Source of the DNA: Shewanella sp. 10N.286.48.A6
Lineage (GTDB): Bacteria > Pseudomonadota > Gammaproteobacteria > Enterobacterales > Shewanellaceae
Assembly (NCBI RefSeq): GCF_002873135.1
Contig: NZ_MCVI01000028.1
Location: 1 to 64,000, forward strand
Direction of reading: 5' to 3'
Length of the DNA: 64,000 nucleotides
In this document: one piece after another, positions 1 to 64,000 of the stretch
How positions within the stretch are numbered: the stretch's first letter is position 1
Layout: the number at the start of each line of letters is the position of its first letter
Translations under genes and position numbers: made by a program
Notes under the pieces: model-generated
The model's database searches: none
Told to the model about the DNA's origin: nothing
What the model saw: the letters and a program-made list of their open reading frames with translations, nothing else

Positions 1-147
1 CTGAAGTGGGTTGTACCAACCCACCTGGTGCAACGGGTGAAGGGATGTGGTCCTTACGATGACTTTGCTCAAGTGAGACTGGAAGTGACGCAACTGCATA
101 CGGTTGAGGGGTTTGAAGGATCGTTTATAAGGGAAGTTGAGAAATAA
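1..147 (+). CDS. C-terminal fragment of an unknown protein
   Basis: Frame 1 is open from the window edge to a TAA at 145-147, giving the last 48 residues of a protein whose start lies outside the window. The fragment begins LKWVVPTHLV and ends FIREVEK; it holds a CGPYDDF segment but no family motif I can name. A hairpin at 152-176 follows directly, which fits a real gene end. The function is not recognised. Confidence 0.5.
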   Translation: MKWVVPTHLVQRVKGCGPYDDFAQVRLEVTQLHTVEGFEGSFIREVEK

Positions 148-151
148 AAAA

Positions 152-176
152 AAGCCTCGCAATGAATGCGAGGCTT
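152..176 (-). terminator. Bidirectional terminator between convergent genes
   Basis: AAGCCTCGC and GCGAGGCTT form a perfect 9-bp stem around a 7-base loop. A run of seven A precedes it on the plus strand, so the minus-strand transcript of the lipoprotein gene ends stem plus U-tract. It can also end the plus-strand partial gene. Confidence 0.85.
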
Positions 177-203
177 GGGGGATTATATTCGATACTCTAG
201 GCG

Positions 204-2390
204 TTAATCTTCAATAATGGGCAGATTAGTTTTTAGCAGATCAAGCATGGCTTGTTTTTCGTAAGAGTAAAGCCCGTACTCTAGAGCACTTCCTGAATTC
301 CACTTGATACCAATATAAAACTCATCGAACTCACGTTGAATATAACGGTAGCGAGTTTTTTGGTCTTCTTCATCTTCAACGACTTTTACAATATCTTTGC
401 CATCGTTATCTTGGGTGATTTCCCAAATCCCGGGAGTTTCAAAACCTGTTGGCAGGATAGATGAGTATTCAAAATAACCATCAGTATACGTATATTCGCC
501 CGCAGCATAGAAGAGTTCAGTGTCATCACCAGCCCCTTCGCCTTCAACCGTCATATCGTATTCGACTTTATCAGCTGATACTTTGTCTTGTGCTGATAAC
601 GTTTGTGCGAATTCTGTATCGGTTGAATCTAGCCAGAATAGCTCGTCACCACCGATTTTTACAAGCAGTTGGTATTGATTGTCGTCAGTGATGTGTTGGT
701 AAAGCATCTCATACTCCACAGTCTCATCATCTACACTGAAAGAAAGCTTGCCATTTTCTTCAAGAGTAACCTCCCAACAATCTTTTTTGGTGTAATTGAC
801 ATAGTCTGTGAGCTTGTCAAGCTCGGCTAATTTAGAGATAACATTCTCGGCATTTGTATAGCTAATGTTGGTTTTGTATTCCACTTGAGCATCATCATTC
901 GAGCCCCAGCAGTGTTTTAGCGTATTACCGTCTTTCATTAGGCTGGAATGGCCAATCTCGCCATCACCATCGGCAAAGCTACCCATTTTCCAGTTCTGGT
1001 TGTTAAAATGAGCTTCAGTGAAGCCTAACTCTGGTCCTTCAACTGGTGGCAAAATTCCTGTTGCTTTTTCAATCGCAGGAAGTTTGATTATCGCTTCGGC
1101 TTTAGCATTAATACCATCATCGGCAGTAATGGTTAGCGTTTCTGCGTCTTTGTCTGCTGAACGAGGCAGTTGTCCGCTAAAGCTAACAATGCCATCAGTA
1201 ACAATAGCGTTAAATCCAGTAATGCGTGCTTGGCTTAAAGTGGTGCTTACGGCGTAAGTGAGCTCATCACCATCTGCATCGTCGAACAGGTCATTGATAT
1301 CCAGAGTATTAGTTACCGCTTGACCTTCTTCTAGTGACCAAGCATAAACGTCAGATTGAAGTGATTGGAGTTCACCTTCGATAACTACAGGAGCACTGTT
1401 TGGCGTTTCGATTGAAACGGTTAAATCTAGAGGGTAAGAGCGAGCGCCATAAATATCAGTAGCGAAGATTTGGTAGTCAAATTTACCCGCTTTTTCTGGT
1501 GTGCCCAAAATGACGCCGGTAGTGCCATCAATGGTTAGTCCGTTAGGTGTGCCTGATTTTTCGAACATCGAGAAAGTGAGTTCATCACCATCCTTGTCTT
1601 CGAAAAATGATGCCGTTTCTAGAGAAAGGGAATCACCGAAGTCTAGAGTCTTATCTTCTATCGAGCCTTTTACACTTGGACGGTGGTTTGGTGTGACAAT
1701 AATAGGATTATTGCCTTCTGGAACTTCGATTACAGGCGCAAAGTTTTCAGGGAGCTTACCATCATTTTTTTGAATGGCTTCGATAGTTTTTTCAGCCACT
1801 TTTTTAGTTATCTCAAGCTGCTTTTCAATGTTGTGCTTGTTGTTATCAACTAGGCTTTCACCGATTAGGTTCAAGGCTTGTGCTTGGGTTTCAGCTACAA
1901 CATCGCTAGCGTGGTAATCACCAAACACAAGAGTGGCATCGAGTTCAAATTCACCATCAGTTAAAGAATCAATAACTTTCTGTTTCGCTTCTTCTTCAGT
2001 AAGAAGTTCATCACTGTCCATTTGTGTCACAACCATATTGGTCATAGGGTTAATAACCGCTGAACCAGCAGGTGTCGCAAGGTCAAAGTTTTCAGCAACA
2101 ACGCCACGAGACGAATCGATAGTTTTATCTTTAATTGCTTTAATACAAATAGGGAAAGCTTTGAGTGCATCTGGCAGGCTTGCCTGACCTTTTTCATCAG
2201 TCAGAACATCAGTATTGGTCTCACAACCCGCTTCTGAGTTTTTATTAACCCATACTTGTGCATTTTGCAAATAACCATCAATCGCAGTGATGGTGAAATT
2301 TTCTGGAGTTGGCGGAGTTGTACCACTGTCACTTCCACAACCAGTTAGAGCAATAGCCACTGACAAAGCTAATAGATGTGTTTTGTTCAC
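204..2390 (-). CDS. Large surface lipoprotein with Ig/cadherin-like domains
   Basis: 728 residues, starting at GTG (2390) with AGGA seven bases upstream. The N terminus is a lipoprotein signal (LALSVAIALTGC), so the protein is probably anchored to a membrane through the Cys at about residue 18. A first domain (about 30-220) is unknown. About residues 238-327 match the putative Ig/dystroglycan-type cadherin-like family (FEDKDGDELTFS, then TPNGLTIDGTTGVILGTP), and about 335-440 form a second copy with FDDADGDELTYAVS; the DxDGDxL segments are likely calcium sites. The C-terminal half carries two WE[VI]T segments similar to ones in the lipoprotein at 24874-27312. Function unknown; adhesion or a Shewanella-specific envelope role is only inference. 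It is monocistronic, with its own terminator at 152-176. Confidence 0.8.
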   Translation of the reverse strand: MNKTHLLALSVAIALTGCGSDSGTTPPTPENFTITAIDGYLQNAQVWVNKNSEAGCETNTDVLTDEKGQASLPDALKAFPICIKAIKDKTIDSSRGVVAENFDLATPAGSAVINPMTNMVVTQMDSDELLTEEEAKQKVIDSLTDGEFELDATLVFGDYHASDVVAETQAQALNLIGESLVDNNKHNIEKQLEITKKVAEKTIEAIQKNDGKLPENFAPVIEVPEGNNPIIVTPNHRPSVKGSIEDKTLDFGDSLSLETASFFEDKDGDELTFSMFEKSGTPNGLTIDGTTGVILGTPEKAGKFDYQIFATDIYGARSYPLDLTVSIETPNSAPVVIEGELQSLQSDVYAWSLEEGQAVTNTLDINDLFDDADGDELTYAVSTTLSQARITGFNAIVTDGIVSFSGQLPRSADKDAETLTITADDGINAKAEAIIKLPAIEKATGILPPVEGPELGFTEAHFNNQNWKMGSFADGDGEIGHSSLMKDGNTLKHCWGSNDDAQVEYKTNISYTNAENVISKLAELDKLTDYVNYTKKDCWEVTLEENGKLSFSVDDETVEYEMLYQHITDDNQYQLLVKIGGDELFWLDSTDTEFAQTLSAQDKVSADKVEYDMTVEGEGAGDDTELFYAAGEYTYTDGYFEYSSILPTGFETPGIWEITQDNDGKDIVKVVEDEEDQKTRYRYIQREFDEFYIGIKWNSGSALEYGLYSYEKQAMLDLLKTNLPIIED

Positions 2391-2630
2391 TAAATATCCT
2401 TAATTATTAATTATTTATGGTCCAGTTTTTATCGTACCGAATATTATTAAGTTTATTAGAGGCTATGCAATGATTTTTTACTTCAAGTTAATGATTTGTC
2501 ACAGTTTTAAATGAAATAAAATGAAATGAATCACATTGAATTGTATTTGTGGGTTTTTTGTGGTCATTTGATTGGTGCGACAGGGAATTATCAAAAATTA
2601 CTATTGCAGTGATGAGGTTTTAGAATAAAA

Positions 2631-2652
2631 AAGGATGGCCTAGGCCATCCTT
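2631..2652 (-). terminator. Terminator of gor
   Basis: AAGGATGGCC and GGCCATCCTT make a perfect 10-bp stem with a TA loop. On the minus strand it is followed by TTTTTTATTC, a standard intrinsic terminator just after the gor stop. Confidence 0.85.
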
Positions 2653-2681
2653 AATAAGTATTGAGCGAATAAAGCCGCTGG

Positions 2682-4037
2682 CTACCTCATAGTAACAAAT
2701 TCTTCAGCACCCGTTGGGTGTATTGCCACTACTGAATCAAAGTCAGCTTTGGTGGCGCCCATCTTCATTGCCACGCCGAAGCCTTGTAGGATTTCATCCA
2801 TACCGAAACCGATACCGTGAATCCCCACAACCACTTCCGTGTCGCCAGCGCAAATCAGCTTCATTTTACAAGCTTGACGATGGGCGGTAACCGCTGTGTA
2901 CATAGAGGTAAAGCCTGAGCTGTATACCTTAACGTTGGCTTCACCATATTGCTCAATAGCTTCTGGTTCAGTTAAGCCCATAGTGCCAATTGGCGGGTGG
3001 CTGAATACCACGGTAGGAATAACCGAGTAATCCATTTTGGCATCTGTCATGCCGTTAAATAGACGCTCTGATAATAAGCGCCCAGCTTTAACTGCAACTG
3101 GCGTCAGTTCAACACCGCCTTCCATGATGTCACCAACACAATAAATACCTTTTGCGGTGGTATTCTGCTGTGCATCGGTAACCACGTAACCTTTAGGATT
3201 TAGGGTGACATCAGTATTTTCTAGACCAATGTTGCCAGTTGATGGGCTGCGACCAATGGCCCAAATTAAGCAATCAATCGTGAGTGACTCACCGTTTTCA
3301 AGCTCTAACGTTAAGCTGCCATCAGTATTTTTAGTCACTGATTTTGGAATACTATGAGTGTGAAGTTTAGGGCCATCAGTTGCCATTGCTTCAACTAAGG
3401 TTTCAATTAAAATAGGGTCAAAAGTACGTAGTGGTGCGTGTTTGCGCACTAATAAATGGGTTTCGCTGCCAAGGGCGTGTAATACACCGGCAACTTCTAC
3501 CGCAATGTAACCAGCACCAACAACAGCAACGCGTTTAGGTTGTTCACGTAAAGCAAAGAAACCGTCAGAGTCAATACCGTATTCAGCACCAGGAATGTTA
3601 GGAATAGTCGGCGCGCCGCCAGTGGCAATCGTAATATGGTCAGCAGTATATTGCTCGCCGTTCACTTCGATGGTGTTACTGTTAATGAAGCGACCATAGC
3701 CGTTGACTAAGGTAACGTTATTACTAGCAAAACCACGTCCGTAAGCATCGTGAATACGGCTAATATAGGCTTCGCGATTATCAACTAGCTTGCTCCAGTC
3801 AAACTTATTTACCGTAACATCAAAACCATAATCTTTTGCATATAGGTTCATTGCTTCGGCGACATGTGCGCCATACCACATGACTTTTTTAGGTACACAA
3901 CCCACATTTACACAGGTACCGCCAACATGCTTGGCTTCAATAATTAATACTTTAGCACCGCGCTGTGCGGCACGGTTTGCTGAAGCGATACCGCCACTAC
4001 CTGCGCCTAGGCAGATATAGTCAAAATGTTGAGCCAT
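2682..4037 (-). CDS. gor: Glutathione-disulfide reductase
   Basis: 451 residues; E. coli Gor has 450. A class I pyridine nucleotide-disulfide oxidoreductase that reduces GSSG to GSH with NADPH in the cytoplasm. FAD-binding GxGSGG is at residues 11-16, the redox pair is in GGTCVNVGC (Cys42 and Cys47, the E. coli numbering), NADPH-binding [11 protein letters not shown] lies near the middle, followed by the second FAD motif (GDIMEGG), and the C terminus carries HPTGAEEF with the catalytic His-Glu. The ATG at 4037 has an AGAGGGTTAAC upstream. Gor, prlC, rlmJ and rsmJ are neighbours in E. coli as well, which supports orthology. Confidence 0.97.
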
Positions 4038-4225
4038 GTTAACCCTCTCTAATTGTATTTTTACAGCTTGTTATTTGGAGGTTTTTACCTCGAACAAGTG
4101 GTTTCTTAGGATACGAATATTTCGTTTGCAGCCATTGTAGGGGGGAATTAAGCCACAAGCTAGTCTCCTTGACCGCTTAAGTCGGGAATTAATTTTACGG
4201 TGGCTAAAAAGTTTTTATGGTTTGT

Positions 4226-4780
4226 TTAGCGCCGATACTGACATTGGGAGTATTGCTCTTGGCTTGGGCCTGAGGTTGAGCATTGCAAGCAATCCCACTC
4301 ATTTTGTCGATGAGATAGCTCAGTTTCAACATGATCTGAGTAGTGCCTTTTTAATTGCACCCTCAGTTGTTTAATCCGATTACCTAGCCAGCGACAACTG
4401 GGATCGTTAGCGGTCTTTTTTGCTAGTCTGAGCGGTTTATTTTTGCTGGTGGCTTTTTTATTGTTTGCGGTGCTTGTATCACGCTTTACTGCTTGCTGAG
4501 TAGACGACGGTTCTAGCAGCATCTCATCAGCAGAATAGTCCAGCGCTGATTGTGTAGCGGGTAGCTCGATTGCTTGACCTTGATGATCAAGTACCACATT
4601 CATCGGCAATGACTTCATTGATAGTGATGCTTGGTTGGGTTGCTTGTTCTCGCTGGCCGGTTTACTGACTAATTGCTCAAATTCGTTGGCCTGAGGTGAG
4701 TCAATGGTCATAAATAATGGCGCTATTTGGCTAATTATAAACACAAAAATAAGCGGGAAAATCCCTTTCAATATGGTCAT
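4226..4780 (-). CDS. Uncharacterised membrane-anchored protein
   Basis: About 184 residues. An N-terminal hydrophobic stretch (ILKGIFPLIFVFIISQIAPLF) looks like a signal anchor. The middle is polar, Lys/Ser/Asn-rich and probably disordered. The C terminus has five cysteines (SCRW, DCLQC, QCQY) around basic residues. I chose the ATG at 4780 because AAAGGA lies six bases upstream; the ATG at 4786 would abut the ribosome site. No family recognised. It sits between gor and an outer-membrane protein on the same strand with separate spacing. Confidence 0.65.
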   Translation of the reverse strand: MTILKGIFPLIFVFIISQIAPLFMTIDSPQANEFEQLVSKPASENKQPNQASLSMKSLPMNVVLDHQGQAIELPATQSALDYSADEMLLEPSSTQQAVKRDTSTANNKKATSKNKPLRLAKKTANDPSCRWLGNRIKQLRVQLKRHYSDHVETELSHRQNEWDCLQCSTSGPSQEQYSQCQYRR

Positions 4781-4903
4781 AAGCATTCCTTTGCTTCAAG
4801 TGAGTCATGGTTCACCCGCTTAGCTTAGAATATGCGGTAGACTTTCGCCATAAATCTATGGCGTTTTTTACGCTATTTTTATAAAGGTTTAGAAACTAAA
4901 GGT

Positions 4904-5626
4904 TTAGAAACTAAAGCTTAAATTAACCCCTGCATAAGTTTGATCTAAACTGCCCGTGACGCCTTCATTGCGGGCTTGCTGCTTAATATCTTCCATTGCA
5001 ATCGAGTGACCAACATGGGCGCTAATAGCAATTTCTGAGCTGATTTCATAACCCGCTTCAACTCCGAACTGAAAATGATTGGCACCATCGTAGTCTTGGC
5101 TGGCATAGCGAAAATCAAATCCTTGAGTCACATAGGGCGTAACAGAGAAACGTTCACTGATTTGCCAGGGGCTATGTAAACTCAGTTCAACAAAATAACC
5201 ACTAGCTTCGGTGGCAAAGGTATAAGCCAGCGAAGGAATTAACCAAGGCACACCGACGTAGGCAATTTCAGCAAATAATTCATTATCGTTAGCGCGCTCA
5301 TCACCATAAAATTCAAGTCGTTGGTAGCCGATTAAGGTTTCTAAATCGTCATGGAGCTGCAAACTATATTCAACACCAAAATTCCATTCAGTGTAATGGG
5401 TGCTGTCTCCACGGCCAACAACTGCATAAGTGGTTAGATTGCCCGTTTCTATGGCTGCGCCAGCCCAATAGATGCCGCCATCTTCAAGGTTATTACGCCC
5501 TTCTGAGATGTATTTTGAGTCCCAACCTAAATCAACTGCGACAGCAACATCACTGGCATTCGCTGCTGACATAAAAGGGGAAATACTCAATAGGGATACA
5601 GCTAACAATGACAATGTTGGTTTCAT
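4904..5626 (-). CDS. Putative outer-membrane beta-barrel protein
   Basis: About 240 residues with a signal peptide (TLSLLAVSLLSISPFMSAANA) and a mature chain of alternating aromatic and polar strands that ends in LSFSF, the terminal Phe being the usual outer-membrane insertion signal. VDLGWDSKYISEGRN at the mature N terminus resembles the start of small TorF-like or unassigned porin families. Start chosen at ATG 5626; a TTG at 5644 is possible, and neither has a strong ribosome site. Substrate unknown. Confidence 0.7.
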   Translation of the reverse strand: MKPTLSLLAVSLLSISPFMSAANASDVAVAVDLGWDSKYISEGRNNLEDGGIYWAGAAIETGNLTTYAVVGRGDSTHYTEWNFGVEYSLQLHDDLETLIGYQRLEFYGDERANDNELFAEIAYVGVPWLIPSLAYTFATEASGYFVELSLHSPWQISERFSVTPYVTQGFDFRYASQDYDGANHFQFGVEAGYEISSEIAISAHVGHSIAMEDIKQQARNEGVTGSLDQTYAGVNLSFSF

Positions 5627-5968
5627 ATTTAGTATCAGACTCAAAAGGAATTAATTTTTAATGAGAATACATTAACTTTCTCAAATAAAAATGATAACGA
5701 GTACGATTTGTGATCAACTTGTCGAATATTTGTTTATAAAAAGTGGCTGACTGAGGTTGAGATCTTATTCACAGTTATTGTGTTGGCTTTCAGTTAGTGA
5801 GTGATAATTGCGCTGCTGGCATTTAGTTAATGCACTTAGGGGTTAACAATGGTTGGTCACTATGATGCTTTTATCCTGCTTATGATGATTGCTTACCCTT
5901 GAAATTCGCCACTTTAACCCCTATTAACAATGAAGGTGATATTGAATCGACTTCCCGAGGAATCAAAG
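5627..5968. other. Divergent intergenic region, outer-membrane gene / prlC
   Basis: About 340 bp without a gene. It must hold divergent promoters for the barrel protein (minus) and prlC (plus). The only clear site is GAGGA at 5957-5961, seven bases before the prlC ATG. AT-rich stretches occur near 5640-5700, but I cannot fix a -10/-35 pair with confidence. Confidence 0.4.
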
Positions 5969-8008
5969 ATGAGCAACCCATTGCTAAGTGACACTGAACT
6001 GCCGCAGTTTTCGAAAATCAAAGCGGAGCATATCCAGCCAGCAGTTGAGCAGGCTATTGCAACTTGTCGAAGTAAAATTGAACAAGTGCTAAGCAATAAC
6101 TCTGTTTACACTTGGGAAAACTTAATTGCCCCCCTTGAAGAAGTGGACGATCAATTAAGCAAAATTTGGTCGCCAGTATCACACATGAACTCAGTGGTTA
6201 GCACTGATGAATGGCGCGAAGCGCACGATGCATGCTTACCGTTATTATCTGAATATGGCACTTTTGTGGGTCAGCACCAAGGGTTATACCAAGCTTATAA
6301 ATCATTGCAACAATCTGACGGTTTTGCAAAGCTTACTACCCCGCAGCAAACCTTACTGACCCATAGTTTACGTGACTTTGAGTTATCGGGTATTGGCTTA
6401 AATGATGAGCAAAAACTGCGCTATGGCGAAATAGTAAAACGCCTATCAGAGCTTACCAGTAATTTTTCAAATCAACTGCTTGATGCAACCCAAGCATGGA
6501 CTAAGCTGATTACCGATGACACTGAATTAGCGGGTTTACCTGATTCAGCTATTGCGGCAGCTAAAGCAATGGCAGAGGCCAAAGAGCTACAAGGCTGGTT
6601 ATTTACGCTAGACTTCCCTTCATATTTACCGGTAATGACCTACAGCGAAAATCGTCAATTACGTGAAGAATGCTATCGCGCATTTGTGACTCGAGCATCG
6701 GATCAAGGGCCCAATGCAGGCGAATTTGATAACAGTGCCAATATGGACGAAATCTTGGCGTTGCGTCATGAGTTAGCCCAGCTACTAGGTTTTGACAGCT
6801 ATGCTGATAAATCTTTAGCAACTAAAATGGCCAATGATCCTAGTCAAGTATTGTCATTTTTAAATGAATTAGCCCTACGCTCAAAAGATCAAGCCAAAGC
6901 TGAACTTGCTGAGTTAAAAGCTTTCGCTAAAGAGCATTATGATGTGACTGAAATGGCATCGTGGGATTTAAGTTTCTACGCAGAAAAATTACAGCACCAC
7001 AAGTACGAAGTTTCTCAAGAACTACTACGTCCATATTTTCCTGAAAACACAGTGCTATCAGGCTTGTTCTACACAGTGTCACGCCTGTTTGGCTTAACCA
7101 TTGAAGAGCAACATGAGTTTGATAAGTGGCATGATGATGTGCGTTTCTTCCACATTTATGATGCTGATAAAGTCCATCGTGGTAGTTTCTACCTAGATTT
7201 ATACGCTCGCAGCGGCAAACGCGGCGGCGCTTGGATGGATGACTGTCGTGGTCGCCGCGTTACATCCACAGGTTTGCAAAAGCCTGTGGCCTATTTAACC
7301 TGTAACTTTAATGGCCCAGTGGACGGTAAACCTGCTTTATTCACCCATGATGAAGTGACCACCTTATTCCATGAATTTGGTCATGGTATTCACCATATGC
7401 TGACTCAAATTGAAGTGGGCGGCGTATCGGGTATCGATGGTGTGCCTTGGGATGCGGTAGAGCTGCCAAGTCAGTTTATGGAAAACTGGTGCTGGCAAGA
7501 AGAGGCATTAGCGAAAATTTCAGGTCATTTTGAAACCGGCGAGCCATTACCAAAAGCTTTATTGGATAAAATGCTGGCGGCAAAGAACTTTCAATCTGGG
7601 ATGATGATGTTACGCCAACTTGAGTTCTCATTGTTTGATTTTAGAATGCACCATGAGTTTGATGCAGCTAAAGGCGCTGACATTCAGGGGATTTTAGATG
7701 AAGTTCGTAGCCAAGTTGCAGTGAATGTTCCACCTGCATTTAATCGTTTTCAACATGGTTTTGCGCACATTTTTGCTGGTGGTTATGCCGCGGGTTACTA
7801 CAGCTATAAATGGGCTGAAGTATTATCGGCAGATGCGTTTTCTCGTTTTGAAGACGAAGGTATTTTTAACCCTGAAACCGGTAAAAGCTTCTTAAATAAC
7901 ATCTTAGAAATGGGTGGCAGTGAAGAGCCAATGACCTTATTTGTACGCTTTATGGGTCGTGAACCTAATACCGATGCACTATTGCGTCACTCAGGTATTA
8001 ACGCCTAG
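5969..8008 (+). CDS. prlC: Oligopeptidase A
   Basis: 679 residues from ATG 5969 (E. coli OpdA has 680). M3-family zinc metallopeptidase of the cytoplasm that degrades short peptides, including cleaved signal peptides. The zinc motif HEFGH is at about 468-472 with the third ligand region ELPSQFMENW downstream. The frame is open 13 codons further upstream (ATG 5930), but GAGGA before 5969 and family length favour the later start. Same neighbourhood as E. coli rsmJ-prlC-rlmJ-gor. Confidence 0.97.
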   Translation: MSNPLLSDTELPQFSKIKAEHIQPAVEQAIATCRSKIEQVLSNNSVYTWENLIAPLEEVDDQLSKIWSPVSHMNSVVSTDEWREAHDACLPLLSEYGTFVGQHQGLYQAYKSLQQSDGFAKLTTPQQTLLTHSLRDFELSGIGLNDEQKLRYGEIVKRLSELTSNFSNQLLDATQAWTKLITDDTELAGLPDSAIAAAKAMAEAKELQGWLFTLDFPSYLPVMTYSENRQLREECYRAFVTRASDQGPNAGEFDNSANMDEILALRHELAQLLGFDSYADKSLATKMANDPSQVLSFLNELALRSKDQAKAELAELKAFAKEHYDVTEMASWDLSFYAEKLQHHKYEVSQELLRPYFPENTVLSGLFYTVSRLFGLTIEEQHEFDKWHDDVRFFHIYDADKVHRGSFYLDLYARSGKRGGAWMDDCRGRRVTSTGLQKPVAYLTCNFNGPVDGKPALFTHDEVTTLFHEFGHGIHHMLTQIEVGGVSGIDGVPWDAVELPSQFMENWCWQEEALAKISGHFETGEPLPKALLDKMLAAKNFQSGMMMLRQLEFSLFDFRMHHEFDAAKGADIQGILDEVRSQVAVNVPPAFNRFQHGFAHIFAGGYAAGYYSYKWAEVLSADAFSRFEDEGIFNPETGKSFLNNILEMGGSEEPMTLFVRFMGREPNTDALLRHSGINA

Positions 8009-8043
8009 TGAGTTAAGCTTTCGAGAGTTATGACTATTTCAAG

Positions 8044-8064
8044 GGTGCCTTAGGGCACCTTTTT
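8044..8064 (+). terminator. Terminator of prlC
   Basis: GGTGCC and GGCACC pair around TTAG, and the stem is followed by TTTTTATT. It lies 35 bases after the prlC stop. Confidence 0.8.
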
Positions 8065-8170
8065 ATTATTTAAAGATCACACAGTTTCATTTTAAGTCAC
8101 TAAATATGCTTAATTTATTGTTGTGAATGCACTAGAATGTTGCTGATAAAAATTAGAATGGAATCGTATT

Positions 8171-8830
8171 TTGACCGCACAAGTTGAACAAATATTTTTT
8201 AGTTTAATGCCAGGTAATTTGGTTGATCTACAAATAAACTCCCCGGTTAAATTTAGAACTAAAGCCACGTTAGTGGGCTACGAGATTGGTAAGTATATTA
8301 TTCTCAAACATCCCGCGCCGCAGCAAATGAATAATTACCATGATGTCTTTTCCGAAGGCAACGGAGTGGTGGTGCGTTATTTGTTGGAAGGCCAGCAAGG
8401 TGAGTGTTTTGCATTTAAAACCACCATTAGAAACATCACTAAATTTCCTGAAAAATTCATATTTCTCACCTATCCCAAAGAAATTGAGAATCGTCAATTA
8501 CGCACCCATCAACGCTTTGTGACCCATTTACCGTCTTCAATACAGGCAAGAGAAGACAGTGAAGGTAAGCTCGGCTCTGAACTCAAAGGGATTATTGCTG
8601 ATATTTCTGCCAAGGGATGTGGCTTCTTGTTTAAGACCGACAATGAAAACCTAAAAGTTAACGAGAAAGACATTTTCGTTAATATTCGCAACGCCAACGA
8701 TAGTATCATCACCATTCCAGCTAGAGTGTGTAATAGCCGTTTTGAAAATGGCAAAGTCAATGTAGGTATTAAGTTTGAAGACGACCCACAAATTAAAGCA
8801 TTGCTTAATCAGCTGTTTATTGATCTGTAA
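8171..8830 (+). CDS. PilZ-domain cyclic-di-GMP-binding protein
   Basis: 219 residues, start TTG at 8171. The N-terminal half looks like a YcgR-type flagellar-brake N-terminal domain; the C-terminal half is PilZ. The c-di-GMP motif is intact: R111-x-x-x-R115 (RTHQR) and D144-x-S-x-x-G149 (DISAKG). It should act as a c-di-GMP effector for motility or surface behaviour; the partner is not visible. The start is supported by the frame and length only, as the ribosome site (TGGA) is weak. Confidence 0.88.
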   Translation: MTAQVEQIFFSLMPGNLVDLQINSPVKFRTKATLVGYEIGKYIILKHPAPQQMNNYHDVFSEGNGVVVRYLLEGQQGECFAFKTTIRNITKFPEKFIFLTYPKEIENRQLRTHQRFVTHLPSSIQAREDSEGKLGSELKGIIADISAKGCGFLFKTDNENLKVNEKDIFVNIRNANDSIITIPARVCNSRFENGKVNVGIKFEDDPQIKALLNQLFIDL

Positions 8831-8862
8831 GTGGCAGTAAAGCTTTTGATTGGCTATAAAAA

Positions 8863-8879
8863 AGGCGCATAGAGCGCCT
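8863..8879 (-). terminator. Terminator of ribB
   Basis: AGGCGC and GCGCCT pair; on the minus strand the stem is followed by TTTTTTATAG. It lies 23 bases beyond the ribB stop and may also serve the PilZ gene from the other side. Confidence 0.75.
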
Positions 8880-8901
8880 CTTATATAAAATTAAACAAGC
8901 C

Positions 8902-9558
8902 TTAGGCTAATTTCAAGTCATGCTGCAAGCGATACATCACCATATCTTCAATGGTGAGTACTGGCATATTGTGCTTTAAACCAAAGGCGACAATTTCAGG
9001 CGCTTTGGCCATAGTGCCGTCTTCGTTCGTTACTTCACACAAAACACCTGCAGGAGATAAACCGGCCATTTGCATTAAATCAACCGTGCCTTCAGTGTGA
9101 CCACGGCGAGCCATAACGCCACCGGCACGCGCGCGCAGTGGAAATACATGTCCCGGACGAGCGAGGTCGCTGGCTTTCGCATTTACTGCTGTAGCCGTTT
9201 TTACTGTCGTTACTCGATCTTGAGCTGAAACGCCTGTAGTCACTCCTTCTTTAGCTTCAATTGAAACCGTAAAAGCAGTTTGGTTAGCACTGTTATTGTC
9301 TTGCACCATTGGCGGCAGTTCAAGTTTGTTGGCTTGCTCGTCCGTTAAACATAAACACACAATGCCGCTGCATTCGCGGATCATTAATGCCATTTGTTTT
9401 GCGGTTAAGTGCTCGGCTGAATAAATGATGTCACCTTCGTTTTCACGATCTTCATCATCGAGTAATAACACACCGTTACCTAATCGTAAGGCGGCTAAGG
9501 CTTTTTCAACACGTTCGATTGGATCACCAAATGGCGAAAGTAGTGTTAGCTGATTCAT
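8902..9558 (-). CDS. ribB: 3,4-dihydroxy-2-butanone 4-phosphate synthase
   Basis: 218 residues (E. coli RibB 217). Converts ribulose 5-phosphate to 3,4-dihydroxy-2-butanone 4-phosphate and formate, feeding riboflavin synthesis. Signature [10 protein letters not shown] near residue 34 (metal-binding acidic loop), RECSGIVC, and [11 protein letters not shown]. It is a stand-alone RibB without a GTP cyclohydrolase II domain. The FMN riboswitch at 9654-9833 upstream shows that flavin level controls it. Confidence 0.97.
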
Positions 9559-9653
9559 GGTTTACTCCTAAAAAAATACCAGAATCAGGGCTTTGAAGAG
9601 TGGCTTTACGCCAAACGAAATGCACCAGCATACCTAAGTAGTGGTGTTTTCTA

Positions 9654-9833
9654 TTCTCTTTCATCCGGACTATAACCGTCGGCTCTGGACTGTTAGGCGT
9701 ACTTCATGTGAAAACATGGCCTAAGTCACCAGATCTGCTGACCTCGAAAAATATCGAGCGCTCGCGGGCTCATCTTGGCGCATTTAGTCGCCTCGATTTA
9801 CCGCCGGTGGGGAATTGCGCCCCGCCCTGAGAA
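9654..9833 (-). promoter_or_regulatory. FMN riboswitch (RFN element)
   Basis: Read on the minus strand, the element starts TTCTCAGGGCGGGG, continues with ATTCCCCACCGGCGGTAAAT, and ends GTCCGGATGAAAGAGAA, the conserved RFN core with its flanking P1 strands. It lies 95 bases before ribB. FMN binding should reduce ribB expression. The space between element and start codon shows no classical terminator with a U-run, so translational control is as likely as attenuation. Confidence 0.95.
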
Positions 9834-10039
9834 TTTAAATTGTGATGCTTAATAAAGTTAAGCGCGGCCATTTTATGGCAAAAATGACTATAAAAAAAGG
9901 GCTTATGCTCACAGTCTTAGATATAAAATGTCATCAAGAGTGGGGCGTTTTAGGGGGTGACTGGATAATTTTGTGAACAAACTTGCTCGCTGGTATGACC
10001 TCTGATAGCCTTTGCCGCTGACAAAGGAGTTGTAGCCCC
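9834..10039. other. Region upstream of the riboswitch and thioesterase gene
   Basis: About 200 bp between the start of the RFN element and the thioesterase start. It should carry the ribB promoter on the minus strand and the promoter of the gene at 10040 on the plus strand. AAAGGAG at 10023-10029 is the probable ribosome site of the latter. No other structure seen. Confidence 0.35.
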
Positions 10040-10594
10040 ATGAATTTATATTTTCGTCTGTTTTGGTTGTTTGTCTGGCGTATTCGTCACTGTAATCACA
10101 TCGATTTTTTAGGTACCAGTCGTATTTCATATCGCGCATTACCGCTCGATTGCGATATCAATATGCATCTTACTAATTCTCGCTATCCTGCCTTTTTAGA
10201 TTTAGCTCGTACTTATATGATTGCTGAAATGGGTTTAATGAAGCGATTTTTAAAACTTAAATGGCTGCCCATTGTAAACGCATCTGAGTTTACCTTTATT
10301 AAAGATATTAAGCCGCTGGAGAAATTTGACATTGAAACCAAGATAGTTGGTTGGGATGAGAAATATTTCTATATTGAGCAGCGCTTTGTATCTAATCGTG
10401 GGGTTCATTGTATTGCCCATGTGCGTGGTGTGTTTGTTTGCAAAGGTAAGCAAGTGCCTATCAGTAAGTTAATTGCCGAAGCGGGCTACGACGGCGCTAT
10501 GCCAGTAATGACTGCTGAAGTGGTTAAGTGGAAACAATTTCTGCAAGTAAAAAAAGATCAGAATATTGCCCCTAAGCTGAGTCAGGTAGCATAA
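10040..10594 (+). CDS. Hotdog-fold acyl-CoA thioesterase-like protein
   Basis: 184 residues. DCDINMHLTNSRYPAFLDLAR matches the 4HBT/THEM6-like thioesterase signature (D-x-N-x-H-[ML]-x-N-x-x-Y). An N-terminal aromatic and hydrophobic stretch (LYFRLFWLFVW) may tether it to the membrane. It probably hydrolyses an acyl-CoA thioester; the substrate cannot be told. It lies 34 bases before the glycosylase-like gene and may share its transcript. Confidence 0.85.
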   Translation: MNLYFRLFWLFVWRIRHCNHIDFLGTSRISYRALPLDCDINMHLTNSRYPAFLDLARTYMIAEMGLMKRFLKLKWLPIVNASEFTFIKDIKPLEKFDIETKIVGWDEKYFYIEQRFVSNRGVHCIAHVRGVFVCKGKQVPISKLIAEAGYDGAMPVMTAEVVKWKQFLQVKKDQNIAPKLSQVA

Positions 10595-10628
10595 TAAGCG
10601 CTAGTCATTTATTTAACGGGGTTAGCTT

Positions 10629-11318
10629 GTGGCCAAATTAGAAAAATTCAGCGATATTTTTGACCGCGCCAGTGAGCGAAAAGGTGGCAGTAAGGCGTTA
10701 GCTCATTTATTGCCTCTGACCCTTGAAGCGGATGAGATTGGTCAATTTTCTGATGCACAACTTTTGTCTGCCATGAGCAAGCAAGTGTTTCAAAGTGGCT
10801 TTGTGTGGCGGGTGGTTGAGAATAAATGGCCTGCGTATGAAAAAGCCTTCTTTGATTTTGAACCGTTTAAAGTATTAATGCTGTCACCGGATCAAATTCA
10901 GCAGCGCGCCACTGACGCAACGCTTATTCGCCATCAAAAGAAAACCCAATCTATTGTTGATAATGCCTATATGGTGCAGCAAATTGCGGCTGAGCATGGC
11001 AGCTTTGCTGAGTTTATTGCTAATTGGCCATCGGAAGATATCACAGGACTTTGGCAAGTATTAAAAAAGAAAGGCAGTCGTTTAGGTGGCAATACTGGGC
11101 CGTATTTTTTACGTAATGTGGGTAAGGATACGTTTTTATTAACCACTGATGTGCAGTCATATCTCAAAGCCACTAAGGTGGTTGATGCCGGATTTACCTC
11201 GCAAACGGCATTGCGCCAATCCCAAGCGGCTTTTAACCACTGGCAGCAAGAGTCAGGACTCACGTTGGCTGAAATAAGCCGCATTATTTCACTTAGTGTG
11301 GGTGAAAATAGGCTTTAA
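10629..11318 (+). CDS. DNA-3-methyladenine glycosylase I-like protein
   Basis: 229 residues, start GTG 10629. The sequence resembles the Tag/adenine-glycosylase superfamily: SGFVWRVVENKWPAYEKAFFDFEP and IRHQKKTQSIVDNAYMV are the usual core blocks. Such proteins excise 3-methyladenine in base-excision repair. The classical Tag zinc ligands are not evident, so this is the shorter Shewanella-type branch and the activity is inferred. Its last four bases overlap the end of the convergent TetR gene. Confidence 0.8.
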   Translation: MAKLEKFSDIFDRASERKGGSKALAHLLPLTLEADEIGQFSDAQLLSAMSKQVFQSGFVWRVVENKWPAYEKAFFDFEPFKVLMLSPDQIQQRATDATLIRHQKKTQSIVDNAYMVQQIAAEHGSFAEFIANWPSEDITGLWQVLKKKGSRLGGNTGPYFLRNVGKDTFLLTTDVQSYLKATKVVDAGFTSQTALRQSQAAFNHWQQESGLTLAEISRIISLSVGENRL

Positions 11319-11926
11319 ACCTCATATCGGGCTAAAAACATTTTTGCGCTTTCATCGGCTAAATGCTGCCGTTGTTGATCATTTAACAGTGGGTTACAGG
11401 TTAAAATTTGCGGCCAAAAACATTGGCCTTTGATTAAATGCAGCAGTTGTTCATTGGCAAACATCGCATCTTCTATTTGAATCCTTCCATCTAAAGCTGC
11501 GGCTTTAATCCAGCGTAATATCGCCGTTTCATGCTGTTTCATTTTTTCAATTTCACGAACCATTTCTTCACTATTGTAAAATAAGTGCCCAATAGCGACG
11601 CGTGCCATATCAATATGCTCTCGAGAGTTCATAAATTGAATCTCGGTCAAAATGATGGCTGATAACTGCGAAAACAGCGCTTGTTGCGGCTGATATTGCC
11701 CTTGATTGCTGGCCATGGCTTCAAACCATAACTCACTTACAAGGTGCATGACTAAGGCTTCTTTAGTGGCGAAGTGATTGTAAACAGTGCGCTTAGACAC
11801 TTGTGCCTCTTCTGCCAGTTTATCCATGCTGGTCGCCGCTACACCTAGTTTTTTGAACATCCGCTTGGCTGCGTCAACTATGGCCTCATGCTTTTGCTGG
11901 CTGAGGGTTTTCTTGGTTATTGTCAT
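11315..11926 (-). CDS. TetR/AcrR-family transcriptional regulator
   Basis: 203 residues. The N-terminal helix-turn-helix is clear (AAKRMFKKLGVAATSMDKLAEEA, then VSKRTVYNHFATKEALV); the C-terminal ligand domain is of the AcrR-like C-terminal type. Upstream lie two copies of a palindromic operator (11962-11982 and 12002-12022), so autoregulation is likely. The RND pump genes start about 1 kb away in the opposite direction and are the obvious target, but their own promoter shows no equally good copy. The C terminus overlaps the convergent gene by four bases. Confidence 0.92.
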   Translation of the reverse strand: MTITKKTLSQQKHEAIVDAAKRMFKKLGVAATSMDKLAEEAQVSKRTVYNHFATKEALVMHLVSELWFEAMASNQGQYQPQQALFSQLSAIILTEIQFMNSREHIDMARVAIGHLFYNSEEMVREIEKMKQHETAILRWIKAAALDGRIQIEDAMFANEQLLHLIKGQCFWPQILTCNPLLNDQQRQHLADESAKMFLARYEV

Positions 11927-11961
11927 ATCTGTTTACAAATCTTCGCTGGGAGTCGTGCAAG

Positions 11962-11982
11962 TATATTACACTGAGTAGTTTA
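11962..11982. promoter_or_regulatory. TetR operator copy 1
   Basis: A 21-bp site ending CACTGAGTAGTTTA that matches the operator at 12002-12022 at 16 of 21 positions and starts exactly 40 bp from it. It lies 36 bp upstream of the TetR start codon, where binding would block that promoter. Confidence 0.65.
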
Positions 11983-12001
11983 CTTTTCAACAATAAATCA
12001 A

Positions 12002-12022
12002 TAAACTGCACCGTGTAGTTTA
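12002..12022. promoter_or_regulatory. TetR operator copy 2 (palindrome)
   Basis: A 21-bp palindrome with arms TAAACTGCAC and GTGTAGTTTA around a single C; nine of ten arm positions pair. The symmetry, the length and the repeat at 11962 are typical of a TetR-family operator. Assignment to the TetR protein next door is inference from position. Confidence 0.7.
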
Positions 12023-12931
12023 CATTTGCTGTATGAATGTTGAACTGCTACATGCTATTAGTTCAGCCATTTATGGCAATGAGCATTATGATCATTTTAA
12101 TAAAGCCGTCGTATTGGTTTCAAAGATTGGCAAAATATTTTAATGCCTCAATCAATAAGTAGACTATCTTTTTATTGATTGAAGCATTCCTGACCGTTTT
12201 AGTGTCGCAACAAGGTGGTAAAAAGCAGGTGAGCTCAGGTTCGTCGTAACCTCAGCTGAGTGCATTACCTCACCTTGGTATATTTGAGCGCTATATCAAT
12301 TTATAGGCAAGTTGGGATAACTAAGGCTAAAAAATAAACTATTCTTTAATGGCGATGGTGCTTACCAATCTGCGCTTAAGATATTTGTTAGCTTTGACGG
12401 GATATGTTTATTTTATCAGAAGGCTAGTGATCGTTGTCTAGTCAGCGTATGACAACTTACGCTGCTGTGGTTAAGCAGTATAAAGCATCCTGACAAGGCT
12501 CATGATGGTGGCGGGATATGCTGATTAACTCTGTATTCGTGCTACAAGTGCCACAATTAATATTGTAGGTAGGTATTTTTTCAGGATTTAATACTAGGCG
12601 CACACCTTTTTTGATTAGAATGTTGTATATTTACGCACTTTTAAAAGTGAGCGGGTTAACTTTTTAGTAACACTTTCGTGTGTATTTTTTGTTGTTGCTA
12701 CAGCTTAGTCAACAAAGCGTATACAAAGTATCTAAGTTTATTATTTGTTTACAATTTATAATTTTTTAATTGGTTGTAATGGTTGTTGAGCTCGCAAGTG
12801 TATGGGATAACAACGTCCATTAAAATTTCAAGCTTAAAACGTTGAAAAACGTTGAAATATATATCCAGCAAATATTTACCCTTCAAACAAGGTGAAATTT
12901 ACTGATGATGTCATTAGGAGTAGGAGCAGTC
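12023..12931. other. Structured ~0.9 kb intergenic region before the RND operon
   Basis: No convincing large gene. A 36-codon ORF (12033-12143, MNVELLHAIS...) starts 10 bp after the operator, lacks a ribosome site, and ends at a long inverted repeat (12142-12188). A second stem (AGCTCAGGTT / AACCTCAGCT, one mismatch) lies at about 12232-12257, inside a wider CAGGTGAG...CTCACC pair. The last 200 bp are AT-rich with AACGTTGAAA repeated near 12838-12860 and hold the pump promoter. The ribosome site GTAGGAG is at 12921-12927. Confidence 0.5.
12142..12188. repeat. Long inverted repeat after a micro-ORF
   Basis: Arms AATGCCTCAATCAATAA (12142-12158) and TTATTGATTGAAGCATT (12172-12188) pair at 16 of 17 positions around a 13-base loop. 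No T-run follows on the plus strand, so it is not a standard terminator. It begins at the stop codon of the 36-codon ORF at 12033. Confidence 0.75.
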
Positions 12932-14077
12932 ATGCGCAAAGCACTGAAAATAGCCTCAGTTATCACTGCGGCTTTATGGATTACCGCTTGTGGTCAAGCC
13001 GAACAAGGCCAAGGCCAACAAAAAGCACCACCCGCACCAGTAGGGGTGATGAGTGTGACTGAGCAATCTCAAGCCATTTATGTTGAATTACCAGGTCGTA
13101 GTCGTGCTTTTTTAGAAGCGGAAGTACGCCCACAGGTATCAGGCATCATCACCAACCGTGGTTTTGTTGAAGGTAAAGATGTCGAAGCGGGTCAGTCACT
13201 GTATCAAATTGACTCTGCAACTTACAAAGCTGCTTTAGTTAGCGCAGAAGCAGATTTAGCCAGCGCGAATGCAGCCTTGGCTTCTGCGAAAGCTACAGCA
13301 GACCGTTATGCAGCCTTGGTTAAAACTAATGCTATTAGTGCCCAAGACTTTGATGAAGCTGATGCAGCCTACAAAGAAGCAATCGCTAAGGTGACTGTTG
13401 CTGAGGCAGCAATTAATACTGCTAAAATCAACCTTGAATACACAGAAGTACGTGCACCAATCTCTGGTCGTATTGGCACATCAAGTGTCACTCCTGGTGC
13501 ACTAGTTACTGCTAATCAATCAAATACACTGGCGAAAATTCAGCAACTTGATCCAATCAATATCGATATTGCTCAATCAAGTGCGCAACTATTACGTCTT
13601 AAGTCAAAACTTAGACAAGGCAAGTTACAGCAAAGCGAAAATGCTGAAGTGACCCTTATTCTTGAAGACGGTAGCACTTACGAGAACGTAGGTACATTGC
13701 AGTTCTCTGAAGTGAGCGTCAATGAAGCAACAGGTTCGGTGATTATCCGTGCTGAATTCCCTAACCCTGATGGGGTGTTGTTGCCTGGTATGTATGTGCG
13801 CGCGATTTTAAATGCCGGACAAGATCCATCAGCCATTTTAGTGCCGCAAAAAGCCATTACCCGTAACACAAAAGGTGAAGCGGTAGCTATGATTGTTAAT
13901 GCTGATAATCAAGCTGAAGCGCGCGTGGTGAAAACAGCAGAGGTGATTAATCACCAATGGCGTATTACTGAAGGCTTAAAGGCTGGCGACAAATTGATTG
14001 TCGAAGGTCTGCAAAAAGTTCGTCCTGGCGCTGAAGTTGCTCCACAAGTTTTAACCGAAAATACTCCAACTAAATAG
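12932..14077 (+). CDS. RND efflux periplasmic adaptor subunit (AcrA/MexA type)
   Basis: 381 residues from ATG 12932, which has GTAGGAG upstream; the frame is open nine codons further. Lipoprotein signal with lipobox ITAC, so it is probably anchored to the inner membrane by its lipidated Cys. Adaptor order is normal: barrel-sandwich halves (VRPQVSGIITNRGFVEGKDVEAGQ and YTEVRAPISGRIGTS) around an alanine-rich alpha-hairpin, then beta-barrel and membrane-proximal domains. It bridges the pump at 14087 to an outer-membrane TolC-like channel, which is not encoded here. Confidence 0.95.
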   Translation: MRKALKIASVITAALWITACGQAEQGQGQQKAPPAPVGVMSVTEQSQAIYVELPGRSRAFLEAEVRPQVSGIITNRGFVEGKDVEAGQSLYQIDSATYKAALVSAEADLASANAALASAKATADRYAALVKTNAISAQDFDEADAAYKEAIAKVTVAEAAINTAKINLEYTEVRAPISGRIGTSSVTPGALVTANQSNTLAKIQQLDPINIDIAQSSAQLLRLKSKLRQGKLQQSENAEVTLILEDGSTYENVGTLQFSEVSVNEATGSVIIRAEFPNPDGVLLPGMYVRAILNAGQDPSAILVPQKAITRNTKGEAVAMIVNADNQAEARVVKTAEVINHQWRITEGLKAGDKLIVEGLQKVRPGAEVAPQVLTENTPTK

Positions 14078-14086
14078 GGTAACGTT

Positions 14087-17000
14087 ATGGCTCGTTTCTT
14101 TATCGATCGCCCTATTTTTGCATGGGTGATCTCAATTCTAATCATGTTGGCAGGGGTCTTAGCAATTAAAGATCTTCCTGTGGCGCAGTACCCGAGTATT
14201 GCACCGCCAACAGTTGAAATAACCGCGTTTTATCCTGGCGCGTCTGCAAAGACCATGGAAGATACAGTAACTCAGGTTATTGAACAACGTATGACGGGTA
14301 TTGACCATCTGCGTTATATTGCCTCAAGCAGTGATAGTTTTGGTAATGCAAAAATCACCTTAACCTTTAATGCTGAAGCCGATCCGGATATTGCTCAAGT
14401 ACAAGTGCAAAATAAGCTGCAAGCTGCGATGACCTTGTTACCGCAAGAGGTGCAATCTCAGGGTGTTAACGTGGTTAAATCAAGTGCTGGTTTCTTGATG
14501 GTTGCAGCGTTTGTATCTGAAGATGGTTCGCTGGATAAAACCGATATTGCCGATTATGTTGCTGCCAATATTCAAGATCCGTTAAGCCGTGTTGCTGGTG
14601 TAGGTGAATTGCAATTATTCGGAGCCCAATATGCAATGCGTATTTGGCTTGATCCGTTAAAGCTGACGCAATACAACTTAACTAGTATTGATGTTATGGC
14701 CGCGATTCGTGAGCAAAATGCGCAGATTTCAGCGGGTCAATTAGGTGGTGCGCCATCAATTGCTGGCCAAGAATTAAATGCGACCATTACTGCCCAAAGC
14801 CGTTTGCAAACTCCTGAGCAATTTAAAGGGATTATTCTCAAATCTGACACCTCTGGTGCTAACGTTTACCTGAGCGACGTAGCTCGCGTTGCACTGGGTT
14901 CTGAAAGCTACTCAGTGGAATCATTCTTTAACGGTAAACCCGCTGCTGGTATTGGTGTGCAGTTAGCCACAGGTGCTAACGCGCTTGATACCGCAAAAAA
15001 TGTTCGTGAAATGCTTGCTGACTTGCAAACTTATTTCCCTGACAGCTTAGAGATTTATTACCCATATGACACTACGCCATTTGTTGAGAAATCAATTGAA
15101 GGTGTTGTGCATACCCTTATCGAAGCAGTGATTTTAGTGTTCCTGATCATGTATCTGTTCTTGCAGAACTTCAGAGCAACACTAATTCCAACGATTGCGG
15201 TACCCGTGGTATTACTTGGTACATTCGCCATTTTATCAGCGACTGGTTTCTCTATTAACACCTTAACCATGTTCGCTATGGTACTGGCTATTGGTCTGTT
15301 AGTAGATGATGCGATTGTTGTGGTGGAAAACGTCGAGCGTGTTATGTCTGAAGAGGGCTTAAGCCCACTTGAAGCCACCCGCAAATCGATGGATCAAATT
15401 ACTGGCGCACTTGTGGGTATTGGTTTAACCCTGTCAGCAGTATTCGTACCTATGGCATTTATGTCAGGTTCAACTGGTGTTATTTATCGTCAGTTCTCGA
15501 TTACGATTGTGTCTGCAATGGCGCTGTCTGTTTTAATCGCGATGATTTTAACCCCGGCATTATGTGCCACCATGCTTAAACCAATTCCAAAAGGCCATAC
15601 CCATATTAATACTGGGTTCTTTGGCTGGTTTAACCGTAACTTTGATAAGTTAACCTCGCGCTATGAAGCGGGTGTAGCAAAAATCCTTAAGCGTACTGTG
15701 CGCATGATGGGTGTCTATCTTGTACTGGTTATCGCGACTGGTTGGATTTTCATGCGCATGCCAACAGCATTCTTGCCAGATGAAGACCAAGGCATCTTGT
15801 TTACCCAAGCAATTTTGCCAACTAACTCGACTCAAGAAAGCACCATGAAAGTGCTTGAGGATGTGAGTGACTATTACTTGGAAGAAGAAGGCGATATCGT
15901 TAAATCTGTATTTAGTGTTGCAGGTTTCAGTTTCGCTGGCTCTGGTCAAAACATGGGTATTGCTTTCGTCGGTCTTGAAGACTGGGCTGAACGTGGTGGT
16001 GAAGGGCAAGATGTTCAATCCTTGTCTAACCGTGCAATGGGTCGTTTCATGCAGATGAAAGATGCCTTAGTGTTTGCCTTTGTACCGCCAGCGGTAATTG
16101 AATTAGGCACGGCCAATGGTTTTGATATGTACCTGCAAGATCGTAGTGGTCAAGGTCATGAGGCGTTAATTGCAGCCCGTAATCAGTTATTAGGTATGGC
16201 AGCGCAGAATCCGAACCTTGTGGGCGTACGTCCTAATGGGCAAGAAGATGCACCTATGTACCAAATCCATGTTGATCAAGCTAAAATTCGCGCCTTAGGT
16301 GTGGATATCGATGATGTAAACAGTGTACTAGCAACCGCTTATGGTGGTTCGTATGTGAATGACTTTATCGACCGTGGTCGCGTTAAGAAAGTATACGTAC
16401 AAGGTGATGCTGAATACCGTATGCAACCAAGTGATTTAGAAACCTGGTTTGTGCGTAACTCAAAAGGTGAAATGGTACCTTTCTCGGCCTTTACTACTGG
16501 TTCATGGGAATTTGGTTCGCCACAATTACAACGCTTTAACGGTTTACCAGCGGTCAATATTCAAGGTGCAACTATGCCCGGATATAGCTCTGGTGATGCA
16601 ATGCTTGATTTCGAGAGAATGGTGCAAGATTTACCACCAGGGTTTGGTATCGAGTGGAATGGCTTATCTTATGAAGAGAGATTATCAGGTAACCAGGCAC
16701 CAGCGTTATACGCACTATCTATTTTAGTGGTATTCCTTGTACTAGCAGCACTTTATGAAAGTTGGACGGTACCATTTGCGGTAATCCTAGTTGTGCCATT
16801 AGGGGTTATCGGGGCACTGCTGGCGATGAATGGTCGTGGTTTACCTAACGATGTATTTTTCCAAGTAGGTCTACTGACGACGGTAGGGCTGGCAACCAAG
16901 AATGCCATCTTGATTGTAGAATTCGCCAAAGACTTCTACGACAAGGGGGCTGGGTTGGTTGAAGCGACTTTGCACGCGGTGCGAGTACGTTTACGTCCAA

Positions 17001-17236
17001 TCTTGATGACATCTCTAGCCTTTGGTTTAGGTGTTGTACCGCTAGCGATTAGTACTGGTGTTGGTTCTGGTAGTAAGAATGCACTAGGTACAGGCGTACT
17101 TGGTGGCATGATGAGTTCTACCTTTATTGGTATCTTCTTAATCCCACTGTTCTTCGTGGTGGTTGAGAAAATCTTCAATAAGAAAGAGCGTAAAGGTTAC
17201 GTACCGCCTGAAACGAAAAGTGATTCAGCTGAATAA
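14087..17236 (+). CDS. RND multidrug efflux inner-membrane transporter (AcrB/MexB type)
   Basis: 1049 residues, the same length as E. coli AcrB. HAE1-type resistance-nodulation-division pump, proton-driven, twelve membrane helices with two large periplasmic loops. The proton relay is intact: paired Asp in [18 protein letters not shown] and Lys in [16 protein letters not shown] terminus [14 protein letters not shown] is typical. It starts nine bases after the adaptor gene with no gap for a promoter. Substrates cannot be read from sequence. Confidence 0.97.
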
Positions 17237-17260
17237 GCGCTAATCACTGTAGTTAATCTT

Positions 17261-17288
17261 AAAAAGCCCAGCAGATGCTGGGCTTTTT
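17261..17288 (+). terminator. Terminator of the RND operon
   Basis: AAAAAGCCCAGCA and TGCTGGGCTTTTT form a perfect 13-bp stem with a GA loop, 24 bases after the pump stop. The symmetry makes it work in both directions. Confidence 0.9.
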
Positions 17289-17681
17289 GTTACTCGTTAT
17301 TTAAGGCTTATTGCAATTAATAAGCTAGCGATGGGTTAAGTTGATGAGCTTACTCAGGGGAATTGTGCCGTTACTGCGACCTAGCATAGTGAGATATGCT
17401 TAATGGCATGGGCGCAGGTTAACGGCGCTATGACAAGAACGACCGGATCAGTGGGAGCACCTTGTATTGCAATAACTCGAGTCAGTTAAGTTGAGTTCGA
17501 TGCTTTGGTTGCAGAACCTCGGTTATAGCTAGCAAATGCAACTAACCCAATTCCTGTTATTAATGAAATAGTGCCATCAATGAAATACTCCTATCAATAA
17601 ATACCTATCAATGAATACCTATCAATGAATACCTATCAATGAATACCCCTCCATGAAAGAGTCACTGTCAAAAACGCAATA
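17289..17681. other. Gene-free stretch with a minisatellite
   Basis: About 390 bp between two terminators of convergent units. No ORF worth reporting. It holds the 14-bp tandem repeat at 17591-17646; the rest shows nothing. Confidence 0.4.
17591..17646. repeat. 14-bp tandem repeat, four copies
   Basis: Unit CTATCAATGAATAC repeated four times head to tail; the first copy has one change (CTATCAATAAATAC). A diverged copy (CCATCAATGAAATACTC) precedes it. It lies in non-coding DNA downstream of two convergent genes. Confidence 0.9.
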
Positions 17682-17704
17682 AAAAGCCCTGTAAATACAG
17701 GGCT
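17682..17704 (-). terminator. Terminator of the AbgT-family gene
   Basis: AGCCCTGTA and TACAGGGCT pair around AA. On the minus strand the stem is followed by TTTTTATTGCG, 46 bases beyond the stop codon. Confidence 0.85.
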
Positions 17705-17750
17705 AATAAGCTAATCAGTTTCAGTCATTATGGTATGACAACGGCATTCG

Positions 17751-19361
17751 TTATGGCGTGTAATAAGTTGCTGCGCCAGGACCTACAGGGAAGCCTAAAA
17801 CAAATACCCATAGGAAGAAGAACAGCGTCCAACCGATAAAGAACACGATTGAGTAAGGCAGCATGGTGGCAATTAAGGTACCGATACCTAAGTTCTTCTT
17901 ATAACGGCTTGCAACCGCCAGAATTAGTCCGAAATAGCTCATCATTGGCGTTATCAAGTTAGTGACCGAATCACCTATTCGATACGCTGCCTGAATGGTT
18001 TCAGGGGCATAGCCTACTAGCATTAACATAGGTACAAATATCGGCGCAGTAACTGCCCATTGCGCCGAAGCACTACCGAGCATTAAGTTGATAAAACCAC
18101 ACAACATAATAAACAGTACAAATACTAATGGCCCAGTTAAACCAATACTGCTCAAGGCATCCGCGCCAGTTACCGCTAATACCGCGCCTAAATTGGTCCA
18201 TTTAAAGAAGGCCACAAACTGCGAGGCAAAAAATACCAACACAATATACATACCCATGGTACTCATACTGTGAGACATGGCATTAATGATGTCGGTGTCT
18301 TTTTTCATGCTGCCGACCACTTTACCGTACACCAAGCCCGGGATAGCAAAGCCGATAAAGATAAACGCCACAATGCCTTTTAAAAATGGTGAGCCTGAAA
18401 CTAAGCCGGTTTCAGGATTTCGTAGTGGGGCGCCTTCAGGAATAATGGTCAATGCCAATAAGCTTGATAAGACCAATACAGAGAAACCCGCCACCTTTAA
18501 GGCATGTTTTTCTTCTGTAGTGACAATATCCATTTTCTGTTCAGATAAGTCATCAGCCGCTTCAGATACATCGTATTTTCCTAGTTTGGGTTCAACGATT
18601 TTTTCGGTAACCAGTGCGCCTAATATAGTGATTAAAAAGGTCGACACAAACATGAAGTACCAGTTGACCTCTGGGCCAACAATATAATCTGGGTCAATCA
18701 TTTGCGCCGCAGCTTCAGTGATACCTGATAGTAAAGGGTCGACCGTGCCTAATAGTAAGTTAGCGCTGTAGCCACCGGATACCCCAGCAAAAGCGGCTGC
18801 TAATCCGGCTAAAGGATGACGCCCAAGGGAGTGAAATATCATTGCCGCCATTGGGATCAGCACCACATAACCTAGCTCTGATGCGGTATTGGACACAATA
18901 CCCGCAAACACAATCGTTAGTGTAACAAGGCGCTTTGAAGTGCCCATGACCAATAAACGCATAGCGGCAGATAATAACCCTGAGCGCTCAGCAATACCGA
19001 CACCCAGTAAGGCCACTAATACAGTGCCCAATGGGGTGAAGCCGGTAAAGTTAGTCACTAAGTTGGATACGATCATCCGCAAACCTTCAGCATTCATCAA
19101 GCTGACCACATGGATTAAGCCATCCTCACTGCGACCTGAGCTGCCCATAGGGCGAGGGTCTGCAACTGTCATTTCGAAATAACCCGCAATACCACTAATG
19201 GCAATGACAGCTAAGCAGAACATGGCAAATAAGGTAATTGGGTGAGGTAATAAATTGCCTAATCTTTCGACAATGTTAAGAAAACGGACAAAGGTGCCAC
19301 TTGAGGCGAGGTCCTGAGGCGTACCCTTATTAGGCACAGCTTTAGATGGGTCAAGGTTCAT
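17751..19361 (-). CDS. AbgT-family transporter
   Basis: 536 residues with about eleven membrane segments and two re-entrant loops. It belongs to the AbgT/MtrF/YdaH family: VERLGNLLPHPITLF at the N terminus, NTASELGYVVLIPM, and GSASAQWAVTAPIFVPM in the second half. Members take up p-aminobenzoyl-glutamate or export antimetabolite drugs such as sulfonamides. No folate-related hydrolase (AbgA/AbgB) lies nearby, so substrate and direction are open. Single gene with its own terminator. Confidence 0.92.
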   Translation of the reverse strand: MNLDPSKAVPNKGTPQDLASSGTFVRFLNIVERLGNLLPHPITLFAMFCLAVIAISGIAGYFEMTVADPRPMGSSGRSEDGLIHVVSLMNAEGLRMIVSNLVTNFTGFTPLGTVLVALLGVGIAERSGLLSAAMRLLVMGTSKRLVTLTIVFAGIVSNTASELGYVVLIPMAAMIFHSLGRHPLAGLAAAFAGVSGGYSANLLLGTVDPLLSGITEAAAQMIDPDYIVGPEVNWYFMFVSTFLITILGALVTEKIVEPKLGKYDVSEAADDLSEQKMDIVTTEEKHALKVAGFSVLVLSSLLALTIIPEGAPLRNPETGLVSGSPFLKGIVAFIFIGFAIPGLVYGKVVGSMKKDTDIINAMSHSMSTMGMYIVLVFFASQFVAFFKWTNLGAVLAVTGADALSSIGLTGPLVFVLFIMLCGFINLMLGSASAQWAVTAPIFVPMLMLVGYAPETIQAAYRIGDSVTNLITPMMSYFGLILAVASRYKKNLGIGTLIATMLPYSIVFFIGWTLFFFLWVFVLGFPVGPGAATYYTP

Positions 19362-19860
19362 GAATATCCCTTAAATAGGCTTAATTATTAGAGTTTGAGA
19401 TTTTGCCAATCTACAGACTATATGACCTATTTTAAAATAAGCTTAAATCTAGGCGGAAAAAGCTGATAAATATCAGTTAACATCAAATTTTCATTGAGTC
19501 TAACTCAATAACAACTAATTATCGAAAAATAGCGCTATTTAGTTGTGCTGACATTGTAAGTTGGTATAAAAAATACTCATTCTTGTTTTTGCTTAAAATG
19601 CTGTTTTGAATGAATTAAAAAATATTTTTAATCATTTTGTTCTATATTTTTTACCTTTTTGAGTGGTAGCGTCAAAGCTTGCTGTTAAGTTAAGCTTTTT
19701 AATGGTTTTAACCATGGTATTTGTCGGGTTTCTATATGAGTTGTAAAAAATCGTGCAAAAAACAACATCTGCATTGAGTGTATGTTTAGTGAACAGGGTG
19801 TTGATTCTTCGCTATGATGAGGCAAGCTAGTCAGTGCTCAATATAAACGTGATAATAATA
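19362..19860. other. Intergenic region, AbgT gene / transglycosylase gene
   Basis: About 500 bp, very AT-rich in 19550-19660. A nested inverted repeat lies at 19511-19546: outer arms ACAACTAA and TTAGTTGT, and an inner 14-bp palindrome AAATAGCGCTATTT at 19527-19540. This may be a regulator site for the transporter gene. No gene seen. Confidence 0.45.
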
Positions 19861-21237
19861 ATGATAAAAATACCTTTACATATTTTAGCTTCAAACTTGG
19901 CTTTTACGGTCAACACATACATAAAGCGATTACTCAGGCAGAGTTGCGCAAACGCCTTAATAAGCGGTTGCGGTGTAAGTTTACTGATCTTATTCAGCGC
20001 TTCCGTAACTGTTACCCAAGCCAATACCGGAGCTGGGTTTGAAATACAGGCACAGCAGAAAGCTAAAATTCAACTGACAATGACTGCGCCAGTTAAACCG
20101 CAAATAATTGCCAAAGCACAAACGCAGATTGAGCAAAGCAAACCGAATCAGAAACTTACTCCCACAGCAGCGTCGTTAGGATTAACTGAAAAATCGCCGC
20201 AAGCGGATAAAATTACTGCGTCGCAAAGTGAGCGCATAAAACCTCAAAAGCAGCTTGCAACCAGCACTAACGTGCAGCCTAAAGTGATTAAAGTGGCGAC
20301 TATGCCGACGCCCCTAGCCCAAGCGCCCAAGCGTCAACAAGTCTTGCATGCGCCTATTGTGGTATTACCTTTAGCAAGTGACACGGGTGATGCTGAGTCT
20401 GGCTCTCAAGTTAAACCCCGCTCTCAAGTTAAACCAAAGAAACAACAGGTATTACACCCTCCGGTCGTGGCGCTTAAGCAGCCAGCAAAACCTGCTATGG
20501 TGTTAAAGCCCAAAGTGATTGTTGAACAAACTGCGATAAAATCTGCGGCTGTTGTAGAGCGTTATCAGCCTCCTGCAAAGAAGAAGTATTTTTCGCGCCA
20601 GCCGTCAGCGGATAATGCAGCACCAACAATGGTTTCAAGCGCATTAACCGCAAAAAGTACCTTGACCGCAGGTAGTCAGACTAAAAAACCAAAACGTAAA
20701 ATCTATCAGTATCAACAAAATGGCGTGACCACTTTTTCAAATGTCGTGCCCACCACTGAGGACTTTGACGTTTTATTGTATGACTGCTTTGCCTGCCAAG
20801 TAGACTCGCAGCTTGATTGGCAGCGTATTCCCATATTTGTCTCTAAGCATAAACAGTTAGTCGAGGATGCTGCCAAACAATTTCAGTTAGATCCTGCGTT
20901 AATTCGGGCGGTGATCCATGCGGAATCAGCATTTAATGCCAAAGCGCACTCAAAGGTGGGGGCAATTGGATTAATGCAATTAATGCCTGCCACAGCCAAA
21001 GAGTTGGGCGTGACCGATGCTTATAATGTGCGGCAGAATATTCTGGGTGGTAGCCAATATTTAGCGTACTTACTTGAACGATTTGATAATGATATTGAGC
21101 TTGCCTGCGCCGCCTATAATGCTGGCCCAACAACCGTGACTAAGTACCAAGGAATCCCGCCATACCCAGAGACTCAAGCCTATGTTGAGCGGGTAAAAAT
21201 CTTGCTAAAACGCTATCAAGCAGCATTAGCGAGCTAA
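19861..21237 (+). CDS. Lytic transglycosylase (SLT domain) with long proline/lysine-rich linker
   Basis: 458 residues from ATG 19861; a GTG at 19834 is the alternative. A hydrophobic segment (GVSLLILFSASVTVTQA) acts as signal peptide after an unusually long basic leader. Residues about 60-270 form a low-complexity Pro/Lys/Gln linker. A DUF4124-like strip (KIYQYQQNGVTTFSN) precedes the SLT domain: HAESAFN with catalytic Glu at about 355, GLMQLMP, and AYNAGP. It cleaves peptidoglycan to 1,6-anhydromuropeptides in the periplasm. It lies 25 bases before the M28 peptidase gene and may be cotranscribed. Confidence 0.9.
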   Translation: MIKIPLHILASNLAFTVNTYIKRLLRQSCANALISGCGVSLLILFSASVTVTQANTGAGFEIQAQQKAKIQLTMTAPVKPQIIAKAQTQIEQSKPNQKLTPTAASLGLTEKSPQADKITASQSERIKPQKQLATSTNVQPKVIKVATMPTPLAQAPKRQQVLHAPIVVLPLASDTGDAESGSQVKPRSQVKPKKQQVLHPPVVALKQPAKPAMVLKPKVIVEQTAIKSAAVVERYQPPAKKKYFSRQPSADNAAPTMVSSALTAKSTLTAGSQTKKPKRKIYQYQQNGVTTFSNVVPTTEDFDVLLYDCFACQVDSQLDWQRIPIFVSKHKQLVEDAAKQFQLDPALIRAVIHAESAFNAKAHSKVGAIGLMQLMPATAKELGVTDAYNVRQNILGGSQYLAYLLERFDNDIELACAAYNAGPTTVTKYQGIPPYPETQAYVERVKILLKRYQAALAS

Positions 21238-21262
21238 TAATCTAAAGATTTAAGAGGATGAT

Positions 21263-22672
21263 ATGAACAGGGATACACACACAATAACCATAAAAAAGTG
21301 CTATCAAGTTATTGGCGTACTATCGCTATTAAGCGTTAATATTGTTGGGTTTAATGCGATTGCTGCCCAGCAAAGTCATCTCGCGCCATCAGAAGAAGAT
21401 CTGCGTTTATATGATATTGCCACAGCACCGCAGGCTAAGCGTTTACGCACAGATGTAGAAACGCTGGTGAGCTTTGGCACTCGTCATACCTTATCTGAAA
21501 CACAATCTGATACCCAAGGTATTGGCGCAGCAAGGCGCTGGATTAAAGCTGAATTTGAACGGATATCTGCTGATTGTGGTGGCTGTTTAGAAGTTGTCAT
21601 GGTGGGCGAAACGGTTAGTGGTAAACGCATTCCTGAACCCACTGAAGTGGTAAATGTATTTGCGATTCAGCGAGGCACAACAGATCCTAACCGCGTGGTA
21701 ATGATGAGTGGTGATATTGACTCTCGGGTAACCGACCCGATGGATTTTACCTCGGTATCTCCGGGGGCCAATGATAATGCCTCTGGGGTTGCTGGCGCTT
21801 TAGAGGCCGCGCGAGTGCTGTCGAAATATCAATTCAATGGCACAATTGTTTATGCGGCGCTTTCAGGTGAAGAGCAAGGTTTATATGGCGGTGATGTGCT
21901 GATTAATTATGCTAAAAAGCATGACTGGCAAATCCAAGCGGTGTTGAACAATGACATGATTGGCAATATTGCTGGCATTAACGGGGTTATTAACAATTCT
22001 ACTGTAAGAGTATTTTCTGAAGGGGTCAGAATTGCAGAAACTCCTGAGGAAGCCAAACAGCGTTATTTCAGCGGTGGCGAAAATGATTCCGCTTCACGTA
22101 ATCTGGCACGAAAAATTAAATCCTTAGTTGATCAATACATGACTAACCTTGATGTGATGTTGGTATATCGTCTCGATCGCTTTGGCCGTGGCGGCCATCA
22201 TTTACCGTTTAATAAAGCGGGTTACCCAGCTGTCAGAGTGATGGAAGCTAATGAGCATTATGATCGCCAGCATCAAGATATTCGCACTGAAAATGCTATT
22301 GAATATGGTGATGTGCTTGCTGGGGTGGATTTTGACTTTAATGCCAAGCTCACCGCACTTAATGCCATTAGTTTGGCTTCAATGGCGTGGGCACCAGAGC
22401 CGCCAAAAGGGGTGAACATCGAAGGTATTATGCAACCCGATACCAAACTGCAATGGCAGCCACAACCGAATAAGAATATATTAGGTTATCGGGTCTATTG
22501 GCGCTCAACCACAGAATCTGAATGGAGTCATAGTCGTTATGTTGGTAACGTGAATGAATTTATTATGAAAAATATGGTCATAGATAATTATGTCTACGGT
22601 GTTGCCAGTGTCGGCGACAACGGTAATACCAGTCCAGTGGTATTCCCTGGAGCGGCGGGCGCGTTCAATTAA
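21263..22672 (+). CDS. M28-family metallopeptidase, secreted
   Basis: 469 residues; AGAGGATGAT ribosome site before ATG 21263. The N terminus is a signal peptide (VIGVLSLLSVNIVGFNAIAA). The M28 aminopeptidase core is seen in PGANDNASGVAGALEAARVL, ALSGEEQGLYGG, NNDMIGN, and YDRQHQDIRTEN. The first zinc-ligand block, normally SGHxDS, reads SGDIDS, so the His is Asp here. The last 90 residues form a fibronectin type III-like module (DTKLQWQPQPNKNILGYRVYWR). Probably a periplasmic or secreted exopeptidase, with activity in some doubt. Confidence 0.88.
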   Translation: MNRDTHTITIKKCYQVIGVLSLLSVNIVGFNAIAAQQSHLAPSEEDLRLYDIATAPQAKRLRTDVETLVSFGTRHTLSETQSDTQGIGAARRWIKAEFERISADCGGCLEVVMVGETVSGKRIPEPTEVVNVFAIQRGTTDPNRVVMMSGDIDSRVTDPMDFTSVSPGANDNASGVAGALEAARVLSKYQFNGTIVYAALSGEEQGLYGGDVLINYAKKHDWQIQAVLNNDMIGNIAGINGVINNSTVRVFSEGVRIAETPEEAKQRYFSGGENDSASRNLARKIKSLVDQYMTNLDVMLVYRLDRFGRGGHHLPFNKAGYPAVRVMEANEHYDRQHQDIRTENAIEYGDVLAGVDFDFNAKLTALNAISLASMAWAPEPPKGVNIEGIMQPDTKLQWQPQPNKNILGYRVYWRSTTESEWSHSRYVGNVNEFIMKNMVIDNYVYGVASVGDNGNTSPVVFPGAAGAFN

Positions 22673-22702
22673 TAGATTTTTTTGATGTAAAAAAGGATTA
22701 GG

Positions 22703-22963
22703 GTGAAGAAAAGGATTTTACTGGCAAGTTTATTGCTGCCAATGATGTTGAACACGGCGTGCTCATCATCAAGTGCCACCAATGCAGGCTGTGATTTTGT
22801 TCGCGGCACGGCAGAAAGTAATTCAGATAGACGTGAACGTGACTCGAGCCCGGGAGCAACTAGCAGTGATTCACATGATGGTGATATTTTAGTGGGTATT
22901 TTTACCGCCCTAATTGGGCTGGTTGTAAGACCTTTCAGCGACGATGGCGATGAGTGCATATAG
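22703..22963 (+). CDS. Small lipoprotein
   Basis: 86 residues from GTG 22703, with AAAGGATTA upstream. The signal ends in lipobox NTAC followed by SSSS. The mature part is Asp/Ser-rich, with a hydrophobic patch (ILVGIFTALIGLVVRPF) near the C terminus and two further cysteines. No family known to me. It follows the M28 gene by 30 bases and is closed by a terminator, so it ends that transcript. Confidence 0.65.
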   Translation: MKKRILLASLLLPMMLNTACSSSSATNAGCDFVRGTAESNSDRRERDSSPGATSSDSHDGDILVGIFTALIGLVVRPFSDDGDECI

Positions 22964-22991
22964 TTTATATTGCATCAGTATTGGTATTACA

Positions 22992-23027
22992 AAAAAGCCC
23001 ATGTAATTTTCATTACATGGGCTTTTT
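22992..23027. terminator. Bidirectional terminator before rlmJ
   Basis: AAAAAGCCCATGTAAT and ATTACATGGGCTTTTT form a perfect 16-bp stem around TTTC. It separates the plus-strand lipoprotein transcript from convergent rlmJ. Confidence 0.9.
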
Positions 23028-23090
23028 AGTGGCATTTCTTTACTAAAATTATCGCTAAAGATACCTGCTAAAAGCACCGAGAGAAATAAA

Positions 23091-23933
23091 TTATTCAGCC
23101 ACTTCTAACTTAACCACGGTTTTACCACCGCTTTGGCCAAGACAGCGCTCTAGGTAATCTAATGTCTCTTTCGCGGTAGTATCTAGCTTCCATGGTGGGT
23201 TTATCACCCATAAGCCTGCTGCAGTCATACCAAATACATTGTTGTCAGGGGTAATTGATTGTTCAATCCGCAGCTGATTTTTTATACCACTATCAGCCAG
23301 TATTTTTAACATGGACTCAGTTTGAGCTCTATCAACCACCGGATACCACAGCATATAAACACCAGTAGCAAAGCGTTTGTGCGCTTTGATAATGGCATGG
23401 GCAACATCTTGATAATCGGTTTTCATTTCGTAACTTGGATCGATTAGCGCAACACCACGGCGCTCAAGGGGAGGCACTGCAGCTATCAAACCTTTTAAGC
23501 CGTCACCTTTAACGACACGAACATGTCTGTCATCAGCAAACTGTTCATCAAGTGAAGCAAAATCAGTACCGTGTAACTCATGTAAAACCATGCGATCTTT
23601 TTCACGCATGTTCATATCAACAAAAGCAGGTGAACCCGGGTAAAAAGACAGTTCTTCCTCACCTTGGTTGAAGTGTTTTACATCGTCAATATACAGCTGC
23701 AAAGGCTCAGGTAAATCATCTTTACCCCAAAGCTTAGCTACGCCATCTAAATATTCGCCAGTTTTCTTTGAAAACTCATCAGTTAGTGAGTAACCGCCTG
23801 CACCCGCATGGCTATCGATATAGGCCATAGGCTTATCTTTTTTGTGCATCAATTTAAGTACTTGCAGCAACATAGTGTGCTTAAGTACATCGGCATAATT
23901 GCCAGCATGAAAACCGTGGCGGTAACTTAACAT
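23091..23933 (-). CDS. rlmJ: 23S rRNA (adenine-2030-N6)-methyltransferase
   Basis: 280 residues, as E. coli RlmJ. Starts MLSYRHGFHAGNYADVLKH, the family hallmark. SAM-dependent; methylates A2030 of 23S rRNA. The catalytic DPSYE-type motif appears as ALIDPSYEMKTDY. Divergent from rsmJ by 140 bp, with which it shares the gor-prlC neighbourhood. Confidence 0.97.
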   Translation of the reverse strand: MLSYRHGFHAGNYADVLKHTMLLQVLKLMHKKDKPMAYIDSHAGAGGYSLTDEFSKKTGEYLDGVAKLWGKDDLPEPLQLYIDDVKHFNQGEEELSFYPGSPAFVDMNMREKDRMVLHELHGTDFASLDEQFADDRHVRVVKGDGLKGLIAAVPPLERRGVALIDPSYEMKTDYQDVAHAIIKAHKRFATGVYMLWYPVVDRAQTESMLKILADSGIKNQLRIEQSITPDNNVFGMTAAGLWVINPPWKLDTTAKETLDYLERCLGQSGGKTVVKLEVAE

Positions 23934-24073
23934 GAGAGTGTCCGAAAATTAATAAGCAGTCTAAGCTGCAAGATAGCTACATTATAGGGGCTAAGTCTAA
24001 GCAGGTATAGGTATTCACTCTGGCGGGCTTTTGGCATAATAGCCTTGAGTCTACTAAATATCTGGAAATACTT

Positions 24074-24835
24074 TTGCAAATACCGATTTTTTTTAATCAG
24101 CAATATCCGTCACTGGTTGATATCAGTGAGCGTTGGGGTTATGAGTGGAGCAAAGAGGCGCAGTTTGAATTGCGTTTTGAGCACAACACCTTAAGCCTGC
24201 ACAAACGTGATGAACCTAAATTAGATGGTATAAGTGTCGATTTTGTTTCAGGTGCTGTTGCTCACCGTCGTAAATTTGGTGGCGGCCGCGGCCAATCAAT
24301 CGCCAAAGCGGTAGGCCTTAAACAAGGAGTAACCCCAACAGTGGTTGATGGCACCGCAGGTTTAGGCCGCGATGCTTTTGTGTTGGCTAGCCTAGGTTGC
24401 AAAGTGATTATGGTTGAGCGCCATCCTGTAGTAGCAGCGTTACTTGAAGATGGACTGCGCCGTGCTTATGAAGACGCTGAAATTGGTGAGTGGATGCGTG
24501 AGCGCATGAGTTTATTTCATGGCTCGAGCATTAATGCCTTAGCTGATGCTGCTAAAACGACCGCGACAGAAATTGATGTGGTTTATTTAGACCCCATGTA
24601 TCCCCACCGCGAAAAGTCAGCCTTGGTTAAAAAAGAAATGCGCGTATTCCAAACATTAGTGGGCGCAGACCTTGATGCCGATGGCCTATTGGCGCCAGCA
24701 ATGGCATTAGCCACTAAGCGAGTGGCAGTAAAACGCCCTGATTACGCTGAAGATCTTGATGGAGTAAAACCGAGTATGGTTATTGCGACTAAGAAAAACC
24801 GCTTTGATGTCTATGTGAAAGCGGCAATGAAATAA
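24074..24835 (+). CDS. rsmJ: 16S rRNA (guanine-1516-N2)-methyltransferase
   Basis: 253 residues from TTG 24074 (E. coli RsmJ 250). SAM-dependent; methylates G1516 of 16S r[22 protein letters not shown] is the SAM-binding loop, YLDPMYPHR the catalytic motif, and [11 protein letters not shown] is family-specific. No ATG fits the N terminus, so TTG is the likely start. Confidence 0.95.
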
Positions 24836-24862
24836 AAAGGTGGCAGGCTAATGCCACCTTTT
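24835..24862. terminator. Bidirectional terminator, rsmJ / lipoprotein gene
   Basis: AAAAGGTGGCA and TGCCACCTTTT form a perfect 11-bp stem with a six-base loop between the convergent stops. Confidence 0.88.
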
Positions 24863-24873
24863 GACACAAACTG

Positions 24874-27312
24874 TTATTTCTCTATATTGATAGACTTTGA
24901 AGGAAATAACACCGTATGGTTTGTTTTTGTTGCTTTAGCTACTGGTTGGTAAATTGAATCAACAGCTAATTGGCCAATATCGACCATCTCAACAGTCGCG
25001 GCAGTTTTATTGAAATATTCAATTTCAATGAGTTCATACATGTTCCAGCGAGGATAGATTTGTGGTTGCCACTCACCAGTTGACTGATTATCTTCGCGTC
25101 TCATGTCGACTTCTTGAACATAGATTCGTTGACCTATTTTTCCGTCGACAATGCTAAGTAAGTTCCATTCTCGGTAGCGACAATTTTGACTGTAATCATC
25201 ATAGCAACCCAAACCAGTATGATTGAATCGCAGATTACCATTTTCGGTAATTTCCCAATTTAGGGGTTCTTTATAATAATCGGTTAAATTTGGAGGGAAT
25301 TGGTCAACTGGTGAAGCGTATCTTGTTCCTATATTATCACTCTGTGTTTGAAAGCCAAACATGATGCCGCCATATGCATAACATTGCGCTTCAGTTGAGT
25401 AGCTATCACAATATTTTAATGTATCGTTATCCCATGATGCAGCTGTCCATTGGTTTACCATGGTTTGAAAATAATGCTTTTCCCCTGTAAGGGCACTGTT
25501 TTCGGTAAATGTCACTTCATCTTCAATTTGAAAGCCCAAACCAAACTCAACAGCAATCTGATCGCCACTTTTGACATCTACAACTTCATTAAGTACTGCA
25601 TACTGCCCATCGAGGTAATCAATCAAATTGATATTGTGCTGAAATTCGCTAAAATTTAACGATAAACCCTCATCTGTGACAGTCCAAGAGAAGCTATCTT
25701 CCGAATCTAAGCTGACTCCCGTGCCATTTACGTTGAAATCAAGAATTTCAAATTCACTCGGGCTATATGGATCATTATTGCGAAATACTTCGAAGCCCCA
25801 TAGGCCAACCATGCTCTCTGCGTCAAAAGCTTTATCACTGGTGACACTTTTACGCATTAAAATGTTTCTATCTTCCATTTCAAAGTCATAAGATTTGGCT
25901 TCGAATTGAAAATCAGCATCGTTGATAGCTAGAACAGTTTCTCTTTGCAAGGAAGATTCACGGAATGTGTCAATGACAGATCCAGATAAAATGCGGGTCA
26001 GGCTTGAGCTAACATTTTTATATTCAACAGGGACAAGTTCATAACCATGAGAGCGTAGAAGTGCCTTTTCTTCATTGGTTAAAGATTCGATAGAATCAAC
26101 ATATTGACTGATTATCAAACCATGTGCGTTTCTTGAAAAGTCTATTTCGATGGTGTTGTTATTCACAGACCAATCAAATTCTGATAAACCGTTAAAATTG
26201 GTAACGCTACCGATTCCAGTTTGGTTAAATTCATAGCGTTCACCGCTGCGTGCTACGAAGCTTTGCGCTGCCGCATCAGTTTGATAATAAATCGGGGCAA
26301 CTTTTTCTGGTGTTAATAGATCCGTTAATTCAGGATTTTCAGTTATCTCTTCAATGTTTTTCTCTATAGCGCCTGGAAGCGATGTTTCGATGTTATCGAG
26401 TAATGTGTTGTAATTTTCGGGATTAGTAATACTACTAATAAGGCCGATACCTTCTTCTAAAATATCGTCTTCACTTTCAACCATAATATTAATTACTGCG
26501 GCGGCTTCAAGCACCAAGTCAGGGTTTAACTGGCTTTCAAGTCGCTGAACTTCTTCTTTGTAAGTTGGAATTTCACCATTATTGTTGGCTATTAATAAAC
26601 TATATTGCGCTGTTGAAATTGCAGATATTGATAACTTGGTTGAATCTATGTTTGTTTGAGTATGGACGTTTTGATTGAGCGTCGACATAGCTGAAGAATC
26701 AGATTGTTCTGCTATGGTCATTGACTCTATGGAAGGGTATAAAATGGCTAATTGTTTTTCATTGGTTTCACCTACCATAATGGTGACTGATTTATTTATG
26801 TCCTCATCATCATCAATTGCCAGAGTGAAGCTAAACTCTCCAGCATCATTAGTTTGTGTGGTTTCTGATTCCGCGGCGACACTTGCAGTAATACTTGAAT
26901 TGTTAAAACCATTTGCAGCTACTTTACCTGTTAATTGGTAAACGGTTTCAATGCGATTTATTACAAGGTTATAATCTATGGCTGTTTCAGCGCCATCATT
27001 GTCTACAACAGTGATGTTAAAACTGATAGCGGTGTCTACGTCAATTGCAGGTGTTACAAAAGTAATTGTATCGGTATTTTCGCCTGAGATATCTAAACTC
27101 GGCCCTGCAGTTTGAACCCATTTATAGCTAACAATAGTGCCATCTTCATCCGTTGCTATGACAGAAAGTGTTGAATTGGCTTTTTCAGTTAATGTCACAT
27201 CATTAACTTGAATTGTAGGGGCCTTGTTTTCTGCTTTATCATCTGAAGAGCTTCCACATCCTCCCAAAATTGCACAAGAGACTAAGACGGAAAGTAGCTT
27301 TTTGTTATACAT
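24874..27312 (-). CDS. Large lipoprotein with PKD-like domain and repeated C-terminal segments
   Basis: 812 residues; ATG 27312 has AAAGGA upstream. Lipobox ILGGC, then a Ser/Asp linker. Residues about 30-125 form a PKD/K319-like beta-sandwich (ATDEDGTIVSYKWVQTAGP and VVDNDGAE). About 126-180 resemble a carboxypeptidase regulatory-like domain (YQLTGKVAANGF, TNDAGEFSF). The rest holds three segments of one pattern: FDWSVNNNTIEIDF, FSWTVTDEGLSLNF and LNWEITENGNLRFNH, like two segments in the lipoprotein at 204-2390. Cysteines near the C terminus may form disulfides. Envelope-anchored; function unknown. Confidence 0.78.
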   Translation of the reverse strand: MYNKKLLSVLVSCAILGGCGSSSDDKAENKAPTIQVNDVTLTEKANSTLSVIATDEDGTIVSYKWVQTAGPSLDISGENTDTITFVTPAIDVDTAISFNITVVDNDGAETAIDYNLVINRIETVYQLTGKVAANGFNNSSITASVAAESETTQTNDAGEFSFTLAIDDDEDINKSVTIMVGETNEKQLAILYPSIESMTIAEQSDSSAMSTLNQNVHTQTNIDSTKLSISAISTAQYSLLIANNNGEIPTYKEEVQRLESQLNPDLVLEAAAVINIMVESEDDILEEGIGLISSITNPENYNTLLDNIETSLPGAIEKNIEEITENPELTDLLTPEKVAPIYYQTDAAAQSFVARSGERYEFNQTGIGSVTNFNGLSEFDWSVNNNTIEIDFSRNAHGLIISQYVDSIESLTNEEKALLRSHGYELVPVEYKNVSSSLTRILSGSVIDTFRESSLQRETVLAINDADFQFEAKSYDFEMEDRNILMRKSVTSDKAFDAESMVGLWGFEVFRNNDPYSPSEFEILDFNVNGTGVSLDSEDSFSWTVTDEGLSLNFSEFQHNINLIDYLDGQYAVLNEVVDVKSGDQIAVEFGLGFQIEDEVTFTENSALTGEKHYFQTMVNQWTAASWDNDTLKYCDSYSTEAQCYAYGGIMFGFQTQSDNIGTRYASPVDQFPPNLTDYYKEPLNWEITENGNLRFNHTGLGCYDDYSQNCRYREWNLLSIVDGKIGQRIYVQEVDMRREDNQSTGEWQPQIYPRWNMYELIEIEYFNKTAATVEMVDIGQLAVDSIYQPVAKATKTNHTVLFPSKSINIEK

Positions 27313-27652
27313 TATTTTTCCTTTAAGTTAATAATCACGAAATTTTTCAATGTTAATATATGATCAATTCGTTCGTAAAAGATGATAAATAATGTGACAA
27401 TTTGTTTGCGCACTCCGCACTGTTACGTTTGTTATGTTATTGTTTTAAGGTTGTATTGTTGCAAATGGTTGATTGTTTGCTTACTGAAGTACTGGTGTTG
27501 AGTTTGCGAGGGTAACGGATAATGCTACTCAAATATTTTTCGTATTGGTTATGAAAATATCTCAATATAGGCAGTTAAAAACGCTATAATGTGCACAGCA
27601 GTTCAAAACCCGCTTCATTCCCTTTAAATACTATCCTTTATTAGAGTCTCAC
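27313..27652. other. Divergent intergenic region, lipoprotein / VF530-type gene
   Basis: About 340 bp, AT-rich, without a gene. It must hold the two promoters. ATGTGACAATTTG at about 27393 resembles one half of a CRP site but lacks a convincing partner. Nothing else seen. Confidence 0.35.
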
Positions 27653-28159
27653 ATGATTGAAAAGCAACAGAATAACCCACTTCACGGCCTGAGTTTAGAC
27701 ATCATGATGACTGAGCTGGTTGATTTTTATGATTGGAAAGTACTTTATGCGGCACTGAGGTTGGAGTGCTTTAACCTTAATCCAAGTATGGAAGCGAGTA
27801 TCAAGTTTCTTAAAAAAACCGAATGGGCTAGAGAGCGAGTTGAGTCTTTCTATCTTTATCGTTTTAAGCAAATGCCAAAAGGTACTGCTGAACAGTTTGA
27901 ACTAAAGCCAAGAGCTCGCGGGTTTGCTGATGGTATCGTGCCACGTAAGCCACAAGAGTTAACGGTTGAGTTGTTAGATGAACAGCGCGCTAAAGCGACT
28001 GAGAATTACGAAGCGATGAAGGCTAAAAATCAGCGTCCTCGTTATGGTAGCGATAAGCCAAGACAACAAGATGCTTATGCGCAAAATCGTAGCTCAGATA
28101 AGTCGGGCGCCAAAAGACCTGCGCCATCACAAGACCCAACTAACCCTTGGGGTAAGTAA
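27653..28159 (+). CDS. VF530-family (DUF2132) DNA-binding-like protein
   Basis: 168 residues. The first 70 match the VF530/DUF2132 family: NPLHGLSLDIMMTELVDFY, CFNLNPSMEASIKFLKKTEWARERVESFYLYRF. Members are small helical proteins thought to bind DNA. The remaining 100 residues form a polar, Lys/Gln/Arg-rich tail ending DPTNPWGK, longer than in typical members and probably disordered. Role unknown. Confidence 0.85.
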   Translation: MIEKQQNNPLHGLSLDIMMTELVDFYDWKVLYAALRLECFNLNPSMEASIKFLKKTEWARERVESFYLYRFKQMPKGTAEQFELKPRARGFADGIVPRKPQELTVELLDEQRAKATENYEAMKAKNQRPRYGSDKPRQQDAYAQNRSSDKSGAKRPAPSQDPTNPWGK

Positions 28160-28203
28160 CTCTCTGAGTTAATGGGTTTGAGATAAAACCCATTATTGAT
28201 AAT

Positions 28204-28240
28204 AAATGCCGCTATTATTGCAACGATAGCGGCATTTTTT
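28204..28240 (+). terminator. Terminator of the VF530-type gene
   Basis: AAATGCCGCTAT and ATAGCGGCATTT pair perfectly over 12 bp and are followed by further T. A weaker hairpin (AATGGGTTT / AAACCCATT) lies just before, near 28171-28194. Confidence 0.85.
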
Positions 28241-28335
28241 ATTGCTCAAACTCTGTTAAAATGCACTCGGCAAGTCAATTGGCTGCATACAAGGTGTTTA
28301 TTAACTCCCCATTCCCATCATTAATTAGAGTTGTT

Positions 28336-29490
28336 ATGAAACGGATTTTATTCCTAGTATTTATGGCGTTTTCTAACGCAAGCGTCGCAGTAGAACCTTT
28401 ATTTGAAACGCCAGAAGATATGCAGCCGACATGGGTTGATGATATTTTGTCAGTCTTTGGCGCCGATGGTGAGTTTGATGACACTAAAGCTATCGATATG
28501 AGCTATTTACCCACCGCTTATTACACCCCCGAGAAAAAGTTTGGCCTAGGTTTGTTAATGGTGGGGTTATATAAAACTGATGGCGCAGCGGCAGAGGAGC
28601 AGCCGTCATCGTTAGTACTGAACTCATTTGTATCGATGAATAATTCTTACGGCGTTGAAGTGGAAAACATGACGTTTTTCAATCAAGGAAAGCAACGTTT
28701 ATTGCTGCAATTAGAATTGCATAACGAAGCGGCGGTTTATTATGGCCAAGGTATCGAGCAAGGTAATATCGATGCAAATCACCATGAGTTTGAAGAGCAG
28801 CTTTATAGTTTTAAGCCACGGTGGATGACCGAAGTTGCCAGCAACTATTTTATTGGTGTTGGCGCAGATTTTATCTATGCCAGTGCTGAAAACTTAGCCT
28901 TAGTTGAGCCTGAAATGGCCGTAGATGCGACTGAAACATTGCCGAATAATTTTAGTTCAGGCGTGGTCGTCACCAGTATTTACGACTCGCGGGATTACCG
29001 TTTAAATGCCACTAAAGGTTGGTTGTTTCAAGTGGATGCCGGCCTGTATCAAAACGATCAATCATCGTCATTTTCAACTTACAATGTCGAGTTAGCCAAT
29101 TACATTGATTTAAGCTCTATGTCTGCGCCAGGATTAATCGCTTGGCAACTGCAAGGGCACTTTACTGATGGCGATGTACCTTGGAATTTACTGCCAGATC
29201 TAGGTGGCTCTAACGCCATGCGCGGTTATATCAAAGGGCGTTACCGTGACGAGCAAATGATGATGGGCCAAGTTGAGTATCGATTACCGATTTTTCAGCG
29301 TTATGGCATGGTTTTTTGGGGCGCGGTGGGCAGCGTTGCGCCTAAAGTGAGCCAATTATCTGATGAGTTAATGACATCCTATGGCACCGGTTTTCGCTTC
29401 AATATAAAAGACAATATTAATCTGCGTTTTGATGTCGGTGTGGGTGAAAATGAAACTAACTTCTATCTTAATGTGAATGAAGTTTTTTAA
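28336..29490 (+). CDS. BamA/TamA-family outer-membrane beta-barrel protein
   Basis: 384 residues from ATG 28336 (MKRILFLVFM), with a signal peptide cut after SVA. The C-terminal half is a bacterial surface antigen (Omp85) barrel: SIYDSRDYRLNATKGW and LLPDLGGSNAMRGYIKGRYRD, the latter being the conserved L6 RGY loop, ending in VNEVF with terminal Phe. No POTRA domains are visible, so it is not a BamA or TamA itself. It is 32 bases upstream of a DUF3108 gene and the two may act together. The frame is open to 28261, but the ATG at 28336 gives a clean signal peptide. Confidence 0.85.
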   Translation: MKRILFLVFMAFSNASVAVEPLFETPEDMQPTWVDDILSVFGADGEFDDTKAIDMSYLPTAYYTPEKKFGLGLLMVGLYKTDGAAAEEQPSSLVLNSFVSMNNSYGVEVENMTFFNQGKQRLLLQLELHNEAAVYYGQGIEQGNIDANHHEFEEQLYSFKPRWMTEVASNYFIGVGADFIYASAENLALVEPEMAVDATETLPNNFSSGVVVTSIYDSRDYRLNATKGWLFQVDAGLYQNDQSSSFSTYNVELANYIDLSSMSAPGLIAWQLQGHFTDGDVPWNLLPDLGGSNAMRGYIKGRYRDEQMMMGQVEYRLPIFQRYGMVFWGAVGSVAPKVSQLSDELMTSYGTGFRFNIKDNINLRFDVGVGENETNFYLNVNEVF

Positions 29491-29522
29491 TTTACTGTTT
29501 GACGTATCAATAACAGGCGAGC

Positions 29523-30389
29523 ATGAATAACACAATTTCTGAATTGCATATAAGCACCACAAGATGGCGAACTTTGGCTAACTCATTGGCCATGTCATTG
29601 GCGCTGTCATCTAAGTCAGTGGCTATGTCATTGGTGATGCTCGCCATACTGTATGCGGCAGCTGCTAGTGATGCATTGGCCAATGAAGCCATCGTCAAAG
29701 ATGCCCTTGCTAGTGAATCTCTTGCTAATGAAACAGACCAGCAATGCAGCCGTAATGCTCATTACAGCATTTATCTTAATGGGATACACACTGGCGAAAT
29801 GACCAGAACTGAGCATTGGCAAGGCAAATCAGCGGTAGTAACGTCAAACAGTGAAGCCAGTATTTTAGGCATTGGCACCCAATATCAGCAGCGGGCAGAA
29901 CTGTCTTGGTCTGATGCAACTAATGAATGGTTAACGGATGAGTTTCATCAACAAGTGTCAGGATTTCGCTCACGGGATATGCAAGTCACTTTTGATGACG
30001 CAGGGCGACAGTCGCGGGTCGATATTGATGGCGATGTGGATACCTATGTGTCAAAAGAACTCCCTTTGCGTGATGTGGATACTTTGGCCATTCAAATTCG
30101 TGAGCATTTAATACAGGGCCGACAGCAATTTGCCTTAGCCAGGCAAGCATCAGATGGCATCGAGCCCTACCAGTTTTATGTGCAGCAAAAGCAAACGGTT
30201 ACACTTGCACCTTGGGGGGAGTTAACCTTGATCCCCGTGGAGCAAACTGGCGATGAAGATGTCACCTACTATTTTGCTGCAGATATGGATTATCAACTGA
30301 TTAAAGCGCGCTATCACGGCATTATCCTCAAAGGGTTAATTGAACTCGACAGCTACTCTTCATCGTGCGAACCAAGCTCTGTTAAATAA
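29523..30389 (+). CDS. DUF3108-domain periplasmic protein
   Basis: 288 residues. The mature part (about 75 onward) matches DUF3108: HYSIYLNGIHTGEMTRTEHW, FYVQQKQTVTLAPWGELTLIPVEQ. Such proteins are exported and of unknown role. The N terminus is odd: a Leu/Ala/Met/Ser-rich stretch coded by imperfect DNA repeats (LAMSLALSS, VAMSLVMLA), then SDALANE and DALASESLANE. The true start may be an inner ATG that still gives a signal peptide. Likely cotranscribed with the barrel protein before it. Confidence 0.78.
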   Translation: MNNTISELHISTTRWRTLANSLAMSLALSSKSVAMSLVMLAILYAAAASDALANEAIVKDALASESLANETDQQCSRNAHYSIYLNGIHTGEMTRTEHWQGKSAVVTSNSEASILGIGTQYQQRAELSWSDATNEWLTDEFHQQVSGFRSRDMQVTFDDAGRQSRVDIDGDVDTYVSKELPLRDVDTLAIQIREHLIQGRQQFALARQASDGIEPYQFYVQQKQTVTLAPWGELTLIPVEQTGDEDVTYYFAADMDYQLIKARYHGIILKGLIELDSYSSSCEPSSVK

Positions 30390-30820
30390 CGCCAATTCAC
30401 AGCATTAAAATCGTTATTTTTGACTATTTTTATGGCAAAAAATAATTTGTGATGGCTGTTATCGGCCTCACAAAACGATTCTCGCAAACTCAGATAATTC
30501 ATCTCAAGCATTAGCCAATGCTAAGTAAACCCAGACTCTATTCGTCGTTAACGCTGGGTAATCCCTAGCCGACGTAGTGATAGTTCGTTAATAGCAACAA
30601 TCACTATTACTCTATTTAGGGATATTGAATGCTGTTTTTGTGGTTGCCGGAGGACAATTGTTACGGGCTGACCTGGTCAAATCTGGCTATGTATCAGCCG
30701 CTTATTTGTATCAATTTGTTGATAAGTGTGCGTTTAATCACAAAATCGTTCCATGTTATGGCTAAATAGATATACTACAAAAGGGCTATTTAACGAACGT
30801 TTAATATGGATTGTTTGCAA
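30390..30820. other. Intergenic region before the TPR-GGDEF gene
   Basis: About 430 bp. The only coding candidate is a 46-codon ORF at 30629-30769 (MLFLWLPEDN...) preceded by TTAGGGAT; it has no recognisable family and I do not call it a gene. No terminator is seen after the DUF3108 gene. Confidence 0.35.
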
Positions 30821-32686
30821 ATGAGAAGATTTATCCCATGGCTGTGCAGTATGCTTTTTTTAGCAAGCTTGAGTGCTGTTGCCAATGATGCTTTCCTCAA
30901 ATTAGAACAATCAATTAAAGGGCTTTCTGCTGCAGAATCGATTGCGTTATTAGACCAATTTGATCTTACAGGCAGCAACTTTGATGCTGAATCTCAAGCA
31001 AAGTATTATTTTGTTTATGGCCAGCAGTACGAAAAAACTCGCCAGTTGGAATTAGCTATAGCCAGTTATGATAAAGGTATCGCGCTGGTTAGCTCTTTGG
31101 CGGTGACTGATATCTTAATTGATAGCTACTTAGAGCGCTCCTTTGCTAAATATCTCCAAACTAACGATCCTGCGGTTTACTGTGAAGATAGAACACTTGC
31201 CCTCCATTATGCTCGTCAGCATAACAACTCAGAATTACTCGCTAAGACATTAACTCAAAATGCTTTTTGTTATACAGAGCCTACTACGGTTCAACAGGGC
31301 ATTGATTTATTAAGCGAAGCGCTGACAGTCGTTGATAAAAGTAGCGCGCTAAACTTGAACCGTAAAGCTTTGATTTATAATGCGACAGGTAATCTTTATC
31401 GGCGTGTGGGATTACATCAACAAGGGTATGAAAACTTTGAAAAAGCCTACCTGACTTGGCAGCGTATTAATGACAAAGAAGACATGTTCAATATGCAACA
31501 CAATATGCTTAGCGAGGCATTAAAGCTAGGGGATTGGGATAAAGCTCAGAAAAGCCTGACGGTGCAGTTCACTTTGGCCAATGAAGCTAAAGATTACAAA
31601 GATTTATTATTTTTCGCGCATCTAAATACCGGCCGCGTGGCGCTAAGAATGAATGATTTTCCCCTTGCTATTGAGCATTTAGAAAAAGCGGTTGCATTAC
31701 ACCACACTTCCAAAGAAAGTTATTTTAAAACCAGCAATTACTTATATCTGGCGTTAGCTTATTTAAGAATTGGTGATGCAGTAAAAGCGGCTGAAATGGC
31801 GCGCGCATTTAAACAAGATAAAAGTTTTAGCCAGAACCAGCAAAGCATGATTTTACAGGCGGATGCCATCATTGCGATGGATGAGGGCAATGCCATAGCA
31901 GCTGTGAATACCTTGTTGAATGTCATTGATTTAGAAAGGGAGGCGCATCAAAGCGTCATTAACAACCAAGTGATCGGTGCTGCACTGGATCATAATGCCA
32001 GCTTGGCAAATTTTGAAAATCAGTTACTGGCGAATAGGCTTGCTATCCATGAACTCAACTTGGCGGCGGTTGAAGATAAAGAGCGAATTAATAAGCTTAA
32101 TTTAATGTTATTTCTTGTATCTGCAGTGGTGTTATTGGCATTGATTATTTTCCTATTACTCTCTCGGCGTTCATTAAAGGTTCGTGCAGAAATCGACTTC
32201 CTTACTGGGCTTTGTAATCGTGGCCAAACCTTTACCCAAGGCCAGATCCTAGTAGAAAAAGCGGCTAAAAAACAACAGTCTTTGGCAGTGATCCTGTTTG
32301 ATATTGATAACTTCAAAACCATTAATGACACTTATGGACATCATGTAGGCGATCTCGCCCTAAAATCGCTGTCAAAAAGAGCAAAAGCGTTACTCAAAAA
32401 CAGTGACTTGATAGGTAGGATCGGCGGTGAAGAGTTTTTGATAGTGTTACCCAATACTAATATGGATCAAGCCTTTGCGATATCAGAGCGTTTGCGTCAC
32501 GGCATAGCATCTCGAGCGTTTCACTTTGACAATATTAGTCTTGATTTAACGGTGAGCATGGGAGTGGTAAATAATATTGATAGCACTAAGTCATTATTTG
32601 ATTTAGCAAAAATAGCAGATGAAGCACTGTACCGAGCTAAATATGCAGGTAAAAATAAAGTGCACCTTGCTGCTGAGTGCGCATAA
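30821..32686 (+). CDS. Membrane diguanylate cyclase with periplasmic TPR domain
   Basis: 621 residues from ATG 30821 (ATG 30806 is possible). Order: signal peptide (PWLCSMLFLASLSAVA), TPR-like repeats over about 30-400 on the outside, one membrane helix at about 427-447, then a GGDEF domain. The active-site motif is GGEEF at 535-539 in a good context (RIGGEEFLIVLP), and FDIDNFKTINDTYGH is present, so it should make c-di-GMP. The inhibitory RxxD site reads KNSD and lacks its Arg, so product inhibition may be lost. Signal sensed by the TPR part unknown. Confidence 0.9.
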   Translation: MRRFIPWLCSMLFLASLSAVANDAFLKLEQSIKGLSAAESIALLDQFDLTGSNFDAESQAKYYFVYGQQYEKTRQLELAIASYDKGIALVSSLAVTDILIDSYLERSFAKYLQTNDPAVYCEDRTLALHYARQHNNSELLAKTLTQNAFCYTEPTTVQQGIDLLSEALTVVDKSSALNLNRKALIYNATGNLYRRVGLHQQGYENFEKAYLTWQRINDKEDMFNMQHNMLSEALKLGDWDKAQKSLTVQFTLANEAKDYKDLLFFAHLNTGRVALRMNDFPLAIEHLEKAVALHHTSKESYFKTSNYLYLALAYLRIGDAVKAAEMARAFKQDKSFSQNQQSMILQADAIIAMDEGNAIAAVNTLLNVIDLEREAHQSVINNQVIGAALDHNASLANFENQLLANRLAIHELNLAAVEDKERINKLNLMLFLVSAVVLLALIIFLLLSRRSLKVRAEIDFLTGLCNRGQTFTQGQILVEKAAKKQQSLAVILFDIDNFKTINDTYGHHVGDLALKSLSKRAKALLKNSDLIGRIGGEEFLIVLPNTNMDQAFAISERLRHGIASRAFHFDNISLDLTVSMGVVNNIDSTKSLFDLAKIADEALYRAKYAGKNKVHLAAECA

Positions 32687-32755
32687 CCCTTACCAAAAAC
32701 AGCTTGGCTAATGCAGTCCTATTAGCAAGTGTAATTAGCTAACCTTTAACGCTCT

Positions 32756-32784
32756 CTTTGCACCGTAATGGTGCAAAGTTTGTT
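32756..32784 (+). terminator. Terminator of the TPR-GGDEF gene
   Basis: CTTTGCACC and GGTGCAAAG pair over 9 bp around GTAAT and are followed by TTTGTTTC, 70 bases after the stop. Confidence 0.8.
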
Positions 32785-32982
32785 TCAAAATCCTGCATTT
32801 ATGATCCATTTCTGTGTTTTTTTTAATGTGTTCTTTCCCTTCGGATAAATTATTTAATCAATAAATTCAGTGTCTAATGTTTAGTTTCTAACCATTTTAG
32901 TGCAAAGCGCCAAAAGCTGGCATGTAACCTGAAACATTTTTAGGCAGTAGAATAATTGTTTAGGTAATGGAAGGGAATAAAT

Positions 32983-33834
32983 ATGACCACAAGACCGCTA
33001 ATATTTACAGACATGGACGGTACTTTACTTGATCACTTTGATTACAGTTTCTCCAGCGCAATAGCGGTAATTGAAGGATTAAATGAAAAGCAAATTCCTA
33101 TTATCCCTAATACCAGTAAAACGTTTGCCGAAATGGAAAAGTTTCAGCAAACCATTGGTTTTAACTCACCGTTTATTTCAGAAAATGGCGCAGTGATCTA
33201 CATTCCCATTGGTTACTTTGACACTCAGCCTCAAGACACCTTTACCCAAGGGTATTATTGGGTAAAAGAATTTTGTGAGCCAAGAAGCCATTGGTTAACC
33301 TTACTGGAAACCGAGGCCAAAGCATTTACAGAAGATTACCTTGGTTTTTCATCTCTGACAGCCGAAGAGCTTTGTGAGCTAACGGATTTAACCCCAGAAA
33401 AAGCCACTCTGGCCTTGGTAAGGCATTACTCTGAGCCGTTATTGTGGACCGGTGATGACACTCGAAAGCAAGCCTTTATGGCCCATATGAATAGCCTAGG
33501 CGCGAATATGCTCCAAGGCGGGCGTTTCTTACATGTTGGCGGCCATACAGATAAAGGCCGCGCCATGGACTGGTTAGCCCAGCAATATGCCAATGCTTAT
33601 CAAACCAGCGTGCAAACCATTGCCCTCGGTGACAGTGGTAACGACAGCGCCATGCTAGAGGCGGCTGATATTGCCATTCAAATTAAATCTCCCACTCATA
33701 CTTTTCCAAAAATCGATACCACATCAACACCGATTCAAAGTAGCCAATACGGCCCTAAAGGCTGGGCAGAATGCCTAGAAGCTTTGTTTTTAAACCCAAA
33801 TTCTTCAACATCATTGAAGCTTGAGGAGGCATAA
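32983..33834 (+). CDS. HAD phosphatase, mannosyl/glucosyl-3-phosphoglycerate phosphatase family
   Basis: 283 residues. HAD-IIB Cof-type phosphatase of the MPGP/YedP family: motif I FTDMDGTLLD, motif IV GDSGNDSAMLEAAD, and cap-domain HVGGHTDKGRAMDWL. The family removes phosphate from mannosyl- or glucosyl-3-phosphoglycerate. With a GT-A synthase two bases downstream and a GH13 phosphorylase after that, the substrate here is most likely glucosyl-3-phosphoglycerate. A GGAAGGGA ribosome site precedes ATG 32983. First gene of the operon. Confidence 0.88.
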   Translation: MTTRPLIFTDMDGTLLDHFDYSFSSAIAVIEGLNEKQIPIIPNTSKTFAEMEKFQQTIGFNSPFISENGAVIYIPIGYFDTQPQDTFTQGYYWVKEFCEPRSHWLTLLETEAKAFTEDYLGFSSLTAEELCELTDLTPEKATLALVRHYSEPLLWTGDDTRKQAFMAHMNSLGANMLQGGRFLHVGGHTDKGRAMDWLAQQYANAYQTSVQTIALGDSGNDSAMLEAADIAIQIKSPTHTFPKIDTTSTPIQSSQYGPKGWAECLEALFLNPNSSTSLKLEEA

Positions 33835-33835
33835 C

Positions 33836-35056
33836 ATGGCTGATTTTTACCAAAATGGCATAGTGACTACCCTACATAATCTGACCCAGCGTACCCATGA
33901 AGAGATGGAGCAGGACTTACTTAAATTTGCTAAAACGCGGCCGTTAGGGCTGATTTTACCTTCGCTGTATTCAGAGCTAGAGGGTGAAGCCTTACCTGCA
34001 ATTATTAGTAAATTAAAAGACGTGCCTTACTTAAATGAAATTGTGATTGGGCTTGATAGGGCCGATAAAGAGCAATATAAACAGGCGCTGGGTTTTTTTA
34101 ATCAGCTGCCACAACACCATAGAGTACTTTGGAATGACGGCCCCAGACTGCAAGCCCTTGATGCTAAATTAAGTGAGTTGGGCCTTGCGCCGAAAGAGCT
34201 CGGTAAAGGCCGTAACGTTTGGTACTGCATGGGTTATATTTTGGCGTCCGGCAAAACGGAATCAGTGGCACTGCATGATTGCGATATTGTCACCTATGAA
34301 AAATCCCTGCTGGCAAGATTGTTATATCCGGTGGCCAATCCACAGTTTAATTACGAGTTCAGTAAAGGTTTTTATGCCCGCATGTCCAACGGCAAAATTA
34401 ATGGCCGCGTGTCTCGACTATTGGTCACGCCATTGATTAAAGCCTTACAAAGAGTGGTGGGTCATAATGATTATTTAGAATATATGGACAGCTTTCGTTA
34501 TCCATTAGCCGGTGAGTTTTCATTTAGACGTGATGTGTTAAACGATTTACGTATTCCCAGTGATTGGGGCTTAGAGATTGGGGTGCTGAGTGAGATGCAT
34601 CGTAACTATGCTCATAACCGTATTTGTCAGGTGGACATTGCGGATAATTACGATCACAAACATCAGGATTTATCCCTAGATAATGCGGAAGCGGGCTTAT
34701 CAAAAATGTCGATTGATATCACCAAGGCGTTTTATCGTAAATTGGCTACCCAAGGGGAAACCTTTAGTACCGAAGCCTTTAGAACCCTAAAAGCGACCTA
34801 TTATCGTATCGCCCTCGATTATGTGGAAACTTACCATAATGATGCGCTTATGAATGGGCTCACCACCGATATCCATACTGAAGAAAAAGCCGTAGAAATG
34901 TTTGCCCAAAATATTGTGACCGCTGGGCAGCGTTTTCTTGATAACCCAATGGAAACCCCTTTTATGCCAACATGGAGCCGGGTGATCAGCGCTATGCCTG
35001 ATGTGCTTGAGCAGCTCAAAGAAGCGGTAGAGGCTGATAATGCAGAGTTTATGTAA
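33836..35056 (+). CDS. GT-A glycosyltransferase, probable glucosyl-3-phosphoglycerate synthase
   Basis: 406 residues from ATG 33836, two bases after the phosphatase stop, with GGAGG overlapping that gene's end. It fits the GT81-type glucosyl-3-phosphoglycerate synthase pattern: [18 protein letters not shown], metal-binding DCD in [12 protein letters not shown], and [13 protein letters not shown]. It should transfer glucose (or mannose) from a nucleotide sugar to 3-phosphoglycerate. The sugar is inferred from the phosphorylase next door, not proven. Cytoplasmic. Confidence 0.82.
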
Positions 35057-35081
35057 TTATGAGTGAGATTTTAGGATACCC

Positions 35082-35100
35082 GCGAGCAGGGCAAGCTCGC
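35082..35100. repeat. REP-like hairpin between operon genes
   Basis: GCGAGC and GCTCGC form a 6-bp GC-rich stem around AGGGCAA. The form recalls enterobacterial and pseudomonad REP elements. It lies between the glycosyltransferase stop and the likely phosphorylase start. Confidence 0.5.
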
Positions 35101-35118
35101 AGGTTTGAAGAGGTCAAA

Positions 35119-36861
35119 ATGGCAGACATTAATGCACTTAAGCAAAAGCTAATTCAGCAGTTAGGTTGTATTTATCAAGATATCACCCTAGATGTGTCAG
35201 TGGATGATCTTGCTGAGCAATTGATTAACACCATGAATATTAATGTCGATTGTGATGAGCCACATCCCTATGCCAATCATTGGTCAGAACAAGATGTCAT
35301 CATGATCACCTATGGCGACAGCATTATTCAAGAAGGGCAAAAACCGTTATCCATTCTCGCTGAGTTTATGGATAACTACCTTGAGTGCATCAATGGGGTG
35401 CATATCTTGCCATTTTTCCCCTACAGCTCGGATGATGGCTTTGCTGTAATTGATTACTCAAGTGTCAATGATGCCTTAGGTGATTGGTCGGATATTGAGT
35501 TAATTGCCAACAAACGCAGATTAATGTCTGATTTAGTGATTAATCACTGCTCTAGCCGTAGCGCGTGGTTTCAAAACTTTATTAAAGGTGAGGGCCTAGG
35601 TCATGATTACTTTTTTACCGCTAAGCCTGAGGATGATTTATCTGCGGTAGTGCGGCCACGGACATCTGATTTACTAAGGCCCACAGATACCGCTAAAGGT
35701 CTGCAGCATGTGTGGTGCACCTTTAGTCATGACCAAGTGGATTTTGACTTTAGAAACCCGCAAGTGCTGCTGGAGTTTGTGAAGATCATCAGACAATACC
35801 TTGATGCAGGTGTGAATATTTTCCGCTTAGATGCAGTGGCGTTTTTATGGAAAATCGTCGGCACTAAATCGATTAATCTAGTGCAAACTCATGAAGTGAT
35901 TAGATTACTACGCACCCTTATTGAGCATGCGCAACATAATGCGGTGGTGATCACCGAAACCAACATACCCAATACCCAAAACCTAACCTATTTTGGTAAT
36001 GCTAACGAAGCCCATTGTATTTATAACTTTTCATTGCCGCCGTTATTGATTAATACCTTGATCACTGGCAGTTGTTTATACCTTAAACGTTGGCAGATGA
36101 GTATGCCGCCCGCGCAGGACGGCACCACTTACTTTAACTTTATTGCCTCCCACGATGGTGTAGGGCTAAGACCTGCTGAAGGCTTATTAGATGAGGATGA
36201 AATTAACACCCTAGTGGAAACCATGGTGTCATTTGGCGGCAAAATATCTAGCCGCACCTCTGAAGAGGGGGAGCAAAAGCCCTATGAAATGAACATTGCT
36301 TTAATTGACGCCTTACAAGGCACAGTGAAAGGTAAAGATGAGTTTGGTTTAGCTCGCTTTAGCTGCGCCCACGCGATTATGCTGGGGCTTGAGGGCATAC
36401 CAGGTATTTATATTCATAGCTTGTTAGGCACTGGCAATGATTATGAAAAGCTAGCCAATACCTCCCATAACCGGGCTATTAACCGTCATCGCTGGGACTA
36501 TGAAGAGCTAAGTCGATTATTGGCCGATGATAATAATCAGCACAGTAAAGTGCTGGCATCATTAACTAAGCTAATTAGTATTCGTACACGGCAGCGAGCA
36601 TTTAACCCTAATGCGACCCAGTTTACGTTGCATTTAGGTTTACAGTTATTTGGTTTCTGGCGTCAAAGCCGTGATAGACGACAAAGTATTTTTTGTATCA
36701 GTAATATTACCGATCAAGTGATGGAGCTGCCGTTGGCTGAACTGAATTTAATTGGCACTGAAACCTGGTTTGATCTCATTGATGGTGAGGTGATTGCAGA
36801 CATTAACGCAGTGATGTTACTTGAGCCCTATCAAACGGTGTGGATCAGTAACGTGGCTTAG
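35119..36861 (+). CDS. GH13_18 sugar phosphorylase, probable glucosylglycerate phosphorylase
   Basis: 580 residues from ATG 35119, which has GAAGAGG upstream; an ATG at 35059 right after the previous stop would read through a hairpin and is less likely. Sucrose-phosphorylase-like GH13: nucleophile Asp238 in FRLDAV, acid/base Glu280 in ITETN, Asp346 in SHDGVG. Characterised relatives phosphorolyse sucrose, sucrose 6'-phosphate or glucosylglycerate. The synthase and phosphatase genes in the same operon make glucosylglycerate the best candidate, giving glucose 1-phosphate and glycerate. Confidence 0.85.
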
Positions 36862-36902
36862 TGTAAAAACCGCTTAAAAGATAAATTGCTTAAAATCAGC
36901 AA

Positions 36903-36942
36903 CCTAAAGCAAAGGGCTAACCTTGCTTTAGGGTCACTTTTT
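36903..36942 (+). terminator. Terminator of the glucosylglycerate operon
   Basis: CCTAAAGCAA (36903-36912) and TTGCTTTAGG (36923-36932) pair over 10 bp, and GTCACTTTTTAT follows. It separates the operon from the convergent chemoreceptor gene. Confidence 0.7.
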
Positions 36943-36962
36943 ATATCGTTATTTTTTAGCTA

Positions 36963-36999
36963 AAGTGCTGTTATTTCGCTCAAGTGCTGTTATTTCGCT
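36963..36999. repeat. 18-bp direct repeat across the chemoreceptor stop codon
   Basis: AAGTGCTGTTATTTCGCT occurs at 36963-36980 and again at 36982-36999, one base apart. The second copy contains the TAA of the minus-strand chemoreceptor gene; the first is the non-coding duplicate downstream. Confidence 0.85.
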
Positions 37000-38441
37000 A
37001 AAGTATACTGCTTTAAAATACCTTCCAAGCTATTCGAAGAGTCATTTAAATTGGTGGCGAGACTGACCGAGCGCTGGGCACTATCCTTGATGGTTTCTGC
37101 TTGGCCTCGAATATCCCTTAGCTGGCCAGCAATATCTCGCGCTGCCGCACTTTGCTCCTCTGATGAGGTTGCTATTTGGCTACTCATATCAAACACATGG
37201 CTAATAGAGCCAACCATTTGATCCACATCGTTACCGACAGACTCAATGGCATTACGGCCTTTATCTGCCTGCGCCACAATATCGGTGGTGATGTGCGAAA
37301 GAGTATTAGTGTCTTGCTGCAGTCCCTCAATCATGGTTTGAATTTCAACCGTGGCTTGCTGGGTGCGACTGGCTAAGGTGCGCACTTCATCAGCAACCAC
37401 GGCAAAGCCTCGACCTTGCTCACCGGCGCGAGCCGCTTCAATAGCAGCATTTAGGGCTAACAGGTTGGTTTGTTCTGAAATGCTGTTAATGGTGGTGACC
37501 ACAGCGCCGATATTAGCGGCGGCGGTAGATAACTCAGCCACTGAGCTTGAGGCTTCTGAAATTCTGCCTGTTAAGGTGCTAATACGGGTAACGGCTTCAG
37601 TAATTTGCACCTGGCTGTTATTAGCTTGGGCTGAGTTGAGCTGAGTCTGCTCAGAGGTATTCGAGGCATTGTGGGATACTTCCTCAATGGCTGCGGTCAT
37701 TTGCGCCATAGCAACTGATACCGTATCTAAAAAATCATGTTGGTACTGGGTTAACTGCTCACTTTGTTGCGCCTGTTGATTAAACTCAACCGCAGCACCA
37801 GCTAGTGTTTCAGCATTAACTGCAATGGCTGACACCATTTCACTCATATTATCGGCGCTGCGATCAATTTCACGGGCGATTAAACTAAAGTCATCACTGC
37901 CAAAAAAGTTAAGTCGCTGGCTTAAATCGCCATCTGCAAGGCGCTTAATGGCAATATACATATCCCATAAGCCGCCACCAAGGGAGGTCGAAATCCAATA
38001 GCAAATAAGATACAAGGGCAATAAGCTCAACAAGGCCATCATTAACATAGTGCTGGCATCTGACTTGGCTGTGCTTTCGAATTGGGCGACATTAAGGGTG
38101 GTTATTAGGGTTTGATTACCTACAGCTGCGCTAACAGTAATGTTATCGCCGCTGCGTTTGGTGGCGCTCATATAACCGACAGAGGCATTTATTTGTCGGG
38201 CAAAATCAGCCAGTGCATCGCCTGATAAGTTTTGGGCATTGGCACTGTGGGCATAGGCATCAATAGTTGTTTGGGCAAATTGTTGCGATGCCTGATTTAT
38301 GTGGGCCTTATTATTAAAGTAATTTGTCAGTGCAATGGCGGTGGTAAGTAAGGTGACGAGCGAACATACCAGCCAAAATTTACCATTTAGGCTGAGTTTA
38401 ATTAGTACTGCATCGACTTTGCGAAAGCTAATTTGTTTCAT
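36990..38441 (-). CDS. Methyl-accepting chemotaxis protein (short periplasmic domain)
   Basis: 483 residues from ATG 38441, preceded by GAGGATGTAAC. Two membrane helices (about 16-36 and 134-153) frame a small periplasmic domain of about 100 residues with no known sensor fold. A HAMP domain follows (about 155-210), then the signalling domain with the invariant [20 protein letters not shown] hairpin tip. No pentapeptide for CheR is seen at the C terminus (LKQYTLAK). Ligand unknown. Confidence 0.9.
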
Positions 38442-38459
38442 GTTACATCCTCGGCGCAA

Positions 38460-38742
38460 GCCATATTCTGGATTTCTTACAAATAAAAAAGAATCGCAAC
38501 GTTATTTGAAGGTGAATAAATTGCGTTTGATCCCAGCATTAAACCATTAGGTTTATGACTTCATTCTCAAAAGAAAGCGCCATACAAATATATCGGCAAT
38601 TGGCGGCAAAAGTTTAATCAAAATGTTGTTTATAGCTGATTGAAAACAGAGGGGGGAAATGGTCGATAAGCTGTAGTGAAGGGGGAATTAAGATCTTATA
38701 TTTATTATGGTTATTTTATCATGGGGTTTTAAAGTCGCTAGT
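38460..38742. other. Intergenic region upstream of the chemoreceptor
   Basis: About 280 bp, AT-rich. It should hold the promoter of the chemoreceptor gene on the minus strand. No gene or repeat seen; the duplicated promoter of the DUF4870 gene begins at 38743. Confidence 0.35.
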
Positions 38743-39019
38743 TTGACTTATTGCCAGCGGCGCTGCTTATATTTTAAACTTAATTTTACTGGTTTACTTT
38801 GTCGCTAGCGGTAATTAGGCCACAAACACAAATACAAATAAAAGTACAAATAGTGAAGGATAACTATTCTAAGCCAGGTATGGATATCGATGACATCCTG
38901 TCAGACCTTCATTGCTGTTTTCATGCACTTTTTTTAATTTTTTAAATACCATTAAACTCATACACCAATCATGTAGCCAGCTTCACAGTGCTCATTGAAT
39001 GTGTATAAAGGAATTATCC
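38743..39019 (+). promoter_or_regulatory. Duplicated promoter and leader, copy A
   Basis: TTGACT at 38743-38748 and TATATT at 38768-38773 form a sigma70-like pair with a 19-bp spacer. The same two boxes with the same spacing occur before the second DUF4870 gene. The leader then carries AAGGATAACTATTCTAAGCC, a 21-codon ORF at 38880-38945 (MDIDDILSDL...), a small stem GGATATC-GAT-GACATCC, and AAAGGAATTATCC before ATG 39020. Confidence 0.7.
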
Positions 39020-39361
39020 ATGAGCCAAGACACGGAATTAGTCATCAATGAAATTACCCAAGATGCGAAAAATATGGCGCGACTATGTTGGGTTGGCACC
39101 TTGTTTTTCGGCTTCATTCCGGCGCTGGTATTGTTGTTTGTGAAACAAGATGATGACTATATCCAAGCACAATCAAAAGAGGCGTTGAATTGGTTTCTCA
39201 CTGGTGTCATTGGTTATAGCATTGGGTTTATGCTTTTCTTTAGCTTAATGGGAGTCATGCTTACTTTAGTATTGGCTATCAGTCATTTGGTCTTTTGTAC
39301 CATAGGCGCTTTAGCCACTTCCAAAGGCGACAGTTTCCGCGTGCCCTTAGCCTGCGATTAA
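39020..39361 (+). CDS. DUF4870-type small membrane protein A
   Basis: 113 residues from ATG 39020. Three to four membrane segments, with QSKEALNW between helices one and two and a closing HLVFCTIGALATSKGDSFRVP, as in the DUF4870/Tic20-like family. About 60% of residues match the protein at 41873-42223, so the two arose by duplication. Ribosome site AAAGGA. Function of the family is unknown; inner-membrane location is certain from hydropathy. Confidence 0.82.
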   Translation: MSQDTELVINEITQDAKNMARLCWVGTLFFGFIPALVLLFVKQDDDYIQAQSKEALNWFLTGVIGYSIGFMLFFSLMGVMLTLVLAISHLVFCTIGALATSKGDSFRVPLACD

Positions 39362-39436
39362 TTAAGTAAACTGAAGTCAAATCCCATGGTGACAGTTTTA
39401 GGGGCTGAAAAATGTATATAGCAGCCACTAGGGCCT

Positions 39437-39973
39437 TTATCGCGTGTCAGTAATGGGCTTTTTCAGTAATTTACGTTGCAGCGTTCTTCTGTGCATCCCC
39501 AATAGCCTTGCCGTGGCAGAAATGTTGCCATTATTGGCGGTCAGAACCTGTTGAATATGCTCCCACTCTAGTAGCTTGGGCGAAATCGGCTGCTCAGACA
39601 ATAACGGCTCATTTTGCTCATTGGGGCTAACATTGAGGGCGTTTAATAAGGTTTGGGTATCAACGGGTTTGGCTAAGTAATTGTCGGCACCTAATCTGAT
39701 GGCTTCAACTGCAGTGGCAATACTGGCGTAGCCTGTTAGTAATACGATTAATGCGTTAGGCAGGTATTGGCGCAGCGGGGTGATTAACGCTAAACCATTC
39801 TTATCGGCCAATTTCATGTCTAATAAAATATGACTCGGTGCATGCTGGCGGGCTTTTAATAAGCTTTGCTCCGCACTGTTACATTGCACGCAGTTAAATC
39901 CATGACGGCTTAAGCGGCTGGCGAGCACGGCGGCTAAGGCGCTATCATCTTCAATAATGAGTAAGTTATTCAT
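39437..39973 (-). CDS. RegA/PrrA/ActR-like response regulator
   Basis: 178 residues. Receiver domain with acidic pocket Glu8-Asp9-Asp10 and phospho-acceptor Asp52 (LLDMKLADKNG), a short linker, then a Fis-type HTH: ISATARLLGMHRRTLQRKLLKKP, the hallmark of the RegA family. RegA members respond to redox state through RegB and control respiration and carbon and nitrogen pathways. The partner kinase gene ends 11 bases upstream, so both are cotranscribed, kinase first. Targets not visible. Confidence 0.92.
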   Translation of the reverse strand: MNNLLIIEDDSALAAVLASRLSRHGFNCVQCNSAEQSLLKARQHAPSHILLDMKLADKNGLALITPLRQYLPNALIVLLTGYASIATAVEAIRLGADNYLAKPVDTQTLLNALNVSPNEQNEPLLSEQPISPKLLEWEHIQQVLTANNGNISATARLLGMHRRTLQRKLLKKPITDTR

Positions 39974-39984
39974 ACCTAATAAGC

Positions 39985-41265
39985 CTATTTTTCTATGGGT
40001 AAGGTTACAGTGGCAATCATGCCTTGCTCTGGGTTGGGTTGTAGGGTTAGTTTTCCGCCTAAGCGCTCAAAACTGGCATGGCTTAATAACACTGCAATCC
40101 CTAAGCCTTTGGGGCTTTCAATCATTTTATGGCCAAGTTTTTCCAGCAAACTTTCAGACATACCTTCACCAAAATCGTAAATGCCAATGCTTAGCCCAAC
40201 TTGTTTATCTAAGGTGATTTTTATCGCTACTTTTTGGGTTTGAATATTTTCCTGACTGGCTCTGGCGGCATTTTCAATTAATGCCAATAATGCCGGTAAT
40301 AGACTCATATCGGTGAGAATTTCTACTCGGTCAGCGTTGTCAGCCAGGGTTAAAGACAGCTGAATTTCAGGCATGAGTAAATTAACTTGCTCTTGCAGGC
40401 TACTGGTTAAATTATTCACGGTTTGCGAGTGCATTTTTTCCGATCGAATAGACTCGGTGGCCTGCCTTAAATCTGTTAGGCTTTTCTCGCAGCGATTCAG
40501 CGCCTTATTCATTTCAAGCTGTAAGTGACCCGCTTGATTATCTTCGCCAAGCTCTTCTAATAATAGCCTTAAAGTGGCCAGTGGCGTAGCCAATTGGTGA
40601 GCCATTTGTGCTGATACTGTGCCCAGCGCCAATAGCTTTTCTTGGCGCATTTGCGCTTCGCGCAAGTAATGTAATTGGGCGTTTTTTTGGCGAATTTTTT
40701 TTGCAATAAACGCCACCGTGGTGGTGAGTACTAATGCTGAAATAACAAAGTTAAACCACATGCCTAAGTAGTGGGAACTCATGTCCATACCATGGTGCAT
40801 GCTGTGATCGGGTTGAGTAAAAATCATCGCACTGTAGGCGGCGGTAGAAATAAGCGCCAAACACCAAGGGGCCCATTGTGGCAACATGACAGCAGCGATG
40901 GCGATAGGCAATAAAAGCAATGAAATAAAGGCATTAGCTGAGCCACCAGTACAATACAGCCATATAATCCAAAATAGGGTATCTAGCAATAAGGTGGCAA
41001 ACAATAATTGGTTTTGGTTAATGGCGTAACGAACGCGAAAGCCAATAGCGACATAGACAGCTTCAACAGCAAGAATAAAGTTGAGTTCCATTGGTGGGGC
41101 GGTTAAGCCAAATAACTGAGTCGCAAATAAGATCAAGCCTATTTTTAATAGCCAATAAATGAGCCGTAATGCGGATAGTTGTGCTGTTGGCGTGCCCATT
41201 AAAGCCGCTGATTTTGCGACGTTATTATTGTGGATTTTATTATTATTGATTTGATTATTGGTCAC
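39985..41265 (-). CDS. RegB/PrrB-like redox sensor histidine kinase
   Basis: 426 residues. Six membrane helices, then a kinase core with the RegB-type H box MAHQLATPLATL (His223), Cys259 in NRCEKSLTDLR at the place of the RegB redox-box cysteine, N box ENAARAS and G boxes FGEGMSE and GLGIAVL. The quinone-binding heptad, GGxxNPF in RegB, is GGSANAF (107-113). A loop reads HSMHHGMDMSSH (154-165), rich in His and Met. The first 16 residues are Asn-rich and coded by AT-rich repeats, so the start may be later (Met23). Confidence 0.9.
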   Translation of the reverse strand: MTNNQINNNKIHNNNVAKSAALMGTPTAQLSALRLIYWLLKIGLILFATQLFGLTAPPMELNFILAVEAVYVAIGFRVRYAINQNQLLFATLLLDTLFWIIWLYCTGGSANAFISLLLLPIAIAAVMLPQWAPWCLALISTAAYSAMIFTQPDHSMHHGMDMSSHYLGMWFNFVISALVLTTTVAFIAKKIRQKNAQLHYLREAQMRQEKLLALGTVSAQMAHQLATPLATLRLLLEELGEDNQAGHLQLEMNKALNRCEKSLTDLRQATESIRSEKMHSQTVNNLTSSLQEQVNLLMPEIQLSLTLADNADRVEILTDMSLLPALLALIENAARASQENIQTQKVAIKITLDKQVGLSIGIYDFGEGMSESLLEKLGHKMIESPKGLGIAVLLSHASFERLGGKLTLQPNPEQGMIATVTLPIEK

Positions 41266-41604
41266 GTTGTTATTGTTTACCTTTTTTATTTTTAGTGGGG
41301 TAAATAACTTGGTATAAGTGATGATACATTAATTGAATTATGCAGACTTTAACATCACATCTTGTTTATTTTGTGCGGAGGAGCAAAGCAAGCGTTTTAG
41401 GCGGTATTCCCTTTTGCATCAATGAAATATATTTATCTTTTTCGCCAGCTTTTTATAGTAAAAAGCCAAACTATGATGCTGTTATCCAATGCCCAGTAGT
41501 ATTAAATGCCCAGTATCAATTACCCAGTATCGATGACCTAGGCTGAAATTATTAACTCATAAAGCGATAATATGGTTTATATCGTTCTGTTTTAAAAGGT
41601 TAAT
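41266..41604. other. Intergenic region upstream of the RegB-like gene
   Basis: About 340 bp. It should carry the minus-strand promoter of the kinase operon. An imperfect repeat of about 15 bp (AATGCCCAGTA..., three copies) lies near 41485-41535. An ATG-started 68-codon frame at 41340-41546 runs through the repeat and is not called. Confidence 0.4.
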
Positions 41605-41872
41605 TTGACTTGCTAATATCAATCGTGGTTATATTTTAAACCTTGAGTGCCACTGTGATGCTTTAATCAAGCTGTTATTGGGCATTAAGTATCAATATAG
41701 GTAGTAAAGGACAACTATTTTAAGCCCTGATATGGATATCAATCATATCCTTTCAGATCTGCTGGATAGTGTTTATTACTTTTTCTATTTGCTACGAACT
41801 AAATACTAAATACCGCTAAAGTCTTGCACCCAGTTTTAGTGGGTTCATTGGGTGTCTATAAAGGAATGAATA
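41605..41872 (+). promoter_or_regulatory. Duplicated promoter and leader, copy B
   Basis: TTGACT at 41605-41610 and TATATT at 41630-41635, 19-bp spacer, as in copy A at 38743. The leader repeats AAGGACAACTATTTTAAGCC, a 25-codon ORF at 41732-41809 (MDINHILSDL...), the stem GGATATC-AAT-CATATCC, and CTATAAAGGAAT before ATG 41873. Confidence 0.7.
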
Positions 41873-42223
41873 ATGAGCGAAAATACCGACGTAGTGATAA
41901 ATGAAATTTCACAAGATAGTAAAAATATGGCGCTGTTGTGCTGGATTGGTACCATCTTTTTTGGGTTTATCCCCTCGTTGGTGTTGTATCTAGTCAAAGA
42001 AGATGATGCATACCTTAGAGAGCAGTCTAAAGAGGCGCTGAACTGGTCAATTACTGCCACCATTGGTTATTTCATTTCGTTCATTCTTACTTTCATTTTA
42101 ATTGGGGTGTTATTTACCTTGGTATTGGGCGTTTGTCATTTGGTCTTTTGCATTATGGGCGCGATTGCCACATCAAAAGGTGATAACTTTCGCGTGCCAT
42201 ATACTTTGCGATTAATTAAGTAA
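41873..42223 (+). CDS. DUF4870-type small membrane protein B
   Basis: 116 residues, paralogue of the protein at 39020-39361: NEISQDSKNMALLCWIGTIFFGFIPSLVL, REQSKEALNW, and CHLVFCIMGAIATSKGDNFRVP align without gaps. Same membrane topology. The leader is duplicated too. It is followed by a 28-bp palindrome and then the Bax-inhibitor-like gene, which may be cotranscribed. Confidence 0.82.
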   Translation: MSENTDVVINEISQDSKNMALLCWIGTIFFGFIPSLVLYLVKEDDAYLREQSKEALNWSITATIGYFISFILTFILIGVLFTLVLGVCHLVFCIMGAIATSKGDNFRVPYTLRLIK

Positions 42224-42234
42224 ATCTGCTGTCA

Positions 42235-42262
42235 GTTATTGAGCCATTAATGGCTCAATAAC
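42235..42262. repeat. Perfect 28-bp palindrome
   Basis: GTTATTGAGCCATT followed at once by AATGGCTCAATAAC, a perfect inverted repeat with no loop. It lies 12 bases after the DUF4870 stop. No T-run follows, so it is a weak terminator, an mRNA-stabilising stem or a protein-binding site. Confidence 0.85.
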
Positions 42263-42289
42263 GTCTATTAACAACGAAAGGATATTGTT

Positions 42290-42946
42290 GTGGAAAGTAA
42301 TGTTTTTGACCGTCGCAATACAGACGACACCCTGATCAGTCCCACTTTTTATAATCTTGTTATTGGCTTAACACTCTGCTGGGGCTTTGGCGTTAATTGG
42401 TGGATGGTGACAAATATTTCACCGCAAGCAATTGTAGATATTAATTCGTGGGTGTTTTTTATCGGGTATTTTGCGTCATGCTTTTTGGGTGTTTATCTAT
42501 TTTCCTCATCTGATAAACCCATTGTTAGTTTTGCTGGCTACAACTTTGTGGTGGTGCCATTTGGCTTCATTATTAATTTAGTGGTGAGCCAATATGATGC
42601 CGCATTAGTATCAGAAGCCATTCGGATTACAGGGCTAGTGACTATCGGCATGATGTGTCTAGGAACGTTATTTCCGGCGTTTTTTAGCAAAATCGCTGGT
42701 GCGCTAACTATTGCTTTATTGTTAGTGATTGTCGTTGAGCTGATTGAAATATACGTGTTTGGTATTCATCACGGCATATTAGATTGGATTGTGGTGCTGA
42801 TTTTTTGTGGCTACATAGGCTATGACTGGGGCCGTGCCAATCAAATTCCGAAAACAGTAGATAATGCTATTGATAGTGCTGCAGCCCTGTATATGGATAT
42901 CATTAACTTGTTCCTTAGAATTTTGCGTATTCTGGGTCGTAAGTAG
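42290..42946 (+). CDS. Bax inhibitor-1-like membrane protein
   Basis: 218 residues from GTG 42290, with GAAAGGA upstream. About seven membrane helices. The C-terminal motif (YDWGRANQIPKTVDNAIDSAA, then LYMDIINLFLRIL) is the usual end of the Bax inhibitor-1/YccA-YbhL family, which forms pH-sensitive calcium leak channels in bacteria. The central part is more diverged than in YccA. It follows the second DUF4870 gene by 66 bases. Confidence 0.75.
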   Translation: MESNVFDRRNTDDTLISPTFYNLVIGLTLCWGFGVNWWMVTNISPQAIVDINSWVFFIGYFASCFLGVYLFSSSDKPIVSFAGYNFVVVPFGFIINLVVSQYDAALVSEAIRITGLVTIGMMCLGTLFPAFFSKIAGALTIALLLVIVVELIEIYVFGIHHGILDWIVVLIFCGYIGYDWGRANQIPKTVDNAIDSAAALYMDIINLFLRILRILGRK

Positions 42947-42997
42947 AATCGAGTAAGGCTCTGTTGGTGTTAGTCAGATCATTCAAGGAGAAGACCG

Positions 42998-43531
42998 TTG
43001 CAACTCGTAAAGCCAAGTGCCTACTACCAGCAGAGCTATATTGATTATATTACCGAGCTAGGGGATGAAGAGCGCTACCCGTTTCCGCTTGATTTTGACC
43101 ACAGTGATTTTGGCGCAATGCTCGAAAAAATCAGTGACTTTGCCCGAGGGCAGAATTTACCTGCAGGTTATGTGGCCAGTGAAACATACTGGTTAGTGGA
43201 AGGTGATGAGCTCTTAGGTGTCGCCAATTTACGTTTAACTCTCAATGATAATATTCGTTATTGTGGCGGCCATATTGGACTCGGTATTCGACCGCGTTTT
43301 CGAGGTAAAGGCTTAGGGGTTGAATTGCTGGCGCAAACTATCGCATTGGCAAAGGGTAAAGGCATCAATGAGCTGCATATTCATTGTTATAAGCACAATC
43401 TTGCCTCGGCAAAAATGATCATCGCCAATGGTGGGGTGCTTGATTCTGAAATTGAATTAGATACTCAAAGCAATGAGAAAAATCAGCAAGATAACGCTGC
43501 GGCAATAATACAGCGCTATCGAGTATCTTGA
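42998..43531 (+). CDS. GNAT-family N-acetyltransferase
   Basis: 177 residues from TTG 42998, with AAGGAG seven bases upstream deciding the start. The acetyl-CoA loop is seen in GIRPRFRGKGLGVELLAQTIALA, followed by IHCYKHNLASAKMIIANGG. Domain of the acetyltransf_3/RimJ-like type acting on a small molecule or antibiotic; substrate unknown. Confidence 0.88.
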   Translation: MQLVKPSAYYQQSYIDYITELGDEERYPFPLDFDHSDFGAMLEKISDFARGQNLPAGYVASETYWLVEGDELLGVANLRLTLNDNIRYCGGHIGLGIRPRFRGKGLGVELLAQTIALAKGKGINELHIHCYKHNLASAKMIIANGGVLDSEIELDTQSNEKNQQDNAAAIIQRYRVS

Positions 43532-43538
43532 ATTAGAG

Positions 43539-44078
43539 TTAACTCGCGAGCTGGCTGACGGCTTGAGTGAGTTTTTCGGCAAGTTCTGGGTTCGTTAATG
43601 TACCTGTTTCTACATCAAAATTTTGATAAAAGCTGGGTACCGACAAAGTGCCTTTTACATCAGCGGCAAAGTAGGGCGCTGATGTGGTTGCGGCGGTTAA
43701 TACCGTGTTAGCACCGCCAGGGCCTGGTGAGGTGGCTAATAATAGCGTTGGTTTATTTTGAAACAGTTTTTGATCAATACGTGATGTCCAGTCAAACAGG
43801 TTTTTGTAGGCTGCAGTGTAAGAGCCATTATGCTCTGCAAATGAAATCACTAAAGCATCTGCCTGGGTGATTTTATCAAAAAAGGCTTGTGCCAATGCAG
43901 GCTTGCCTAACTCTTTTTCTCTATCTTCGCTAAATAATGCTATTTCATAATCGTTAATATCTAACAATTCTACTTCCGCGCCATCGACTAAGTTAGCGGC
44001 TAAGTTAGCGGCATAATTTGCCAAGGTTTTGTTGATTGAATGACGACTACTGCTTGCTGCAAATGCTAATATTTTCAT
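43539..44078 (-). CDS. NADPH-dependent FMN reductase family protein
   Basis: 179 residues. Flavodoxin-like NAD(P)H:FMN/quinone reductase: AFAASSSRHSINKTLANYAA at the phosphate-binding loop, SFAEHNGSYTAAYKNLFDW, and TSPGPGGA. Cytoplasmic; reduces FMN, quinones or chromate-like acceptors. It is divergent from the LysR gene at 44325, which probably regulates it. Confidence 0.88.
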   Translation of the reverse strand: MKILAFAASSSRHSINKTLANYAANLAANLVDGAEVELLDINDYEIALFSEDREKELGKPALAQAFFDKITQADALVISFAEHNGSYTAAYKNLFDWTSRIDQKLFQNKPTLLLATSPGPGGANTVLTAATTSAPYFAADVKGTLSVPSFYQNFDVETGTLTNPELAEKLTQAVSQLAS

Positions 44079-44324
44079 GTTATTGCCTTATTTAAATCGC
44101 TGACATTTTAAACACCTAAAACCAAAGCGATGGATGACTAAAGTGTGTTTGCTATTAACTTATGCAGCTACTGTACGGCTTTTTTGCGGATTGATTAAGT
44201 TAGTTGTTGGATATTTATTGTTTCCAAATGACTCGTAATAGTGGTTTTTTAAGCTATTTTAATCTTTATTGGAATGAATTACGCCGTTATAGTGGCTCAA
44301 ATGCAGTAACAATGGCCGAGCGTG

Positions 44325-45230
44325 ATGGATCAAGGTACAAAGCTATTTGATGGTGTGGTGATTTTTACCCAAGTGATCGAGCTTGGGAGCTTTTCGTTAG
44401 CGGCAGAAAAAACCGGCCATTCCACTTCTTATGTCAGTAAAACTGTCACAAAATTAGAGCAGCGGCTTAATACTCGATTATTGCATCGCAGCACGCGTTC
44501 GCTGAGTTTAACCGCCGAGGGCAAGCTGTTTTATCAGCAATGTCAGCAAATGGTCGCCGATGCCCAAGCGGCAATCAATATGATCGATAGCAGCTTAATG
44601 ACCCCCAACGGCACTCTAAAGATTAGCTGCCCAGTGACCTTTGGCTTGCAATATTTACAACCCATTTTGTCTTTGTATATGCGCATGTATCCCGAGGTAA
44701 AGCTAGACATTGATTTTAGCGATCGCCATGTGGACTTAGTGCAAGAGGGCTATGATTTAGCGATTCGAGCCACCGGACAATTAACTGATTCGAGTTTAAT
44801 CTGTAAACGTATTGGTCAATTTCATGCGCATGTTGTGGCAACGCCGCAATACCTTGCCACACACGGAACCCCGCAAGTACCCAGCGAGTTAACTGAGCAC
44901 CAATGTATTTGCTATAGCAATTTAAAGCAGCCAGGTCGCTGGCTGTTTGAACATGCTGATGGTCGCTCAGAAACGGTAACTGTGGCGCAAGTGGTTGGTT
45001 GTAATAATGCAGATATGGAACTGGCGATGGTGCTCGATCATCACGGTATTTGCCGCTTACCCTCATTTTACTTAACTGCAGCGCTTGAAAAACAGCAGCT
45101 CAGCATACTGTTCGAAGATTACATTCAACCTCAAATCGACATATATGCGGTTTATCCAAGCCGTAAGCATTTATCCCCAAAAGTTCGCCGCTTTATCGAC
45201 TTGCTGGTGGAGCATATGCCTAGTCAGTAA
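44325..45230 (+). CDS. LysR-family transcriptional regulator
   Basis: 301 residues from ATG 44325 (a GTG at 44322 is directly before). N-terminal winged helix (VIELGSFSLAAEKTGHSTSYVSKTVTKLEQRLNTRLLHRSTRS), then a periplasmic-binding-like effector domain. The form is the common CrgA/DmlR branch. Its divergent neighbour, the FMN reductase, is the likely target with 246 bp between. Confidence 0.93.
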   Translation: MDQGTKLFDGVVIFTQVIELGSFSLAAEKTGHSTSYVSKTVTKLEQRLNTRLLHRSTRSLSLTAEGKLFYQQCQQMVADAQAAINMIDSSLMTPNGTLKISCPVTFGLQYLQPILSLYMRMYPEVKLDIDFSDRHVDLVQEGYDLAIRATGQLTDSSLICKRIGQFHAHVVATPQYLATHGTPQVPSELTEHQCICYSNLKQPGRWLFEHADGRSETVTVAQVVGCNNADMELAMVLDHHGICRLPSFYLTAALEKQQLSILFEDYIQPQIDIYAVYPSRKHLSPKVRRFIDLLVEHMPSQ

Positions 45231-45260
45231 CACTTATCAATGCCTCCAATATTGGCGCCG

Positions 45261-45295
45261 ACCAATACCTATAACCAAGCATTATAGGTATTGGT
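45261..45295. terminator. Long hairpin between convergent genes
   Basis: ACCAATACCTATAA and TTATAGGTATTGGT form a perfect 14-bp stem around CCAAGCA between the LysR and chemoreceptor stops. A CCAATATTGG palindrome precedes it. There is no clear T-run on either side, so termination is plausible rather than certain. Confidence 0.6.
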
Positions 45296-45315
45296 GTTAA
45301 TCCTCAAATGGCTTG

Positions 45316-47187
45316 TTACAGGATGAATGTTGCCACCAAATTATTTAACGACTTTGCTTGCAGCTTCAAATCTTGCGCTTGCTGTAAGCTTTCTGCAGCA
45401 GCAAGGCTAATTTCATCGGTGACGTCTTTAATCGCTACCGTATTTTGGGTGATTTCATTGGTGACTTGGGTTTGCTCTTCAGCAGCAGTGGCAATCTGAC
45501 TGGCCATGTCTGAAATTAACGCTACTGCTTGGGTGATCTCACCAATCGCATTAGTGGCCTCATTAACATCGGTAACACTGTTAGCGGCTAAGGATTGACT
45601 GGTTTGCATCAAGCTTACTGCTCTTGAAGTGGTTTTTTGCAAGGTTTCAATAGTTTGATGTATCTCTTGGGTTGAATCTTGGGTGCGTCGAGATAGTACT
45701 CTGACCTCATCAGCCACCACTGCAAAGCCTCGGCCTTGTTCGCCTGCACGGGCAGCTTCAATGGCGGCATTTAATGCCAGTAAGTTTGTTTGTTCAGCAA
45801 TGCCTTGAATCGTCGACAAAATACTTGAAATTGAATGAGCATGACGGCTTAAATCGCCAATTACATCAGTGGCTTGAGTGACTTCATCTGCCAGCAAATT
45901 GATTGACTGGCGAGTGTTATCAACCAAACTTTGCCCTTGTAAACTACTTGTGCTTGATTGCTGCGCTGCAGCTGCAGTATTTTCCGCATTTGAAGCAATT
46001 TCGTTGGTGGCACTGGCCATTTGGGTTACGGCAGTGGCAACCATAGTGACTTCTTGTTGCTGCACTTGTAGCTCTTTTGCTGCTTCATGTGAATTGCCCA
46101 AGCTTTGATCCGCTTTTTGGTCAAGTTCATGAGCTACCTGACGGATTTGAGTAATCAGCTGATGCTGACTATGTACAAATAAGTTGAAATTTTCAGCCAG
46201 TGTTCCTACTTCATCTTTACTCTCAATTTCAATACGCTGGGTTAAGTCGCCATTGCCTTGAGCTATGTGGGCTAATGCTTGTGACACTTTTGATAAAGGC
46301 GCAAGTAAGCGACTCATCATCAAAGAAATAGACACCATGCTTACCAGTAAAATAATGGCAGCAATACCGAGCTGGGTCAGGAGTAATGATTTAAGTGGCG
46401 CTTCTAAGGTTGCTTGGTCAAGTACGAGGATAAGTTCCCAGTCAGTATTAGGGATTGCTTCTAGCCAGATAAGTTTATCTTTGTCTTCAGGAGAGAAGTG
46501 AATCGACATGAGTTCATTTGCGCGACGATTTTGCTGCAAAAGGCTGTAATCAAGGTCGTTATCAATGGCGCGGATATGGCCCATGGTTTTACTTGAGTCT
46601 TTATAGGCGATAACCGTACCGTCTCGGTGGATCATGATGGCAAAACCGTTCGAAGGTAGTTTCATTTGCTTGACATCATTAACCAAGTCATTAATGGATA
46701 GATCCCCAGCTACCACACCATTGATCGTTGGTGTGGCAAGGGTTACAACCAAAGTATTATAAAAAGCATCAAGGTAAGGCGTGGTTATTATTAATTGTTG
46801 TTCTGAGTTAGCTTGCTGATACCAAGGGCGTTGACGTGGGTCGTAATCGCTGAAATCAATACTTTGATCTGAATCTATCATTTCGCCTGAAGCTTTACCG
46901 AAGTAGGTTGATTCAAAACGACCAGATTGCTTCGCCTGAAGCAAAGCATCAAGTGTGTTGCTGTTGGCTTTGTCGCCCATCGCATTGACGATATCTTTTC
47001 TGCTGTCTAGCCACTCACTGATCCTTTGGGCTTGCTGAGCACTTAAGCGCTGAACTTGCTCAAGATTAGTCTGCATAAGCATGGTTTTTTGATTGGAGTA
47101 ACTAAGCCAAGATAGCAGCGTTATCACCATCGATAATGCGATTAGTACAGGTATAAGTATTTTGTGCTTTAATGAATAAGATTTCAT
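45316..47187 (-). CDS. Methyl-accepting chemotaxis protein with dCache domain
   Basis: 623 residues. Two membrane helices (about 11-30 and 269-290) enclose a periplasmic double-Cache domain of about 240 residues ([30 protein letters not shown]), the usual amino- or organic-acid sensor type. HAMP (about 292-345) and a signalling domain with [20 protein letters not shown] follow. The dCache_1 signature DPRxRPWY-Q is intact. Ligand not predictable in detail. Confidence 0.93.
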
Positions 47188-47535
47188 AGGGGTCGTTGTT
47201 ATTAAAGTAAAAGTGGGCAGGCATTAGTATTATTAAACTAAATTAAGGTGTTAATTAGCCAATGGGGCTGCTAAAGGTGTGATATTGCTACAAGGTTACG
47301 CAATTGCTTGACTATAAAAACATCGACACAATCTAATGGTTAACATTGCTGTCACTAGGGGTGCTCATTTGTACTGCATAATGTCAACCATGGGTAAAGC
47401 CATAGAGCATTGCTTAAAGCACGAGTAAGCTTACTTAAAGTAAAGCTACCAAAATGCTGTTTTCTGTAATCGATTTTCATCGTCACAGTCAGGCTTGTTG
47501 TTAAGCTAAGCTTTAGCGGTGAGCTAAAAATCAAA
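47188..47535. other. Intergenic region upstream of the dCache chemoreceptor
   Basis: About 350 bp with no gene. It should hold the minus-strand promoter of the chemoreceptor gene. Apart from the terminator at 47536 I see nothing in it. Confidence 0.35.
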
Positions 47536-47560
47536 AAAGGAGGCATATAATGCCTCCTTT
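47536..47560 (-). terminator. Terminator of the VOC-family gene
   Basis: AAAGGAGGCAT and ATGCCTCCTTT pair over 11 bp; on the minus strand TTTGATTT follows. It lies 50 bases beyond the stop. Confidence 0.8.
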
Positions 47561-47609
47561 GTCTTTTACCTAGATTTAGCCTTTACCGAGCTTTGGCTTT
47601 TAGCTCGAT

Positions 47610-48302
47610 TTAGCTATAAGCACCGCTAGAATATTGTAGTTCATAGCTGTGGCTATAAATTTCGATGATATTTCCGAATGGATCTTCCATGTAAATCATG
47701 CGGTATGGTTTTTCACCCGGGAAGTAATAACGTGGTGCTTTCATACGTTTTTTACCGCCAGCAGCAACAATTTTTTCCGCTAATTCTTCAACGTTTGGAT
47801 CTTGAACTGAAAAGTGGAAAATACCAGTTTTCCAATATTCAAAATTATCTTCAGGGTTTTGCTGATTTTTAAATTCAAACAGTTCAAGGCCAATGCGATC
47901 GCCCGTAGACATGTGAGCGATTCTGAAGCGTTCCCAGCCTGCGCCAAATACGTCGGTACACATAAGCCCGATTGCACTGTCATCTTCTTTTACTTCGGTA
48001 GGTTCCATGATCACGTACCAGCCGAGGACTTCACTATAAAACTTAACCGCTTCCTCTAGATTAGGTACTGACACCCCGATATGAGAAAAAGTACGTGGGT
48101 AGGGATTATTGGTATTGAATTTATCATTACCCATAGCGCCAGCAAGCTTGGTTGGCTCAGTGCCTGTGGCTGCCATAACTGATGCGGCAGTAGTGGCGGC
48201 AACAGCGGCTGCAACGCCCACGCCCATTGTTTTTAGCATGTTTCTGCGGCCTAGGTTTAAGTCGTTATTTTTAGCATTGCTGCTGTCATCGTGGTTGCTC
48301 AT
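47610..48302 (-). CDS. Tat-exported VOC/glyoxalase-family protein
   Basis: 230 residues from ATG 48302, with GAGGAA upstream. A Tat-like signal leads: LGRRNMLKTMG, then an Ala-rich hydrophobic run ending VMAATG. The mature part is one vicinal-oxygen-chelate domain: THIGVSVPN-type start (SHIGVSVPNLEEAVKFYSEVLGW), IFHFSVQDPNVEELAEKI, and YMEDPFGNIIEIYSH with the C-terminal metal Glu. Similar proteins are annotated as lactoylglutathione lyase or dioxygenase; a periplasmic VOC protein is unusual, and its substrate is unknown. Confidence 0.85.
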   Translation of the reverse strand: MSNHDDSSNAKNNDLNLGRRNMLKTMGVGVAAAVAATTAASVMAATGTEPTKLAGAMGNDKFNTNNPYPRTFSHIGVSVPNLEEAVKFYSEVLGWYVIMEPTEVKEDDSAIGLMCTDVFGAGWERFRIAHMSTGDRIGLELFEFKNQQNPEDNFEYWKTGIFHFSVQDPNVEELAEKIVAAGGKKRMKAPRYYFPGEKPYRMIYMEDPFGNIIEIYSHSYELQYSSGAYS

Positions 48303-48635
48303 GGTGTATTCCTCATTAACTGGTGTAAATTTGATGAGCGAATTGTATACAGACAAGGTTTTAATGAAAAATTATCAATAATTATAGAAACAATAAAATT
48401 ATGTAATGTTGGTTTGCTTTGAGTGACGTATTAACCCTATGGGTTAAATAAAGCTCATGAGCAGGTGCCTTCATGGGTAAGCTTGCGGCTGTTAACTGCT
48501 TTTAATGATAAAGCGCTTTCTATTTGTGGCTAATCTGGTAGATATAGTTTTTAGCTTACTGTTTGCTACATAGAAGCGCGAACGGCTTACTGTAGTGTTT
48601 TAGCCGTCATACTCATTTAAAGGCCGTGATCTATT
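48303..48635. other. Divergent intergenic region, VOC gene / DUF2937 gene
   Basis: About 330 bp. It must carry the two divergent promoters. The stretch at 48350-48410 is very AT-rich. No gene, repeat or clear operator seen. Confidence 0.35.
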
Positions 48636-49175
48636 ATGAAATCTGTATTCGATTATTTACGCTTAATACTATTTGTCTCAGGGGTATTACTTGGCGTGCA
48701 AGTGCCTGCTTTTGTTGATCAGTATGGTCAGCGATTGCAAGCTCATACCCAAGAAGCAAAATTGAGTTTAGCCGAGTTTGAGCAAGATGCAGATCGATTT
48801 TTTGCTGGTGATATTCAACAGCTCATAACCCATTATCAGCATAACCCTGACCAAGTTTTTAGTGCAGGTGGCGACAGTATTCAAGCCATTTATCAACGTT
48901 ATCAGTTGCTAAATGGGGCACTTATGCAGTTCAATCAAACGGCTTTTAGTGGTTTTGAACAGGTGGCATTTGAGCCAATGAAAGATATACGCCAAGAGGT
49001 ATGGCACAACTTTAGCCATACCATCATGCTCGATACACGGGCGATAACCATAGGTTTAGTGCTCGGTTTTTTATTATCACTGATATGTGAACTTTGTTTG
49101 CTGGGTTGTGGCAAAGGCTGTCGACATGCATATCGAGCACTAAAACCGATATCGGTTAAAGTGAGCTCACAATAA
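48636..49175 (+). CDS. DUF2937-family membrane protein
   Basis: 179 residues. N-terminal membrane helix (LRLILFVSGVLLGVQVPAFV), a helical domain of about 110 residues, and a second membrane helix (AITIGLVLGFLLSLICELCLLG) followed by a basic tail. This layout and sequence fit DUF2937, an uncharacterised proteobacterial family. Likely inner membrane with the middle part in the periplasm. Confidence 0.82.
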   Translation: MKSVFDYLRLILFVSGVLLGVQVPAFVDQYGQRLQAHTQEAKLSLAEFEQDADRFFAGDIQQLITHYQHNPDQVFSAGGDSIQAIYQRYQLLNGALMQFNQTAFSGFEQVAFEPMKDIRQEVWHNFSHTIMLDTRAITIGLVLGFLLSLICELCLLGCGKGCRHAYRALKPISVKVSSQ

Positions 49176-49279
49176 GCTCAAGGCGAACAACAGCTAAAGC
49201 CCATACAGTTACTCAGTGTTTGTAACGCCGCTTTAGCGCTATGCTGTTGAGCACATTATTCAATAAATAAGGATTTACC

Positions 49280-49753
49280 ATGATTGAACAAGGACACACG
49301 TTACCGGCAGGCACCTTAGGCGAATTAACCGCAACAGGCATGGTAAGTCATGATGTTAGTACGTTATTTTCTGGTAAAAAGGTGGTGTTATTTGCTGTAC
49401 CGGGTGCTTTTACACCCACTTGCTCAGAAGCGCATTTACCGGGTTTTGTGGTGCTTGCTGATCAACTTAAAGCTAAAGGGGTTGATGCCATTGCTTGTGT
49501 ATCTGTCAATGATGCCTTTGTAATGAAAGCCTGGGGGGATGCGCAAAATGCCAGTGAACTCATGATGCTAGCAGATGGCGATGCAAGTTTTACCAAAGCA
49601 TTAGGTTTAGATATGGATACCGCAGGCTTTGGCGGTATTCGCTCCCAGCGTTATGCGATGATTGTCGATAATGGTGTGGTAACCAGCTTAAATGTGGAAG
49701 CGCCAAAGTCTTTTGAAGTCAGTACTGCAGAAGCGATATTGAGCGCTCTGTAA
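49280..49753 (+). CDS. Peroxiredoxin of the Prx5 type
   Basis: 157 residues; AAGGATTTACC precedes ATG 49280. Peroxidatic Cys lies in PGAFTPTCSEAHLPGF, the Prx5 pattern, with catalytic Arg in GGIRSQRYAMIVDNGVV. It reduces hydrogen or organic peroxides using thiol donors such as glutathione. No fused glutaredoxin domain. The next gene, flavohaemoglobin, suggests a local stress theme, but a terminator separates them. Confidence 0.93.
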   Translation: MIEQGHTLPAGTLGELTATGMVSHDVSTLFSGKKVVLFAVPGAFTPTCSEAHLPGFVVLADQLKAKGVDAIACVSVNDAFVMKAWGDAQNASELMMLADGDASFTKALGLDMDTAGFGGIRSQRYAMIVDNGVVTSLNVEAPKSFEVSTAEAILSAL

Positions 49754-49832
49754 AACTGCATGTAAGAATGCTTCTATCAGCTTGGCTGATTTGTATGCCT
49801 GAGTTGTAGCTATGAGTCGTCAATTAATGAAG

Positions 49833-49858
49833 CCAGCGCTGATGTCGCTGGTTTTTTT
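49833..49858 (+). terminator. Terminator of the peroxiredoxin gene
   Basis: CCAGCG and CGCTGG pair around CTGATGT, and seven T follow. It lies 80 bases after the stop. Confidence 0.8.
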
Positions 49859-49955
49859 ATTTGGCTTATACTGAATTGCTATTTTTCTAATCACTCAAGG
49901 ATAAAAGAGTCGAAAAACATTGATCTAAATCAAATACATGTTTAATATCTATCAA

Positions 49956-49978
49956 AACATGCATTATGAATACATATT
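49956..49978. promoter_or_regulatory. NsrR-like binding site before hmp
   Basis: A 23-bp imperfect palindrome, arms AACATGCATTA and GAATACATATT around one T, with eight of eleven pairs. It matches the known gammaproteobacterial NsrR pattern AAGATGCATTT-N-AAATGCATCTT at most positions. It lies 12 bp before the hmp ATG, overlapping the ribosome-site region, where a nitric-oxide-sensitive repressor would act. Confidence 0.7.
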
Positions 49979-49989
49979 AGAGGTTGTTT

Positions 49990-51180
49990 ATGTTAGATCA
50001 ACATACGATTGACGTTGTTAAAAGCACCATTCCCTTATTAGAGTCAGCTGGTCCTGCGCTGACGACGCATTTTTATCAACGTATGTTTGAACATAATCCC
50101 GAGTTAAAAGATGTATTTAACTTGACCCATCAGCATTCTGGCGGACAACCGCTTGCCTTATTCAGTGCGGTTGCCGCATACGCAAAAAATATCGATAATC
50201 TTGCCGTGCTAGGCTCAGCTGTTGAGCGCATTGCTCATAAGCATACGGTTTTTTTAATTAAACCTGAGCAATATGCCATTGTTGGTGGCCACTTATTAGC
50301 AACCCTAGAAGAGTTAGGTGGCGATGCCGTTACTGAAGAAGTCTTAACAGCTTGGGGTAAGGCTTATGGTTTCCTTGCTGAAATCTTCATCAACCGTGAA
50401 GCTCAGCTTTACCTGCAAACAGCACAGGCTCAAGGTGGCTGGGAAGGGACTCGCCGTTTTGTCATAAAGTCGAAAACCCCAGAGTCAACGCTGATCACTT
50501 CGTTTTTGTTAGTGCCTGAAGATGGTAAAGAAGTGATCGACTTTATTGCTGGTCAATACTTGAGTGTATCGCTTGAGCATGATGAACTTGAATTTAAAGA
50601 AATTCGTCAGTACTCGTTATCAGATGCGCCTAATCGCAATACTTATCGCATCAGTGTGAAGCGAGAAGCGGGCGGTAAAGTATCTAATCTGCTCCATGAT
50701 CATTATCAGCAAGGTGATGTCATTGAGGTGGTTGCGCCAGCGGGCGATTTTTCGCTGATAGCAGAAGAAAGCCCTGTGATACTGATTTCAGCAGGTGTGG
50801 GTCAAACGCCGATGATGAGCATGTTAAACCAGCTTATTGCTCAAAAATACGCAAATAACATCACTTGGATACATGCTTGTGATAATGGCGCAGTACATGG
50901 CTTTAAAGAGGTAATTAAGGCAAAGACAATCGCTAATGAGCAGCTGCAAAGCTATGTTTGGTATCGTGAGCCAGCAGCACAGGATTTACCAGCAGAAGAT
51001 TTTGATTTTGAAGGTACTGTAGAACTCGAAAAAATCGCTGAGCATATGTTACCCAATGGGCAATATTACTTCTGTGGTCCTATTGGTTTTATGAAAGCCG
51101 TTAAGCAGCAATTATTAGCGCTTAATGTGCCAGAACCACAACTGCATTATGAAGTATTTGGCCCTCATGCTGATTTATAA
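49990..51180 (+). CDS. hmp: Flavohaemoglobin, nitric oxide dioxygenase
   Basis: 396 residues from ATG 49990 (E. coli Hmp 396); a TTG two codons upstream is not needed. Globin domain 1-140 with heme-ligand block AHKHTVFLIKPEQYAIVGGHLL, FAD domain with RQYSLSDAPN, and NAD domain with SAGVGQTPMMSML and the end YEVFGPHADL. Converts NO and O2 to nitrate using NADPH. An NsrR-like site upstream points to induction by NO. Confidence 0.97.
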   Translation: MLDQHTIDVVKSTIPLLESAGPALTTHFYQRMFEHNPELKDVFNLTHQHSGGQPLALFSAVAAYAKNIDNLAVLGSAVERIAHKHTVFLIKPEQYAIVGGHLLATLEELGGDAVTEEVLTAWGKAYGFLAEIFINREAQLYLQTAQAQGGWEGTRRFVIKSKTPESTLITSFLLVPEDGKEVIDFIAGQYLSVSLEHDELEFKEIRQYSLSDAPNRNTYRISVKREAGGKVSNLLHDHYQQGDVIEVVAPAGDFSLIAEESPVILISAGVGQTPMMSMLNQLIAQKYANNITWIHACDNGAVHGFKEVIKAKTIANEQLQSYVWYREPAAQDLPAEDFDFEGTVELEKIAEHMLPNGQYYFCGPIGFMKAVKQQLLALNVPEPQLHYEVFGPHADL

Positions 51181-51196
51181 TGGCTGAGGCTTAACT

Positions 51197-51228
51197 AAAA
51201 AAGCGACTCTATGAGTCGCTTTTTTTTA
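51197..51228 (+). terminator. Terminator of hmp
   Basis: AAAAAAGCGACTC and GAGTCGCTTTTTTT pair around TAT. It separates hmp from the convergent envZ. Confidence 0.9.
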
Positions 51229-51244
51229 TGCTTATTTTTGGGTA

Positions 51245-52585
51245 TTAATGACGGCTAATAGGCAGCCACACTTGGGCATGCAGCCCGCCTTCTGGGCGGT
51301 TTTTAAGGAGGATTTTACCGTGATGCCTATCGATAATACGTTTAACTATCGCTAACCCTAACCCTGAACCCACAGAGCCTCTAGCGCTATCGCCTTGGGT
51401 AAATGGCTGGAATAGTTCATCAATTTTAGTTTCATTAATACCAGGGCCATTATCTTCAACAATAAAGCTGACGTATTTGGCTTTATGGATTGAGCTAATT
51501 TTTATCCAGCCGCCACCGTAGCGAAAGCCGTTTTCAACAAGATTACTTAATACCCGTTTAATGGCCACACTTTGAAAGGACACCATAGGGCCTTCTTGCA
51601 ATTGCAGCTCGATATCACCTTGTCGATGCATTTCTTGTTGGGCGATTTCGCGAATAAGGCGGTTGATATCATTGGGTTCCCGGGCGCTTTCTTGGTCATG
51701 GCGCACATAGGCAATAAACTGATTAATGATGTCGTCCATGTCTTCAATATCGGTGATGATGCCATCTTTTAGATATTGATCTTCTTCCACCATCATTTCA
51801 GATGCTAGGCGAATACGAGTCAGTGGTGTGCGTAAATCGTGGGAAATCCCCGCCATCAATAGCGCGCGATCTTGCTCCAACTGCTTCATGCTGTGAGACA
51901 TTTGATTAAAGGCGTGAGTCACTTCAACGATTTCAGAAGAGCCGCTTAAGGGCAATGGCGCAGGAAATTCCCCTTTTGATACTGTAAAGGCCGCTCGCTG
52001 TAGGCGTTTAAGTGGTTTATTAAGACGCCGAGCAAATAACCAGCCTCCAGCGACACTTAAGGCGCCAATAACCAATAAATATAAGGTCAGTGGCGATAAA
52101 TCATTTTCGTTTAGGCCAGTCAGCGGTACTTTAATCCACACCGAGGTGGCTTGAGGTGGACGGATCCACACTTCTAACTGAGTCCCTTGGGAAAAGCGCA
52201 CTTCTGCTTCTCCGCCTAAATACTCAGACATTTGTGCAGATAAAAATCCATAGTAGGTCGCACTGTCTACCCCAGCTTCAATGGCGCCTTGTTGGTTATA
52301 GACTTTCATCTCATCGTCACGCACTTTGGCGTTTAGGGCATCGACAATGGTGAGGTGTTCACGGCTGATCTCTACGCCATCAATAAATAATAAGTTGATT
52401 TGCCGTGCGATCAGTTGATTGATTTGTTCGTAACTGGGTTTAATGAAATAAACCGTCACCGATAAGTAAGACACCAGCTGATTAATCAGTAGCAAGCTAC
52501 CAATTAATAATACGGTTTGACTGAATGAATTACGTGGCAGGAAACGCTGCCACCATTTCAGTTTTATGGCTTGAGCTTGGCTAAT
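51245..52585 (-). CDS. envZ: Osmosensor histidine kinase EnvZ
   Basis: Phosphorylates OmpR. Kinase core: HAMP, H box [21 protein letters not shown] box ENGFRYG, G boxes DNGPGI and [12 protein letters not shown]. The frame carries family-conserved residues ([19 protein letters not shown]) upstream of the first standard start, TTG 52495, which would cut TM1 and give 416 residues. No ATG, GTG or TTG exists between that and the in-frame stop at 52610-52612. I propose ATT at 52585 (GAGG nine bases upstream, in the ompR end; 446 residues against 450 in E. coli) with ATA 52567 or CTG 52561 as alternatives. The product is certain, the start is not. Confidence 0.85.
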
Positions 52586-52590
52586 AAGGC

Positions 52591-53316
52591 TTAACCTCGA
52601 GCTGTGCCGTCAGGCACGAACACATAACCTAAACCCCAAACCGTTTGGATATAGCGGGGATTAGCAGCATCGACTTCAATTAAGCGGCGCAGACGGGATA
52701 CTTGTACGTCAATTGAGCGCTCAAGTGCAGAGTAGTCACGGCCACGGGCAAGGTTCATTAGTTTGTCCCGCGATAGTGGCTCCCTAGGGTGTGAAACCAA
52801 CACTTTTAATACCGCAAACTCGCCACTGGTTAAGGCAATGCTTTTATCATCATGAAACATCTCACGAGTGGCGAGGTTAAGGGAAAACTCACCAAAGCTA
52901 ATGACTTCTTCTTGTTGCGCTGGCGCACCTGGTACTTCAGCCGTTTGACGGCGCATAACGGCTTTAATACGTGCGAGCAATTCCCGCGGATTAAACGGCT
53001 TAGGTAAGTAATCATCAGCGCCAAGCTCTAGACCAATAATACGGTCAACTTCGTCGCCTTTGGCGGTCAGCATAATAATAGGAATGGGATTTTCTTGTTG
53101 GCGTAAGCGGCGACAAATCGATAATCCATCTTCACCGGGAAGCATTAAATCTAACACTAACAGGTGGAAGTTTTCTCGCTCTAATAAGCGGTCCATTTGC
53201 TCGGCATTTGCTGCACTGCGAACTTGGTAACCTTGCTCCAGCAGATAACGTTCCAATAATGATCTGAGTCGCATGTCATCATCGACAACGAGAATTTTAG
53301 ATGTTTCTTGGCCCAT
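52591..53316 (-). CDS. ompR: Response regulator OmpR
   Basis: 241 residues (E. coli 239). Receiver with [15 protein letters not shown] and phospho-acceptor Asp in [14 protein letters not shown], then a winged-helix domain ([52 protein letters not shown]). Controls porin genes with EnvZ. The stop is five bases from the proposed envZ start, so the two are translationally coupled. Confidence 0.97.
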
Positions 53317-53511
53317 GACATATCCTTTGGCTAAATTTCGGCACTAAATACAGTTATTAAGCTAAATATAGCGACTTTATAAGAGTGCAAACAAGCGCTG
53401 GATGAATTGTTTGCTAATTGTGAGGGGTAATATGATCAATAACAAGGATTAAGTCTATGAAAAAAAGTGATTTTAATGGCATTAAATTGATTAAGGGAAA
53501 TTGTAACTAAA

Positions 53512-54288
53512 TCAGTTTTTACGCAATAAGGTTGAACAGGAGTCAATCACGCCATCATCATTACTGTCCAATAAAAAAATAAGCTGGTTATCGTGCAGCT
53601 TAATATTAAACGCGGCAGCGGCGATATCATTTAAGCGGTTAAAGCCGATTTGTTGGTTATCATCGTATTCAGCTTGAAAGTAGACTTCGCCTGAGTCCAT
53701 TTGGTGTTGATATTGACCCCACTCCATGCCGGTATTTTCATCATCATGATCCAAGTTGATTTGTAATTGCACATACAAGCCATTATTGAGCATCAATACC
53801 GCAAATAAATCATCGAACTCCTGATTGTACCAATAACCTTCAATACTTTGAGCCTGCAGCTGATGATATTCAATAATGACATCAATTGAGCTGTCGCTTT
53901 GGGAGTCCATATTGAGCTGTAAACGCTCGGCACTGGCACTGGCATTGATATAGACATGGCTTTTACTACGGTCAGTGAGCAATGTTATCAAGCCTTCTGC
54001 AGGATTATTACTGAAGGTAGGGTTAAAACTAATGATCAGCGGTAAGTCAGCAAAGTTGCTGCTTTCAGATAAGGTATAAGTGCCCCATTCGGCAAAGCTA
54101 TTTTCAGGCTGGAGTAGGTCAAGCCCCAGTTGCAGGTAAGAGCCGTCTTCATTGATTTGTAATAGCTCAATGTAATCTGTTTGCTGATTGAGCCAGTTAC
54201 CGACAATATTTTGCGGTACATAGCTCAGCGCCATTAGCTTAAAGCTAACAACAAGCAGTCCAACAGCCCAAAAGATTTTACTGTACAT
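53512..54288 (-). CDS. Secreted protein with two related domains, function unknown
   Basis: 258 residues with a signal peptide (FWAVGLLVVSFKLMALS). Two copies of one pattern are visible: IVGNWLNQQ...LLQINEDGSYLQLGLDLL...AEWGTYTL at about 27-70 and IEGYWYNQE...VLMLNNGLYVQLQINLD...MEWGQYQ at about 150-195, suggesting tandem beta-barrel or lipocalin-like modules. Near the end LDSNDDGVIDSC looks like a calcium-binding loop. No family recognised. It lies alone between ompR and greB. Confidence 0.65.
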   Translation of the reverse strand: MYSKIFWAVGLLVVSFKLMALSYVPQNIVGNWLNQQTDYIELLQINEDGSYLQLGLDLLQPENSFAEWGTYTLSESSNFADLPLIISFNPTFSNNPAEGLITLLTDRSKSHVYINASASAERLQLNMDSQSDSSIDVIIEYHQLQAQSIEGYWYNQEFDDLFAVLMLNNGLYVQLQINLDHDDENTGMEWGQYQHQMDSGEVYFQAEYDDNQQIGFNRLNDIAAAAFNIKLHDNQLIFLLDSNDDGVIDSCSTLLRKN

Positions 54289-54589
54289 AAAAAATCCTTT
54301 TATTCATCTTATTCAAAGCTCGCTTCCATGCAGGTATTAGGGGGTGAATGGACTTTTGCTTGAAAGCTCAGCGATTTGGCTATAGACAGTACTATTATCA
54401 GCGCTTGAACCAAGATTAAAAACTAAGCGCTAAAGCACTATATATCGTTAAGGCCAGCTAAATAAATACAACTTTAAGTCTAGTTAAATATATCTATAGG
54501 GCAAATTTGAGTCGCTAAAACAGCCTTAAACTGCATGCTTTGCAGTGCAAAATTCTACTTTTGTTTGAGGCTTTGAGGTTTTCTATTAG
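54289..54589. other. Intergenic region between secreted protein gene and greB
   Basis: About 300 bp, AT-rich, no gene. It should hold the promoter of the secreted-protein gene on the minus strand. No strong terminator for greB is visible. Confidence 0.3.
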
Positions 54590-55066
54590 CTAAACGGTGT
54601 AGGATATTTTATTGATATACCAATCTTGGGGGCCATTGGGGGTGGGAACAATAGCATCATCATCGACTTCTTTTTTCAATAATGCTCGTGCCATGGGTGA
54701 ATCAATGGAGATATAGCCTTTGGCATCGCCGTAAATTTCATCGGGGCCGACAATACGAAATGCCAAGGTGTCGCCAGCATCATTTTCAATTTCGACCCAA
54801 GCGCCAAAGAACACTTTACCTTCTTGCTCAGGAGCATACTCAACCACTTTTAAGTTTTCGATACGCTTACGTAAAAACCGCACTCGGCCATCAATTTGTC
54901 GTAATAAACGTTTATTCTCTTTGTAGTCAGCGTTTTCGGAGCGGTCACCAAGGCTCGCCGCCCAAGCCACTTTTTTGGTGATCTCAGGACGATATTCACG
55001 CCATAAATAATTGAGCTCATTTTTGAGTTTGGTCATCCCTTCAGGGGTGATGAGATTGGTTTTCAC
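54590..55066 (-). CDS. greB: Transcription elongation factor GreB
   Basis: 158 residues from GTG 55066, the same length as E. coli GreB, with AAGG upstream; the open frame continues 42 codons further but that part does not match the family. Coiled-coil N-terminal domain with ELNYLWREYRPEITKKVAWAASLGDRSENADY (acidic tip D and E) and FKBP-like C-terminal domain (EGKVFFGAWVEIEN, SIDSPMARALLKKE). Restarts arrested RNA polymerase by stimulating transcript cleavage. Confidence 0.96.
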   Translation of the reverse strand: MKTNLITPEGMTKLKNELNYLWREYRPEITKKVAWAASLGDRSENADYKENKRLLRQIDGRVRFLRKRIENLKVVEYAPEQEGKVFFGAWVEIENDAGDTLAFRIVGPDEIYGDAKGYISIDSPMARALLKKEVDDDAIVPTPNGPQDWYINKISYTV

Positions 55067-55322
55067 GTAGTTAGCCTTAATAACGAATTCAGTGATTATC
55101 GCGTTAATAACAGCGCGTCGATAGCGGCGTATTGAGAACATGGCCGACATCATAAACTCAATATACTGTGATTTGATGCTATCGCCAATCACATAAAGCC
55201 GTGCGAATAGAATGGACTTAATTGGTGATGATTTTTAGCGCACATTTTAACGTTAGCATTATCAACTCATATGAGTTACTTAAGGTCATTTATAACGTTA
55301 GTCATATGGCCAATAAAGAAAA

Positions 55323-55943
55323 CTAATATCGCTTACCCATGTTGCCCTTGGGTTTATTAGTCGAGGAGGTTATTGGCTGTCCACCTAAAAGCATATTGGG
55401 GGAGGTAATGTGTGCTGAAGGCAATGAAGAGATATTTACTTCAGTGCCGTATTTGCTTCTTAACTCATGGATCAAGCCGAAGTCTAATGCGCCTTTTGGA
55501 CAGGCATCGACGCACAAAGGTAGGCTCTGTTGCTCGATTAGCTCGAAGCAACCGTCGCACTTCACCATCACTTTACGTGTTGGGTCGAGTTGGGGCGCTT
55601 CATAAGGGCAAGCACGGGCGCAAGAACCGCATCCAACACATGTCTCTTGAGCAACATGAACTAAGCCATCTTTGGCACGTTTATGCATCGCCCCTGTTGG
55701 GCAGGCCAATACGCATACTGGTTCGCTACAATGGTTGCAGGATACTGATAAATAATAGGTCGAGATATTGGGTTGTTTTGATAATGCCGTAGGAATGCGT
55801 TCATCGCCATATTTATAGACCCGTCGAGTGCTGACGGATTTTTCCACATCAAATTTTTTATTACACACGCGATGACATTTTCTACAGCCAACACATTTAC
55901 GTGTATCAAAATAGAATCCATATTGGGTAATTTCTGCAGTCAT
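55323..55943 (-). CDS. DmsB-like 4Fe-4S ferredoxin subunit, paralogue of DmsB
   Basis: 206 residues, the same length and layout as DmsB at 56144. Four cysteine blocks: CVGCRKCHRVC, CNHCSEPVCVLAC, CVGCGSCARAC and CDGCFELIEQQ...CVDAC, enough for four 4Fe-4S clusters. Identity with the dmsB product is high in the central part; the C terminus differs. It is separated from dmsB by a terminator and about 200 bp, so it has its own promoter. It may partner another molybdopterin enzyme elsewhere or replace DmsB. Confidence 0.88.
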   Translation of the reverse strand: MTAEITQYGFYFDTRKCVGCRKCHRVCNKKFDVEKSVSTRRVYKYGDERIPTALSKQPNISTYYLSVSCNHCSEPVCVLACPTGAMHKRAKDGLVHVAQETCVGCGSCARACPYEAPQLDPTRKVMVKCDGCFELIEQQSLPLCVDACPKGALDFGLIHELRSKYGTEVNISSLPSAHITSPNMLLGGQPITSSTNKPKGNMGKRY

Positions 55944-56089
55944 AGGCTTGTTGATAATACCAGTTATAGCGCGGATAAAGAGTAATTAACGTGATGCTGT
56001 ATTAGCTATGCTACATGGAAATGTGGTGATTTTTTGGGTTTTATTCTATGACCCTACTTAGGTCACATTAAATACGATTATTTATGCTA

Positions 56090-56125
56090 AAAAAGCTAGC
56101 CAAGTATCAATATGCTTGGCTAGCT
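56090..56125 (-). terminator. Terminator of the dmsEFAB operon
   Basis: AGCTAGCCAAG and CTTGGCTAGCT pair over 11 bp; on the minus strand TTTTTTAGC follows. It ends the operon 19 bases after the dmsB stop. Confidence 0.85.
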
Positions 56126-56143
56126 AATTGGCTTTATGACGTC

Positions 56144-56764
56144 TTAAACTTCAGAGAAGTTGACGATTTCACCATCACGACCGCCATTCACATTCGCTTT
56201 AATAATCAAGTTCGGCGATGTAATGCTTTCTGGTGGTAAAGGTGCAATGTGGCCATCACCATTACCATATTTAGCGCGGAGGTTGTCCATGGTGTCAAAG
56301 TCCATTGCACGTAACGGGCAAGAGTCAATACACATTGGATTTTTACCTTCAGCTAGACGCTCATAACAGCCATCACACTTGGTCATCACTTTGCGCTCAA
56401 GATCTAGTTGCGGAGCATCATAAGGACATGATCTTGCGCAGCTATTACAACCAATGCATAAATCGGTAGCAACATGCACTAAGCCATCTTCACGGCGTTT
56501 ATGCATTGCACCGGTTGGACAAGCTTTAACACAAACAGGCTCAGAGCAGTGATTACAGCCAATTGAGGTGTAATAAGTAAATACGTTTTGCTCTAGGCTA
56601 CCGTTTTGGTTTTCAACCCATTGTCCGCCGCCATATTCATATACACGGCGCCAGTTGATACCGACTGGTAAGTCTTTTCTATCTTTACAAGATACTTGGC
56701 ACGCTTTGCAACCAGTACACTTAGCAGTGTCGAGATAAAAACCATATTGGATATTAGTGGTCAT
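56144..56764 (-). CDS. dmsB: DMSO reductase iron-sulfur subunit DmsB
   Basis: 206 residues (E. coli DmsB 205). Four 4Fe-4S sites: CTGCKACQVSC, CNHCSEPVCVKAC, CIGCNSCARSC and CDGCYERLAEG...CIDSC. Passes electrons to DmsA. There is no signal peptide, so it is exported with the Tat-signalled DmsA. Starts 14 bases after dmsA. Confidence 0.95.
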   Translation of the reverse strand: MTTNIQYGFYLDTAKCTGCKACQVSCKDRKDLPVGINWRRVYEYGGGQWVENQNGSLEQNVFTYYTSIGCNHCSEPVCVKACPTGAMHKRREDGLVHVATDLCIGCNSCARSCPYDAPQLDLERKVMTKCDGCYERLAEGKNPMCIDSCPLRAMDFDTMDNLRAKYGNGDGHIAPLPPESITSPNLIIKANVNGGRDGEIVNFSEV

Positions 56765-56778
56765 TGTTATTTACTCCA

Positions 56779-59310
56779 TTAAGCTGTTGCAATTTGTACA
56801 CGGTTGGTATGTTGTGGGTTACCTTTAGTCACCGGAGTTGGGTGATACTTAGTTAACGTATTAATGCAGCCCCCAATATCGATGATGTGACCTGAGTTAC
56901 CAATACGGCCTGCTGGATCTGGTGTATACCAAGCGCCTTGACCAACCATTGCCACACCTGGTGCCACACGTGGTGTGACACGAACAGGTAATTCAATTGT
57001 GCCGCGATCATTCCATACTTGTGCTTTTGCCCCTTGGGTAATACCTCTGGCATTGGCATCTTTTGGGTTCATCCATACTGCATCTTCAACCGCTTCACGT
57101 AACCAAGGTACGTTGTGGTAGCTTGAGTGAGTACGGCCTTTAGTATGGAAACCACATAGCTGTAATGGGTAATCTTTCGCTGCTTCTTCATCTTCGAAGC
57201 CATCCCATGTCACTACATATTTTGGTAGCGGAGTAATTTCATCGCCATCAAGTAAGGTCCAAGTAGCGGCTTTTTTAGCTAAAGACACTGAGTAGATTTC
57301 AATTTTGCCACTGATGGTAGGTCTTGGTGCTGCTGCAGGATTAGCTACATAGTCTTTTAAGGCAACAACAGTGTTAGCCATATACTTTCTGAATAAGCCC
57401 ACTTCTTGCGCTTCGCCATAGGTAGCTGGCATATCAACATCAGTATTTGCAGCGCGGGTACCAGCGTAAATCTCTTCACACCAATCACGGCCTGTTTTAC
57501 CTTCAGTATATTCGCCGCCTTTACCCATTTTGTCTGCAATACCAGCACAGATGTCATACATTGATTTTGCATCACCTAGCGGGTTAAGCGATGAACTCAT
57601 CATGGTTGCATAAGCCATTTGACCTGATGCATAGCTGTCATCGGCAAGATCTTCTGACTCAAGCCAAGTGGTATCAGGCAGAATAATATCGGCGTATCGA
57701 GCTGAAGGCGTCATCCAGCAATCACAAACAACAATCAGCTCACATTTACTCTCATCAGCGAGGATTTCAGCGGTGCCGTTACTATCAGAGTGTTGGTTGA
57801 TCAAGATGTTACTTGAAGTATTAATGATCACTTTGATGTTGCTGTTTAACTTGGCACTGTTGTTGTCTTCGATTTCATTTAAGGCGTTGCTAGCGTAACG
57901 AACGCCGTCAGTGGTGCCAGTAAATTCTTCACCACGGACAATGGCATCAGACCAAGAGAAACAAGGAATGGTAATATCAACTGGGTTGTTACCAGCTGGC
58001 AAACCACCACCAAGTGGGAACTGGTTGCTTGATGGCATGGCACCGGTGCTAACACCCGCTTGGCCGAGTTTACCTGTCATAATGGCAAGCATATAAACTG
58101 CGCGAGTATTTTGGTCACCGTTAGCATGACGGCTGACACCTGCGCCGGCAGAGATGTATGGAGCTTTAGCATTCATTAACTTGGTTGCAAGTTCACGAAT
58201 GTTGTCAGCGGTAACACCACAAATCTTTTCAGCCCACTCAGGGGTGCGAGCACCTTGCTCAAGATATTTACCCATGCCCATGATGTAGTCATGGTAGTTG
58301 TCTTCAGGCTCAATATATTGCGCGTGTTCATCTTGTTTAGCAGTCAGTTCAGCTTTTAATTGTACCAGTGACGCCTCGCTATAACCGACACAATGGCTTT
58401 CTAGGAAAGCGGCAGAGTTATCGTTAACCCAGCCAGTATCAATCATGTGGTGAATAACGGCTTCTGCCAGCGCAGCATCAGTACCAGGACGCACAGCTAA
58501 CCACTTGTGTTCATTACCACGCATTGAGTCGGTATAGCGCGGCTCAACCATATACACTTCGATATTATGGTTGTTATTTTCAAGCGCTTTAATGAAGTCA
58601 TAACCTTCACCAGAACCTGATTGACGAATTTCGTTTGGATTAAAACCAAAACCAATGAATAAATCACTGTTTTCGATTTCAGCCAAACTTGAACCACCAA
58701 TCGAGTCCCATTTGTCGCCATAAGTGGCCATTGCCGCCATGTAAACTTGCGACCATGAATAATCCCAATGATGGTTTAAGAATCCACCATTTAGGTTAAG
58801 TAATCGACCCCAAGTGGCAGCATTGTTTGCAAAACCGTAGTAGGCGCCAGTTCCATAGTTAAAGTAGATTGACTCGTTGCCATGTGTACTTGCTGTTTCT
58901 TGTAGTTTCGCTGCAATTTCTGCGTAAGCATCGTCCCATGAGATAGGTACAAACTTACCTTCACCACGTTTGCCAATACGCTTCATTGGGGTTTTTAAAC
59001 GATCCGGCGCATAGGTGCGTTGCTTTAAAGAGCGGCCACGGGCGCAGGCACGGATTTGGTGGTTAACCCCGTATTCGTCAGTGGTTTCGTGATCAGCTTC
59101 AATGCGGGTAATGACTCCATCACGGCTAAATACTTTAATTGGGCAGTTTGAGCCACAGTTAACCAAGCAGGCAGACCAATTCATTTGCTCATCAGCCACA
59201 GGTGGCGGAGTTGGGGTGACATTGGCATCATCTGAACTGGTTTTACAACCGGTTACCGTTGCTGCACAGCCAAGTGCTGCACTCGCTTTTAAAAAACTTC
59301 TACGTTCCAT
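56779..59310 (-). CDS. dmsA: DMSO reductase molybdopterin subunit DmsA, Tat lipoprotein
   Basis: 843 residues from ATG 59310, with AGAGGA seven bases upstream; the frame opens seven codons earlier. The leader combines a Tat motif (ERRSFLKAS) with a lipobox (TVTGC), so the enzyme is folded, exported and lipidated, as for Shewanella reductases displayed on the outer surface. The FeS-binding block CLVNCGSNCPIKVF and the molybdopterin domains (ALAEAVIHHMIDTGW, GRDWCEEIY, TKGRTHSSYHNVPW) are in the usual order. It reduces DMSO to dimethyl sulfide. Confidence 0.95.
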   Translation of the reverse strand: MERRSFLKASAALGCAATVTGCKTSSDDANVTPTPPPVADEQMNWSACLVNCGSNCPIKVFSRDGVITRIEADHETTDEYGVNHQIRACARGRSLKQRTYAPDRLKTPMKRIGKRGEGKFVPISWDDAYAEIAAKLQETASTHGNESIYFNYGTGAYYGFANNAATWGRLLNLNGGFLNHHWDYSWSQVYMAAMATYGDKWDSIGGSSLAEIENSDLFIGFGFNPNEIRQSGSGEGYDFIKALENNNHNIEVYMVEPRYTDSMRGNEHKWLAVRPGTDAALAEAVIHHMIDTGWVNDNSAAFLESHCVGYSEASLVQLKAELTAKQDEHAQYIEPEDNYHDYIMGMGKYLEQGARTPEWAEKICGVTADNIRELATKLMNAKAPYISAGAGVSRHANGDQNTRAVYMLAIMTGKLGQAGVSTGAMPSSNQFPLGGGLPAGNNPVDITIPCFSWSDAIVRGEEFTGTTDGVRYASNALNEIEDNNSAKLNSNIKVIINTSSNILINQHSDSNGTAEILADESKCELIVVCDCWMTPSARYADIILPDTTWLESEDLADDSYASGQMAYATMMSSSLNPLGDAKSMYDICAGIADKMGKGGEYTEGKTGRDWCEEIYAGTRAANTDVDMPATYGEAQEVGLFRKYMANTVVALKDYVANPAAAPRPTISGKIEIYSVSLAKKAATWTLLDGDEITPLPKYVVTWDGFEDEEAAKDYPLQLCGFHTKGRTHSSYHNVPWLREAVEDAVWMNPKDANARGITQGAKAQVWNDRGTIELPVRVTPRVAPGVAMVGQGAWYTPDPAGRIGNSGHIIDIGGCINTLTKYHPTPVTKGNPQHTNRVQIATA

Positions 59311-59343
59311 TGATATATCCTCTCGTAGCATTAACGATGCGTC

Positions 59344-61338
59344 TTAGCGCAATTGGTAGGTAAACGACAACATCACTTGGTGCGCGTTGTAGTTATGGTT
59401 GATATCGCCCAGAGTAATCATCCCCGGAATATCATTGACCCCTACGTTGGCTGCATCGGTATCGAAATAGCGTTCATAGCGGTAAGTTAATTTAAGTGCC
59501 ATTTGCTCGCTCAAGGCGTAATCGGCGTACATACTGGCACTGTGGTTGTATGAGTAATAATCCCCATACGGATTCATGGTTTCGGCGGTGACATCAGTGT
59601 TACTGACAGAGTTACTAAATAAGTAATCCACCCCTAAGGTGAGCTTGTCTTGCATTAAACCGCTATAGCTTGCGCCTGCGCCTAAGTTGATAAACTCATC
59701 TTCAACGTCAGCCATCCAATCTGCTGGGCCAAAGCTTTGGCTGCCTGCTTGATTGGAGTTAATCCATTGCTGTCCAGCAAACACGTAACCATCAACATGC
59801 TGATTAAAGGCGATGTTAAGGTTAGCGTCATAACCGTAATCTTCTGATTCAGTCAGGCCGATTTGGGTATCGTCATACTCGTCTTGGGCATAACGGCTGC
59901 TGATATCCAGACCCATCCAGTTGATAGGGCTGTAGTTCACCTTTAATTCAACGGCGTTGCGGGTGCGGTCAGCTAAGTAGTACTTGCGCAGTAGGGCGTT
60001 ATTTTCAGATGAGGTCAGCTCATTGGCTTCATAGTCAGAGCCACTGCGATTAGCGTGCTCGGCCTTAAGGTTAAAATTAACCTTGTCTAAGGCGCGGACA
60101 TTGAATTTTAGCCAAAGGTTATCGTCATTGGTTTGCTCGCGGTCACTGAAGGTACGCTCCACTTCTTTGCGGTCGTAACCTGCTTGTAAGCGGTAGCCAC
60201 TGGCGATGCGGTAACTGGCATTGACTTTATAGGTGTTACGTTCAATATCTTGCGGGGTATTTTGTCTAAAGGCCCCGGTTAAGCTATTGAAGTTGTATTG
60301 GGCAAATTCAGCGGTTGAGCTTTTATTATCACGCTTACTGTAATCAACGCTGCCGCCTAAACGTAAACGGTTAGTGAGCATCGAGGTCAGCGCAAAACGA
60401 CCATCAAGGGTGTCAATTTGACCATCCCAGTTTTGTAGCGGGTTACCCGTTACTTGAATGAGGTTGTCATCTTGTATCATACGGCCTGTCACGATGCGGC
60501 CGTTCATCACGGTGCGATTGAGCTGGTACTGACCTGATAATGCCACCTGATGGGCTTGGTTATCTGGGGCTGCTGAGTACACATCATTGGCATAAGGCAG
60601 GCTTAAGTGGTCGATATTATTTTCATAATAACTGCCAAAGTAGCTCAACTCAGTGAGCCAGTTTTCACCAGATAAGTTCACCCCAGCATCTAACTGCTTA
60701 GTGCGAGAATCGGTGGGTAAGCCGAAGTTAATCGGGCTTGGTGATACCAGGCTGGCTGATTTATGGCCGGTTTTATCTTCTTGGCTGTATTTCACAAAGG
60801 CGCCATAGAAGTCTTGACCGTACTCCATGCCGAGGGCCACTTTTTCGCGGCGCTGAGCTAAGTCAAAGCTGTTGATGGCATCAGATGGGGTTAACATGCC
60901 ATCGTTGTGCCACAGACTGCTTTCTACATCACCGGCTTTATAGGTTTTAATCGCATCATAATCGAGGCTAAATTCATACAAGCCTGCTTTACCGCCAGAC
61001 AAGTGAGCAAAGCCATTATCCATGCCTAACTGATGGGCTTGAATTCGGGCTTGATAACCAGACTCACTGTTAAAGCGCACATCACCACTGACGGCAGCAA
61101 TGCCGCCATCTTTGGCAGTGCCTAAGGCATTACCAGAGTGAATATCACTGACGTCGTTATACCCAGCAGCAACACTCACTTCACCGCGATAACCGACGAC
61201 GTTAGTGCAGCGTTTGCATTCATATTTATGGGTATTAACCGCGGCGGTATTGGCGTTGCCAACCCCGAAGTTAGCTGCCATGCCAGAGGTCGATACCGCC
61301 AGCAGTGACAGGGTAATAAGATTCAATTTAAATGACAT
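59344..61338 (-). CDS. dmsF: MtrB-type outer-membrane beta-barrel DmsF
   Basis: 664 residues from ATG 61338, GGAG nine bases upstream; an ATG at 61353 overlapping the dmsE stop (TAATG) is possible. Signal peptide (LITLSLLAVSTSGMA), then the CKRC motif typical of MtrB-family sleeves near the mature N terminus, and a long barrel of alternating strands ending in LSFTYQLR. It forms the pore that lets the decaheme cytochrome pass electrons across the outer membrane to DmsAB. Confidence 0.93.
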   Translation of the reverse strand: MSFKLNLITLSLLAVSTSGMAANFGVGNANTAAVNTHKYECKRCTNVVGYRGEVSVAAGYNDVSDIHSGNALGTAKDGGIAAVSGDVRFNSESGYQARIQAHQLGMDNGFAHLSGGKAGLYEFSLDYDAIKTYKAGDVESSLWHNDGMLTPSDAINSFDLAQRREKVALGMEYGQDFYGAFVKYSQEDKTGHKSASLVSPSPINFGLPTDSRTKQLDAGVNLSGENWLTELSYFGSYYENNIDHLSLPYANDVYSAAPDNQAHQVALSGQYQLNRTVMNGRIVTGRMIQDDNLIQVTGNPLQNWDGQIDTLDGRFALTSMLTNRLRLGGSVDYSKRDNKSSTAEFAQYNFNSLTGAFRQNTPQDIERNTYKVNASYRIASGYRLQAGYDRKEVERTFSDREQTNDDNLWLKFNVRALDKVNFNLKAEHANRSGSDYEANELTSSENNALLRKYYLADRTRNAVELKVNYSPINWMGLDISSRYAQDEYDDTQIGLTESEDYGYDANLNIAFNQHVDGYVFAGQQWINSNQAGSQSFGPADWMADVEDEFINLGAGASYSGLMQDKLTLGVDYLFSNSVSNTDVTAETMNPYGDYYSYNHSASMYADYALSEQMALKLTYRYERYFDTDAANVGVNDIPGMITLGDINHNYNAHQVMLSFTYQLR

Positions 61339-61352
61339 AATCTTGCTCTCCA

Positions 61353-62303
61353 TTAGCGTTGCAGCAGACTGCCAGCTGGGTGATTAGAACCATGAATTTG
61401 GTTGTGACAGTTAAGGCAGCTTTTTCCACCACCAAAGGCATCCATCCCCGGCTCAGGTACAACGCGAGAGGCGTGACCATCGGGTGCATGACATTGCTGA
61501 CATAACTGCGGTGCGCGGCTATCAAGCATATTGTCGTTGACGCTGCCGTGGGGGTTATGACATGACACGCAGCTTTCAGTCACCGGGGCGTGTTCCCATA
61601 GGAAGGGACCACGTTTTTCAGCGTGACAGCTATAACAGGTGTCATTAACGGTTGGTTTAACTAAGGCGTTTTCACTCATTGAACCGTGGGGAGCATGACA
61701 ATCAATACAGGTCATTTGGTCCCATTTCATTGGGTGTGATGAGCGCTTGTTCATGTCGGCTTTTTCTTGGGTGTGGCATGAAGTACAAGTGTCATTAACC
61801 GACAGTTTATCTAATGCAGGATCTGTGGCTGCGTGAATGGTGTGACAATCGCTACAGGCAATTTCTTCAAGATTATGGGTGCTGGTATGCCATGCCATTT
61901 GCTCTGGGTCGTTATGACAGCCTTGGCACACGGTGTTTTGGGTTGGAGCAGAGAGTTTACTGTCGCTGCCAAACGCAATCATCGGCTCTTTACCGCCACG
62001 GTTATGGTTACCTTGAGGGCCATGACAAGCTTCGCACTGTAGGCCTGCCATAGGTGAGTCGCTGCTGGCAATGTTACCGTGCACGCCATCAAATATGTCC
62101 ATGACGGTTTCATTTTTACGGTGACAGGTTAGGCAGTTGTCGGCGCCTTTAGGGGAGTAGTTGCCTTCAGCGAACTTCTCAACTAACTGTTGTTCTAATT
62201 GTGTTGAACTGAGGTCATCCCATGGGGTGGCATTAGCTGTTAAAACGCTGCCACCAAATAACAACAAGGTCAATAATCTGGAATAACATTTACTATGTTT
62301 CAT
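61353..62303 (-). CDS. dmsE: Decaheme c-type cytochrome DmsE (MtrA family)
   Basis: 316 residues with a signal peptide ending at ANA. Ten CxxCH heme sites: CLTCH, CEACH, CQGCH, CSDCH, CTSCH, CIDCH, CYSCH, CVSCH, CQQCH, CLNCH. Periplasmic electron carrier that takes electrons from CymA and passes them through DmsF. First gene of the operon; the promoter region with a CRP-like site lies at 62304-62488. Confidence 0.95.
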
Positions 62304-62408
62304 CGTGGCACCTTAATAATTTTAACCAATCTACACATACCAGTAACTAAATATATTTTACTTTTTACCTGTGTATATTTCGCCTTTTATCGTTTTCTAA
62401 AAAAAACA

Positions 62409-62432
62409 TTGTTTGAACTCGGTCACAAACAA
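62409..62432. promoter_or_regulatory. CRP-like site between dmsE and the AraC-type gene
   Basis: TTGTTTG and CAAACAA are perfect 7-bp arms around ten bases; the inner part reads TTTGA-N6-TCACA, close to the CRP half-sites TGTGA and TCACA (right half perfect). In Shewanella CRP activates anaerobic respiration genes including dms. The site could serve dmsE (start 106 bp away) or the divergent regulator. Confidence 0.6.
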
Positions 62433-62488
62433 TTTAAATGTAAAGGCAAAAAATAATGGTTGTTTTATAGTATTCACAGGAGGTGTCT

Positions 62489-63430
62489 ATGATTAAATTT
62501 TTAGTAAGACCAGCTTTAACAGCTAAAGCAATCTTAAATTATTGCCAAGATAATAATGTTATATTGCCAGAAGAGTTTGATGTAATAAGAAGTTTGTCTG
62601 ATGATGATTTAATCAGTAGCAGTGCTCCCATTAAAATGTTGGAATGTATTGAGCAACAAACAAATAACGCAGAGTTTTTTAGCGAACTAATGAAAGTATG
62701 CACAGACACTTGGCTGCAAGCATTTTATCGAATGGTACCCCCGAGAAATGATGCCGATATGGCTTCTCAGCTGGTTGATTTTTATGAAAATATTCATGGG
62801 ATGAGAATTAATCACAATTGGAGTTTAGTGGAAACGAATGAGACAGTTAGTTTAGTCTCTAAGTCTGCTTTACATGGGAAATTTAATGACTTATTACTTT
62901 ATAGTTTTTTAATTAAAATGATGAGTCAGCCAAATATTTCTGCCACAGGAACGATAGCAGCAGAGTTCAGTTTAAAGAGTGAAGAGTATTTAAAGTATTT
63001 AGATTTTCCTGTTGATACAAAATTCGGCACGAATGATACAAATGTGGGTAAGTTTGTGTTTTCTGTTTCTAAGTTGTGTGACAGTAAAGTTTATAATCCG
63101 ATGTTTCTAAGTAAAAGAATTACTGATTATGATTTGCTTATAGCGGCAAGTAATATGATCCCAATTAATAAGCTTAATATTTCTTCTTTGGCATTTATAT
63201 TAGGTATTTCACCACGTTCATTAACAAAAGTGGTTGAAGAAATGGGAATATCACTTAAGACATTAATTAATAATGTTAAATATAAAAAAGCGCGCAGATT
63301 ATTAGAAATGAATAATGGCAATATTAAGCTGACCGCGTGTGATTGTGGTTTTACCGATCAGGGCAGATTAACTAAAATCTTTAATCAAACTATGGGCATT
63401 TCCCCAAGTGAATTCTTGCTTACTAAATAA
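62489..63430 (+). CDS. AraC-family transcriptional regulator
   Basis: 313 residues from ATG 62489; AGGAGG five bases upstream sets the start. N-terminal domain of about 220 residues without an obvious cupin motif; C-terminal double HTH: FILGISPRSLTKVVEEMGISLKTLI and IKLTACDCGFTDQGRLTKIFNQTMGISPSEF. Codon use and base composition are AT-rich compared with neighbours. Placed divergent to dmsEFAB, so it may respond to a signal for that operon; this is inference. Confidence 0.88.
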   Translation: MIKFLVRPALTAKAILNYCQDNNVILPEEFDVIRSLSDDDLISSSAPIKMLECIEQQTNNAEFFSELMKVCTDTWLQAFYRMVPPRNDADMASQLVDFYENIHGMRINHNWSLVETNETVSLVSKSALHGKFNDLLLYSFLIKMMSQPNISATGTIAAEFSLKSEEYLKYLDFPVDTKFGTNDTNVGKFVFSVSKLCDSKVYNPMFLSKRITDYDLLIAASNMIPINKLNISSLAFILGISPRSLTKVVEEMGISLKTLINNVKYKKARRLLEMNNGNIKLTACDCGFTDQGRLTKIFNQTMGISPSEFLLTK

Positions 63431-63451
63431 TACCTTAGCTGCCGATGAGTG

Positions 63452-63480
63452 ACTGGTGAATCCGTTAGTTATTCACCAGT
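63452..63480. terminator. Hairpin after the AraC-type gene
   Basis: ACTGGTGAAT and ATTCACCAGT pair perfectly over 10 bp around CCGTTAGTT, 22 bases after the stop. No T-run follows on either side, so the terminator role is tentative. Confidence 0.55.
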
Positions 63481-63504
63481 GGAGCCGCATTTGCTACAGT
63501 CCTA

Positions 63505-63549
63505 ATCACTTCAACTAGTATCACTTCAACTACTATCGTTTCAACTACT
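63505..63549. repeat. 15-bp tandem repeat, three copies
   Basis: ATCACTTCAACTAGT, ATCACTTCAACTACT, ATCGTTTCAACTACT in line, followed by a truncated ATCGCAG. Lies between two convergent genes. Confidence 0.85.
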
Positions 63550-63556
63550 ATCGCAG

Positions 63557-64000
63557 TTAACATTTACCCATATTATATTGCTGTTTACGCTGTTGCTTGC
63601 GCTCAGATTCTAAACGCGCCATGGCGGTTAACACTCGTTGGCTGTTGTCTTGTAGGTTTGAGTTGGCGTATTGCGCATCATCTCTAATGGTTTGTGCATA
63701 ATGCACCGCCAACGACATAATTAACTGCTCAGGTTGTGTCAGCAGTTTATGTTCCAGCTCCTTAATAAACATCAATAAAAAGCACTGAAACAAGGTATCA
63801 AAAACCTGCTCCATATCCATGCTGTAATGTTCATTTTTAGGCTTGGGCGGTAATTCGATCATCGCGGCGATGAGGCTGCACACTGTCGAGCAAGGCGTTG
63901 CGCCGACAAATAACTCACCAATGGCCTTATCTTGGGCAAAGTACAATTGTAATTGCTGGGCAAAGTCTGCTTTGTTCCACTGCTGGGCGACGGATCGAAT
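63557..64000 (-). CDS. Partial uncharacterised protein, N terminus beyond the window
   Basis: The frame is open from the window edge to TAA at 63557, giving the last 147 residues. Contents: helical, with KPKNEHYSMDMEQVFDTLFQCFLLMF and a Gln/Lys/Arg-rich end (ESERKQQRKQQYNMGKC). No family recognised; a TTG at 63946 is inside the frame and not needed as a start. A chaperone role for the nearby reductase would be a guess. Confidence 0.6.
   Translation of the reverse strand: MRSVAQQWNKADFAQQLQLYFAQDKAIGELFVGATPCSTVCSLIAAMIELPPKPKNEHYSMDMEQVFDTLFQCFLLMFIKELEHKLLTQPEQLIMSLAVHYAQTIRDDAQYANSNLQDNSQRVLTAMARLESERKQQRKQQYNMGKC

Follow-up and report, generated by a model that had tools for sequence, protein, structure and literature searches.

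Results

The DUF4870 gene pair and its neighbours

The window, a stretch of 64,000 nucleotides from Shewanella sp. 10N.286.48.A6, carries two DUF4870 genes on the forward strand, at 39020–39361 (copy 1, HOTT/Tic20-like, 113 aa) and 41873–42223 (copy 2, 116 aa). As originally predicted, the two are paralogues, and both matched PF09685 well above the cut-off of 25 bits, with scores of 74.6 and 99.3 bits (E 7e-21 and 2e-28), respectively. The C-terminal tail of copy 1, RVPLACD, is unlike those of the remaining nine Shewanella copies. The closest known protein family is that of the HOTT (DUF4870)/MamF-like/Tic20 proteins, which, in the cited passage, its describers term uncharacterised with the exception of the magnetosome members (PMC11628618). 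An AlphaFold2 model of copy 2 had a mean pLDDT of 90.9; a Foldseek search of the PDB gave nothing significant (best E 2.7), and VIA-align placed unrelated receptors at its top ranks. The gene subfamily is present in 8 of 129 genomes of the genus, as 10 copies at a single syntenic locus.

The two copies bracket, on the opposite strand, a RegA-like response regulator gene (39437–39973) and a RegB-like histidine kinase gene (39985–41265), neither of which is part of the element described below. The predicted position and strand of this pair held, and RegB and RegA were indeed the best NCBIfam families, but with scores below the curated cut-offs (119.6 versus 350 and 158.5 versus 250 bits, respectively). 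A link to RegB/RegA was not supported, since the pair is found at the locus, between the copies, in just 2 of the 8 genomes, and RegB relatives at E ≤ 1e-60 occur in 108 of the 129 genus genomes.

The shared upstream region

Alignment of the regions upstream of the two genes (38740–39019 and 41600–41872) gave 185 identities over 254 positions (73%), with a score of 56 against at most -13 in 200 shuffles, in line with the claim that about 270 bp are common to both copies. The promoter-like boxes TTGACT and TATATT were likewise located at an equal spacing of 19 nt on the forward strand before both copies, as sequence matches only: 38743–38748 and 38768–38773 for copy 1 (38743–38773 overall), and 41605–41610 and 41630–41635 for copy 2 (41605–41635 overall). 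This spacer falls outside the 16–18 range of the promoter scanner, which reported other promoter-like sites in numbers of 3 versus 1.5 (s.d. 1.3) and 5 versus 2.4 (s.d. 1.6) in shuffles. The conserved block AAGGAYAACTATTYTAAGCC was also found, and an AAAGGA in the Shine-Dalgarno region, at 39007–39012 (+) and 41860–41865 (+), provides a third GGA in each leader. A promoter-like TTGC-17-TAATCT block, noticed by eye in the second clade of relatives, matched the consensus poorly and was dropped.

The micro-ORF and the stem over its start

Micro-ORFs of 21 codons (copy 1, 38880–38945, forward strand, MDIDDILSDLHCCFHALFLIF) and 25 codons (copy 2, 41732–41809, forward strand, MDINHILSDLLDSVYYFFYLLRTKY) do precede the two genes, and they are probably not genes. 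A translated leader peptide, MDI(D/N)xILSDL, would draw on the first ten codons being nearly unchanged in four sequences from two close genomes, and on the synonymous changes, which the original prediction had noted and which account for 3 of the 5 codons at which copies 1 and 2 differ. Between orthologues, however, this pattern did not hold: the first ten codons of the window genome (G000) and of G087 differ at three codons, none of them synonymous, and in copy 2 of G087 the downstream half of the micro-ORF lies in another frame. Furthermore, the micro-ORF is absent from 6 of the 10 copies. In G026, the nearest single-copy orthologue, whose protein is 88% identical to that of copy 2, the frame reads VDSKYLLLNT with no ATG at the micro-ORF start, and in the other clade the micro-ORF is missing from all five copies. 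No Shine-Dalgarno-like word was found 5–14 nt before either ATG, and since AAGGA lies 19–20 nt 5' of the ATG, it is too far away to serve as a Shine-Dalgarno site for the micro-ORF. We consider a leader peptide highly improbable in view of G026, the second clade and the non-synonymous orthologue differences. Of the two options offered for a leader kept through duplication, a peptide or an RNA, it is a conserved cis element, better read as RNA, that stands. The best reading of the micro-ORF is that its ATG falls by coincidence within the hairpin 2 region described below; a promising micro-ORF can arise as an accident of an RNA-binding site.

The predicted stem over the micro-ORF start was intact in copy 2 (6 bp without mismatch, 41734–41750), but is interrupted by an A·C mismatch in copy 1 (38882–38898). 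Its covariation score was reached by just 8 of 500 shuffles. As a conserved structure the stem was rejected, since it paired 66.7% of cells, whereas sliding it by three columns (-3) raised this share to 71.7%. On alignment A1, a possible pairing of the second GGA box with a downstream UCC was seen, which in copy 2 is the same as this stem.

Two GGA boxes conserved across relatives

Two GGA boxes, GGA1 and GGA2, are present in all 10 copies from the 8 genomes, 24–25 nt apart (GGA to GGA) and 124–164 nt upstream of the start codon. GGA1 reads AAGGA in every copy; the wider motif ANGGAN is found at GGA1 in 10/10 and at GGA2 in 9/10 copies, G026 having GUGGAU at GGA2. Beyond these two and the GGA of the ribosome site, the last 220 nt contain no further GGA in five copies, one in four copies and two in one copy. 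Among 78 sampled upstream regions, an ANGGA pair at 18–32 nt spacing occurred in five, one of which is copy 1, and a pair at 24–25 nt in one, which is copy 1 itself; the frequencies of ANGGA pairs in shuffled leaders were 1.1% and 2.7%. As for homologues outside this subfamily, the pair was found in 1 of 21 leaders (22 loci, with L090 left out for want of a start with enough upstream sequence), and in the common DUF4870 subfamily, used as a control, in none of the 5 scorable loci of 31. When primary sites alone were counted by hand under the CSRA_TARGET rule, a site at the ribosome site was present in 9/10 copies, at least three primary sites in 8/10, at least two pairs 10–60 nt apart in about 4/10, and the full rule in about 4/10.

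This conservation bears on whether the leader similarity is a functionless residue of duplication. Since copies 1 and 2 are paralogues, similarity alone is expected; the second-clade leaders, however, otherwise align poorly and yet have both the AAGGA...CTAT block and the spacing of the GGA boxes, and we regard such a residue as improbable. A DNA operator, in which an ATAG-N10-CTAT block just downstream of the promoter serves as a transcription factor site, would be consistent with the partial inverted repeat, the shortness of the conserved block and the confinement of the element to one gene. It seems unlikely in view of the non-palindromic AAGGA centre, where conservation is higher than in the arms to either side, and it leaves the second GGA at a fixed spacing unexplained. 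In addition, a model of the leader region (R1), searched in those genomes at E ≤ 0.1 and under strict filters by which weak sites can be lost, found nothing besides the leaders except one weak match at E 0.1.

Possible hairpins around the GGA boxes

By comparative pairing, both GGA boxes would lie in the loops of short hairpins on the forward strand, a placement supported by three of five measures. In copy 1, hairpin 1 (38849–38868) is AATAGT-GAAGGATA-ACTATT with GGA1 at 38858–38860, and hairpin 2 (38877–38888) is GGT-ATGGAT-ATC with GGA2 at 38882–38884. In copy 2, hairpin 1 (41701–41718) is GTAGT-AAAGGACA-ACTAT with GGA1 at 41709–41711, and hairpin 2 (41728–41741) is TGAT-ATGGAT-ATCA with GGA2 at 41734–41736. 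On A1, the two-hairpin structure paired 88% of cells versus 76.7% in shuffles and gave a covariation of 0.431 versus 0.252, neither value being reached by any of 500 shuffles, and slid versions paired just 28–61%. The number of pairs changed on both sides was as high in 343/500 shuffles, and that of pair types in 470/500; the pair changes in A1 rest largely on a single difference between the two clades. A structure drawn by hand for the five rows of the second clade, in which AAGGAU forms a hexaloop, paired 98.2% of cells versus 31–46% when slid, and it equals its own shuffles because no pair there changes on both sides.

A model built on the second clade only (R2) placed hairpin 1 at 38848–38868, as the third-ranked match with E 1.2 in a search of 88 kb. 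Both leaders of locus L012 were matched too. In the window, two chance matches scored better and copy 2 was missed, as was G026; an R2 scan of the window's own genome at E up to 10 recovered neither leader. The register of hairpin 1 is broken in 3/10 copies (pair 25–40). Energy folding placed hairpin 1 within the minimum-energy fold in 5/10 copies, neither window copy being among these (56-nt pieces), and mostly paired GGA2 in both window copies; the unpaired value of GGA1 was below 0.6 in 3/10 copies, and that of GGA2 at most 0.36 in 7/10.

Such folding is relevant to another structured cis-RNA, that is, a site for a non-CsrA protein or an sRNA, or a riboswitch-like fold, whose conserved core would be the GGA boxes. 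The conserved region with its weakly paired parts and the possible pairing of GGA2 to the downstream UCC would suit such an RNA. Against it, energy folding gave scant stable structure, and an Rfam search of the window and both leaders found no leader match at the gathering cut-off, the best being one chance match (E 2.5, 15.2 bits versus a cut-off of 91). We judge this explanation to be unlikely as well. A hairpin directly before the ribosome site looked suggestive by eye (in copy 2 at 41826–41854, forward strand, z -0.74 versus shuffles) and was rejected, with z values from -2.47 to +0.22 over the 10 copies.

Discussion

A candidate CsrA-type control region

CsrA is encoded in this genome (G000:C21:57750-57905, E 8e-26), and the Csr pathway is present in Shewanella oneidensis, according to the cited passage (PMC3171408). 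CsrA/RsmA sites are described, in the part cited here, by GGA in loops, an ANGGAN hexaloop, short hairpins and bridging at 10–63 nt (PMC7652899); the spacing of 24–25 nt falls inside this range in 10/10 copies. On these sequence features, we tentatively propose, with slightly less than even confidence, that the shared leader is a candidate CsrA/RsmA-type two-site control region on the mRNA of the Tic20-like (HOTT) protein. The boxes, their spacing and their association with this gene are conserved; from them we infer an action as RNA, binding by CsrA and any direction of effect. A single CsrA dimer would hold both GGA boxes, GGA1 in the loop of a short hairpin and GGA2 in a weaker, alternative one. 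Binding may then alter the stability or translation of the membrane-protein mRNA, and free CsrB-type RNAs would relieve the effect. Because the sites are far from the ribosome site, an effect on mRNA stability, as with flhDC, or on leader structure, as with pgaA, would be likelier than direct blocking of the Shine-Dalgarno site.

We also considered, as a speculative and rather unlikely extension, that the leader might work as an RNA switch with two states, in which either a CsrA dimer occupies GGA1 and GGA2 or GGA2 pairs with the downstream UCC. The Csr carbon-response network would then set the level of a putative membrane-targeting protein, and duplication would have yielded two separately tuned copies. 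A literature search of open-licence full texts found no paper holding both DUF4870 and CsrA; if CsrA does bind here, the carbon-response network would be linked to a HOTT/Tic20-like protein.

Comparison with known systems

In the cited account of Escherichia coli (PMC7652899), flhDC has, as is proposed here, two CsrA-type leader sites apart from the ribosome site. The flhDC sites lie near the 5' end, whereas GGA1 would lie about 67–78 nt into the transcript, as judged from the promoter-like boxes. The E. coli pgaA leader, in the same account, is similar in its two leader sites, through which CsrA alters RNA structure, and differs in having additional sites at the ribosome site. The control RNA RsmZ-2, as presented in the cited part of PMC4066749, contains an AAGGAU loop, a loop sequence common to RsmZ-type stem-loops and to the predicted hairpins described here. 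RsmZ is a sponge RNA, whereas here two boxes precede a gene and their predicted stems are weaker.

Distribution and synteny of the DUF4870 locus

The window genome (G000, 4.65 Mb; window on contig C28) carries DUF4870 copy 1 (39020-39361) and copy 2 (41873-42223), which flank a RegB/RegA-like pair on the opposite strand. As originally predicted, the 270 bp upstream of the two genes are alike (73% identity over 254 aligned positions), TTGACT and TATATT boxes at 19-nt spacing precede both, and the leaders hold micro-ORFs of 21 codons (copy 1) and 25 codons (copy 2). At E <= 1e-15, this subfamily occurs in 8 of 129 same-genus genomes as ten copies, two in G000, two in the close genome G087 and one in each of six others; other DUF4870 genes are common, with PF09685 of some kind in 113 of the 129 (E <= 0.001). 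All eight genomes share the same locus, with a methyl-accepting chemotaxis gene upstream and, downstream, relatives of window genes 42998 and 43542, which by reading of the sequence alone are probably GNAT-like and FMN-reductase-like. A Bax1-I gene comes next in seven of the eight loci, and was not found in the stretch examined of G026, the nearest single-copy orthologue.

The RegB/RegA pair lies between the copies only in G000 and G087 among these eight genomes, and the leader element is not tied to it. The RegB-like kinase (39985-41265) is the sole match in G000 at E <= 1e-60. Since the RegB-like match lies elsewhere than the DUF4870 locus in three relatives having that locus (G027, G037 and G046), the kinase may have moved. 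The copy 1 C-terminus (39330-39361) reads RVPLACD, where the other nine Shewanella copies have LRLIK or LRLVK, with one base fewer in this stretch of DNA than G087 copy 1 has; this may be either a real change or an assembly error. Elsewhere in the window, an FMN riboswitch lies at 9649-9838 on the minus strand (97 bits).

A conserved leader element

All ten leaders were aligned over 86 nt around a conserved AAGGA, with GT.AAGGA...CTAT and one G of a second GGA invariant. The first box, GGA1, is AAGGA in 10/10 leaders at -149 to -164, and GGA2 follows 24-25 nt downstream in every one, as AUGGAU (four copies), GUGGAU (G026) or, in the five second-clade copies, AAGGAG (four) or AAGGAA (one). Among 78 background upstream regions (mechanical ORFs of >= 120 aa, from the window and three related loci), five, including copy 1, have an ANGGA pair 18-32 nt apart, and copy 1 alone has it at 24-25 nt. 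ANGGA pairs turned up in 1.1% and 2.7% of leaders after shuffling and in one leader among 21 from homologues outside this group.

R1, a covariance model of all leaders built with the proposed two-hairpin structure, found the ten known copies, which match by construction, over the 129 genus genomes, and the known copies alone, in three genomes, over 394 genomes of the order (E <= 0.05), a set partly overlapping the first. One further weak match (E 0.1) was seen in the genus at L054 (G046:C1:3514882-3514990). Both scans used strict filters, by which weak matches can be lost, and under them the third own-genome DUF4870 member had no match nearby at E <= 0.1. Because R1 recovers its own input, it shows specificity, not independent confirmation. 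A fairer test was R2, built from the five second-clade leaders. Run on the window and on loci L012 and L036, this model located hairpin 1 at 38848-38868 and at the equivalent L012 position (both E 1.2), ranking two chance matches above 38848-38868, and matched the second L012 leader (E 2.8); it missed the copy 2 and G026 leaders, and its own-genome scan listed neither window leader. Homology between the clades therefore draws on position and synteny in addition to sequence. The leader element is real, conserved and gene-specific.

Leader peptide or RNA

The original prediction proposed a translated peptide or structured RNA kept through duplication; the conserved element in ten copies bears out the retention, while the peptide frame is lost outside two genomes. 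The MDI peptide start persists in four sequences, all from two close genomes. The G026 protein shares 88% identity with that of copy 2; its leader reads VDSKYLLLNT in this frame, and all five second-clade copies lack such an ORF. Over the first ten codons, copies 1 and 2 differ by 3 synonymous and 2 non-synonymous changes, G000 and G087 orthologues by 0 and 3, and copy 2 and G026 by 1 and 8. The element is therefore not a leader peptide. The stem proposed over the ORF start pairs less than a version slid by three columns (66.7% versus 71.7%), though only 8/500 shuffles equalled its covariation score. At 38895-38897 and the equivalent codons, G000 and G087 differ by one A/G change (ATC/GTC) that recurs in each of their two leader copies, a pattern that could reflect gene conversion between the copies.

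A candidate Csr-type control site

With the GGA boxes in the loops of two hairpins, 88% of cells are paired and covariation is 0.431, each exceeding 500/500 shuffles, which ignore relatedness, and every slid version; double-change pairs and pair types are no higher than in the shuffles, and most of the changes in hairpin 2 trace to a single step separating the clades. In free-energy folding of 56-nt pieces from the ten copies, hairpin 1 appears in the best fold of five, neither window copy among them; GGA1 is unpaired at >= 0.76 in 7/10, and GGA2 is mostly paired (unpaired <= 0.36 in 7/10).

CsrA/RsmA is described as binding GGA in hairpin loops, ANGGAN hexaloops best, with lower affinity when GGA is paired, and a single dimer can span two sites that are 10-63 nt apart. 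The flhDC mRNA is stabilised through a pair of sites close to its 5' end, whereas the two pgaA sites work via leader structure (PMC7652899). Together with the Csr pathway of Shewanella oneidensis, which includes CsrB1 and CsrB2 (PMC3171408), and csrA in G000, these features make CsrA the best candidate regulator. By hand count, about 4/10 copies conform in full to the CSRA_TARGET rule (PMC4066749), since > 100 nt separate the GGA pair from the third GGA at the ribosome site. Post-transcriptional control of the Csr type is the most likely role of the element. Besides the main csrA, G000 has two weaker matches to the CsrA family (E about 4e-7, scores above the family cut-off), at G000:C54:6458-6628 (L042) and G000:C56:2247-2414 (L043).
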